In this document: piece after piece, positions 1-37,845 of the stretch
How positions within the stretch are numbered: position 1 is the stretch's first letter
How the letters are laid out: the number at the start of each line of letters is the position of its first letter
Virus record (IMG/VR): IMGVR_UViG_3300046005_000999
Location: 1 to 37,845 of that record
Strand: one strand, 5' to 3'
DNA from: a virus
Length of the DNA: 37,845 nt
Made by a program: the position numbers and the translations under genes
The notes under the pieces: generated by a model
The model's input: the letters and a program-made list of their open reading frames with translations, nothing else
Databases searched by the model: none
What the model was told of the DNA's origin: nothing

Positions 1-56
1 TTCTTGCTAACCTAAAGGGGAAAGAGGAGGAAAAGCCTAAAACAGAAAAGAAATGA
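1..56 (+). CDS. 3' end of the small acidic protein gene at 37614-37772 (partial copy)
   Basis: This is the last part of the 52-residue reading frame that begins at 37614, seen again because of the terminal repeat. It enters in the second position of a codon and ends in TGA, which overlaps the ATG of the next gene as ATGA. It is not a separate gene. Confidence 0.8.
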   Translation, partial: LANLKGKEEEKPKTEKK

Positions 57-126
57 AATCCACACGAATAGCTTTAATCGAACTTCTAGAAGAAATCAAG
101 AAATCTCACCCAGAACTAACCCATAA
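1..126. repeat. Terminal direct repeat, left copy
   Basis: The first 126 bases are identical to 37717-37842. Gene reading frames run uninterrupted across the join, so the two ends are the same place in a circular or circularly permuted genome. The last three bases of the window (TTT) do not continue the match. Confidence 0.95.
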
Positions 127-229
127 ACAAATCATAAAATCGTGTATGAAAATATGGGAATTTGATTCTTGGGAGGAAGAAGATGTTATAAGTAAGTTAA
201 AAGAAAAATATGTCGATAACAAAATTTAA
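53..229 (+). CDS. Hypothetical 58-residue protein
   Basis: The frame starts at ATG 53 in an ATGA overlap with the upstream gene and reads MKSTRIALIELLEEIKK..., ending in TAA. It is charged and mostly helical by eye, with a Trp- and Glu-rich middle, and has no signal or membrane segment. It overlaps the next start (ATG 210) by 20 bases, so translational coupling is likely. No family was recognised. It belongs to the plus-strand block that begins at the metallophosphoesterase and also carries DNA-modification and nucleotide-metabolism genes. Confidence 0.6.
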   Translation: MKSTRIALIELLEEIKKSHPELTHKQIIKSCMKIWEFDSWEEEDVISKLKEKYVDNKI

Positions 230-518
230 AACTGGGGCAATTAGAGACACTCAAACAGACAAGGAAGATTATATCGAAACTATATCTTGGAGGGCTTTCA
301 AAAGATACGCCAAATATATGACTGGCAAGAAATCAAAGTATGGGTCAGGCAACTTCAAAAAGGGAATACCAATAGAGAGTTATGAGAAATCTTTAGTTAG
401 GCACGTTCAAAAGTATTTGGAGAACAAATACGAGTGTGGAAAAGTTGAGGTTGGAGAAGACCATCTAAGTGCCTGCGTATTTAATTTATTCGGAATAATG
501 CACGAGGAAAACAAATGA
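210..518 (+). CDS. dATP/dGTP diphosphohydrolase-like protein (DUF5664 type)
   Basis: The 102-residue product has the layout of the phage DUF5664 / 'dATP/dGTP diphosphohydrolase, N-terminal' family. It has GAIRD near residue 9, a helix ending KYGSGNFKKGI (residues 43-53), then SLVRH (61-65) and the terminal GEDHLSACVFNL block (82-93). Family members are short phage proteins linked to nucleotide pools; the enzymatic activity here is family-based inference. It overlaps the preceding gene by 20 bases and the next one by 4 (ATGA), so it lies inside an operon. Its neighbour is a HAD phosphatase, which fits a nucleotide-metabolism pair. Confidence 0.72.
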   Translation: MSITKFKTGAIRDTQTDKEDYIETISWRAFKRYAKYMTGKKSKYGSGNFKKGIPIESYEKSLVRHVQKYLENKYECGKVEVGEDHLSACVFNLFGIMHEENK

Positions 519-865
519 CCGACAACACACCCTATACAAAAATAGTATCAGAAAATCTTAAATGGCTAGGAATAGACTTTGACGAAACTTTAGCGAATAA
601 TACTGGCTATCCTGATTTTACTTTAGGAGAGCCTATTGAGGGTGCAAAAGAAGCTATGGAAGAACTAACTGCTAAAGGTTTTAAAATAAGTATTTATACC
701 GCAAGGGCTTGGAGTGAATATAACATCATTGAGGAGTGGTTAGAACGACACAACATTACTTATAAAAGAATTATCTGCGGAAAGCCACTTTTTAGATACG
801 TTATAGACGACAGAAATATTGAGTTCAAGGGAAACTGGCGTGAAGTAATTGACAAGGTTAAATAA
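515..865 (+). CDS. HAD-superfamily phosphatase, possible nucleotidase
   Basis: This is a compact 116-residue HAD protein. The nucleophile motif DFDET (Asp21, Asp23) is followed by the motif II threonine in IYTAR, a lysine in CGKP and the acidic motif IDDR near the C-terminus. All four HAD motifs are present with no cap domain, so it is probably a small phosphatase acting on a nucleotide or a nucleic-acid end. It starts in an ATGA overlap with the DUF5664-like gene. The last 17 bases carry the -35 box of the next promoter. The substrate cannot be told from sequence. Confidence 0.8.
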   Translation: MTDNTPYTKIVSENLKWLGIDFDETLANNTGYPDFTLGEPIEGAKEAMEELTAKGFKISIYTARAWSEYNIIEEWLERHNITYKRIICGKPLFRYVIDDRNIEFKGNWREVIDKVK

Positions 866-877
866 TGTTGCTATAAT
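849..877 (+). promoter_or_regulatory. Consensus sigma70 promoter with extended -10
   Basis: TTGACA (849-854) and TATAAT (872-877) are separated by exactly 17 bases, and TG lies one base ahead of the -10. Every hexamer base matches the E. coli-type consensus. The predicted transcription start is about two bases before ATG 886, giving an almost leaderless mRNA. The -35 box lies inside the end of the HAD gene. Confidence 0.85.
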
Positions 878-885
878 ATATTACA

Positions 886-1032
886 ATGAATGACGAAATT
901 GACACGCTATGGCAGGAACGAGCTGATTTGCTTAGTGCAGAAGAAGAACCAATAGAAAGTTTTGAACTGGATTGTACCTGTGAACACCCAGATTGTATTT
1001 GCCCTATACACAATAGTGAAAAAGAATCCTAA
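886..1032 (+). CDS. Small Cys/His-rich protein, 48 residues
   Basis: The frame opens at ATG 886, directly behind the consensus promoter, and ends in TAA at 1030-1032. The N-terminal half is acidic; the C-terminal half holds a dense cluster, CTCEHPDCICPIH, which could hold one metal ion, probably zinc. No family was recognised. It is too short for most automatic calls, but it is well supported by the perfect promoter and short leader and by its overlap with the following HNH gene. A role as an accessory or DNA-associated factor is only a guess. Confidence 0.6.
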   Translation: MNDEIDTLWQERADLLSAEEEPIESFELDCTCEHPDCICPIHNSEKES

Positions 1033-1408
1033 ACAACTATTAGAAAAGAAGTGTGACTCATTATGCACGCCAGTTGTAAAAGTGATACATCCTTTTTGTG
1101 AAGCTTGTGGGCAACCCACTCAAGTTGCTCATCATTTTATTGAAAGGTCTAGGTCAAACAGACTCAGGTATGATTTAAATAATCTAATTGGTCTTTGTAA
1201 TTCTTGTCATGTGAAAATTCATAACCGATTTGGCAATAGTATTTCAGGTTGCTTAGATATAGCCGACATTATAAGAAATAAACGAGGTGAAGACTGGTAT
1301 CAGAAACTAAAAATCACCGCGAGGGAGATTGTGAAGACCGATATTAGTTGGTATGAGAAAAACCTGTCAGAACTTGAAGAATCTCTTCAAGTAAATCAAG
1401 GCATCTAA
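1016..1408 (+). CDS. HNH endonuclease
   Basis: The zinc-ribbon HNH core is clear: CEAC, then HH about twelve residues later, then NNLIGLCNSCH with a following His (KIH). That is two CxxC knuckles around the His-His/Asn/His metal site. I prefer GTG 1016 because the preceding 18 residues of the open frame (from TTG 962) are simply the shadow of the 48-residue gene; TTG 962 remains possible. The 3' end runs 42 bases into the convergent M23 peptidase gene. Free-standing HNH proteins of this size in phages are often packaging-linked or homing nucleases; which applies here is unknown. Confidence 0.8.
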   Translation: MKKNPKQLLEKKCDSLCTPVVKVIHPFCEACGQPTQVAHHFIERSRSNRLRYDLNNLIGLCNSCHVKIHNRFGNSISGCLDIADIIRNKRGEDWYQKLKITAREIVKTDISWYEKNLSELEESLQVNQGI

Positions 1409-2044
1409 TAAACCCATTCCTTTTAAGAATTGAATCACCGCTACGGTGTCGTTTGAGTCTGCTGTGTGGTCTCCTTTAAACCAAGAATTTGCATCTAAGT
1501 AAATCATAGGGTCAATCGCACCCTCAACTCCATTTTGAATATCTTGAATTACCCAATTGCCACTAACGAGTTTTGACACAAACATTCCAATATGAACATG
1601 AGCACCCTTCCAAGGGTCGTTTTTGTCTCCGTTAGTTGCTTCCCACGCACCAGATGTTCTAGAACCATTCAGTCCTGAATTACCGATATAACCTATCAAG
1701 TCACCTTCTTTGAGTATCTGACCTTGTTTGACTTTAATATCAGACATGTGCCACAAAATCATTTCTAACCTCGTAGAATCATCAATTTGATAGATAATTC
1801 GTACTCCATTACCTTTGGATGATAAAGCTCCGTTAAACGTCACCACGGAGGTCGTGGCTATTGGAAAAGGGCATATTAAAGGTGTTCCGAAGGTATCTTT
1901 TGAGCTTCCAATACCTAAGTCAGTTCCATTATGGAACGGAATCATTACCCCCATTTTGTGGTAGAAATCTAAAAACCTCTTGTCACCATAAGGTTGAGTT
2001 ATGGTTGGTTTAAAAAGGCATTGAATTGGAAGTTTGAATTTCAT
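1367..2044 (-). CDS. M23 family peptidase, probable endolysin
   Basis: This 225-residue zinc endopeptidase has the LytM/M23 signature: HNGTD (His38, Asp42), WHMSD (His99) and GAHVHIG (His149, His151). The enzyme class cleaves peptidoglycan cross-bridges, so lysis or wall penetration is the likely job. The open frame extends 18 codons upstream, but ATG 2044 is preferred: it forms an ATGA overlap with the XhlA-like gene and starts a sensible protein (MKFKLP...). There is no signal peptide, so release would depend on the membrane protein before it. The C-terminal end overlaps the convergent HNH gene by 42 bases. Confidence 0.87.
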   Translation of the reverse strand: MKFKLPIQCLFKPTITQPYGDKRFLDFYHKMGVMIPFHNGTDLGIGSSKDTFGTPLICPFPIATTSVVTFNGALSSKGNGVRIIYQIDDSTRLEMILWHMSDIKVKQGQILKEGDLIGYIGNSGLNGSRTSGAWEATNGDKNDPWKGAHVHIGMFVSKLVSGNWVIQDIQNGVEGAIDPMIYLDANSWFKGDHTADSNDTVAVIQFLKGMGLLDALIYLKRFFKF

Positions 2045-2289
2045 TGTTTTATCACTAAAGCAATTACTGCAACGATAACAGCAGAAACTATTATCCATAC
2101 GACTTTTCTTATATCACTTCGTATTTCTTCAACGACTTCTTTATCAGCCTTTTTATCAAGTGCCTGAAAAACACTATCCATAATGGATTTATGTTCTTCT
2201 GTATTTGCTTTAAAACCGTCATCTACTTGTTTGGCGATTTGTTTCATTTGAGTTTCAAGCACGGCTATTTGAGTTGATAAATCTGACAT
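2041..2289 (-). CDS. XhlA-like coiled-coil membrane protein (holin-associated)
   Basis: This 82-residue protein has a long heptad-rich N-terminal part (about residues 5-60) and a single C-terminal membrane helix of Val/Ile/Ala ending in Lys-Gln. That is the arrangement of haemolysin XhlA-type lysis proteins. It has its own promoter (2301-2329) and is translationally coupled to the M23 peptidase, so the two form a lysis pair at the end of the structural operon. Membrane localisation is clear by eye; a holin or holin-helper role is inference from position and shape. Confidence 0.7.
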   Translation of the reverse strand: MSDLSTQIAVLETQMKQIAKQVDDGFKANTEEHKSIMDSVFQALDKKADKEVVEEIRSDIRKVVWIIVSAVIVAVIALVIKQ

Positions 2290-2300
2290 ACATTTGTTAT

Positions 2301-2329
2301 ATTATACTATATTTCCTTCACTTCGTCAA
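2301..2329 (-). promoter_or_regulatory. Promoter of the XhlA-like/M23 lysis pair
   Basis: On the minus strand TTGACG (2324-2329) precedes TATAAT (2301-2306) with a 17-base spacer. The whole element sits in the last codons of the 78-residue gene upstream. The predicted start lies about five bases before ATG 2289. Confidence 0.75.
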
Positions 2330-2543
2330 CTATAACATCTTTTACTTCCTCTATTGGTTTGTTCTCAAACTTCTTATCCATTCCGTTATCTTCTCTAAAA
2401 GTATCAACTGCATCTTTGTATTCTGGTTTTTCTTGCACAGGTGTTTCTTTTAATTGCTGTGCCAAAAATCTCTCTACCGCTACAGAAACCATATTATCTA
2501 CGCTTTCCTCACTTCCCTCTGGTATTTTATATGTTTTTTCCAT
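2307..2543 (-). CDS. Hypothetical acidic protein, 78 residues
   Basis: The product is rich in Glu, Lys and Asp, with no membrane segment or recognised motif, and looks helical or partly disordered. It lies nine bases after the preceding small gene and before the lysis pair, between fibre and lysis genes. Small acidic proteins here can be fibre chaperones or assembly factors, but nothing in the sequence shows that. No Shine-Dalgarno site is seen, and its final codons double as a promoter. Confidence 0.6.
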   Translation of the reverse strand: MEKTYKIPEGSEESVDNMVSVAVERFLAQQLKETPVQEKPEYKDAVDTFREDNGMDKKFENKPIEEVKDVIVDEVKEI

Positions 2544-2552
2544 TTTATTAAA

Positions 2553-2735
2553 TTACGCATTTAAAACATCAATTTTTGCTTGAATCTTGTCAACTCCACT
2601 ATTAGCATTCGCTAACATAGTTGTGAGCTGCTCTCTTGTAAATGCCATTGCTCTTGTTACTTCCTTACCGTTTATAGTGGTAGTAGTAATTTCACAAACG
2701 ACATCACTGGAAACTTTTTTTAACTCTGTATTCAT
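2553..2735 (-). CDS. Hypothetical protein, 60 residues
   Basis: The short frame has a beta-like Thr-rich first half (ITTTTINGKEV) and a helical second half ending in a heptad-like stretch (VDKIQAKIDVL). It lies 67 bases downstream of the big fibre gene and just before the 78-residue protein. That layout could suit a small fibre-trimer chaperone, but no family was recognised. It has no clear ribosome binding site. Confidence 0.55.
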   Translation of the reverse strand: MNTELKKVSSDVVCEITTTTINGKEVTRAMAFTREQLTTMLANANSGVDKIQAKIDVLNA

Positions 2736-2756
2736 TGTTTTATTTTAATGGTTTAT

Positions 2757-2773
2757 AAACTCGACTCTAGTTT
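2757..2773. other. Short inverted repeat between fibre and small tail genes
   Basis: AAACT and AGTTT flank a seven-base centre that is itself partly paired. It lies in the 67-base gap after the fibre gene. It lacks a T-run, so it is more likely an mRNA 3'-end hairpin than an intrinsic terminator. Confidence 0.3.
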
Positions 2774-2802
2774 AGTGACATCACGGTCATATTATTATTA
2801 AA

Positions 2803-5800
2803 TTATTTTGTTCCTATTTGTCTTGAACCTAAAGTATCACATTCGTAATGAAACCCGACTGTCTCTAGCAAAGCCTCGCCGCCATACTCGTTCGCAGACG
2901 CAGCTATTCTTTTAAGAGTAAAAGTTAATTGGTCGCCTATTTTTAAATTCGTTCCTGTTATTGTGGTTATGTCAGTTCTTTTAAGTTCGTATCGCGTATC
3001 ATATGCTGTTTGTTCGTCGTCTGTTGTTACGGGATTAAAAGTTGTCTCTCCTTTATTTATGCTATAAATTACTTGCCATTTTACGTTGTCCGTTCCTGTT
3101 GGTGCATCATTCCCACCCCAATGCACGTGAAATACTAAATCTGTGCCCTCTTTGTAATCGTGAGGTATTTCTATACAACCAGAGCCTTGTTCCCCGACAT
3201 CAAACCCTCTTGTATATAGCCCTGTATTTGCCCCTGTATTGTCTTTCCACTCGACTATTCCTGGAAGACTTCCACCCGTCTGTAAAACAAAACTCCCAAC
3301 ATTCGCGTCATTCCATACGCTTGTCTGCAATTCTAAAGTCTTCTCTGTTGTTGTGTATAAATCCACGTCCCCGCTATTGTTCTCTAAATAAGTTGCTGCG
3401 TCTTCTAGTTGTATCTTATCCATAAATAAAGAAGTGCCTGCCACTTGGAAATTATCGCCACTATCGGACATTGAACCAACAATGACATCCCCATTACTTT
3501 CCATTCTAAACATATCTGCCGCTTCTCCAAATCTGAAAGTAGTTCCGTAAACCTGAAACTTTTGTCCTAAATCTATTTGTGTTCCAACTAAAACATTTCC
3601 ACTATTCCAATCTAGAGAAGGAGTAGTTCCATCGTTTGCGTATAATACTCTATTATTTGTATCAATGCTGTCATATTTATTATCTGTATCAGTAATAGTT
3701 CCTGTGTCAATATTAAAGTCCCCATATAAGTGCATATAAGTATAACTTGGATTAGCACCATTAACCTTAAATTTACCAATGGAGAAATCAAATGTATCAA
3801 AAGTATATTCTAACATTGCATCTAATTGAGTATGGTCTCCAATGTGATAATTTAATAAAGCCCAAGTATTAACACTAGGCCTAATATCCATTCTAAAAAG
3901 TGGTCCAGCTAAACTTTGGTCTTCATTATCTATTGTTGCACCTGCTTGACCATTATTTATTCCCCAGTCTGCAATTCCACCATTCGCAACATCAAATACC
4001 ATTCCAGAAACTAAACCATAAGGGTCATCAGAAGTCATTTTTAATCTTGGGTAACTTCCAACAATTTTAATAGATGGATTAACTGATTGTTCTGTTGATT
4101 GGTCTAATAGCAATACTCCTGTGGGTGCTGGTAGATTTGTTAATTGTGAACCATCACCATCAACAGCAAGATATACTGTTGAGTCTAATAGTATTTCGCC
4201 TGCTGTGCTTGATTTTAAGAAGCCACCAGCACTAGCGACAAATTCATTTAACACAATAGGACTATTACTTTGACCTAGTGTAATCTTGGCAATTTCACTA
4301 GCATCGTAGAATATTCTAAAAGGTGAAGTAAAATCTGCTACCTTTACACCAGAGTTGTTATCTACAATGACCGTAGCTTTAATTGTCCCGCCAGTAGCAT
4401 CTAGAGAATTAGCTCCAAGATTTACATTATCCCCAAACAAGAAGTAATCTTCATCCTCCATCCAAGTGAGGACACCAGAGTTAGTTGTGCCTGTGAAGTT
4501 TAAAGTAAGGTCAGTATTAGCAGGAACTTTGAAAGTATATGAGCCCGCAGTAAACTCTAAAGCATCTGCGGCAGTTACTGCATTAGCTATGATGTTGAGA
4601 GAGTTTCCGTCAAAGGCTATTGAAGCGTCTTGTGCCGCACCAAAGTTTATTTTCTGGTTATCACGAATTAAATTAAAACTACCATCACCAAGAATTAAAC
4701 CTACCCCAGTTGTAACACCCGTTGTCCCGTTGTTAATGGCTAGACCTGTTTTGTTAAGTGTTCCTATTGATGTATTACCTACCCTAAAATACATCGTCTG
4801 GTTAGTGGGGGTGTTAAATAATGTTGACGTTGAATTAGCTAAAAAGACATAGTTAGTTGCTGAAGGTGAAGCTTGCCCTAACCAAATACCAGCGTATGTT
4901 CTGTCTGCTGGTAAGCCACCAATATACAAATCTGCCCCACCGACATTCGCCCAAATATCTTTTTGAGTTGTTATTGTGCCATCAGGAACGACTGTAAAGT
5001 TACCAGAGCCCACATTTATACCGCCAGCAAAAATCGGAGCTCCATTAGAAACTGTCTGAGGCGTTGTTTGGTCTAGTTTAAGATAATCATTTATATTCTT
5101 ATCAAAATCAAAATACTTTTCGGTATTATGCCAAGTTGGGATTTGACCGTCAGCGGTTAAAGCGGTTCCGTTGACATCATCTAGGTCTTGCATTCTCATT
5201 CCGTATTCAGGAGCGACTTCTATGATTCCATTCTTGGCTGAACCCGTTTGAGCTTTAATAACAAATCCAACGCTAATTCTTTTCTCTGGGGCTACTGGTT
5301 CGGTTTTAGTTAGTTGTCCTGTGGTATTACTTAGATATAGTTGGTCACCAGCTACCCAGTTAGCAGAGTCTTGGTTGGCAGGGGTCTTAGTATAGATACC
5401 GTTTATCTTTCCAAACCAAGTAGTCCTTCCAAAGTTACCATTAGTAAAGGTTTCTGTTGCTACGCCCACTAAGATAAAAGGATTAGCTACTATTTCAGCA
5501 ACAACAGCTTTCTTTATTAAAATGTGGTCACCTTGAACACCAGCGTATTGGCACAGGTCTCCATCAGCAATATTACCTACCGCTTTACCATAGAAGTGTA
5601 ATTCACGTCCGTGTTGGAGTGTTACTTCGGAACTTAATTTTGTTGAGAGTGTTCCTTCAACTGAATCCCAGAAAGTAGTTCCTACTGGTTCAGAACCTGT
5701 GATTGTGTAGGTTGTGTCGTATAAAAACTTATCAAATGTTCCATCTTCTACTTTAGCTTCAAGATATCCTGCTGTTGGGTCAGTAGCAGAGAGTTTTACT

Positions 5801-6471
5801 TTTTCGTCTGTGTCGGTTGCAACTCCAAATTCAAGACCATCTTCTGTTGCTTTTACTTTAACTACTTTAGCACCTTGACCTGAGTAAGAATTAGGAACGT
5901 CTAAGAGTTGATTGAATGTTTTTGAACCACCACCACTTTGATTTATAATAGTAGTGTTTACTTTTGATTCAAATTCTTTTAAACCTTTAATAGCTGAGGC
6001 ATCTAATCTTTCTTCGTCCTTAAGTAGTTCGAGTTTATTTCTTATTTCTTCTGGGCTATCTTTCACATCCAAAAGTTTCTCATCTATTTCACGTGAAACC
6101 TTAGAGTAGTCTACGACAGCATTAAGTCCGTCTTTTCCATCAATTCCATCTTTTCCATCTTTTCCGTTTGTCCCGTCTTTCCCGTTGATACCATCTTTGC
6201 CATCTTTTCCTTTCTCGCCAGCATCTCCTTTCTCTCCTTTGAAACCTCTATCTCCCTTTCTCATTTCAACTGACTGAACTGCAATTTCTACTTCGTTCTT
6301 GTTGGCTTTGGTTTGGTCTAATTGGGAAATGGCTTCAACTATCTTTTGTGAGTCTGTTTTGATTTCTTCGATAGCTTGAATAACCTTCTCGTTTTCTTCG
6401 GTGAAGGTTTTAAGCGGATTAGCTTTAAAGGCTAATGCTTTGGCTAGTTTTTGCTTCTGAGCCTCATCCAT
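2803..6471 (-). CDS. Long tail fibre with collagen-like stalk
   Basis: The 1222-residue protein starts with a coiled-coil region (residues 1-70), then has 15 uninterrupted Gly-X-Y triplets (residues 73-117), mainly GKDG repeats. A very long beta-rich region with Asn/Gly/Thr repeats follows, and a C-terminal domain starts with FHVHWGG (about residue 1120). That FHxHW domain recurs in phage fibres. The short collagen stretch would form a triple helix, so a trimeric adhesin is expected. It has its own promoter. The N-terminus begins with MDEAQKQKLAKALAF and should anchor to the tail. The host ligand is unknown. Confidence 0.85.
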   Translation of the reverse strand: MDEAQKQKLAKALAFKANPLKTFTEENEKVIQAIEEIKTDSQKIVEAISQLDQTKANKNEVEIAVQSVEMRKGDRGFKGEKGDAGEKGKDGKDGINGKDGTNGKDGKDGIDGKDGLNAVVDYSKVSREIDEKLLDVKDSPEEIRNKLELLKDEERLDASAIKGLKEFESKVNTTIINQSGGGSKTFNQLLDVPNSYSGQGAKVVKVKATEDGLEFGVATDTDEKVKLSATDPTAGYLEAKVEDGTFDKFLYDTTYTITGSEPVGTTFWDSVEGTLSTKLSSEVTLQHGRELHFYGKAVGNIADGDLCQYAGVQGDHILIKKAVVAEIVANPFILVGVATETFTNGNFGRTTWFGKINGIYTKTPANQDSANWVAGDQLYLSNTTGQLTKTEPVAPEKRISVGFVIKAQTGSAKNGIIEVAPEYGMRMQDLDDVNGTALTADGQIPTWHNTEKYFDFDKNINDYLKLDQTTPQTVSNGAPIFAGGINVGSGNFTVVPDGTITTQKDIWANVGGADLYIGGLPADRTYAGIWLGQASPSATNYVFLANSTSTLFNTPTNQTMYFRVGNTSIGTLNKTGLAINNGTTGVTTGVGLILGDGSFNLIRDNQKINFGAAQDASIAFDGNSLNIIANAVTAADALEFTAGSYTFKVPANTDLTLNFTGTTNSGVLTWMEDEDYFLFGDNVNLGANSLDATGGTIKATVIVDNNSGVKVADFTSPFRIFYDASEIAKITLGQSNSPIVLNEFVASAGGFLKSSTAGEILLDSTVYLAVDGDGSQLTNLPAPTGVLLLDQSTEQSVNPSIKIVGSYPRLKMTSDDPYGLVSGMVFDVANGGIADWGINNGQAGATIDNEDQSLAGPLFRMDIRPSVNTWALLNYHIGDHTQLDAMLEYTFDTFDFSIGKFKVNGANPSYTYMHLYGDFNIDTGTITDTDNKYDSIDTNNRVLYANDGTTPSLDWNSGNVLVGTQIDLGQKFQVYGTTFRFGEAADMFRMESNGDVIVGSMSDSGDNFQVAGTSLFMDKIQLEDAATYLENNSGDVDLYTTTEKTLELQTSVWNDANVGSFVLQTGGSLPGIVEWKDNTGANTGLYTRGFDVGEQGSGCIEIPHDYKEGTDLVFHVHWGGNDAPTGTDNVKWQVIYSINKGETTFNPVTTDDEQTAYDTRYELKRTDITTITGTNLKIGDQLTFTLKRIAASANEYGGEALLETVGFHYECDTLGSRQIGTK
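6121..6255 (-). repeat. Collagen-like Gly-X-Y coding repeats
   Basis: Fifteen tandem triplet codons sets encode Gly-X-Y, including repeated GKDG units. The DNA is a degenerate tandem array that could change length by slippage. It lies inside the fibre gene and likely makes a rigid trimeric stalk. Confidence 0.85.
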
Positions 6472-6479
6472 TAGATACT

Positions 6480-6508
6480 ATTATAACATATTATACAGAA
6501 AAAGTCTA
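6480..6508 (-). promoter_or_regulatory. Promoter of the tail fibre gene
   Basis: TAGACT (6503-6508) and TATAAT (6480-6485) are spaced by 17 bases on the minus strand, with TG one base before the -10. The predicted transcription start is two bases before ATG 6471. The -35 is only a 4/6 match, but the layout copies the other promoters of this genome. It overlaps the stop codon of the upstream gene. Confidence 0.65.
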
Positions 6509-8857
6509 TTTACCGTTTGCTTTATTCCAGATGTCGGTGAGTTGGGATTTGTTTAAAAGTTTTTCGGGATTATAAATTACATAATTAGTCCCACCCTTCC
6601 CTTCATAAGATAAATCGGAGGCGTATTTTAACCCATCATACCCCTTTGCTTTAATTGCATCTATAATTTTATTAGTAGCATTGGCGTTTCCTTCAGTTAA
6701 TTGCATAATTGCATAATCTAATTCACCACGATAATTATATATTTTCTGACTATTTTTTCTGGCGTAATCTATTACACGGTTCACCTCTTCTGAAGCGTAT
6801 TTTGTGTCATATCCTCGTGCTTTAAACGCCTCAATAAATTTATTCTTAATATCTGGCGTAATTTTATAACTGCTTACATCTAGTAAATTAAGGTTTTTTG
6901 CGACAAATTCATTGACTTTAGCGTTCTGTTTAGCAAGAATATCTGCATTTGTTTTATAAACTGGCTCAGGTGTCCCAAAGATGCCAGTATTAGTATATCT
7001 ATCCACGAAGTCCTTTTTAGCAGTGGCATTAGCATAAAAATCCGCTATTTTTTGATTATCGGTTAAATATGCACCCTTACCAAATTTATCAGCACCTTCA
7101 CCTGTGCCAAATTTTTCTACATCAAATTTGTCAAATAAGTTTTTTGAACCGTGAAATAATTTCGGTTGTGCCTTCACAAACTCCTCCGCACTCTTATACT
7201 TCTTAGCTTCTGATATAAGGCTTGACTCTATTTTAGAAGGTGATATACTTTTGGATATGGTAGTCTTATTATTGTTTATAATAGTTTGTTTAATTTCTCC
7301 AGTTGCTGGTGCTTTGTTTGCTTTGTTTTGGTTTACAATGGTTTTGACCGCCTTATTCTGTGATTGAAAACCCTTGTTTATTTCATCAAAGTTAATAAAA
7401 CCTCCTTGTTTATTGGGTGTATTTTTTATCTTATCCCACTGTTTAGCAAAAGATGAGTTTTTTGTAAGTTCTCTAAGTTGTTCGTTGGCTGCAATCCAGT
7501 TTCCACTTGCGATAGCTTCAGCTAGATTGTTTTTAACCCTTGCACTTACTAATCTCCAACCCGTTGATTTTACAGCAGATGTAACCCATCTGAATGTTAA
7601 GGCTTTTACTGCAATACCGAGAGCTGAATCACCACTTGCCGCACCAATGGCGGTTATCAAATCTTTTCCAAAACCAGTTTGAGAGGACGTTCTTAGATTT
7701 GTTTCACTAACAACTTTCTCTAAATCTGACCAAAAACTATATTCTTTATTTAATTTAGAATAGACATCGTCTTGTGATTCAGCAAGAATAGCCCTTATTT
7801 TTCCATAAGCGGTTTTCTTAATATCAATTAGTGTTCCCTCTGCTGGAGACAATGCGAATCCTTTTGATTGTGCCACCTCTTTACCGAATATTCTGTTAAC
7901 CGCCCTTAGTGTTTCATTATCAATAGTCTTGCCATATTGTGATATTATTCCTTGAACTTTTAATATTTTACTTACAGCTTGGGGATTGACGATAACATTC
8001 CCCGCGATAAACTGTGACTTTTCCGCTTCCAATGCACTGATGATTTTTGCTGTTGGGGTTGAACCTTTTAATGTTCCAAAATCTTCTATCGCTTGTCCTG
8101 CAATCTCTTTTCCCAATGTGGCTTTTGTTTGCAGTCCTTGTCGTGTAAGAGCAAAGGTTGAACTCATTGGCTTCTCTAAAATCTGTGGAACTAATTTAGC
8201 AGATATTGATTTTCCTTCTTTTGTTGTCGCGCCAAGAACTTTCATTATGCTTTCTTCTGCACTTGTTTTAAGAGATGCAGACAAGGGTTCTGCTACCTTA
8301 CCAATAGCACTCTTGGTGGCTGTTCTGGCAATTTCTCCAGCTGTTGTTTTTCCCGCTATACTCGCCCCCTTACCAATAGGCAATAAGGTTGCTATATTGA
8401 CAGCGGATTCTAGGGTTTTTGCTTGATTGGGATTTTTTTCTGCCCAAGATTTATATTGAGTGGCGACATTTCCAAGTGTTTCGTTTGTAATATCCAAAGC
8501 CTTTGAAACAGTTGGTGCGTTGGCTAGTTTTTGAACAAAAGGTATGTTAGATACTTTATCAGTAGCATAATTAACAACGGGGGATATAATCTTACCTATT
8601 ACATCATTTATTCCACCTGCTACCTGACCAGCAACTTGGAAAGCCCCAACTGGCACAGATGTCTGGAGTGTGGCGACATCCTTAAGTGTGCCTAGTATAG
8701 AACCACCTCTATTTTGAATTATACTTTCAGGTTTGACTGGTTCTTTAAATTTGAATTCATATTCGGCTCTTGATATTTTTATTGGTGTAACAGAAGAAAC
8801 ATCAGGCTTAACTCCGAATTTTGCCTCATATTCTGCTCTTGATATTGGTGTAGCCAT
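6506..8857 (-). CDS. Large ejection-type virion protein with C-terminal ADP-ribosyltransferase-like domain
   Basis: This 783-residue protein has two N-terminal copies of an ISRAEYExKF motif (residues 5-14 and 28-37). Ala/Gly/Val-rich amphipathic stretches follow (55-200 and 400-430), as in podovirus internal or ejection proteins. An Asn/Lys-rich linker (about 500-560) leads to a separate C-terminal domain (about 565-783). There LFHGS (His569), GKGAYLTDN (Tyr597), GYDGLKY and TNYVIYNPEKLL match the order of motifs in ART-PolyVal-like ADP-ribosyltransferases. The third catalytic residue is not certain. It sits two bases from the coiled-coil tail gene. Injection into the host with the DNA is inference. 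Confidence 0.7.
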   Translation of the reverse strand: MATPISRAEYEAKFGVKPDVSSVTPIKISRAEYEFKFKEPVKPESIIQNRGGSILGTLKDVATLQTSVPVGAFQVAGQVAGGINDVIGKIISPVVNYATDKVSNIPFVQKLANAPTVSKALDITNETLGNVATQYKSWAEKNPNQAKTLESAVNIATLLPIGKGASIAGKTTAGEIARTATKSAIGKVAEPLSASLKTSAEESIMKVLGATTKEGKSISAKLVPQILEKPMSSTFALTRQGLQTKATLGKEIAGQAIEDFGTLKGSTPTAKIISALEAEKSQFIAGNVIVNPQAVSKILKVQGIISQYGKTIDNETLRAVNRIFGKEVAQSKGFALSPAEGTLIDIKKTAYGKIRAILAESQDDVYSKLNKEYSFWSDLEKVVSETNLRTSSQTGFGKDLITAIGAASGDSALGIAVKALTFRWVTSAVKSTGWRLVSARVKNNLAEAIASGNWIAANEQLRELTKNSSFAKQWDKIKNTPNKQGGFINFDEINKGFQSQNKAVKTIVNQNKANKAPATGEIKQTIINNNKTTISKSISPSKIESSLISEAKKYKSAEEFVKAQPKLFHGSKNLFDKFDVEKFGTGEGADKFGKGAYLTDNQKIADFYANATAKKDFVDRYTNTGIFGTPEPVYKTNADILAKQNAKVNEFVAKNLNLLDVSSYKITPDIKNKFIEAFKARGYDTKYASEEVNRVIDYARKNSQKIYNYRGELDYAIMQLTEGNANATNKIIDAIKAKGYDGLKYASDLSYEGKGGTNYVIYNPEKLLNKSQLTDIWNKANGK

Positions 8858-8858
8858 T

Positions 8859-10166
8859 TTAATCTGTTATTTGATATACATTTCCGTCAGGACCAGTAAT
8901 CGTTGTCCCCTTTGATACTCCATTGTTTTTTACAGCCGTCTGCATTCTATTAAACAAATCGTCTAGTCTTTTTATTTCGTCTTTCATTTGAGTGCTTGTG
9001 TTTGCATTCGGATTTAACGTAGTTCCAGCGGATGTCATCAATAATACGTCTGCGTTTGACATTTGTGGTCCAAAGAACTTCTTAATGTTTGGGTCGGTCA
9101 TAAGAGACAGGACGTTCGTTTTAAGAGTGTTTGTCAAAGCTTCAAGTTGCCTAAACTTAGTGTCTCCCACGAATACATCTCCTAAGAATTTAGATATACC
9201 TGATGCACCAGAAGCCCCAGCAATGTCTGTTGCCTTCTTGGCTGTATCTCTCAAGAACTGTAACTGGTCTATGGACTTTTGGGTATTGTCATTCACTACT
9301 GTTGCCCCGATATCATCCCAAGTCTGTGTTTGTGGATTCCATTGTTTATCTACTCCATTGATAGTCTTTACAGTCGGAACGGTTGGATTTGTTGGTGGGT
9401 TGAACTGTGCGTCTAACTGATATTTATATTTTGCCATCTCTTTCTCTCTATCAAAGGCAATCTTGTCTTGTGTTTCTTGATATTTTCTATCTTCTTCTAT
9501 TTTCTTTGCATCTAAAAGTTTCTTTTCTTTCGCCGAAGCAACTGTGTAAGCAGAATCTATCAAATCCTTTGCCCTATCATATTGAGCTTTAGCATCTGCT
9601 AGTTTAGCTGTAAATAGTTTTTCAACTGAGTTTTGAGCACCTTGTAAATCACCGAGTGAGGCTTGGTATTGTGCTGTGAGGGGAAGATTTTTGATAGCGA
9701 GTTGTCTATCAATATCTCTTTGAGCACCAGAAATAGCTCCAATAGATGATAACCTGCCTTCTTGTGATAATTTAGCGGCTTCTGCTTCTGCTGTATTAGT
9801 GTCAATCTGGGCTTTTAAAGCATTGGCGGTTTTCGTCTTTTCTTCTATCTGGTATTTCTTTTCTAGTTCAGACTGTAAAGATTCTTGACTAGGTGGGGTT
9901 GGAAGTCCAGCTAAGTCATTTGCATATTTATCTTCTGCGGAAATAGGTGTCGGAGGTGTATAAGTTGGGGGTGGGGTTAATACAGTTGAAGAACCAAGTC
10001 CTGCATATGGGTTTATACTTGTATTTGGTGGCACAACTACTTTACTAGAATTAGTAAGTGCATCAATGGCAATAGCACCAGATTTGCTCATTGCATTATT
10101 TAAAACCTCTGGTGTTCCAGAAGTGTATGTCTTAGTTAGTGGGTCGTATACGTTTGTAATAGCCAT
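8859..10166 (-). CDS. Coiled-coil virion protein, possible internal or tail protein
   Basis: The 435-residue product has a Pro/Thr-rich N-terminal third (residues 40-100), a long charged helical region full of Ala, Lys, Glu and Gln (about 100-250), and a globular C-terminal part after residue 290. No catalytic motif was seen. It has its own promoter and is followed two bases later by the ejection-type protein, so the two are probably co-translated and may act together in the DNA-ejection apparatus. That role is inferred from shape and position only. Confidence 0.65.
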   Translation of the reverse strand: MAITNVYDPLTKTYTSGTPEVLNNAMSKSGAIAIDALTNSSKVVVPPNTSINPYAGLGSSTVLTPPPTYTPPTPISAEDKYANDLAGLPTPPSQESLQSELEKKYQIEEKTKTANALKAQIDTNTAEAEAAKLSQEGRLSSIGAISGAQRDIDRQLAIKNLPLTAQYQASLGDLQGAQNSVEKLFTAKLADAKAQYDRAKDLIDSAYTVASAKEKKLLDAKKIEEDRKYQETQDKIAFDREKEMAKYKYQLDAQFNPPTNPTVPTVKTINGVDKQWNPQTQTWDDIGATVVNDNTQKSIDQLQFLRDTAKKATDIAGASGASGISKFLGDVFVGDTKFRQLEALTNTLKTNVLSLMTDPNIKKFFGPQMSNADVLLMTSAGTTLNPNANTSTQMKDEIKRLDDLFNRMQTAVKNNGVSKGTTITGPDGNVYQITD

Positions 10167-10174
10167 TGTAATAT

Positions 10175-10203
10175 ATTATAACATTATTTTAATAAAATAT
10201 CAA
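10175..10203 (-). promoter_or_regulatory. Promoter of the ejection-protein operon
   Basis: On the minus strand TTGATA (10198-10203), 17 bases and TATAAT (10175-10180), with TG ahead of the -10. The eight bases between -10 and ATG 10166 (ATATTACA) are the same as at the plus-strand promoter of 886. Confidence 0.82.
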
Positions 10204-10204
10204 G

Positions 10205-10888
10205 TTAAACTTTGTGCATTTCAAAGTGTGCTTGACCAGATTGTATATTAGATGCACCCAAAGTTACACGTTGGATTGTGGCGGTGACATAATCATTCAC
10301 ATCTAGGTAAATTAGGGTCGTAAGGTTACACAAACTCAAGTATGAACTGTAACTAGATGAATTAGTGTTTATTGCTATGAGTGTCGTATTTTTAAATATT
10401 TTTACGAAATATCCATCTGTATTATTTGTCCCTAAATTTAATGTTATTTGGTAATATCCAGCCGTCTTTGACGTTAACCTCTCATTGTTTGTTGAGTTGT
10501 CGTGTATGGTGTCAGTATCAAAAGTTTCTCCGTTCCAAGTTATCGTTGTGTCTATAGAATCATAAAATGTTTGGTCGTCATTCTTTGTAACCCTAACTGC
10601 CACTACATTTGTGGTTGTTGGTTGAGACGTATATTGCCACTCATTATTTACAGCGTCATACCAATAGAATCTTTTGGTCGTTCCATTTTTGTGTATTACA
10701 CATTGGTCTGAAACCTTAACTGGTCTAGAATAATATTCTCCTGCGGCTAGCGTAACTGTGGTGGTTGGTATTAATGTGGTCGTTTTAAATCTACCATCAA
10801 TATCTTCCAATAAAGTGGTTTCATTTGGTGTTATGGTTTGGTCTTCAAACGATAATTTTATTTCTTTATCTGTTGGTTGGTTCTCCAT
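10205..10888 (-). CDS. C1q/TNF-like jelly-roll protein, probable receptor-binding protein
   Basis: In this 227-residue protein the C-terminal half (about residues 95-227) has the C1q-like beta-sandwich pattern: TWNGETFDTDTIHD, then RLTSKTAGYYQI, and an ending with alternating hydrophobic strands and AHFEMHKV. Such domains trimerise and occur at the tips of phage adhesins. The N-terminal half is Thr-rich and beta-like. It overlaps the end of the propeller-like gene by 23 bases. The terminal position in its operon suits a spike or fibre-tip protein; ligand binding is inference. Confidence 0.65.
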   Translation of the reverse strand: MENQPTDKEIKLSFEDQTITPNETTLLEDIDGRFKTTTLIPTTTVTLAAGEYYSRPVKVSDQCVIHKNGTTKRFYWYDAVNNEWQYTSQPTTTNVVAVRVTKNDDQTFYDSIDTTITWNGETFDTDTIHDNSTNNERLTSKTAGYYQITLNLGTNNTDGYFVKIFKNTTLIAINTNSSSYSSYLSLCNLTTLIYLDVNDYVTATIQRVTLGASNIQSGQAHFEMHKV

Positions 10889-12272
10889 ATATGTCTATTC
10901 TTTTAATTACACAAGTTCCAGATATTGTTAGTTCCAATGATAACGAATCCGTAGATAGTGATGGTGTCATCTGTGAAGTGGCATCTTTTACTGCCACGTT
11001 ATTTGTGAATGAAACAGTGCTTCCGTTAACATAGTCTTTTCCTTCCGTTGTGCCATCTGAACCACGGCAAACGATAGCAACACTATCCCCACTTGCTAAA
11101 TCATCAACAAAAACCAAATCAATTCTTGAGATGTCATATTTATTACCCAAATCAACATAAGAAGTAATTATACTATCAGACGATGCCGTTTTTTGTGTTG
11201 CATAATCTACAAGGTATAACTTATCTCCTGTTGTTCCGACAAAACCACGATTTAATTGTGAGTTAAAGTTTGTTGATAATATAGTTCCATCGTAACCAGT
11301 AGAGAGGGATAATAGGGATGTCGGGAAAAATTGATTAGGCTTTCCATAAGAATACAGGGAAGTCGCTTGCCCAATTAGAATTGAATCTTTAAGTATGCCT
11401 AGCGTATTAGTATATGGGTTTGTAGATTTAACATCTTCTCTTAATAAAACTGGATAATTACCATATGAAAATGCCCATAGTCCTCTAGCACCAATAGCAT
11501 AGGTTATTCCATTAGAAGTCTTCATACTTTTTATTTGGTCTGATATATTGTATGATTTAGACCAAGATGCAAGGCTGTCTTTCCACTCCCAAAAATAGAT
11601 ACTTGTTTCAACTGTTGTGTTTGAACCCTTAGTTCCAGCCACAATTAAATATGAACCGTCGTCAGTAAGTGCTTGGACTTGTTCTCCTTTTGGTATATCA
11701 AAGACTTGTTCCGAAAGTGCTGGGTCTGCATTGGTTAAATCATCATAAAGCATTGAAACATAGTTCTGGGCACCAAAAAACAATCTATCATAGATGACGT
11801 GAACTGGTGCTATGCCTGCGTGACCTATCGCAAGAGAATACTTCGAGTCAGAAAAAGTATCCGTTGCTGGTGCTAACTGACCAATCTTTGTGCTATTATT
11901 AAAATAGTATATTTTTACACCACCTACAATAGTTTGAAATGCGGTGATTCCATAAGCTGGTGTTGTTAATACCCCAGCTGATTTTAAATCAACAACAGTT
12001 GGTGTGGCGTTGGTTAAATTTGTTATTTTATAAAAATGTCCATTACTTCCCATGGCATATAGGACGTCCACATAGTTTGCAAAGCCCCGTATTGAGTCAA
12101 CCACAACAGTGCTACTAATATTAACTGGTGCTTTTGTGAAGGCTATTCCACCGCCGAACAAAGATGGTGAATAACCATTAGCTGAATATAATAAACCAAA
12201 CCTGCTGTCATTTTTATATGGTGATAGTCCAGAAACTAAGTCCTTTTGTTTTATAGACAATATTTTTTTCAT
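10866..12272 (-). CDS. Beta-propeller-like tail protein, possible nozzle
   Basis: The 468-residue product is beta-rich with repeated hydrophobic/aromatic strands (ADYxxVLYAMGSNG, GSYLIVAGTKG, GITYAIGARGLWAF and similar), as in a propeller. In short-tailed phages this place after the adaptor is usually taken by the nozzle or tail-tube-tip protein. The frame is open seven codons further, but ATG 12272 forms an ATGA overlap with the LamG gene and gives MKKILSIKQKD, so I chose it. No enzymatic motif was seen. Confidence 0.6.
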   Translation of the reverse strand: MKKILSIKQKDLVSGLSPYKNDSRFGLLYSANGYSPSLFGGGIAFTKAPVNISSTVVVDSIRGFANYVDVLYAMGSNGHFYKITNLTNATPTVVDLKSAGVLTTPAYGITAFQTIVGGVKIYYFNNSTKIGQLAPATDTFSDSKYSLAIGHAGIAPVHVIYDRLFFGAQNYVSMLYDDLTNADPALSEQVFDIPKGEQVQALTDDGSYLIVAGTKGSNTTVETSIYFWEWKDSLASWSKSYNISDQIKSMKTSNGITYAIGARGLWAFSYGNYPVLLREDVKSTNPYTNTLGILKDSILIGQATSLYSYGKPNQFFPTSLLSLSTGYDGTILSTNFNSQLNRGFVGTTGDKLYLVDYATQKTASSDSIITSYVDLGNKYDISRIDLVFVDDLASGDSVAIVCRGSDGTTEGKDYVNGSTVSFTNNVAVKDATSQMTPSLSTDSLSLELTISGTCVIKRIDIYGEPTNR

Positions 12273-13888
12273 TGTTTTGTTTGATTTGTCCAAGAACTTG
12301 AACTCTTGGATGTGTTAGTAAATGTTGATGTGTTTTTAGATTGTTTAGTCCATTTCCAACTACCAAATCCTGATATTGTTATAGGCAACCCAGATAGTAT
12401 AAAGCTTCCAACCGATGCAATCATTCCATAACCTCGTTTTGCCAGAATATCTATCCCTGTTAATGTATAGGCAGTTACTTGAGTAGCTAGATTTATTGTT
12501 CTATGTATTAAAATATTTACTCCTGTTAATGTGAATGCTGTTACCTGACAAAGTAATGTATATAGTGTGCCACTCCAAGGATATTGTTTTCCTGCACCTG
12601 AATTATATAGTTCTGTTACTTCTGTGGAAGATAGGGCACGGTTGAGAACAAAAACTTCATCTAACGTCCCAGCAAAGTTTACGTTATCGTTTTCAAAGTT
12701 TCCGAGTTTAAAAGGTGCAGTAGCATTGAATGGTGCCGTTGCGTTTGTTCCTGTAGTTTCACCCTTAGCAGCTCCGTTGACATACCAGTTACCTTTTTTC
12801 GTAGAGGAATTATAGGTAAAGGCTAGATGATACCAAGTGGTTGCGGAGATTGATTGTGTTGCCGTGTGGTCATCTTCTGCGGAAGCCCCATCACTGTTGA
12901 TTCCAGCGTGTAGTGTTGTGCCGTTATAATAAAGTCTATACGAACGTTGATTCCCTGTTGCTACATATTTATTTATAAAACAGTTGTTTGATGGTGTACC
13001 TGTAAAGTACGCCCAAAAAGAGAAACTGAAATCACCAGTAAAGTCCAAGCCGACTTGTGAAGCGTCTGCAATTTCTAACTTATCGCCAGTCGCATTGTAA
13101 GCAGCACCGTTATTGATTTTAGCCGCTTCATAAGTGACGTTGGTATTTGTTAATGTGTTTATACCGATTGAATCAGCAGCATTTCCACTCGCCTCATCTA
13201 GTTTATAATACGCCACCCCTCCATACAATGTAGGTGCAGTTAAAGGATATGCTAATGCACGATTTGAGTTAAAGATTTGAGATATTTCATCTGCTGTCAA
13301 TGCTCGTGACCAAACACCAACTTCATCAATGTCTGCATCTGAATAATCTATTATTGAAGCACCGTCATTACTGTCTTCTGCCCCTATATATACTCTTTTG
13401 TTTGTTGATGTTGAGGTTATGGCAGTTGTGTTCACTGAAGTGAATACTAACACACCATTCAAGTATAATCTTGGTTTGTTATCAGTATCGACAGTCCAAA
13501 CAACGTGTTGAAAATTTGTTGTATTGGCAACAATTCCTGAATCTATCGCAGCTACTCCGAATTTAACAAATTTATAATTTCCGCCATCTAAAATAGCTGC
13601 GTACCCTTGTGAACCACCCCTTCCTTTTGCAAAATGAACTCTTGCACCAGTAGCACTTTCTCCTTTTAACCAGTAAGAGATTGTTAAATTAGTTAAATCT
13701 AGTGTATTAGAGGTATCTTCTGCTCTTAGATATGAAGACGAACCGTTGAATATTCCAGCGTTGTTTAATTTTCCTGCTGCGTAAGTAGTATTAGAGTTTG
13801 TTAATGTGTTACTACCAACAGAGTCAGCAGCGTTTCCTGATGATTCGTCAAGTTTCCAATATGAGACTAAGTTGGTATCTAATGCCAC
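12269..13888 (-). CDS. Double LamG-domain tail protein
   Basis: The 539-residue protein contains two homologous concanavalin A-like (LamG) domains. The first opens with LVSYWKLDESSGNAADS and ends IDEVGVWSRALTADEI; the second opens with VAYYKLDEASGNAADS and ends LDEVFVLNRALSSTEV. The near-identical borders show an internal duplication. After residue 440 come three copies of a short motif (VTAFTLTGVNI, VTAYTLTGIDI, VGSFILSGLPI) and a Ser/Thr/Trp-rich tail. LamG folds bind carbohydrate, so receptor contact is likely. Translation starts at GTG 13888; 12 bases separate it from the upstream gene. Confidence 0.78.
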   Translation of the reverse strand: MALDTNLVSYWKLDESSGNAADSVGSNTLTNSNTTYAAGKLNNAGIFNGSSSYLRAEDTSNTLDLTNLTISYWLKGESATGARVHFAKGRGGSQGYAAILDGGNYKFVKFGVAAIDSGIVANTTNFQHVVWTVDTDNKPRLYLNGVLVFTSVNTTAITSTSTNKRVYIGAEDSNDGASIIDYSDADIDEVGVWSRALTADEISQIFNSNRALAYPLTAPTLYGGVAYYKLDEASGNAADSIGINTLTNTNVTYEAAKINNGAAYNATGDKLEIADASQVGLDFTGDFSFSFWAYFTGTPSNNCFINKYVATGNQRSYRLYYNGTTLHAGINSDGASAEDDHTATQSISATTWYHLAFTYNSSTKKGNWYVNGAAKGETTGTNATAPFNATAPFKLGNFENDNVNFAGTLDEVFVLNRALSSTEVTELYNSGAGKQYPWSGTLYTLLCQVTAFTLTGVNILIHRTINLATQVTAYTLTGIDILAKRGYGMIASVGSFILSGLPITISGFGSWKWTKQSKNTSTFTNTSKSSSSWTNQTKQ

Positions 13889-13900
13889 GTTGTTTAATTA

Positions 13901-14311
13901 CTACGCTAGTGTAAGAACCCCATTGCTTGCGTCAAAGTCTAGTGTAAAGGTGTCTCCTGCTCCCATAGTAATAGCTGAACCATAGTCATAGTAGCCGATA
14001 AGTTTATCTCCTGTTGAGTTGTCATCATAAAGATAAATGTATTGAAAAGGGCCAACTGCTCCTGATGCAGTGAGAACTAAGTCTGCTAGAACTAATTTAT
14101 ACGTTCCTGATGTTTGTGCTGAACTTGAAACGGTGCAAACTCTTGCTGAAAGGTTTGTGTAAGATACCTGTGTTAAGTCTGCTAGTTCATCCCAAGTTGC
14201 TGTGTGTGCTGTATTTGTTAAAGCTACTGTTAAACCATTACCAGAAAGGTCTATTAACTTTTCTGCTAAGTTTTCCACGAATGAATTTATTTTTGTTAAT
14301 GCTATTGACAT
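13901..14311 (-). CDS. Conserved phage structural protein, 136 residues
   Basis: The sequence is of a recurrent type in phage tail operons, with an N-terminal helix (SFVENLAEKL), then VALTNTAHTATWDELADLTQ and beta-rich repeats ending in LDFDASNGVLTL. I know the type from tail modules but not a defined function. It lies between the adaptor and the LamG protein, with gaps of about 12 bases on each side, so tail assembly is the reasonable context. There is no signal or membrane segment. Confidence 0.68.
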   Translation of the reverse strand: MSIALTKINSFVENLAEKLIDLSGNGLTVALTNTAHTATWDELADLTQVSYTNLSARVCTVSSSAQTSGTYKLVLADLVLTASGAVGPFQYIYLYDDNSTGDKLIGYYDYGSAITMGAGDTFTLDFDASNGVLTLA

Positions 14312-14323
14312 ATTATTTTATTA

Positions 14324-15031
14324 TTATCTTGAGTTTCTAATTTTACCCGTTATTTTTAAAGCCCTATCCTTTTCTCTACCTGTGTAGTATTCCTCTATTT
14401 GTTTGGTCATTCTTTCTCTTTCAGAAGCTATGTCGTTTTTTTGCGATAGACCTTTTGAGATTAAGTAAGGAAGTGAAGCTGTAAAAGCTAACCAAGTGTG
14501 ATGAATTGATGGAATTGTTGGTGCTGTTGGAGTGAATGTGGCACCCGATATTGTGGCGTACGTAAAAGCCCTTCTGTAATAGATTTTAAGACCTGCTGAT
14601 ACGTTACTTGATTGTGCTGGATAGATGAATAGAGAATTACCTACTTTTCTATAAGTGTTTGGTATTCCTGCTGTCTTGTTGTATTCACCTAAAGCGTAAC
14701 CAACTTCTTTTTCTATAATAGGGTCAAGTAAGGTCCAATTTCCTGCTGAGTCTAAAGTTTCTACTCTTTCAAGTATTAAAAGCTCACTAGGGAATGAATA
14801 ATTTGTTTGGTTTGCTACTAAATTAGTTGTTGCGATGGCAAAATCTGTTCTGCCCGAATCCTCAATAGACCAGTCTCCGCACGCTTTCATTGTGATAGAG
14901 AAATAATCATCAAGAGCCGAATTAAGCCTTCTTGTTTTGTCTGCTAATGGATAAGTTGTGGTATTAGTTCCACACAAGGAGTCAATTTCTTGACAAATCC
15001 CTGTTAAGGTCGAAGAATCATTGTATAACAT
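14324..15031 (-). CDS. Head-tail adaptor (gp4/gp11-like) protein
   Basis: The 235-residue product begins with a helical segment (LYNDSSTLTGICQEIDSLCG, then RLNSALDDYF), continues into a beta-rich middle (NYSFPSELLILERVE) and ends in a long helix with many charges. This is the layout of the adaptor below the portal in short-tailed phages. The gene begins a new operon behind a terminator-promoter hybrid. It would normally follow the capsid gene directly; here the 6 kb glycan cassette intervenes. Assignment rests on pattern and position. Confidence 0.65.
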   Translation of the reverse strand: MLYNDSSTLTGICQEIDSLCGTNTTTYPLADKTRRLNSALDDYFSITMKACGDWSIEDSGRTDFAIATTNLVANQTNYSFPSELLILERVETLDSAGNWTLLDPIIEKEVGYALGEYNKTAGIPNTYRKVGNSLFIYPAQSSNVSAGLKIYYRRAFTYATISGATFTPTAPTIPSIHHTWLAFTASLPYLISKGLSQKNDIASERERMTKQIEEYYTGREKDRALKITGKIRNSR

Positions 15032-15038
15032 ATTGTAT

Positions 15039-15067
15039 ATTATAACACAAATTTAAAATAAAATCAA
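15039..15067 (-). promoter_or_regulatory. Promoter of the adaptor/tail operon
   Basis: TTGATT (15062-15067), 17 bases, then TATAAT (15039-15044) on the minus strand, with TG one base ahead of the -10. The -35 lies immediately after the T-run of the upstream terminator. Predicted leader is one base before ATG 15031. Confidence 0.82.
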
Positions 15068-15068
15068 A

Positions 15069-15090
15069 CAAAAACCGCTTTTTAGGCGGT
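15069..15090 (-). terminator. Intrinsic terminator of the glycan cassette
   Basis: On the minus strand ACCGC and GCGGT form a GC-rich stem around a seven-base loop, followed by TTTTTG. The stem lies across the stop codon of the 15082-15387 gene, and the T-run leads straight into the -35 box of the next promoter. Confidence 0.82.
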
Positions 15091-15387
15091 CTTGTTTTTA
15101 GCTTCCTTATAATCTCTTTTAAAGTTCTCAACAACGTCAACTATTGATATGTCTAACTCACCGTCTTTAACCTCAACCGTGCCGATTTCTTCAAATTCCT
15201 TAAGGTTTCCTTCCATTAACTTATTAACCATTGGAATCACCTTATCTTTTACCTTTTGAATCTGCAAGCCTATCTTTCTTCTGTCGTTTTCTAGTTCCTC
15301 TATTTTCTTTGTAACTTCTCTTCCTTCAATTACAAGAGTTTCTTTCTTTGTAAGCAACTCCACTATCTCTTTGTTTTTAAATATCAT
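15082..15387 (-). CDS. Coiled-coil hypothetical protein, 101 residues
   Basis: The sequence is almost entirely charged helix: KKETLVIEGREVTKKIEELENDRRKIGLQIQKVKDKV forms heptads through residues 12-50, followed by an acidic C-terminal part. No membrane segment. It is the last gene before the cassette's terminator and lies two bases after a glycosyltransferase. It may be a structural protein whose original place was next to the adaptor rather than a sugar gene. No family was recognised. Confidence 0.6.
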   Translation of the reverse strand: MIFKNKEIVELLTKKETLVIEGREVTKKIEELENDRRKIGLQIQKVKDKVIPMVNKLMEGNLKEFEEIGTVEVKDGELDISIVDVVENFKRDYKEAKNKTA

Positions 15388-15389
15388 AT

Positions 15390-16202
15390 TTATATTAAAC
15401 TACTAATAATACTCTCTACCTCTTTGGCGACATTTACGATATTGTGTCGCTTATCAAAGTCTTCACAAACAAACTTCTCACTTTTCAATGTATCTGGGTC
15501 AAAGATTAAACTCGGCACACCCATACTTTCTGCTTCTAAATTAACCCTTCCTAAAAGTATCCCCACAACTTCATCGGCATCACCTATTATGTCTTCAATG
15601 TGGAACTTGGCAGGATAGAATAATGTATAAGGCGTCTTGTTTACTTTAGCTCCGTAGTAATCCCCGAAGAAAGCATAGACATTTTTCTCGTTAGACAGTG
15701 AACATAAATGATTTATAAACTTCTCTCTTAATTTATCAATGGTGCAAGGAACGACTGTTAGTTTGAAATCTCTCTTTGACTTTTTGCACTCCTTGAATCT
15801 GTCTCTATCAACTCCGTTATAAACCACGAATACTTTATCTACTGGAATATTATGCTCTTTAATAATGTGGTCTTTAATGCTTGGTCTAATCGCTATGTAA
15901 GCTGAACAGTTTGGCAAGGGTGTTTCTACGCCATACTCTGAGTGAACTACATTTATAACAGGGCATTTAACCTCTGGGCAGAATTGTGAGGCGATAACGA
16001 CATCATACTCACCCCTCATATATGAAATCTTTTTAATTCCCTTTAATCCTTTTTTAAGGTATTCCCCATCACTTCCAACAACTTCCCAATTTGAAAGAAC
16101 CGTAACATCATTGTTCTTGGCTAGTTCACGTGCTAACTCATAGGTGTATAAACACGCACCCGAAAGATAGCCCATTGATTTAGTTGTTAGTAGTATTTTC
16201 AT
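15390..16202 (-). CDS. GT4-like glycosyltransferase
   Basis: The 270-residue product has the GT-B two-domain pattern. The N-terminal half runs MKILLTTKSMGYLSGACLYT (Gly-rich, as in GT4 acceptors), followed by VVYNGVDRDRF at the domain hinge. The C-terminal part has GILLGRVNLEAESMGVPSLIFD, the E-(x)n-E donor-binding motif of GT4 enzymes. ATG 16202 is chosen over GTG 16217. It overlaps the 16180 gene by 23 bases. Acceptor and donor are unknown. It forms part of the sugar cassette. Confidence 0.72.
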   Translation of the reverse strand: MKILLTTKSMGYLSGACLYTYELARELAKNNDVTVLSNWEVVGSDGEYLKKGLKGIKKISYMRGEYDVVIASQFCPEVKCPVINVVHSEYGVETPLPNCSAYIAIRPSIKDHIIKEHNIPVDKVFVVYNGVDRDRFKECKKSKRDFKLTVVPCTIDKLREKFINHLCSLSNEKNVYAFFGDYYGAKVNKTPYTLFYPAKFHIEDIIGDADEVVGILLGRVNLEAESMGVPSLIFDPDTLKSEKFVCEDFDKRHNIVNVAKEVESIISSLI

Positions 16203-16803
16203 ATTCTTTAATGACACGATTAAGCAAGATTACTTTATTAGGTATTCCAACAGTATAGTTTGCGTGAAAGGCTTTTAGCCCTTTTGGTATTTCAAAGTCC
16301 TGACCTGTCCACATATTACCTATTACTCCGTAATTCCACACGTCAGATTCTTTAAATAGTTCAATCTTTAAATCTTTGGCCACGACATTAAATACTTCCT
16401 GATAGTTCTTGGAGTTATCTTTCATGGCTTCAATAGTATCTCTAATTACTTTCTTGGTTTTATCACTAACCTTAACCACAAAGAAGCCCATGCAATAAGT
16501 TCCCTTATCGCTTTGAATTACAAAGTCATTATCACCTATTTGGTCAGCGAACCACTGTGTATCTTCTAGTAATAGGACATCTGAATCACAGTAAAGTAAA
16601 ATCTCTCCATCTTGCATACTGTTCATAGCGTCTAAGCAGTATCCAGCAGTTATTCTTGATATAGAATTGAATGTTGGCGTTCCCCAATGACTTGGTGAGT
16701 CATCATCTGGTAGTCCTTTATCTATAACATTACCTTTAACATAAGGTCTTGTAATATCGGCTACTTCTTTATATTGTTTTGATGAAAATACTAGAGTCTG
16801 CAT
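16180..16803 (-). CDS. GT-A type nucleotide-sugar glycosyltransferase (GT77-like)
   Basis: The 207-residue protein has a DxD motif in ILLYCDSDVLLL (Asp73, Asp75), followed by an aromatic acceptor region and a C-terminal FHANYTVG (a conserved HxN(Y) type ending in this fold). The family pattern matches PF03407-like nucleotide-diphospho-sugar transferases. It overlaps neighbours on both sides (13 and 23 bases), so translation is coupled within the cassette. Sugar and acceptor cannot be named. Confidence 0.65.
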   Translation of the reverse strand: MQTLVFSSKQYKEVADITRPYVKGNVIDKGLPDDDSPSHWGTPTFNSISRITAGYCLDAMNSMQDGEILLYCDSDVLLLEDTQWFADQIGDNDFVIQSDKGTYCMGFFVVKVSDKTKKVIRDTIEAMKDNSKNYQEVFNVVAKDLKIELFKESDVWNYGVIGNMWTGQDFEIPKGLKAFHANYTVGIPNKVILLNRVIKEYENTTNN

Positions 16804-17207
16804 CTTTGTATTATATTACTTGTGCTAATTTCTTTTGTATAGGGTAGTTGAATCAATTTCATATTGTTATCGTATAAGAAGGCGTCATCTACTCCTATCT
16901 GTTTCTTGTATCTTTCTATGTCGTAATCGTCTCCGAAGATAATGTAATCTGGGCGATACTTTAGTAACATTGGCTTTGAATCCTCTCCACCAACATTCAC
17001 ATCTACTATATCCACGCCTTTAAATCCTTTTAATGTTTCCATCCTTTCATGTAAGTTTAGTACGGGTGTCTTGTGTTTAAACCTCTGAACAAAATCGTCT
17101 GTATTTAAAACAACAACAACCTCATCAGCCAACTCTCTTGCCTTAGCAATGAGTCTCATATGTCCGTAGTGTGGTAAATCGAATGTTGCTCCTATATATG
17201 CTCTCAT
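16791..17207 (-). CDS. Cytidylyltransferase-like enzyme (TagD/RfaE type)
   Basis: In this 138-residue nucleotidyltransferase the N-terminal GATFDLPHYGH carries the HxGH signature (His13, His16) and the C-terminal part has ISTSNII, the second motif of the class. Size and layout match glycerol-3-phosphate cytidylyltransferase or the ADP-heptose enzyme's C-terminal domain. The reaction class is attachment of a nucleotide to a sugar- or polyol-phosphate. It overlaps neighbours at both ends and would supply a CDP- or ADP-activated donor to the cassette's glycosyltransferases; that link is inference. Confidence 0.82.
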   Translation of the reverse strand: MRAYIGATFDLPHYGHMRLIAKARELADEVVVVLNTDDFVQRFKHKTPVLNLHERMETLKGFKGVDIVDVNVGGEDSKPMLLKYRPDYIIFGDDYDIERYKKQIGVDDAFLYDNNMKLIQLPYTKEISTSNIIQRCRL

Positions 17208-17749
17208 AGATAAAAATTGTGTGACTTCCTTTCGTTAAATAAATCCCTATCCTTACTCCAAGTTAGAGTATTCTTGGTATAAGTTTCGTCTTTAGGTGCT
17301 CCAGTAGTCCAATGCTTGTGTATTAGTTTGGCTTCTGGAACGTATTTTAACTTGCCAAGTATCTTAGACCTTTCTGTGAACTCTGTGTCGCTGTAATTGT
17401 GTGAGTAACCTGAATAAAGATTTTCTCTAACATAATCTGCTGAACATAGGAATGTTGTCGCAAGTGTTCCGTTATTTATTCCGTCATCTGGGAACACGAC
17501 ATTGTTATCGTAATTGTCCAAAAGTATTTTAAGACAATCTTGTTGGATAACCATGTCATCATTCATAACATAAACCAAACCTTTTGTGTCTTCGATTGCC
17601 GTTAGAACTGCCTTGACCCAACCCCCGTCCTGATTCTCGTATATTAAAATACGAACAGGAACTCCGGCGTTGTCTTTTAAAGCGGTAAGACATTCGTCTA
17701 TTCTTGTTCTTCTTTCTTTTGTTGTGGGTATTATTACCGTGATTGTCAT
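17204..17749 (-). CDS. GT2-like glycosyltransferase
   Basis: The 181-residue enzyme begins with TITVIIPTTKERRTRIDECLTAL, the usual GT2 opening, with the DxD-like NDDM at residues 63-66 and a later Asp/Glu pair (YSDTEFTER). There is no membrane segment. It is short for the family, so it lacks C-terminal accessory domains. ATGA overlaps link it on both sides. It likely adds one sugar; donor and acceptor are unknown. Confidence 0.75.
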   Translation of the reverse strand: MTITVIIPTTKERRTRIDECLTALKDNAGVPVRILIYENQDGGWVKAVLTAIEDTKGLVYVMNDDMVIQQDCLKILLDNYDNNVVFPDDGINNGTLATTFLCSADYVRENLYSGYSHNYSDTEFTERSKILGKLKYVPEAKLIHKHWTTGAPKDETYTKNTLTWSKDRDLFNERKSHNFYL

Positions 17750-18135
17750 ATTATTTTTAATGCTTCTTCTTGGCTTATAATTCTACCATACATTTGACCC
17801 GTCAGACACTTAACTATATTCATCCTCATTTTATACAAAGTGTTCTTGTCTTTAACTGTCTTTTTCAAATATTCGTATTGATTCTGATAAGCCTCCTTTT
17901 CTTGGTCTAAACGGAACGCAGGTGAGGCAAAATACCTATCCCACCACTTCGCAGGAGCTTCACCTTGCTGTCTAATATGTGTTTGCTCGTGAATCATCAA
18001 GTCCTCTGTTAAAGTGCCTCTTTTGGTGTATATATCCTTACCATAGGTAATTATTAAATATCCGTCATCATAGTTTACACCGAACTCTAATTGAATCCTG
18101 TCTGCTATCTCTGGGCGTTCTGTTAGTATAGCCAT
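17746..18135 (-). CDS. Small HExxH zinc metallopeptidase-like protein
   Basis: The 129-residue protein contains HEQTH (His49, Glu50, His53) in DLMIHEQTHIRQQG. Downstream are Trp residues and the acidic run DQEKEAY (around residues 77-83), which could hold the third ligand. Proteins of this kind are seen in phage structural clusters without known substrate. It has no signal peptide. The start overlaps the SET gene by 13 bases and the stop overlaps the glycosyltransferase by four. Protein processing or peptide hydrolysis is inferred from the motif only. Confidence 0.65.
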   Translation of the reverse strand: MAILTERPEIADRIQLEFGVNYDDGYLIITYGKDIYTKRGTLTEDLMIHEQTHIRQQGEAPAKWWDRYFASPAFRLDQEKEAYQNQYEYLKKTVKDKNTLYKMRMNIVKCLTGQMYGRIISQEEALKII

Positions 18136-18566
18136 TTTAAGTGATTTTTAACTAAGTGATGTGGCGTATCAGTAAATGCCTTAAAGTCTTCAAACAATTC
18201 CTCGCCCTTTTTAATATCTCTTAAAGTAATACCAAACAAATCAACATTCGGGGTGTCGCTGTGATTTAAAAAGTCTTGCATAAAGCATTCTGAATTAGGT
18301 GATACAAAACACAAAATATCATCACTTTCATCATACATCGTTTTATCAAGTATCAGGTCTTGGACTCTTTCATCTAGTAGCAAGAACTCTTGCTCGGTAA
18401 ACTTATACATTACAGGCTTATCAGAAAACCTTGAGTGGTCTGTTATTCTTGTGTCTTTTGGTATATCACAGATTGCTACAACACCAACACCGTGAATTTT
18501 GCTAGGTGCAAGTTTACAAAGAACTGTGTCGTTTAAATATTCAATGTCTCGTATACTGATGTCCAT
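18123..18566 (-). CDS. SET-domain protein (protein lysine methyltransferase-like)
   Basis: The 147-residue product covers a minimal SET fold. KIHGVGVVAICDIPKDTRI (Gly26, Gly28) is the N-terminal SAM-binding part; DFLNHSDTPNV has the Asn101-His102 motif; LRDIKKGEELFEDF is the C-terminal part. The final position, normally the catalytic Tyr of the ELxxDY type, is Phe128. SET proteins methylate lysine in proteins, so a virion or host protein could be the target, but activity is uncertain because of the Phe. It overlaps the GT4 gene by 34 bases. Confidence 0.78.
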   Translation of the reverse strand: MDISIRDIEYLNDTVLCKLAPSKIHGVGVVAICDIPKDTRITDHSRFSDKPVMYKFTEQEFLLLDERVQDLILDKTMYDESDDILCFVSPNSECFMQDFLNHSDTPNVDLFGITLRDIKKGEELFEDFKAFTDTPHHLVKNHLKWLY

Positions 18567-19519
18567 AAATCTTTTTTATCTTTAATGTTGTAGTTCTTTA
18601 ACACGTATTTCTTGGCTCTCTTTGCTATTGCTTTTCTTAACTCCTTATCTTGAATCAAATCCTCTAAATCCTTTTTCCAATTATGTGTTGTGACTAGATA
18701 ATCAGAATCTTTAGTATATGGGTTATCTTGCCAGTCGTCTGTTATGCAAGGAATCTCGAGCATTGAGGCTTCCAAGAACTTTAGGTTTGATTTACATTTA
18801 TTAAAGTAAGACTCTCTGCGGGGTATGAGCATTATGTCTAGCTTTAAATCATTAATCTTTTCAAAGTATTCTGCAACCTTTACTGGTTCGTGCCATTCTA
18901 CTTTTATAGTGTCAAAGAATTTGCCGTCATTTGGTTTCGTGGACATTACTACTATTTCAATATCATCTCTTAGGGACAATTCTTTAAGTAAGTCTTGAAT
19001 GTGGTCGAAATCATTTGTTCCAACGACTGAACCAATCAAACCTAGCCTAACCTTTTTATTCTTGTGGGCTTTTACTTTAGGGAAATCGTCTGGGTCAACA
19101 CAGTTAGGGAGGACAACAACATTGGGATTGTATTTAAGATATTCTTGTTTAAGAAATTCAGTCGTGGTAGTAATTAAATCTGAATTAGTTGCAAACCACA
19201 TAAGCTCGTCATTTACTTTCTTGGCTAAATCTCCAACTCCGTAGTTTTGTTTCTCATCAATATAAGTATCATCATTTGAGAAGACTAACTTCTTTCCAGC
19301 GTCTTTTAAAATCTTAAATATCTCTTTACGTTCCCTTTCAAATGGTCTGTGAAATACAACCACATCGGCATCAAGCATTCCTTGCATAGCTTGTTTGGGC
19401 GATACTCTATTACCCATAAGAGAAGTGTGGTCACCATCCCAACCATTATTTATCAACGGCAAAAGACAACAAACATAGTTACAACCCTCGTATCGACTCA
19501 TTGAATAATAAATCTTCAT
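18533..19519 (-). CDS. GT4-like glycosyltransferase
   Basis: This 328-residue GT-B protein has VVLPNCVDPDDFP (hinge), LGLIGSVVGTNDFDHI (donor-domain opening) and KFLEASMLEIPCITDDWQDNPY, the E-x7-E region of GT4. The C-terminus is a helix of the AKRAKKYVLKNYNI type seen in this family. It starts in an ATGA overlap with the HNH homing gene. Sequence shows it is cytosolic. The donor sugar is unknown; the dehydratase and cytidylyltransferase of the same cassette are candidate suppliers. Confidence 0.78.
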   Translation of the reverse strand: MKIYYSMSRYEGCNYVCCLLPLINNGWDGDHTSLMGNRVSPKQAMQGMLDADVVVFHRPFERERKEIFKILKDAGKKLVFSNDDTYIDEKQNYGVGDLAKKVNDELMWFATNSDLITTTTEFLKQEYLKYNPNVVVLPNCVDPDDFPKVKAHKNKKVRLGLIGSVVGTNDFDHIQDLLKELSLRDDIEIVVMSTKPNDGKFFDTIKVEWHEPVKVAEYFEKINDLKLDIMLIPRRESYFNKCKSNLKFLEASMLEIPCITDDWQDNPYTKDSDYLVTTHNWKKDLEDLIQDKELRKAIAKRAKKYVLKNYNIKDKKDLWTSVYETLNI

Positions 19520-20097
19520 ACTTTCTTAAAATAATTAATCCAATAATCCCTCTTTGAGTTAGTTCTGGCGTGGCATTTTCTACACAAAGATATTAAATTT
19601 GTTGGGTTACAATTCTGCTTGTTATAATCAATATGATGTATAGCTAGTAATTCATCTGTTTGTCCTTCACCACAAAGCTGACAAGTAAGTCTATCTCTTT
19701 CCCTGATACTCTGTCTAAATGTTCTTGTCCAATCTGTATTATATTGTAGATAAGATTTCCCACCCAACCACCTATGGCTTTTGTCACCCTCTTGTGCCTT
19801 CGACATCTTTATTTTAGACTCTTTAGACCACGCCCTGCCCTTGTTCCAAGCCTCACCCAAGCCTTTTAGTTTTCTACCAATCCAACCTAATCTGAGAGAG
19901 TTTTTATGCTGTTCCGAAAGAGCTGGTCTTTTTATACCCTTTAATGCCTTACTAATCTTCATTTTATGTTCTAGGCTGATAGGCTTACCTTTTCTTCCAA
20001 GACTCATTTTTAATAGCGTTTCTTTAGAATAAACGTTTGTCTTGCCTTTATTCCAACCTGTTTGTCCCTTAACAAATCTTCCCATATTATTTAACAT
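19516..20097 (-). CDS. HNH homing endonuclease with NUMOD3 repeats
   Basis: The 193-residue protein has a basic N-terminal half with repeated NUMOD3-like motifs (KTNVYSKETLLKMSLGRKGK, then SLEHKMKISKALKG, SEQHKNSLRLG, SKESKIKMSKAQEG), which bind DNA. The C-terminal HNH core follows: CQLCG, AIHHIDYNKQNC, NLISLCRKCH. It is a free-standing selfish endonuclease sitting between two sugar genes. ATG 20097 overlaps the upstream stop by seven bases; ATG 20085 is an alternative. It probably promoted its own spread and perhaps that of the cassette; that is inference. Confidence 0.86.
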   Translation of the reverse strand: MLNNMGRFVKGQTGWNKGKTNVYSKETLLKMSLGRKGKPISLEHKMKISKALKGIKRPALSEQHKNSLRLGWIGRKLKGLGEAWNKGRAWSKESKIKMSKAQEGDKSHRWLGGKSYLQYNTDWTRTFRQSIRERDRLTCQLCGEGQTDELLAIHHIDYNKQNCNPTNLISLCRKCHARTNSKRDYWINYFKKV

Positions 20098-21065
20098 AAT
20101 TTTGCCTTTAGTTCTAATACTGTATTCTTTAATTTCTCATAAAAGTTCTGTGATGGTTTCCACCCCAACTCTGCAAGTTTCTGTCCGTCAAGTGCATATC
20201 TGAGGTCGTGACCTGAACGACTGGAATGAAAATCTACAAGTTCGTATTTAACTGCCTTATCCAGTGTCTTACCTATTTCAAGAGCAAGTGATAAATTATC
20301 AATCTCGGTTTCACCAACGATGTTTATTCTTTCTGGTCTGTCTGCTTGTGGGTGCGTCTTTGGAGGAACATTGTCAATGATAAACTTGATGGCTTCTGCA
20401 ACTGAATCAGCGTGAATATAGAATCTTGTTCCTGCTCGTTTCTTATCTGGGTAAGCGTGTATCTTTATTTCCTCTCCTGTTTCAATTCTCTTAACACATA
20501 ATGGAATAAACTTCTCCCAATCTTGAGTAGAGGAATAGACGTTCATTGTATTAGTAATAATCACAGGAACTCCGTATGTTCTCCAATAAGATATTGCAAG
20601 AGCTTCTTGAGCCGCCTTACTTGCTGAATATGGATTGCTTGGAACTATTGCATCCCATTCTTTTGAACTATATCCGTCTGGAACACTTCCGTAAACTTCA
20701 TCGGTTGAAAACTGTAAGAATAATTTAGGCTTTACCTTACGAGCCAACTCTAGCATCGTCAAAGCAACATTTACATTGTTTCTAACAAATGGAACTGGGT
20801 CTGAGATACTTCTATCAACGTGTGAATCAGATGCAATATTTAGAATAATATCTATCTGCCCTATTTCTTTAATAAGACCATCGCAAATCTGTGAGTTTAG
20901 GTCATGGGTTATAACCTTAACCCTTTTGTCTTTAGGAACATTTAATGGGTTGCCTTTATGCTCCCAACTACAAAGACAAACAACCTCATCTGTTGTGACC
21001 TCTAATATGTGCTTGAGTATGTGAGAACCTACAAGCCCAGATGCACCAGTTAGTAAAATTTTCAT
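20091..21065 (-). CDS. NAD-dependent sugar dehydratase/epimerase, RmlB-like
   Basis: This 324-residue extended SDR enzyme has the Rossmann motif GASGLVG (residues 7-13), SHVDRSI, the STDE segment (120-123), YSASK (Tyr146, Lys150) and the C-terminal RSGHDLRYALD. Ser/Thr-Asp-Glu with Tyr-x3-Lys is the dTDP-glucose 4,6-dehydratase pattern, so the product is probably a 4-keto-6-deoxy sugar nucleotide. The substrate nucleotide is not readable from sequence. It starts in an ATGA overlap with a 50-residue gene and heads the sugar cassette. Confidence 0.83.
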   Translation of the reverse strand: MKILLTGASGLVGSHILKHILEVTTDEVVCLCSWEHKGNPLNVPKDKRVKVITHDLNSQICDGLIKEIGQIDIILNIASDSHVDRSISDPVPFVRNNVNVALTMLELARKVKPKLFLQFSTDEVYGSVPDGYSSKEWDAIVPSNPYSASKAAQEALAISYWRTYGVPVIITNTMNVYSSTQDWEKFIPLCVKRIETGEEIKIHAYPDKKRAGTRFYIHADSVAEAIKFIIDNVPPKTHPQADRPERINIVGETEIDNLSLALEIGKTLDKAVKYELVDFHSSRSGHDLRYALDGQKLAELGWKPSQNFYEKLKNTVLELKAKLC

Positions 21066-21214
21066 TTGCCTATTTGTTTTCTAATAACCTCGTCTTTCTC
21101 TTGAGGAGTTTTAACTTCTATTTCTTGCCCGTCTTTAGTAATCACAACACTAACTTTTTTAATATTAGGTGAGATATAAACCCCACCTCCCCTATCTTTA
21201 TTAGCTTCTGTCAT
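21062..21214 (-). CDS. Small basic/acidic protein, 50 residues
   Basis: The frame begins at ATG 21214, directly at the predicted transcription start, and ends in an ATGA overlap with the dehydratase. It is charged, with a Gly-rich N-terminal segment (RGGGVYISP) and a beta-hairpin-like VVITKDGQEIEVKT. No family was recognised. Its position as the leader gene of the sugar operon, with no untranslated leader, suggests it may set translation of the operon, but a protein function is equally possible. Confidence 0.65.
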   Translation of the reverse strand: MTEANKDRGGGVYISPNIKKVSVVITKDGQEIEVKTPQEKDEVIRKQIGK

Positions 21215-21220
21215 AAACGA

Positions 21221-21249
21221 ATTATAACAAAAAAACCACACTCGGTCAA
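21221..21249 (-). promoter_or_regulatory. Promoter of the glycan cassette
   Basis: TTGACC (21244-21249), 17 bases, TATAAT (21221-21226) on the minus strand. TG precedes the -10 by one base. Six bases separate the -10 from ATG 21214, so the first transcribed base is the A of ATG. The -35 lies within the terminator stem of the capsid gene. Confidence 0.85.
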
Positions 21250-21263
21250 TAGACCAAATGTGG
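21229..21263 (-). terminator. Intrinsic terminator of the capsid gene
   Basis: On the minus strand CCACA pairs with TGTGG and, further in, GGTC pairs with GACC around a four-base loop, followed by seven T. It lies 25 bases after the capsid stop codon and shares bases with the cassette promoter. Confidence 0.82.
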
Positions 21264-21287
21264 ATTTCTTGTTTACAACTTCTGATA

Positions 21288-22187
21288 TTACTCAGTTGTC
21301 ATAAATCTAATTCCTGCTGCGTCTTTATTCTCTACAACACCGTAAAGTATATCTGCTGTTGTCAAAGTTGAAAGATACTGTGGAACGTAGTTTGACTGTA
21401 TTCTAACTCCACCTGCACCTACCATACCACCCTTTGATGAAACTCCTAGAGGAGCAGTTGCAAAGTGAATAGCATCTGCGTGTGCAATAGCGTTGTTTCT
21501 ACCAGTTGTAGAAGAAACGTATGTGATGTTGTTTGAAGTGTAAACTGGTCTGCCATAAAGCTTACCAATCATTCCTTTGTTTACAGGTGATGCTGATGCA
21601 TCGTTTTGTACAAGAGTGAACTTGTCCAATCCCATAAGTTGATTCCAAGCAACTGCTTCATTGAAGAAGAATGCTACTCCGTCTAAATCAACATTTCCTG
21701 CTGCCAAAAGTCCGAGACCCTTTCTAATATCTGAATCTACAACAGTTGTAGTTGAAGCACCAACTGATTGTGAGAAACTTGCAAACAATGTTGCGATAGC
21801 AACTTCCAAAACCTTAGCAATAGAATAACCTGCATTCTTTGCGTATGTATTCTGGATGTAATAGCTCTGTTTGAATTGAGCTGCTTCTTTATCCTCAATG
21901 TTGAAGGAAACTTCATACCACTGGTCAACAGTCAAAGTAATCTTTGTTTCTGTTGGTGAGCTTAGAGTAACGGCTGCACCGTTAGACTTTGCTGTCGCTG
22001 TCATCTCAGTAATATTTGGTGTGTAAAGTGCTGAACCCCCTCCTCTTAATTCTGAACTTCTGTCTGTGAAGAAATTAGCCATAACCAACTTTGATTTATA
22101 AAAGTCGTTTATTCTATCTCCCCATAGTTTTGGTACTAATTCAGCAACGTCTGCTGCTGTAAAAGTATCTGATGGAAAACTTGTCAT
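21288..22187 (-). CDS. Major capsid protein
   Basis: The 299-residue product follows the scaffold gene and precedes an intrinsic terminator. N-terminal FTAADVAELVPKLW and ELRGGGSALYTPNITE, then a long spine-like helix region and a beta-rich C-terminal part with RPVYTSNNI and DAIHFATAPL, are the usual pattern of HK97-fold coats of small podo- and siphoviruses. The length fits a coat without a large N-terminal delta domain, consistent with a separate scaffold. It has no Shine-Dalgarno site and no clear own promoter in the 77-base leader. Assignment rests on gene order and pattern. Confidence 0.83.
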   Translation of the reverse strand: MTSFPSDTFTAADVAELVPKLWGDRINDFYKSKLVMANFFTDRSSELRGGGSALYTPNITEMTATAKSNGAAVTLSSPTETKITLTVDQWYEVSFNIEDKEAAQFKQSYYIQNTYAKNAGYSIAKVLEVAIATLFASFSQSVGASTTTVVDSDIRKGLGLLAAGNVDLDGVAFFFNEAVAWNQLMGLDKFTLVQNDASASPVNKGMIGKLYGRPVYTSNNITYVSSTTGRNNAIAHADAIHFATAPLGVSSKGGMVGAGGVRIQSNYVPQYLSTLTTADILYGVVENKDAAGIRFMTTE

Positions 22188-22264
22188 TTATTTTGAATCG
22201 CCCTGTATTGTGTATCGTTAATAAACTATTAAAGCTAATAAGCTGATACAATTTTAAGTCCGAT

Positions 22265-22831
22265 TTAATTACCGAACGCTTTTCTTACATAAGCCTCGTG
22301 TTCTTCTTTGGTCATATCAGAAACAGATTTCTCTGCTCTTACTGAACCTGAACCTTTTGAAGCACCGAGTTTGGATTTAGATTTCTTCACTTCCTCGTCT
22401 TGCTTTTCTTTCCATAAGACAAACATTTCATCTTTGGTCGCATCGAGTAATGAGCACCCATTTCCTTTAGCAACGGCTTTGAGTTTGGCTAGTTCGCCTT
22501 CCTCGTAACCCTTTGCAATGAGTATTCCCTCTTCTCTAGTAAGATACTGTTCGTTACTATTAATATCCTTTTTAGTTTGGACAACTGGTGTAGGTTTTGA
22601 AGCCTTCACCCACTTACCGTCAACAAAGGTTTTACCCTCTGCTTTCATTAAACGAATAAACAATTTCTTGTTTGTTTCCTTTAACTTCTCAGCATCAACT
22701 TCTGACTTGGTTTCTTCAGACGAAGTGTCCTCTAATTCCAACTCAACTTCTGCCTCCGTGTCTGTATCTACTGTTTCGGTAGTAGCTTCCTCAACATTTA
22801 AAGAGTCGTTGTTCTCAATATTTTCTGACAT
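22265..22831 (-). CDS. Scaffolding protein
   Basis: The 188-residue protein is acidic at the N-terminus (runs of Glu, Asp, Thr and Ser to residue 50), with a helical Lys/Glu-rich middle and a basic C-terminal end (SKSKLGASKGSG..., then MTKEEHEAYVRKAFGN). This charge layout and the place between portal and capsid are typical of phage scaffolds. It is the first gene behind a promoter with a 79-base leader, in contrast to most genes here. The C-terminal helix probably docks to the capsid protein; that follows from the family. Confidence 0.75.
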   Translation of the reverse strand: MSENIENNDSLNVEEATTETVDTDTEAEVELELEDTSSEETKSEVDAEKLKETNKKLFIRLMKAEGKTFVDGKWVKASKPTPVVQTKKDINSNEQYLTREEGILIAKGYEEGELAKLKAVAKGNGCSLLDATKDEMFVLWKEKQDEEVKKSKSKLGASKGSGSVRAEKSVSDMTKEEHEAYVRKAFGN

Positions 22832-22910
22832 AATAAGCTTATGTTAGTGAACTTTTAAAGAGTGTTCTAACTCAAATCACCATTTTAAAGGGTAGGTGAA
22901 TAAGCCCGAT
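22832..22910 (-). promoter_or_regulatory. Long 5' leader of the scaffold/capsid operon
   Basis: The transcript predicted from the 22917-22945 promoter begins near 22910 and runs 79 bases to ATG 22831. It holds a tiny open frame ATG GTG ATT TGA (22872-22883), two CTTTAAAA copies and a perfect ATAAGCTTAT palindrome next to the start. No Shine-Dalgarno site is visible. Confidence 0.4.
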
Positions 22911-22916
22911 GTAAGT

Positions 22917-22945
22917 ATTATAACACAGATTTTACTTTTGTGCAA
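22917..22945 (-). promoter_or_regulatory. Promoter of the scaffold/capsid operon
   Basis: TTGCAC (22940-22945), 17 bases, TATAAT (22917-22922) on the minus strand, with TG ahead of the -10. It begins two bases after the stop codon of the 71-residue gene. Confidence 0.8.
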
Positions 22946-22947
22946 CT

Positions 22948-23163
22948 CTATTTTGAACTAGGCTGAACCCTTTTCACTTTAGGCTTGTATAAGTCGTCTA
23001 GTTTATCAAACACATCGTCAAGTAATTCTCTAGCATCTGCAATTCCTCCAACGTCTTGTCTGTCGTAAACTCTTTTAATAGTTTCTTCTTGCAACACCGT
23101 AAGGAAGAATGTTTTAAATTCCTCCATAGTTGCTCTGTCTTGATATAAATTTTGTAATGACAT
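22948..23163 (-). CDS. Hypothetical protein downstream of portal, 71 residues
   Basis: The product is acidic and helical (YQDRATMEEFKTFFLTVLQEETIKRVY) with a basic C-terminus. It starts one base after the portal stop codon and is followed directly by the scaffold promoter. Small genes in this slot occur in many phages without known function. It has no membrane segment or signal. No family was recognised. Confidence 0.6.
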   Translation of the reverse strand: MSLQNLYQDRATMEEFKTFFLTVLQEETIKRVYDRQDVGGIADARELLDDVFDKLDDLYKPKVKRVQPSSK

Positions 23164-23164
23164 T

Positions 23165-24919
23165 TTACTTAGTTTGCATTAACTGAGCCATCTGTTCTGG
23201 ACTAGGTTGTCCTTGTCCTTGTGGCATTTGAGGTTGCATCTGTTGATTAGGTTTAGGTATAAAGGCAGTAGGTGAAATTGGTACGCCTGATATTTCTATA
23301 ATAGCACCGAATACTTTTGAAAGAATTGGGTCTTGTAGCATTGCAGGATTTGAACCAACTTGAGCCAAGATGTTTGATAGTGATTCAAGTATAGCTGATT
23401 TATTTCTCATCTCGTTTGTAATAATGACTGAAACGTGGCATTCAAAGTCTTTAAAGTAATCCTTTGGAATAGGAATTGAACGGACATTTTTTAGGTTCTT
23501 TACTTCTTCGTTATACTTTGTGATTTCAGAATCAACTGATTCTTGTGTGACATCTTTTCCGTTTATAACATCGGCAACAAACTTTCTAGCGGCTCTGTAA
23601 TTTGAAAAGCCCTCGTCAATGATAATCAATTCTTCGTTAGACCATTCTGCTGTTAGAATGTGCTCTTTGTTTAACTTCTTAATAAGATAGGGCAAAACCC
23701 AATCCATATAAAGTTCTGAAATAAATATTCCAGCTTCTTCTCTCCTCTGGTCAAATAGTGAACCTGCTTCTTGATTAAGAATAGCTGTCTGTCTGTAAGG
23801 AGTTCCTGATGGCATTTGCTCACCAGTAATTGCGTTAAATGTAGAAGATACTCTTTCAAATTGATTATCCCATCTCTGAATAAGCTCTGCGTATTTAGGC
23901 AAAGCAGTAGGCATTAAGTTTATAGGTGTGATGTCCCTTCCGTCTTCTAGTTCAAAGATTCTTCCGTTATCAGCATCAGTTAAAATGTTAGAACCAACCT
24001 TTTTAGAGTTAGTCTTTAAGATAACTTTACCAGCCAGTTCCATAGCGTTCTTTTCTGCGATGGTTGCATCGTTAGTCCAGACCTGTGCTTCAAATCCGTC
24101 TTCTACGATACCAACTCCGAAATCTCTCCCTTCTTCTTTTCTCCAAGATAGGTGTCTGTAAATGTTTTCCTTTTCATCTTCTGAATGCAAAAGGAACATA
24201 TCATTACCAACTTGTGCAATAAGGAATTTCTTTTGTGTGTATGTATATTCGTCATCACCCTTTGCATCTGGGTCAACTTCTTCTGTAAATTGTCCGTGAA
24301 CTTCCAAGACTTCAATGTCAGATTTTGTTTTCTTTGCTTTCTTTAATACATCAACAACATTATCCCAAACATCCTGTTTTTCTGCGAGTTCGTGAGCTTT
24401 AAAGAAGTGTTTTTCAATTATAATAGAATCGTCAATGTTAGTTGGGTCAACAACCATATTCTTCCAAGCACAAACTTCAAGTTTCATTTCACCGTCATCG
24501 TCGGTGCATTTCTTTACTAGAACATCTCCGTATTTTGCCCTTGTATATCCGAAATTATTTAAGAACTCTGATAGTCCGTTATTCTTTCCCCACTTATAAG
24601 CTTCTTTAGAAAGAACCATAGACTTAATCATATTCTCTTTGTCAGTAATATCGTCTGCAACAATCTGAATATCTTTTAAATCAAGGTCAGTAGCTCTGTA
24701 AGCAACATTCGTTCTAAATGTGTTTATATTATTAAAAGGTTTGTCTCTACCCAGCTCGTCTTTCTGCCCACCTGTATACTTAGAATTAGAATAAAAGGTA
24801 ATCGTTCTAAGTGTGTCCGCCATATTAAAATTAAGTCCTTTGGTTATTTCTATTTCAAGCGTTGGATAACCACCAACAATGGCTTGAATCTCAGAAAAGA
24901 GTTTTTTATTTTTATCCAT
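23165..24919 (-). CDS. Portal protein
   Basis: The gene lies directly after the large terminase. The 584-residue product has the portal-like pattern: an N-terminal clip region, a long beta-rich middle, a core region with TFNAITGEQMPSGTPYRQTAILNQEAGSL (the SxPTG/RQ-type wing-stem), and a Gln/Pro-rich C-terminus. The open frame extends 32 codons further, but ATG 24919 is nine bases behind the -10 box of its promoter, so that start is chosen. It should form the dodecameric DNA channel. Similarity is judged by layout, not by search. Confidence 0.8.
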   Translation of the reverse strand: MDKNKKLFSEIQAIVGGYPTLEIEITKGLNFNMADTLRTITFYSNSKYTGGQKDELGRDKPFNNINTFRTNVAYRATDLDLKDIQIVADDITDKENMIKSMVLSKEAYKWGKNNGLSEFLNNFGYTRAKYGDVLVKKCTDDDGEMKLEVCAWKNMVVDPTNIDDSIIIEKHFFKAHELAEKQDVWDNVVDVLKKAKKTKSDIEVLEVHGQFTEEVDPDAKGDDEYTYTQKKFLIAQVGNDMFLLHSEDEKENIYRHLSWRKEEGRDFGVGIVEDGFEAQVWTNDATIAEKNAMELAGKVILKTNSKKVGSNILTDADNGRIFELEDGRDITPINLMPTALPKYAELIQRWDNQFERVSSTFNAITGEQMPSGTPYRQTAILNQEAGSLFDQRREEAGIFISELYMDWVLPYLIKKLNKEHILTAEWSNEELIIIDEGFSNYRAARKFVADVINGKDVTQESVDSEITKYNEEVKNLKNVRSIPIPKDYFKDFECHVSVIITNEMRNKSAILESLSNILAQVGSNPAMLQDPILSKVFGAIIEISGVPISPTAFIPKPNQQMQPQMPQGQGQPSPEQMAQLMQTK

Positions 24920-24928
24920 ATTGATTAT

Positions 24929-24957
24929 ATTATAACACAAAACTAGATTAAAATCAA
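24929..24957 (-). promoter_or_regulatory. Promoter of the portal gene
   Basis: TTGATT (24952-24957), 17 bases, TATAAT (24929-24934) on the minus strand, TG before the -10. The -35 contains the TGA stop of the terminase gene. The predicted leader is about three bases. Confidence 0.82.
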
Positions 24958-26150
24958 CGAGCTTGATTTCTTTGTGCAGATTGTCTAGCTCTCCACAAGT
25001 AACCTCGTTCTTCATCAGTCATTACCTCTTGAGGTTTAAGACTATCAAAGCCATATCTAATAGCATCCATTGAGTGGTCAAACCCCGCTTCTGGCACGTT
25101 AATAACCTTTCCGCTTTTATCAGTCATCCATAAATAGTTTCTATACTCTTTGATTATATTAACTGACCTTTTAGTAATAGATATTCTTTGGTCTTGAACA
25201 TATTGTATTCCTTGCACGATTGAGTCTTTACCTTTAACACAAGGTATTATATTTATTCCATAACCTTTTATCTCATCAATAGATTTAGGCTCGGCACTAT
25301 CAGCTATTACTAAACACGCTTCAACATTCTTTAAAATATCGGCTATTTGTTTATTACTTAATCCTTTCTGAAATGTTATCTCGTCTAAAATATACCCACC
25401 ATTGTAAGAGTAAATCCCCACAATAGAAGTTGGGTCATTTGAATAACCAAAATCCATACCATAACGAATTAGTTTTGCTTCGTGTGGTAGGTCATCAATA
25501 ATGTTCCAATCCTTGTAAATCTTTCCTTCCACCTCTCCAAGTAATCCTAGTCCATAAACTTGCCACCAACCCTTACGGCTCTTTCTTGACTCAATAGACT
25601 TCACAATTTCAGGCGGGCAACCTTCATTATCAAGATAAGTTAAAATAATATAATCTACATCTTCACGCTTTCCATTTACTTCTGAATAGAACCAAAAATC
25701 AACAGTAGGATTCCAGTCAAGGAATACAAACTCCTTTGTTCTAACTTCAATTTCATCAAAGGCCTCTAGTTTTAAGTTGTTACATTCATTCAAAAATGCT
25801 CTATCTCTCCTACCTCCTCTAAGTTTAGAATCATCATCAGCTGGAAAGAACTCTATCTCACTACCAGTTTCAAACTTATATGTTTTATTGGTTTCACTCC
25901 AGTTAGCTTCATTCCAATATAAATGCCCTTTCATTATGTTTTTAAAGTCACGAATAGCACCTCTTTTTAAGTGAGGTAAAGACTCTGAAATAATAGAAGT
26001 GAGTGTGGCTGTTCTATCAGTCTGGGCTAGATTAATAAGCAACAATAATATTGATATTGTTTTACTAGAAGAAGTTCCGCCTTGAACGGCTCTAATTTTC
26101 TTCTGTAATGATTGTATTTTCTTTAACGCTGTCGTGTTCTGGTATAACAT
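24954..26150 (-). CDS. terL: Terminase large subunit
   Basis: The 398-residue packaging ATPase/nuclease has Walker A VQGGTSSSKT (residues 23-31), Walker B RDRAFLNE (catalytic Glu122), the C motif region near DWNP, and the RNase H-like nuclease residues MDFGYSNDP (Asp233), IADSAE (Asp284) and DHSMDAIRY (Asp359/Asp362). It overlaps the small subunit gene by 59 bases, the largest overlap in this block, and no later start precedes Walker A. The nuclease and motor are complete, so headful or site-specific packaging is possible; the 126-base terminal repeat alone does not tell which. Confidence 0.93.
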   Translation of the reverse strand: MLYQNTTALKKIQSLQKKIRAVQGGTSSSKTISILLLLINLAQTDRTATLTSIISESLPHLKRGAIRDFKNIMKGHLYWNEANWSETNKTYKFETGSEIEFFPADDDSKLRGGRRDRAFLNECNNLKLEAFDEIEVRTKEFVFLDWNPTVDFWFYSEVNGKREDVDYIILTYLDNEGCPPEIVKSIESRKSRKGWWQVYGLGLLGEVEGKIYKDWNIIDDLPHEAKLIRYGMDFGYSNDPTSIVGIYSYNGGYILDEITFQKGLSNKQIADILKNVEACLVIADSAEPKSIDEIKGYGINIIPCVKGKDSIVQGIQYVQDQRISITKRSVNIIKEYRNYLWMTDKSGKVINVPEAGFDHSMDAIRYGFDSLKPQEVMTDEERGYLWRARQSAQRNQAR

Positions 26151-26472
26151 TTTGATTTAAAGTCGCTAAAATAGGCACAGGCATATCCTTTCCGTTAGTA
26201 GTTACATCAGTCGCCTGTTTGGCTTTATCCATTGTCCTGTCGTGGACTTCCTTGATGGCTTGAATATCTCCCTCAATAGCTTTAGCAATTAGAACAGGTT
26301 GAATTAAAGGCAAGGCTTCTGCAAGAGCTTGTTTATATTCTTCAATGATTTGTTTAGCTGCTTTTCTAATTAGCTTAGTTTCTGGTGTGTCTTTAGGTCT
26401 TCCGTTTGGATTAGGCACAGTTCCAGCAACAAAAGTTCCATCTTCATTCCTTATAACGCCATTTATTTCCAT
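26092..26472 (-). CDS. terS: Terminase small subunit
   Basis: The 126-residue protein has the N-terminal NPNGRPKDTPETK segment of phage terminase small subunits, then a helical region (LIRKAAKQIIEEYKQALAEALPLI...) and an Ala/Glu-rich end. It lies directly before the large subunit with a 59-base overlap. It would recognise the packaging site and form a ring. Translation starts exactly at the predicted transcription start (ATG 26472); the preceding six bases end in AGGA, so a weak leader-borne ribosome site is not possible on this transcript. Confidence 0.8.
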   Translation of the reverse strand: MEINGVIRNEDGTFVAGTVPNPNGRPKDTPETKLIRKAAKQIIEEYKQALAEALPLIQPVLIAKAIEGDIQAIKEVHDRTMDKAKQATDVTTNGKDMPVPILATLNQNVIPEHDSVKENTIITEEN

Positions 26473-26478
26473 TCCTGT

Positions 26479-26507
26479 ATTTTAACACATTTCTTCTATA
26501 ATGTAAA
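26479..26507 (-). promoter_or_regulatory. Promoter of the terminase genes
   Basis: TTTACA (26502-26507), 17 bases, TAAAAT (26479-26484) on the minus strand. Exactly six bases separate the -10 from ATG 26472, so the mRNA should be leaderless. Confidence 0.75.
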
Positions 26508-26528
26508 GCTAAAGTGTTGATAGGGTGT

Positions 26529-26930
26529 TTATATTTGAAACTTTCCTACTAGTTGTTTTGTAATCTCCCCAAACTTTGGTTTGTCTAGTTCTGGAATTTC
26601 AAGATTCTGTCCTATTAGGTTTTCCTTTTTGTTCTCTACTAGATAAATAACTCTCCTCTTTATGGTTTCAAGTTGTTGTTGTGCTTTTTTGTCTATTCCT
26701 TTTTCTCTAAGGTCTGAATAATCTAGTGCTTCTAACTTATAGCCACGATTCCAACCCATTGTTTTATGATAATCTGGTTGAATAGCCATAATTTGTGAAC
26801 CACGAATTGCACCACCTGAAAATATTGCATCTTTCTTTTGAAGAAAACAATAATAAGCCTTTTCTAATTCCTTTTCGTCTATCTCAATATAATCTTCTAC
26901 CCCATACCCTCTTATTAATTTATAATACAT
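26529..26930 (-). CDS. Hypothetical protein linked to replication gene, 133 residues
   Basis: The product starts YYKLIRGYGVEDYIEIDEKELEKAYYCFLQKKDAIF and contains GGAIRGSQIMAIQPDYHKTMGWNRGYKLEALD. The N-terminal pattern recurs in phage replication neighbourhoods, but no function was recognised. It overlaps the replication protein by 11 bases, which suggests coupled translation and a shared role in genome replication. No catalytic motif or membrane segment was seen. Confidence 0.6.
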   Translation of the reverse strand: MYYKLIRGYGVEDYIEIDEKELEKAYYCFLQKKDAIFSGGAIRGSQIMAIQPDYHKTMGWNRGYKLEALDYSDLREKGIDKKAQQQLETIKRRVIYLVENKKENLIGQNLEIPELDKPKFGEITKQLVGKFQI

Positions 26931-27771
26931 AATTTGGTTTGTTTTTATTAACTTTTCCCGACTCTTGCTTATAAAATGCTATTAACTTCCCTAAATCTCT
27001 TTTTAATTCCGTTGGCTTTGTTGGTTTTGGTGCGTATGGTTGCCCTATAATGTTTGGTAGGTGTTCAATGGTTGATTTTAGTTTATCATAAGTCAGTTGT
27101 TTTGCTAGGTCATCTATTGCCTTGCGTTCCGTCTTGTTTTTAAAGAAGTCTTTATACATTGGGTTCACTTCTTTGAATAGTTCAATAAGTTCATTGATTT
27201 GATTGCTCTGCAAAAATTCTTTTTTGCTAGTATCTCTTATTATGTTATTTATGTTATTGTATGTGTCCGTTTGTTGTCCGTTTGTTGTCCGTTTGTTGTC
27301 CAACTTCTGATAGGTTTTCCATTTAAGTATTGTTATTACACGATTTTTTGTTGTTTTCTGTTGTCCGATTTGGCGTGTTTTTTCAAAATATGACAAGATT
27401 CTCTCTATTGTGGTTTCTGATATACCAGTATTGTGGCTTAAAACCTTACGACCAGTTAAAATCTGTCCCGCGTCTAGAATTTTGTCTTCACCATTAAATA
27501 TAAATCTATACCCGTCTTTGTGGTTTGCCATTAGCAAAAGGTGCAACCACAAACTCACATACTCTGGTTTACAGGCTATTGGGTTATCTAGTAATTTTCT
27601 ATGCACACTTACCCAACCATTTTGGTTCTTCATCTCGTTTGATTCTACGCAAAAGTCCGCTGACGACTGAGAAGGTGAACCAACACCCTCGCCACTATTA
27701 CTAGTAGCGAAATCATCAACGGACTGCTGCGAATTATCACTATTAAATTGTTTTGGTTTATTCTCTCCCAT
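26920..27771 (-). CDS. DnaD-like winged-helix replication protein
   Basis: The region after residue 47 has the phage replication N-terminal domain: WVSVHRKLLDNPI, EYVSLWLHLLLMANHKDG, FIFNGEDKILDAGQILTGRKVLS, then the winged-helix TGISETTIERILSYFEK and VITILKWKTYQ. A C-terminal DnaD-like helical part follows (about residues 200-260). It would recruit the host helicase to a phage origin. The first 46 residues are Ser/Asn/Gln-rich and disordered. ATG 27771 is only two bases behind the -10, so a later start (Met47, 27633) should be considered. It opens the minus-strand structural block, unusual for a replication gene. Confidence 0.75.
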   Translation of the reverse strand: MGENKPKQFNSDNSQQSVDDFATSNSGEGVGSPSQSSADFCVESNEMKNQNGWVSVHRKLLDNPIACKPEYVSLWLHLLLMANHKDGYRFIFNGEDKILDAGQILTGRKVLSHNTGISETTIERILSYFEKTRQIGQQKTTKNRVITILKWKTYQKLDNKRTTNGQQTDTYNNINNIIRDTSKKEFLQSNQINELIELFKEVNPMYKDFFKNKTERKAIDDLAKQLTYDKLKSTIEHLPNIIGQPYAPKPTKPTELKRDLGKLIAFYKQESGKVNKNKPNYVL

Positions 27772-27773
27772 AT

Positions 27774-27802
27774 ATTATAACATATATTCGGTTAAAATGC
27801 AA
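27774..27802 (-). promoter_or_regulatory. Promoter upstream of the replication protein
   Basis: TTGCAT (27797-27802), 17 bases, TATAAT (27774-27779) on the minus strand, TG before the -10. The predicted start lies inside the first codons of the 27771 frame, which conflicts with that ATG being used from this promoter. Confidence 0.7.
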
Positions 27803-27847
27803 ACTATGTTATATACTTATTATATTCTCATTAAATATTCACGCAAT

Positions 27848-27857
27848 CTTCATGAAG
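27848..27857. repeat. Palindrome CTTCATGAAG, copy 1
   Basis: This perfect 10-base palindrome recurs exactly at 34971-34980. Both copies lie in promoter regions of plus-strand operons. It is a plausible operator for a phage regulator such as the ribbon-helix-helix protein at 30777. Confidence 0.5.
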
Positions 27858-27993
27858 TTAATATGTTGTTGATAACTTGCAATCTACTTTAAACTATGCT
27901 AAACATAAATTGCAGGGTTTGTAACATTTCCTTGCACATAAAATTGCTTAACAGCTTTCCCTTTTGAAAATTCTGGGTTATGAAATTTTCATT

Positions 27994-28026
27994 AACAACC
28001 CATCTGCTCAATGGGTTGTTTTTATT
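27994..28026 (+). terminator. Intrinsic terminator in the control region
   Basis: A perfect 10-base-pair stem (AACAACCCAT with ATGGGTTGTT) around a seven-base loop is followed by TTTATT. Directed along plus, it ends a transcript that starts somewhere in 27803-27990, where no gene is present. Upstream TGGGTT (27974-27979) could pair with its left arm as an anti-terminator. Confidence 0.75.
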
Positions 28027-28061
28027 ATAACATTTTTAAAGAGATAAATATACAATTAAAG

Positions 28062-28070
28062 TTATCCACA
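28062..28070 (+). promoter_or_regulatory. DnaA box (TTATCCACA)
   Basis: A perfect match to the bacterial DnaA consensus, in the control region just before the early promoter. A second perfect copy is at 28954-28962. Confidence 0.6.
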
Positions 28071-28079
28071 TTTTTTAAT

Positions 28080-28107
28080 TTGCAAACATATATATTAGTA
28101 ATATAAT
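28080..28107 (+). promoter_or_regulatory. Early plus-strand promoter
   Basis: TTGCAA (28080-28085), 16 bases, TATAAT (28102-28107). Transcription would begin about four bases before ATG 28118, giving a very short leader. Confidence 0.72.
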
Positions 28108-28117
28108 TATTGTAAAG

Positions 28118-28324
28118 ATGAACAAGAAAAAATGGATAGAAAAATTTAATTTAAAAATCATTGGTCGATGTGATGAAGGATTGAAGAAATGGCACAGACT
28201 AGAACTTGCAGGACTATGGGCAGACTGTGAAGATTCAAAAAACTTTCAATCAAGGTTCTGGTGGAGATATGGAATGGTTAAGTTTATTAAAATTAAGAAG
28301 CCAAAGCAAAGGAGTTTATTATGA
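28118..28324 (+). CDS. Hypothetical early protein, 68 residues
   Basis: First gene of the early block, directly behind its promoter. It is strongly basic at the C-terminal end (KFIKIKKPKQRSLL) with many aromatic residues (WHRLELAGLWADC, FWWRYG). This suggests a small nucleic-acid- or protein-binding early protein, for example a host take-over factor, but no family was recognised. Its stop overlaps the next start as ATGA. Confidence 0.62.
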   Translation: MNKKKWIEKFNLKIIGRCDEGLKKWHRLELAGLWADCEDSKNFQSRFWWRYGMVKFIKIKKPKQRSLL

Positions 28325-28497
28325 AAAAGCAAAATGTTATATGGACAGACGAAGCCTTCAAAGAATACTTCGGAATGTCTAAACAAGAGATAGAGCAAAT
28401 TGTAGAGCAAGAACACGAAGATATTAGATTAGAATTAAGGAAAATAGAGGGAATTGATGGGTTGTTTGATTCAGAGGGTAGACTAATAGTAAGCTAA
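28321..28497 (+). CDS. Hypothetical protein, 58 residues
   Basis: The frame starts at ATG 28321 in an ATGA overlap and ends in TAA one base before the next start. Its helical, acidic sequence (MSKQEIEQIVEQEHEDIRLELRK) has no cysteine and no membrane segment. It sits between the early basic protein and the nuclease. No family was recognised. Confidence 0.6.
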   Translation: MKKQNVIWTDEAFKEYFGMSKQEIEQIVEQEHEDIRLELRKIEGIDGLFDSEGRLIVS

Positions 28498-28498
28498 A

Positions 28499-28930
28499 AT
28501 GTTTAACACAGATTTAAAAATAGGTCAGGAGCAAGAACTCATATTGGCAAAATTACTGATGGACTCTGGTCAATACGACAACTACGAACTAAACGATAAC
28601 GCTGATTACGATATATCTATGGTTTCATTCTCACCAAGTGGTGAAACGCGAACTACTTTTGAGTTGAAATATGATAGATACGATAATGATAGGGTTGCAA
28701 TAGAAGTGTTTTGTTTAAGAAGATACGAGAAGTCTGGGTTATTAAAATCTAAAGCCGACTACTTTGTGATATTAAAAAAAGGAATCTACTATTTGATACA
28801 GACCAAAAAACTATTAGGAATATTAAAGCCCGAAATGTTTGTGATAGGTGGAGATGGTAGGTCTTCTGTAATGGCACTACTAGATATTAAGATACTGGAG
28901 AAATATGCTAAAATCAAAAAGATGGCTTAA
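28499..28930 (+). CDS. PD-(D/E)XK nuclease-like protein
   Basis: In this 143-residue protein, DYDISM (Asp around residue 38) and FELKYDRYDNDRVAIEV hold the D and ExK of the PD-(D/E)XK fold: a beta-strand with Asp, then Glu-Leu-Lys, then a second strand with acidic residues. The size suits a Holliday-junction- or recombination-type nuclease, as commonly found near ERF annealing proteins. Such phage enzymes process replication and recombination intermediates. Its partners are likely the ERF and ssDNA-binding proteins downstream. Confidence 0.65.
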   Translation: MFNTDLKIGQEQELILAKLLMDSGQYDNYELNDNADYDISMVSFSPSGETRTTFELKYDRYDNDRVAIEVFCLRRYEKSGLLKSKADYFVILKKGIYYLIQTKKLLGILKPEMFVIGGDGRSSVMALLDIKILEKYAKIKKMA

Positions 28931-28953
28931 AACACCGAGAATATTAGGGAAAG

Positions 28954-28962
28954 TTATCCACA
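28954..28962 (+). promoter_or_regulatory. DnaA box (TTATCCACA), second copy
   Basis: Perfect consensus, nine bases before the -35 of the next promoter. It could let host DnaA report on replication or repress this promoter. Confidence 0.5.
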
Positions 28963-28970
28963 GTTTTAGT

Positions 28971-28998
28971 TTGACAGGGTATATAACTTTGATATACT
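28971..28998 (+). promoter_or_regulatory. Promoter of the recombination block, leaderless
   Basis: TTGACA (28971-28976), 16 bases, TATACT (28993-28998). Six bases separate the -10 from ATG 29005, so transcription should begin at the start codon itself. Confidence 0.8.
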
Positions 28999-29004
28999 AA
29001 CTAT

Positions 29005-29157
29005 ATGAAGAAACAATTATTAGATGGAGAAGAGATTTACACAATAGACTTAGATAAAGGTCTTGATGTAAAAATCTTTAAGTGGATAGTTATAGGATTA
29101 GGGTTAGCATTTATTTACGAGGTCGGATTTTTAACAGCAGTTTATTGTGCAATATAA
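29005..29157 (+). CDS. Small single-pass membrane protein, 50 residues
   Basis: ATG 29005 coincides with the predicted transcription start. The N-terminal half is polar and acidic; residues 25-48 form one membrane helix (IFKWIVIGLGLAFIYEVGFL then TAVYCAI). Its stop and the next start overlap as TAATG. No family was recognised. As the leader gene of the recombination operon it may act on the host envelope or simply couple translation. Confidence 0.65.
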   Translation: MKKQLLDGEEIYTIDLDKGLDVKIFKWIVIGLGLAFIYEVGFLTAVYCAI

Positions 29158-29336
29158 TGAAAACATTTGAACAATTTTTAGAAGATAAATGTCCTTGTCA
29201 CACGAATAATAGCCCAGAGGGATTTGAAAGGTGGCTAGAGCAGTTAGATGTTCAGGAAGTAATAGACTATGCAGAAGATTACGGCAAACATGTTAAAGAA
29301 TATGTGTTGGAAAATTTACCAGAAATAATTGATTAA
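29157..29336 (+). CDS. Hypothetical protein, 59 residues
   Basis: Start at ATG 29157 (MKTFEQFLEDKCPCH), in a TAATG overlap; an earlier in-frame start at 29082 is rejected because it would sit inside the membrane-protein gene. The sequence has a CPCH cluster near the N-terminus and an acidic helical rest. No known motif. Confidence 0.62.
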   Translation: MKTFEQFLEDKCPCHTNNSPEGFERWLEQLDVQEVIDYAEDYGKHVKEYVLENLPEIID

Positions 29337-29340
29337 CTAT

Positions 29341-29421
29341 ATGACACAACAAGACATAGAAACAAAGGATAGGGTCGATTTAGATTTATTAGAAGATAAC
29401 GAAAACAAGAAATATGTATAA
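29341..29421 (+). CDS. Very small acidic protein, 26 residues
   Basis: A 26-residue frame opens at ATG 29341, four bases after the previous stop, and its end overlaps the ERF start by eight bases. It is acidic (DIETKDRVDLDLLEDNE). Its tight placement supports translation, perhaps as a coupling peptide for the ERF gene; a function of the peptide itself is unproven. Confidence 0.4.
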   Translation: MTQQDIETKDRVDLDLLEDNENKKYV

Positions 29422-29887
29422 CAAATTACTTTTGATTCAGCAAGAAATAGGTGCTATTAAGAAAGATGCAACAAATCCTTTCTTTAAGAGTAAATATTTC
29501 GATATAAATAGTTTGCTCGAACAGGTTAAACCAGTATTAAACAAACACGGTGTGGTGTTATTACAAGGTCTTACAAACATAGATGGAAAGTTGGCACTGT
29601 CAACAAAACTTGTAAATTCAAAAGCTGTTGAAAATATGCCAGAAAATCTTATGACAATAGAGTTCATATGTCCACTACCAGATATTCAAGACCCACAGAA
29701 GATAGGAAGTGCAATTACTTACTTTAGACGATATGCTTTACAATCACTTCTCGCACTCGAAGCAGAAGATGACGATGCAAATTTAGCAAGTAAGCCAGTA
29801 GCAAAGAGTTACGAAACAGTTGCCGATAAAAAGGCAAGACAAGAGCAAAACAAGAAGGATTTTAACAACGATGTAAGCCCATTTTAA
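29414..29887 (+). CDS. erf: ERF-family ssDNA-annealing recombinase
   Basis: The 157-residue protein opens with KLLLIQQEIGAIKKDATNPFFKSKYFDINSLLEQVKPVLNKHG and continues with PLPDIQDPQKIGSAITYFRRYALQSLLAL, the core of the ERF superfamily. A polar linker leads to a C-terminal NNDVSPF. The family anneals single strands during phage recombination. The ending resembles the SSB-type acidic-aromatic tip. It lies directly before a protein with the related tip PADIPF, and nuclease and annealer genes lie close, as in phage recombination modules. Confidence 0.88.
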   Translation: MYNKLLLIQQEIGAIKKDATNPFFKSKYFDINSLLEQVKPVLNKHGVVLLQGLTNIDGKLALSTKLVNSKAVENMPENLMTIEFICPLPDIQDPQKIGSAITYFRRYALQSLLALEAEDDDANLASKPVAKSYETVADKKARQEQNKKDFNNDVSPF

Positions 29888-29890
29888 AAC

Positions 29891-30271
29891 ATGAACAAAA
29901 TTAGTATAACAATAGATACAACAAAGGTCACAAAGGAGAAGATTATTACAAGGGTATATAATGACGGACAAGGACACGAAGTAATAGCGAAAGACTATAA
30001 ACTAGACATAGTACCTCTAAGAGAAGAAAAGGTGGTGTGGCGTGGTGCAGATAGTGAAATGGTTAAGGTTGGATTTGTAGCTGAAGCTCCAACAGATGAA
30101 GAAAAGAAAGCAAAGACCAAAACAAAGATTATAGGAAGTGCTATTGAGTTTAGAAAAAAGTCGCAAGTAAGCACTTTAACAGCACAGGAGAAAGCTGAAA
30201 TACAGGCTAGTAAAGAAGCATACGGAATTAAAGAAGATGAAGACATAAATCCTGCGGATATTCCTTTCTAA
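29891..30271 (+). CDS. Probable ssDNA-binding protein
   Basis: In this 126-residue product an N-terminal beta-rich part (MNKISITIDTTKVTKEKII) and a Lys-rich middle lead to an acidic C-terminus ending INPADIPF. A flexible acidic tail with a terminal Pro-Phe is the SSB interaction tip, and the gene follows the ERF annealer after four bases. No OB-fold search is possible here, so it is assigned by tail, size and place. A partner of ERF in recombination and replication is the reasonable role. Confidence 0.55.
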   Translation: MNKISITIDTTKVTKEKIITRVYNDGQGHEVIAKDYKLDIVPLREEKVVWRGADSEMVKVGFVAEAPTDEEKKAKTKTKIIGSAIEFRKKSQVSTLTAQEKAEIQASKEAYGIKEDEDINPADIPF

Positions 30272-30272
30272 T

Positions 30273-30455
30273 ATGAACGAAACATTATCACAAATTACAT
30301 TGTCGATAGTCGAGACACTAAAGGCGATAGTTCATAAATATAATTTACCAGAGGATGAAGTTTTTAATCTAGCCTCTGATATTATGAAAGAAAATATGAA
30401 TTATAAGAAGAAAACCAATGGAGATAAACAGTCACATATTAAAACTAAACGGTAA
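30273..30455 (+). CDS. Hypothetical protein, 60 residues
   Basis: One base after the ssDNA-binding-like gene. A helical sequence with an acidic middle and basic C-terminal end (YKKKTNGDKQSHIKTKR). It overlaps the next frame by 38 bases. No family was recognised. Its position suggests a recombination accessory protein. Confidence 0.5.
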   Translation: MNETLSQITLSIVETLKAIVHKYNLPEDEVFNLASDIMKENMNYKKKTNGDKQSHIKTKR

Positions 30456-30780
30456 GGCTGAGCTACCAAAAGAGATAGAGATAGCAAAGAATTACCACAT
30501 TGCACTAGATGGAAGCATAGAGTCATTTTCAGTTCATAATAATAACAACGGAACTTTTGACAAAATATACACATTCAAGCCAGTGCATATAGAATTATTA
30601 ACAGAACTTGGGGAAACGTTAAAACTCAAAGACCCTCGCAAAAACAGCACAAAAATCCGCAACCTCTTATACTTCAAATGGAAAGAATTAAACGAACCGA
30701 TAGACTTTGAGGAATACTACACTAAGTTTACTAACACCGTATTGTCTAATATGGATGCACTAATTGCGAAATCAAAATGA
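30418..30780 (+). CDS. Hypothetical protein, 120 residues
   Basis: The frame opens at ATG 30418, inside the end of the 60-residue gene. A beta-rich N-terminal half (HILKLNGKAELPKEIEIAKNY) with an Asn-run (HNNNNG) leads to a Lys-rich helix and a region with KFTNTVLSNMDALI. There is no recognised family and no membrane segment. The next gene starts in an ATGA overlap. An early DNA-associated protein is possible but not shown. Confidence 0.6.
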   Translation: MEINSHILKLNGKAELPKEIEIAKNYHIALDGSIESFSVHNNNNGTFDKIYTFKPVHIELLTELGETLKLKDPRKNSTKIRNLLYFKWKELNEPIDFEEYYTKFTNTVLSNMDALIAKSK

Positions 30781-30968
30781 AAACTAAACACTATGACAGA
30801 ATACTGATATTCAAAATATCAATCAATCAAAAGGACAATCTTAAAACTATGGCAATTTCTTATGAAAAGAGTTCAGCCCAGATATTAAGAGACCTTATTG
30901 ACAAAGAGTATAAAGTGTATCTGAATGGTAAAAGAAAGGTGCTAGATGCTTTACAAGTTGCTGAATAG
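30777..30968 (+). CDS. Ribbon-helix-helix DNA-binding protein
   Basis: The 63-residue protein shows an Arc/CopG-type pattern: RILIFKISINQ as the beta-strand, then KDNLKTMAISYEKSSAQILRDLIDKEYK as two helices with the usual Leu/Ala spacing. Such proteins are dimeric repressors binding palindromes. Candidate operators in this genome are the CTTCATGAAG copies at 27848 and 34971; a direct link is inference. It is coupled to the preceding gene and lies just before a leaderless promoter. Confidence 0.6.
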   Translation: MKTKHYDRILIFKISINQKDNLKTMAISYEKSSAQILRDLIDKEYKVYLNGKRKVLDALQVAE

Positions 30969-30977
30969 GTATATACT
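30950..30977 (+). promoter_or_regulatory. Leaderless promoter of the small-gene operon
   Basis: TTTACA (30950-30955), 16 bases, TATACT (30972-30977), then exactly six bases before ATG 30984. The element overlaps the end of the ribbon-helix-helix gene. Confidence 0.75.
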
Positions 30978-30983
30978 TATTAT

Positions 30984-31166
30984 ATGAATTATCAAGAAAC
31001 AAAAAACAAGTTAGCAGTAGAGTGTGGTTTAATAGTGTCAGATAAAAACGAGTTCGGTGAGCAAGAGTATCTAGGTAGTGATAAGGCTTGGTCGAAGTTT
31101 ATAAGAGCTTTAGAAGTATTAGAAAAGGCAGATTTAGAAGAAGCTGATATGGATGATAGTGAGTAA
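30984..31166 (+). CDS. Hypothetical acidic protein, 60 residues
   Basis: The frame begins at the predicted transcription start. The sequence is helical, with an acidic C-terminal run (VLEKADLEEADMDDSE). Nothing is recognised. It opens a train of small plus-strand genes that leads to the structured RNA region. Confidence 0.6.
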   Translation: MNYQETKNKLAVECGLIVSDKNEFGEQEYLGSDKAWSKFIRALEVLEKADLEEADMDDSE

Positions 31167-31174
31167 TAAATAAA

Positions 31175-31561
31175 ATGGCAAAATTTAAAATAGGAGATAA
31201 AGTAAAAGATATAGAAACAGGTAGAATTGGTATCGTAGATGAAATTGGGGATTTATATACAACAATAACATCAAGTGATGGTAAATATATATATAACCAT
31301 AATCGTATTTGTCTTGAAGACGGTTGGCAACAGGGAGATGTGTTGGTAAACAAAGATGATGAACAGAGGATGATATTAGGAATCTGTGGGGAAGTTTATT
31401 TTACAACCTGTCCTGATTCAGAACTCGCTAGTGATGGTATTTGGACAAAAAAGGAACTAATTAAAGAAGGATACAAACCCCTCTCCGAAACCCCAGTCCT
31501 AGAAGTCACCTTAGAACAAGTCGCAGAGAAGTTTGGAGTTGATAAGATTAAAATAAAATGA
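31175..31561 (+). CDS. Hypothetical protein with KOW/SH3-like N-terminus, 128 residues
   Basis: The N-terminal KFKIGDKVKDIETGRIGIVDEIGDLYTTI resembles a small beta-barrel of the SH3/KOW type, and ICLEDGWQQGDVLVN repeats the style. The C-terminal part has a Pro-rich run and a short helix (VTLEQVAEKFGVDKIK). Function is unknown; RNA or protein binding would suit the fold. The gene starts eight bases after the previous stop and is followed by an ATGA overlap. Confidence 0.6.
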   Translation: MAKFKIGDKVKDIETGRIGIVDEIGDLYTTITSSDGKYIYNHNRICLEDGWQQGDVLVNKDDEQRMILGICGEVYFTTCPDSELASDGIWTKKELIKEGYKPLSETPVLEVTLEQVAEKFGVDKIKIK

Positions 31562-31743
31562 AACCATCAAAAAAGACACAAAAAACAATTGATGTTGTCA
31601 ATTCAATCTTAAAAGCAATAGAAAAAGAGGGGTTCGTTTATAACCTAAATGGTTTGAATTTTTATTACAAAGGTAAGACTTTCTTCATCCACCAAGTTAA
31701 ATGTGGATGCAAAGAATGCAAACGACCTAGCAAGGATAAATAA
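31558..31743 (+). CDS. Hypothetical basic protein, 61 residues
   Basis: Basic helix at the N-terminus (MKPSKKTQKTIDVVNSILKAIEKEG), then a beta-hairpin-like YNLNGLNFYYKGKTFFIHQVK, and a C-terminal CGCKEC cluster that could hold a metal. No family was recognised. It is coupled upstream (ATGA) and ends one base before the next start. Confidence 0.6.
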   Translation: MKPSKKTQKTIDVVNSILKAIEKEGFVYNLNGLNFYYKGKTFFIHQVKCGCKECKRPSKDK

Positions 31744-31744
31744 G

Positions 31745-31981
31745 ATGAAAATCAATATAAGTAAAATAGGTGAACCATATAGTAAGACAATAGAAGTAAG
31801 TATGTCAAACCATAAAGACAAGGAGAACAATATCTATTATGGAGTAGAGTATGAAGGAAGGATTATTGAGTTGGTTATAACAAAAGAAGAATTAAACGAG
31901 ATTTTAGTAGAAGAAGCATTTGAAGAAGTAACAGGTAAAAAAGAATGGTCAGAGTTATTAGATAAATTAACAATAAAATGA
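31745..31981 (+). CDS. Hypothetical protein, 78 residues
   Basis: ATG 31745 is chosen over the longer open frame from 31703, which would overlap the previous gene by 41 bases. The N-terminal half is beta-rich, the C-terminal half acidic helix (TKEELNEILVEEAFEEVTGKK). There is no motif. Its stop overlaps the next start as ATGA. Confidence 0.6.
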   Translation: MKINISKIGEPYSKTIEVSMSNHKDKENNIYYGVEYEGRIIELVITKEELNEILVEEAFEEVTGKKEWSELLDKLTIK

Positions 31982-32145
31982 AAACAATAAAAGTAATGGG
32001 TATTATAGGAATAGTATTAGCTTCAATAACGACACTCGTTTTGTTTGGGGGAGGTGATGAGATGGCAATAGGACTTTGGGCTTTAGCATCATTAGCATTT
32101 CTTATGGCACAGTCAATCGTAGCAGTAGTAAAGATTAAGGAATAG
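31978..32145 (+). CDS. Small two-helix membrane protein, 55 residues
   Basis: Two hydrophobic segments (VMGIIGIVLASITTLVLF and MAIGLWALASLAFLMAQSIV) flank a Gly-rich turn. It is translationally coupled to the gene before and is the last gene upstream of the structured RNA. It might be a holin-like or envelope protein; without a partner gene this is a guess. Confidence 0.65.
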   Translation: MKTIKVMGIIGIVLASITTLVLFGGGDEMAIGLWALASLAFLMAQSIVAVVKIKE

Positions 32146-32474
32146 TTCTTTAACAGCTCGGCAATAGATGTGGTGGTATGGGGCAACTAGTGTGGAATAC
32201 ATAGCTGAAGTGAGACCCTTCTAAAGTTAGCCCGAACGTGCCACCAGACCTGTTGCTGAGTATTACATCGAGTGTAACGAGATAATAGTAGGTGAATCGG
32301 TGGGGGAAGCACACGAAGTTGCTTAGAGTTGGGGAACGCCACGCAAGGGAAACAGCTCGGATAGAATCGTTCAAATGTTCTATCGTGATGGTATACCACG
32401 ATGTATACTCGTTCCGCTCTCCCCACGAGTTCGTCTACACATCGGAGTTCAATCCAACCTCGCAAGGTTAAATA
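32146..32474 (+). ncRNA. Candidate structured RNA, class unknown
   Basis: No coding frame fits this 330-base stretch. By hand count GC is 145 of 300 (48%) in 32161-32460, against roughly 30% in adjacent genes. It has many exact stems: 32171-32176 with 32241-32246; 32181-32188 with 32225-32233; 32207-32210 with 32218-32221; 32263-32267 with 32273-32277; 32307-32311 with 32320-32324; 32360-32366 with 32378-32384 (7 bp); 32391-32396 with 32403-32408; 32407-32412 with 32425-32430; and 32456-32460 with 32465-32469. A 10-base direct repeat, AACAGCTCGG, lies at 32152 and 32351. Nothing resembles tRNA, tmRNA, RNase P or group I core motifs. It lies on the early transcript and ends seven bases before the next gene. 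Confidence 0.6.
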
Positions 32475-32476
32475 AA

Positions 32477-32695
32477 ATGGCACATACAACAACAAACAAC
32501 ACAATGGTCAGGGTTATAGAAACACAAGCTGTGGATTATGAAAAACACTCTTGGTTAATTTTTGAGTGGAATGTAAAAGTAAATACGACCAAACTAAGAA
32601 ACGACATTTTTATAGTAACCAATGACGAATTTGATAGTGTCTTTATAAATAATGTAGAGTATGAACCTCGCAAGGTTGAGAAGAAGAAAATATGA
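32477..32695 (+). CDS. Hypothetical protein, 72 residues
   Basis: ATG 32477 follows the RNA element and an AACCT-CGCA-AGGTT hairpin by seven bases. The longer in-frame extension from 32375 runs through the structured region and is rejected. The product is beta-rich (MVRVIETQAVDYEKHSWLIFEWNVKV). The same 14-base hairpin sequence occurs inside this gene at 32664-32677. Its stop overlaps the next start. Confidence 0.6.
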   Translation: MAHTTTNNTMVRVIETQAVDYEKHSWLIFEWNVKVNTTKLRNDIFIVTNDEFDSVFINNVEYEPRKVEKKKI

Positions 32696-32871
32696 AAGAG
32701 AAAAAGCATTATCCAATAAAAAATAGTCTAGGCGGGGAATCTTGTTGGAAATGTCTTAATTGGTCGAGTGTGGTGGGCGGATTAAGATTTTATAAGTGCC
32801 TAGCCACCAAAAAAGAAATCAAAGAAAATAGGTTTTTATTAGAAACCAAGTTAATTGAGAAGAAGAAATGA
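32692..32871 (+). CDS. Small Cys-motif protein, 59 residues
   Basis: The product contains CWKCLNW and a later Cys (YKCLA), a probable metal site, plus a Lys-rich C-terminal helix. The start overlaps the previous stop (ATGA), and its own stop overlaps the next start. No family was recognised. Confidence 0.6.
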   Translation: MKEKKHYPIKNSLGGESCWKCLNWSSVVGGLRFYKCLATKKEIKENRFLLETKLIEKKK

Positions 32872-33011
32872 AAAATAAACAATATTCGCTGTTAGAAAAA
32901 GTATTAGTTATAATCTTTGTCCCCCTTCTTGTATTTTATTGGGTAGGAACTCTGTGTTGGTTTATACAAGGGATTTGTAATAATTTTTGGAGAGAAGTAA
33001 ATAAAAACTAA
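32868..33011 (+). CDS. Small membrane protein, 47 residues
   Basis: A short polar N-terminus is followed by a single strong hydrophobic helix (VLVIIFVPLLVFYWVG, then TLCWFI) and a basic end. Coupled by ATGA to the Cys-motif protein. It is probably in the host inner membrane; function unknown. Confidence 0.6.
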   Translation: MKNKQYSLLEKVLVIIFVPLLVFYWVGTLCWFIQGICNNFWREVNKN

Positions 33012-33012
33012 T

Positions 33013-33300
33013 ATGACCAAAACCGAAACAATTAAGTATATCAAAGAGGAGATTTTGCCAAAGGAGAGAGAGGAAGGTCAGACAGAGCAATGTAAGGATG
33101 TCTTGGCAATGAACTATTTAATTGGGAAAAATAAAGGTGCAAACTTAATGCTCCACGAAGTCCACTCCACTTTACCCTCTGTCTATGACTACATTGAGGA
33201 GAGGGTGAGGGAGGAGATGAGAGAAGAAATGCGACAAATCGTTTCACAATATTCGGGGATTAGTGCCAAAGCGACTGAGGATTTATTAAAACAACTATGA
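33013..33300 (+). CDS. Hypothetical charged helical protein, 95 residues
   Basis: Glu/Lys-rich helix at both ends (KYIKEEILPKEREEG, and RVREEMREEMRQIV), with a central LIGKNKGANLMLHEV. It starts one base after the previous stop and overlaps the next gene by four bases. No family was recognised. Confidence 0.6.
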   Translation: MTKTETIKYIKEEILPKEREEGQTEQCKDVLAMNYLIGKNKGANLMLHEVHSTLPSVYDYIEERVREEMREEMRQIVSQYSGISAKATEDLLKQL

Positions 33301-33575
33301 ACTTACAAAAAGAAAACAACGAATTAGTTTTAAGACTTCCACTTACACAGAAAGAGTCAAACTGTTATATGGATGAAAAAGACTTAAGAGATGTCCCCAA
33401 TTTGGTCGGTGTCGTCAGAGAAAAAGAAAAACAGTATTCAATCTCACAGAGCATAAATATGAGTTATGCAGGAAAGGAAGACCAAGAAGGCTCACCATAC
33501 ATTGTCTTTGATGATAAAGGAGAACTAGAAGAAGTTTGTAAAAAGTTTGGATTAGACATCTGGGAAATAAATTAA
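33297..33575 (+). CDS. Hypothetical protein, 92 residues
   Basis: Last gene of the early plus-strand block, coupled by ATGA. It is mixed charged and beta-like (VLRLPLTQKESNCYMDEKDL; PYIVFDDKGELEEVCKKFGLD). It is followed at 57 bases by a strong terminator. No family was recognised. Confidence 0.6.
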   Translation: MNLQKENNELVLRLPLTQKESNCYMDEKDLRDVPNLVGVVREKEKQYSISQSINMSYAGKEDQEGSPYIVFDDKGELEEVCKKFGLDIWEIN

Positions 33576-33632
33576 AACTGTCGCACCCAAACTCTTGAAA
33601 ATATAGATAAGGAGATAAAAGAGATATAACAA

Positions 33633-33665
33633 AAAACACCCGCCGAGAAGGGTGTTTTGTTTTAT
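33633..33665. terminator. Bidirectional intrinsic terminator
   Basis: A nine-base-pair stem (AAAACACCC with GGGTGTTTT, eight-base loop) with T-rich DNA after it on plus and A-rich DNA before it, so it works for both convergent blocks. Confidence 0.88.
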
Positions 33666-33701
33666 TACACGGGTCATTCGTGAAAATCGACTCGTGTATT
33701 A
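33663..33701. other. Second hairpin between the convergent blocks
   Basis: An imperfect stem of about ten pairs, around GGGTC/GACTC and ACACG/CGTGT, with a 13-base loop, directly after the lytic transglycosylase gene. It may reinforce termination of the minus block. Confidence 0.5.
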
Positions 33702-33704
33702 TAA

Positions 33705-34145
33705 CTATTTATAAATAGGATTACAAACGTCTGTAACTCTGTCTAATCCATACCATTTAACTCTATAAAAGTTATCTGACATAAATTTAATTGCGAACTC
33801 TGGGTCAAGTGTTTGCTCTTTGGAAACAGTTGGATGACTTGGCAGGTGTATCTGTGCCAAACCCCATGAATCCTCTCTAACTCCATTCTTCACGACATTA
33901 CTCTGAATAATCTTATAACCTGATTCACAGTAAATCGTTCTTTTCATTTCGTAAGCCTTAGTTCCTGTGGCATAGTGAATTATGATTTCTTTGACTTCTT
34001 CTTCGGTGAGAACATCACCCAATTTATAAGTCTTTGTAACCAATTCTTCTTTAATTTCTTCAATTTCATAATCTTCCCACTTTGGAGTATAACCCCAGAT
34101 AATAACTAATAAACTAATAATAATAAATCCAAATATGTATTTCAT
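33705..34145 (-). CDS. Membrane-anchored lytic transglycosylase (SLT/lysozyme-like)
   Basis: The 146-residue protein has an N-terminal membrane or signal-anchor helix (YIFGFIIISLLVIIWGY, residues 3-19). A short SLT-type domain follows: YCESG with catalytic Glu74, then SWGLAQIHLPSHP (94-106) and the helix FAIKFMSDNFYR. The class cleaves the glycan backbone of peptidoglycan, the bond complementary to that cut by the M23 peptidase. It could be a secreted endolysin acting outside the membrane. A holin candidate precedes it by 90 bases, which include a 6-bp hairpin (34195-34213). Confidence 0.8.
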   Translation of the reverse strand: MKYIFGFIIISLLVIIWGYTPKWEDYEIEEIKEELVTKTYKLGDVLTEEEVKEIIIHYATGTKAYEMKRTIYCESGYKIIQSNVVKNGVREDSWGLAQIHLPSHPTVSKEQTLDPEFAIKFMSDNFYRVKWYGLDRVTDVCNPIYK

Positions 34146-34235
34146 TTTAAATGAACGGACAACGGAAGGTCTCGCATAGAGGTTATGTCACTGTTAGAGA
34201 CGACGAATCTCTACTCTATACTTTGCCGTGAGGTA

Positions 34236-34430
34236 TTATTTTCCCAAATAAGGTTCTGTTGGAGTTCCTTTGTTTGTGAAATAGTATGTAAATGCAACAA
34301 GAACCAAAGCCATAAAGTCTTTGGCATCTAGTGTGACTTTACCAGTAAAGACTTCCCATAAGAAAGCTATTGATACTGTTAATGCCATAAGCATAAACAC
34401 AATTTTTGAAGCTGATTGTAACAGTTTCAT
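34236..34430 (-). CDS. Two-helix membrane protein, holin candidate
   Basis: From ATG 34430 the 64-residue product has two hydrophobic segments (IVFMLMALTVSIAFLWEVF and DFMALVLVAFTYYF) joined by a short polar turn, with a polar C-terminal tail. This is the layout of a class II holin. ATG 34430 lies one base after the predicted transcription start; an earlier ATG is rejected. It precedes the lytic transglycosylase, so a second lysis cassette is likely. Confidence 0.7.
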   Translation of the reverse strand: MKLLQSASKIVFMLMALTVSIAFLWEVFTGKVTLDAKDFMALVLVAFTYYFTNKGTPTEPYLGK

Positions 34431-34437
34431 ACCATAT

Positions 34438-34466
34438 ATTATAACATAATCTAGGTATAAATTCAA
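34438..34466 (-). promoter_or_regulatory. Promoter of the second lysis cassette
   Basis: TTGAAT (34461-34466), 17 bases, TATAAT (34438-34443) on the minus strand, TG ahead of the -10. Seven bases to ATG 34430. Confidence 0.8.
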
Positions 34467-34507
34467 TAGTTTTCAAAGAGCTAGAGTAAAAGGTATATAT
34501 CTATTAT

Positions 34508-34536
34508 ATAAAGACCCCTTGTGATTAGCAAGGGGT
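34508..34536 (-). terminator. Probable terminator of the HNH gene
   Basis: A perfect eight-pair stem (ACCCCTTG with CAAGGGGT) around a seven-base loop. On the minus strand it is followed by CTTTATAT, a weak T-run. It lies 15 bases after the HNH stop codon. Confidence 0.6.
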
Positions 34537-34550
34537 GTGATGTTGATAAG

Positions 34551-34802
34551 TCACCAGTTATGTAAAGCACTGTGCAAATATGGCACTTTCCTTCTGAGGA
34601 CAAATTCGTAATCTGGGTCAATCCAAATAGTGTTCAGTGCCTTCATTATGTCAATCAATTCGCAGTTACCAAAAAGGTGGTGAAATGCGGAATGTTGACG
34701 TTGGGTGACCCAAGAAATATTCCGTGGGTCGTCTGTGCCTTGATGAGATTTCATCTTGCGATGGTGCTGTTCCCGAAACGGTTTCCTCTTGTGTCTGCTC
34801 AT
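34551..34802 (-). CDS. HNH-like endonuclease, 83 residues
   Basis: The short protein has a basic N-terminus (RHKRKPFREQHHRKMKSH) and the segment RNISWVTQRQHSAFHHLFGN, with the His-His/Asn/His arrangement of HNH nucleases but no zinc knuckles. It has the second clear Shine-Dalgarno site in this window (AAGGAG, 34811-34816, eight bases before ATG 34802) and a 32-base leader, unlike most genes. It may be a DNA-cutting or packaging-linked factor; function is inferred from the motif only. Confidence 0.6.
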   Translation of the reverse strand: MSRHKRKPFREQHHRKMKSHQGTDDPRNISWVTQRQHSAFHHLFGNCELIDIMKALNTIWIDPDYEFVLRRKVPYLHSALHNW

Positions 34803-34840
34803 CTGTGTATCTCCTTTTTTTTAAAGAACTTGTAACCTAT

Positions 34841-34869
34841 ATTATAACACGAAAACACCTTCATTAAAA
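34841..34869 (-). promoter_or_regulatory. Promoter of the HNH gene (extended -10)
   Basis: TATAAT (34841-34846) with TG one base before it on the minus strand. The -35 (TTTTAA at 34864-34869, 17-base spacer) is poor, so the TG element probably carries recognition. Confidence 0.6.
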
Positions 34870-34928
34870 CAACATTAAAAAGTTGACAAGTTGTGTTTCG
34901 ATAATAAACAGGTTATTAACAAATAAAG

Positions 34929-34957
34929 TTGCAGGTTTGTAAAGTAATTAGTATAAT
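34929..34957 (+). promoter_or_regulatory. Candidate plus-strand promoter
   Basis: TTGCAG (34929-34934), 17 bases, TATAAT (34952-34957). The predicted start (about 34964) is just before the CTTCATGAAG palindrome, so a bound protein there could block it. A second promoter lies 35 bases downstream. Confidence 0.55.
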
Positions 34958-34970
34958 AATTTCATTAAAA

Positions 34971-34980
34971 CTTCATGAAG
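34971..34980. repeat. Palindrome CTTCATGAAG, copy 2
   Basis: Exact copy of the palindrome at 27848-27857, located between two promoters that read into the metallophosphoesterase gene. Nearby TTGCAGGTTTGTAA (34929-34942) also nearly repeats 27910-27924. Confidence 0.5.
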
Positions 34981-34990
34981 TCCACATGAG

Positions 34991-35019
34991 TTTACAAAAG
35001 CTAAAATTAATGTTATAAT
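34991..35019 (+). promoter_or_regulatory. Promoter of the metallophosphoesterase gene
   Basis: TTTACA (34991-34996), 17 bases, TATAAT (35014-35019) with TG one base ahead. Transcription would begin near 35026, leaving a 30-base leader with a good ribosome site. Confidence 0.8.
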
Positions 35020-35045
35020 TTGATGAGTTCTTTAGTAAAAACGAA

Positions 35046-35051
35046 AGGAGG
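35046..35051 (+). promoter_or_regulatory. Shine-Dalgarno site AGGAGG
   Basis: Complete AGGAGG four bases before ATG 35056. It decides the start: the frame is open upstream at TTG 35020 and ATG 35023, but only ATG 35056 is correctly placed. Confidence 0.85.
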
Positions 35052-35055
35052 TAAT

Positions 35056-35796
35056 ATGAAAGAGGAAGAAAGAATTAAGGTGGTTTGCATTTCAGACCTA
35101 CATTGCCCATATGAGGACAAAGAAGTTGTAAGACTGGAAATTGAATTTTGTCGGCACGAACAGCCTGACATTATCATCTTCCACGAATTACACGACTTCT
35201 ATGCTTTATCAAAGTTTGATAAAGACCCTGAACGATTAAACGAATTGCAATCAGAGATAGATTTAGTGAATAGCTATATGGCACAGTTTAGAAAGGCTTG
35301 CCCTAAAGCTAGAATGATTCTACTCGGTTCAAACCATCTCGCTCGTTTGAAAAGATTTATGTGGCGTGAAGCTCCAGCTCTCAATAATCTTCGTTGCTTA
35401 AAATTAGAGCAACTATTGGAGCTTAAGACTCACAAAATAGAATACTTTGAAAACGGGTTCACTTTCAAGAAGGTGTTGTTTAAACATGGCGACATTGTCC
35501 GTAAATTTTCAGGCTACACCGCAAAGGGTGAGTTTGAAAGGGAAATGGTCAGTGGTTGCTCTGGTCACACACACCGATTGGGAGTGTATTATCACACAGT
35601 TCGTGGAGGTTCTTATGTTTGGGTCGAAGCAGGGTGCGGTTGTCGCTTGGATGCAGAATATCTTAAAGGTTCTGTCGCCAACTGGCAACAAGGTTTCTCT
35701 GTTTGGGGTTTCTCCAAAACATCAGAACATTTCTACGCAACGGTCGTTCCGATTATTCATAACAAAATCTACTGGGGGAATAAAACCTATAAGTAG
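35056..35796 (+). CDS. Calcineurin-like metallophosphoesterase
   Basis: The 246-residue enzyme has the metallophosphoesterase motifs in order: CISDLHCP (Asp-x-His), IIFHELHDF in place of the usual GD motif, LLGSNHLARL (GxNH), LFKHGDIV (His) and GCSGHTHRLG (GHTH). Two metal ions and phosphodiester or phosphomonoester cleavage are expected. The second motif departs from the normal Gly-Asp-x-x-Asp, with Asp kept in HELHDF. It has a strong Shine-Dalgarno site, unusual in this phage. Nucleic acid or a nucleotide may be the substrate. Confidence 0.85.
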   Translation: MKEEERIKVVCISDLHCPYEDKEVVRLEIEFCRHEQPDIIIFHELHDFYALSKFDKDPERLNELQSEIDLVNSYMAQFRKACPKARMILLGSNHLARLKRFMWREAPALNNLRCLKLEQLLELKTHKIEYFENGFTFKKVLFKHGDIVRKFSGYTAKGEFEREMVSGCSGHTHRLGVYYHTVRGGSYVWVEAGCGCRLDAEYLKGSVANWQQGFSVWGFSKTSEHFYATVVPIIHNKIYWGNKTYK

Positions 35797-35800
35797 AACA

Positions 35801-35837
35801 AGGAGCTAGGCTTTACAAAAGCTGATGCTCCTTTTTA
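35801..35837 (+). terminator. Intrinsic terminator after the metallophosphoesterase
   Basis: AGGAGC (35801-35806) pairs with GCTCCT (35827-35832), and within it GGCTTT pairs with AAAGCT around a three-base loop. Five T follow. The TTTACA -35 of the next promoter is in the inner hairpin. Confidence 0.83.
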
Positions 35838-35839
35838 AT
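35812..35839 (+). promoter_or_regulatory. Promoter of the methyltransferase, inside the terminator
   Basis: TTTACA (35812-35817), 16 bases, TTTAAT (35834-35839). ATG 35844 follows four bases after the -10, so initiation could be leaderless or nearly so. The -10 is a 5/6 match. Confidence 0.5.
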
Positions 35840-35843
35840 TACA

Positions 35844-37124
35844 ATGATAGAAGATTTTAAAAATAAAGTAATACAAGGAGATTGTTTAGAAGTAATGAAA
35901 ACAATGGAGGAAAACTCTGTTGATAGTATTGTGACTGACCCTCCGTATGAATTAGGTTTTATGGGTAAGAGTTGGGACTCTACTGGAATTGCAAACAATA
36001 AAGAAATGTGGGCAGAGGCATTACGAGTATTAAAACCAGGAGGACATTTACTTTCATTTGGTGGAACTAGAACTTATCACAGAATGGCTTGTGCTATTGA
36101 AGACGCTGGGTTTGAAGTTAGAGATATGGTTAGTTGGATATATGGTTCGGGATTTCCGAAGAGTTTGAATATAGGAAAGGCAGTAGATAAGTTGCAGGGG
36201 AATGAGAGTGAAGTTGTGGGAACTCAAATGCTCGGTGGTAATGCGGCACAAACTACCAAAGAAAAAGGCGGCACTTACGCAAGTAACACAAACGCTGTTG
36301 GTGTAAAAGCGATAGAGGTTAAACTTACCAAAGGCACATCTCCATACGAAGGCTGGGGAACTGCTCTAAAACCTGCCTGTGAGCCTTGTGTCCTTGCTCG
36401 TAAACCTTTAAGTGAAAAGACAGTGGCTCTCAATGTTCTTAAATGGGGAACGGGTGGAATAAATATAGATGGGAGTCGGGTGGGATATGCAAGTGAAAAA
36501 GATAAAACTGAAGGGCAATCAGCGAGAATAAGTCTGACAAAAGGTAATGAGTATACACTTCACAAATCTATGGAGGGTATGGATAGAAGTGATAGGTCAG
36601 AAATTACAGGTCGCTTTCCTGCCAACATACTCCACGATGGTTCAGATGAAGTATTAGAGGTGTTTCCGATATCAAGTACAACAGGCAAAAGAACACCACA
36701 AAGTCAGTCTAAAGATAAGAAACAAGGGGATAGCCAAGTGGGGTGGCATGTTTCAAGAAGTGAAAGCGAATACTCTGACTCAGGTAGTGCTAGTAGATTT
36801 TTCTACTGTGCTAAAACTTCCAAGAGTGAAAGGAATAAAGGGTGTGAGGAGTTGGAGGAAGTGGTCGCTGGTGGAATGGCTGGAAGGGCTGATGGTAGTT
36901 TAGAGGGAAATATAGTAATGAATAGAAACAATCACCCCACAGTAAAACCCCAAGCACTAATGAAATATCTTATAACTCTTATCACTCCAAAAGGTGGAAC
37001 AGTATTAGACCCATTTGTAGGTTCAGGTTCTACATTAGTTGCCGCTAAAGAATTAGGATTTAATTACATAGGTATAGAAAAAGAGGTCGAATATATAAAA
37101 ATTATTAACGCAAGATTACAATGA
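35844..37124 (+). CDS. DNA methyltransferase (N6-adenine/N4-cytosine, beta class)
   Basis: In this 426-residue enzyme IVTDPPYELGFMGKSWD holds the catalytic DPPY (residues 32-35), preceded by VIQGDCLEVM. The SAM-binding motif VLDPFVGSGSTLVAA is near the C-terminus (about 387-401), ahead of GFNYIGIEKE. The order DPPY first, SAM site last is the beta class. The middle (residues 150-350) has the long phage-specific insert with GTALKPACEPCVLARKPL and RFPANILHDGS. It probably modifies phage DNA against host nucleases. Recognition sequence unknown. Confidence 0.9.
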   Translation: MIEDFKNKVIQGDCLEVMKTMEENSVDSIVTDPPYELGFMGKSWDSTGIANNKEMWAEALRVLKPGGHLLSFGGTRTYHRMACAIEDAGFEVRDMVSWIYGSGFPKSLNIGKAVDKLQGNESEVVGTQMLGGNAAQTTKEKGGTYASNTNAVGVKAIEVKLTKGTSPYEGWGTALKPACEPCVLARKPLSEKTVALNVLKWGTGGINIDGSRVGYASEKDKTEGQSARISLTKGNEYTLHKSMEGMDRSDRSEITGRFPANILHDGSDEVLEVFPISSTTGKRTPQSQSKDKKQGDSQVGWHVSRSESEYSDSGSASRFFYCAKTSKSERNKGCEELEEVVAGGMAGRADGSLEGNIVMNRNNHPTVKPQALMKYLITLITPKGGTVLDPFVGSGSTLVAAKELGFNYIGIEKEVEYIKIINARLQ

Positions 37125-37432
37125 AAAAAGAAACATTAGATAAAATAAAAAAAGGTAGAGAGGATTCACAACCAGTTAAATTATTCAAAGTCGCAGGTTG
37201 GGAAGTTTGGATGGATTCAAGGAATTATATTACTAGAAAGAACGGTAAAGAATATTATTTCACGACACTTAAAAATGCGGTATTGGATTGTGCAAACGAA
37301 AATGGCAAGGATTATTTAAAGTCAAAGGAATGTAAGTCGGTCGAGGATTCAGCACATTTATTAGAGCTTAATTACGATTTCTTCATAGACCAGCTAAATA
37401 AGGCATTAAAAGGGTTGAAGTTGCCTATTTAA
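37121..37432 (+). CDS. Hypothetical protein, 103 residues
   Basis: Coupled to the methyltransferase by an ATGA overlap. Its centre, GWEVWMDSRNYITRKNGKEYYFTTLKNAVLD, is mixed beta/helix and basic. The sequence has no catalytic motif and no membrane segment. It could be a small helper for DNA modification or a phage regulatory protein; nothing proves either. Confidence 0.62.
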   Translation: MKKETLDKIKKGREDSQPVKLFKVAGWEVWMDSRNYITRKNGKEYYFTTLKNAVLDCANENGKDYLKSKECKSVEDSAHLLELNYDFFIDQLNKALKGLKLPI

Positions 37433-37498
37433 AGCCTCCCTCCACTTCGTATATCAAGCAAGGTGCGTAGTTAATAGCAAATAGGTAACAAACAGCAT

Positions 37499-37612
37499 AT
37501 GGACAATAAAACTAAGTTGTTTTTGATACTTCTAGGGTGGTGTTGCGTGGTTGGGTTGGTGGTCTATATGGCGGTGTCGGTTATTATAAGTTTCGTTAAT
37601 TATTTAAAATAA
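37499..37612 (+). CDS. Small membrane protein, 37 residues
   Basis: ATG 37499 opens a 37-codon frame with a hydrophobic helix over residues 7-33 (LFLILLGWCCVVGLVVYMAV). One base separates its stop from the next start. No ribosome site. The 66 bases before it hold no clear promoter or gene. Confidence 0.55.
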   Translation: MDNKTKLFLILLGWCCVVGLVVYMAVSVIISFVNYLK

Positions 37613-37613
37613 A

Positions 37614-37772
37614 ATGTTAGAATTAGATATAAAAACAAGAGATGAGATAGTTAGATTTTTAAGAGCAGTAATAGTTCCAGCACAGACCGGGGCAAGCCTT
37701 AATCAAGTGGCAGACATTCTTGCTAACCTAAAGGGGAAAGAGGAGGAAAAGCCTAAAACAGAAAAGAAATGA
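37614..37772 (+). CDS. Small charged protein, 52 residues
   Basis: A helical frame with an Arg/Asp-rich N-terminus (LDIKTRDEIVRFLRAVIVP) and a Lys/Glu-rich tail (KGKEEEKPKTEKK). Its end is repeated at 1-56 through the terminal redundancy, and it overlaps the next gene by ATGA. No family was recognised. Confidence 0.6.
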   Translation: MLELDIKTRDEIVRFLRAVIVPAQTGASLNQVADILANLKGKEEEKPKTEKK

Positions 37773-37842
37773 AATCCACACGAATAGCTTTAATCGAACT
37801 TCTAGAAGAAATCAAGAAATCTCACCCAGAACTAACCCATAA
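37717..37842. repeat. Terminal direct repeat, right copy
   Basis: Identical to 1-126. Genes 37614-37772 and 53-229 run across this join, so the sequence closes into a circle of 37,716 bp. The trailing TTT at 37843-37845 does not match. Confidence 0.95.
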
Positions 37843-37845
37843 TTT
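37769..37845 (+). CDS. 5' part of the gene at 53-229 (partial copy)
   Basis: The ATG and first codons repeat those at 53 and stop at the window end. The complete version of the gene is at 53-229. Confidence 0.7.
   Translation, partial: MKSTRIALIELLEEIKKSHPELTHN

Follow-up and report, generated by a model that had tools for sequence, protein, structure and literature searches.

A strongly folded orphan element between two genes of an early phage operon

A non-coding gap in a compact operon

Why does a phage whose early genes are packed closely together leave 331 nt free between two of them? We addressed this question in the IMG/VR contig IMGVR_UViG_3300046005_000999, the entire length of which (37,845 nt, hereafter the window) was analyzed. 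The genes for terminase, major capsid protein, ERF recombinase, a DnaD-like protein, and DNA methyltransferase identify the contig as that of a phage. The gap is located among small early genes that all run rightward (28.1-33.6 kb), between a promoter-like site at one end (28079-28107) and a bidirectional terminator at the other (33633-33658). On the + strand, the gap (32146-32476) extends exactly from the stop codon of one ORF to the start codon of the next. The upstream ORF (31978-32145), whose stop codon occupies 32143-32145, encodes a hydrophobic product of 55 aa that matches no family; the downstream ORF (32477-32695), which begins with the ATG at 32477, encodes 72 aa, and neither a family nor a relative was found for it. 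The gene finder accepted the downstream ORF with a score of 9.8. Because the neighboring genes mostly abut or overlap, an intercistronic region of this length is unusual. With a GC content of 47%, it is also the most GC-rich 331-base segment of the 37.8-kb contig, and the hand count given in the initial annotation (145 of the 300 bases in 32161-32460) proved to be exact.

We examined the coding potential of the gap with a codon score trained on the long ORFs of the same phage. A missed protein-coding region on either strand could reside in one of two open frames, one of 95 codons on the - strand and one that would extend the 72-aa ORF in frame by 34 codons. However, all candidate frames gave negative codon scores of -0.20 to -0.28, while those of most neighboring genes were about 0.04 to 0.27. 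Phage-like codon usage was absent from every frame of the gap on both strands, and its chance ORFs matched no Pfam or PHROGs family. Taken together with the + strand fold described below, these results make a missed coding region highly improbable. The gap is non-coding, as the initial annotation had stated in finding no fitting reading frame.

In the region 32010-32630, no promoter-like or terminator-like site was recognizable on the + strand. An intrinsic terminator, a GC-rich stem followed by a U run, was absent from the gap, and the nearest one downstream is that at 33633-33658. We infer that the gap is transcribed together with the operon. In the whole contig, an extended -10 motif, TGNTATAAT, was found at 13 sites against 2.85 expected; many of these sites are no more than about 20 bases from a start codon, which points to transcripts that are leaderless or have a very short leader. 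The Shine-Dalgarno signal is weak across the phage genes. This weak signal and the TGNTATAAT motif would fit a sigma-70 host other than Bacteroidota. The nearest terminase matches among cultured phages were those of Flavobacterium phages (45%), and the only terminase relative in the genome collection (59%) was found in a metagenome bin, G038. Since the sampled members of the class of this bin have genomes of about 0.5-1.2 Mb, a host belonging to Patescibacteria is suggested.

Folding of the gap

The + strand of the whole gap folded with a predicted free energy of -111.7 kcal/mol (z -3.9), which none of 500 dinucleotide shuffles equaled, while the - strand gave a weaker fold (z -1.7, 19/500 shuffles). 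Because about 15 other 331-nt segments of the contig, several of them inside genes, reached a similar z, the value for the whole gap is not exceptional by itself. A 108-nt segment at 32155-32262 (+ strand), which we designated domain 1, has a stability far beyond that expected by chance. Its minimum free energy is -49.0 kcal/mol, and its z is -5.6 on the + strand (0/200 shuffles) versus -2.6 on the - strand. To allow for the picking of the best stretch, we compared the minimum over 108-nt segments with the same minimum in shuffles of the gap, and none of 300 whole-gap shuffles reached the stability of domain 1. It is the second most stable 108-nt stretch of the 37.8 kb. The predicted structure is a forked hairpin composed of a 12-bp helix, a 3x3 internal loop, a 10-bp helix, a GGGC/GCCC pairing with a 3-nt GAA bulge, a 4-bp helix, and two short hairpins. 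The nested domain that the initial annotation placed at 32171-32246 was thus a real signal, although its extent is wider. The strand asymmetry of folding argues for selection on the + strand RNA.

The only more stable 108-nt stretch lies at 27637-27744 on the - strand (-50.3 kcal/mol; z -5.8 for 27611-27760). It is part of a forked structure (27611-27767, - strand) whose outer helix has 15 bp and which is located at the beginning of the DnaD-like ORF, in its first ~45 codons. Since a -10 box at 27774-27782 is too near the listed ATG (27771) and the DnaD homology begins only at residue ~51, this region is probably an untranslated structured leader with the true start near 27633. A class shared by the gap and this leader fold was rejected, as they have no sequence similarity. 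In three relatives (L003, gene from about 8279; L007, about 7789; L051, about 5515), a T-rich run with hairpins or pseudoknot-like pairings on its 5' side stands just ahead of the DnaD-like start codon, an arrangement that might constitute an attenuator-type leader. Another very stable segment of the window, 21141-21290 (- strand, z -7.6), has the appearance of a terminator with the next promoter and gene start immediately after it.

Folding was less distinctive in the remainder of the gap. A small hairpin, TTACATCGAGTGTAA (32263-32277, + strand), has a z of -3.2 but only -1.6 kcal/mol. Domain 2 (32286-32440, + strand) is predicted to consist of an arm of 10 bp plus 7 bp whose tip is branched and poorly defined, and the 3' arm (32288-32437) folds no better than chance (z -1.55, equaled by 12 of 200 shuffles). 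Two near-isoenergetic folds were obtained for domain 2, one of which pairs 32333-32338 with 32410-32415; forced alternatives gave -111.2 and -110.8 kcal/mol versus -111.7, giving the tip at least two folds in a range of 1 kcal/mol. The two hairpins sharing two bases that had been proposed as mutually exclusive are located in this poorly defined 3' half and carry little weight. The abundance of stems turned out to be ordinary, with 15 stems of at least eight pairs (G-U allowed) compared with 12.0 +/- 3.7 in shuffles. The exact 10-base direct repeat AACAGCTCGG does exist on the + strand (32152-32161 and 32351-32360), but 38 of 1000 shuffles held a 10-mer repeat or longer, and it likewise carries little weight. 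Of the proposal of a noncoding RNA or long cis-regulator, what stands is a non-coding, + strand region in the operon with one very stable domain; an ornate 330-nt RNA is not supported, because significant folding is limited to about 108 nt.

Near the downstream start codon, a 5-bp hairpin, AACCTCGCAAGGTT (32456-32469, + strand, -3.3 kcal/mol), lies just 5' of the ATG at 32477 and competes with a possible closing helix of the gap, in which TTTAAC (32149-32154) would pair with GTTAAA (32467-32472). A translational cis-regulator of the 72-aa ORF could be built from these two elements, the exchange between closing helix and hairpin hiding or freeing the AAGG located 9 nt upstream of the ATG. The position of the closing helix, whose 3' strand ends 4 nt before the ATG, and the recurrence of the same 14-base hairpin before the next gene would suit such a switch. 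On the other hand, the pair probability of the closing helix is only 0.67, the hairpin is weak, the phage genes show little Shine-Dalgarno signal, and more than 200 nt separate the start codon from the strongly folded domain 1, and we consider this regulation unlikely. The second copy of AACCTCGCAAGGTT is exact (32664-32677) and a third is degenerate (31724-31737); a repeat of at least 14 bases was present in 11 of 500 shuffles of 31501-33000. This 14-base element (AACCTCGCAAGGTT twice and GACCTAGCAAGGAT once, at 31724, 32456, and 32664) precedes three gene starts of the early operon. In the ORF 31703-31981, the listed GTG start is probably wrong, and an ATG at 31745 comes after the repeated start-site element.

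Relatives of the gap

We searched the whole 37.8-kb contig with the covariance models of Rfam 15, including those of GOLLD, ROOL, OLE, group I and II introns, RNase P, tmRNA, 6S RNA, and riboswitches, and obtained no match at the gathering score, in agreement with the initial annotation, which had recognized no known core. At a relaxed E-value, only two chance matches appeared, SBWMV2_UPD-PKk (16.6 bits, gathering 35) and SNORD45 (15.1 bits, gathering 42). ARAGORN detected no tRNA or tmRNA gene on the contig. A BLASTN search with the gap down to an E-value of 10 gave no meaningful match in either the 50,697 phage records or the 72,556 plasmid records.

IMG/VR was queried with the ERF protein, the terminase, the 128-aa and 72-aa neighbors, and four DNA words of 15-19 bases. 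Among the loci retrieved, 80 with the terminase and 80 with ERF, the early genes adjoining the gap were absent from all except one contig, IMGVR_UViG_3300044991_000847. This sole other copy is 99.99% identical over 12.7 kb, and its gap is identical. Two covariance models were also used, R1 for domain 1 and R2 for domain 2. Among the relatives, they matched only the source contig and this second contig; R2 gave nothing in 384 genomes of the class of G038, and R1 gave nothing in 380 genomes of its phylum, although both are weak single-sequence models that may have missed distant relatives. The DNA-word matches, which were filtered by nhmmer, BLAST, and the two covariance models, were judged to be due to chance, the better ones (L282, L257, L181, L184, L186, L195) lying inside protein genes. 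Two matches in genomes of the G038 phylum also lie inside genes, and two collinear matches in a relative, G031, were dropped because the stronger one sits within its terminase gene. Structured gaps of the relatives were also examined, and those of L158 resemble tRNA genes. These searches recovered no diverged homologue of the gap, which is a strongly folded orphan element outside GOLLD, ROOL, and every other Rfam family tested.

The GC content, unlike that of the neighbors, and the absence of the gap and its flanking genes from every relative beyond the near-identical contig could also indicate that a GC-rich insertion of foreign origin has left a remnant here, or that the gap is a DNA element; in either case the RNA fold would have no function. 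However, the gap has no terminal repeats longer than 6 bases and no sequence match was found in the phage and plasmid searches, while the strand asymmetry described above points to selection on the RNA. We therefore regard such an origin as quite improbable.

Possible roles in the early transcript

Since neither a promoter nor a terminator is recognizable in the gap itself, the simplest reading is that it acts in cis as part of the early mRNA. We tentatively favor a cis-acting intercistronic structure concerned with RNase III cutting or mRNA stability, while holding this to be far from assured. The gap would be an untranslated spacer of the polycistronic early mRNA, with domain 1 as its working part, a long forked RNA hairpin that presumably forms in the cell. 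Domain 1 may act in cis as an RNase III type cutting site of the early transcript; alternatively, it may be a barrier, shielding the upstream and downstream halves of the mRNA or keeping them apart. RNase III sites generally look like two stacked helices of about 10 bp or more, split by an internal loop. The predicted 12-bp and 10-bp stacked helices with the 3x3 loop between them, in a same-strand polycistron, appear compatible with an RNase III substrate, a structural feature that is necessary but not sufficient. Against this reading, the searches yielded no homologue, 331 nt are not needed for a simple cutting site, and the GC-rich 3' half is left unaccounted for.

The cost of 331 nt of non-coding DNA in a compact operon, together with the highest GC content of the contig and the stability of domain 1, would be more readily understood if a discrete non-coding RNA were released from the early transcript and acted in trans, with host machinery or a defense system as possible targets. 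Nevertheless, the gap has neither a promoter nor a terminator of its own and belongs to no Rfam family, its 3' half folds no better than chance, and complementarity to phage targets did not exceed chance (13 nt, while shuffles reached 13-14 nt). Such an RNA is conceivable, but we think it rather unlikely. The more specific proposal of a new class of trans-acting early phage RNA of a small-genome, possibly Patescibacteria, host with domain 1 as the functional core is decidedly doubtful.

If domain 1 is functional, it offers a starting point for work on how phages of uncultured bacteria exert control at the RNA level, a little-known area. As a single orphan with a strong fold and no homologue, the gap element is a candidate rather than a discovery, and its 108-nt core provides a definite query sequence for new data.

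Among known systems, GOLLD and ROOL are likewise structured non-coding RNAs of phages, the structure of the gap being a predicted one. One ROOL example has 659 nt, GOLLD often exceeds 800 nt, and these RNAs are often found near tRNA islands (PMC12286853). The gap, by contrast, is 331 nt long, folds significantly in a single 108-nt domain, is part of a contig in which no tRNA gene was detected, and has no Rfam match, and we rejected its membership of these groups, which are characterized by more than 600 nt, an elaborate multi-domain fold, and frequent proximity to tRNA genes. Riboswitch-like or autoregulatory mRNA leaders share with the gap a structured RNA before a start codon, whereas in the gap more than 200 nt lie between the strong fold and the start codon, and no family was matched. 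RNase III cuts transcripts of T7, T3, and lambda, and the leftover hairpins can stabilize the products (PMC5371410). The gap differs from these hairpins in its larger size, its GC-rich 3' half, and the lack of sequence kinship, but it resembles the RNase III hairpins of T7/T3 early and lambda transcripts in being placed between cistrons or in the leader of an early phage polycistron and in its predicted long irregular hairpin.
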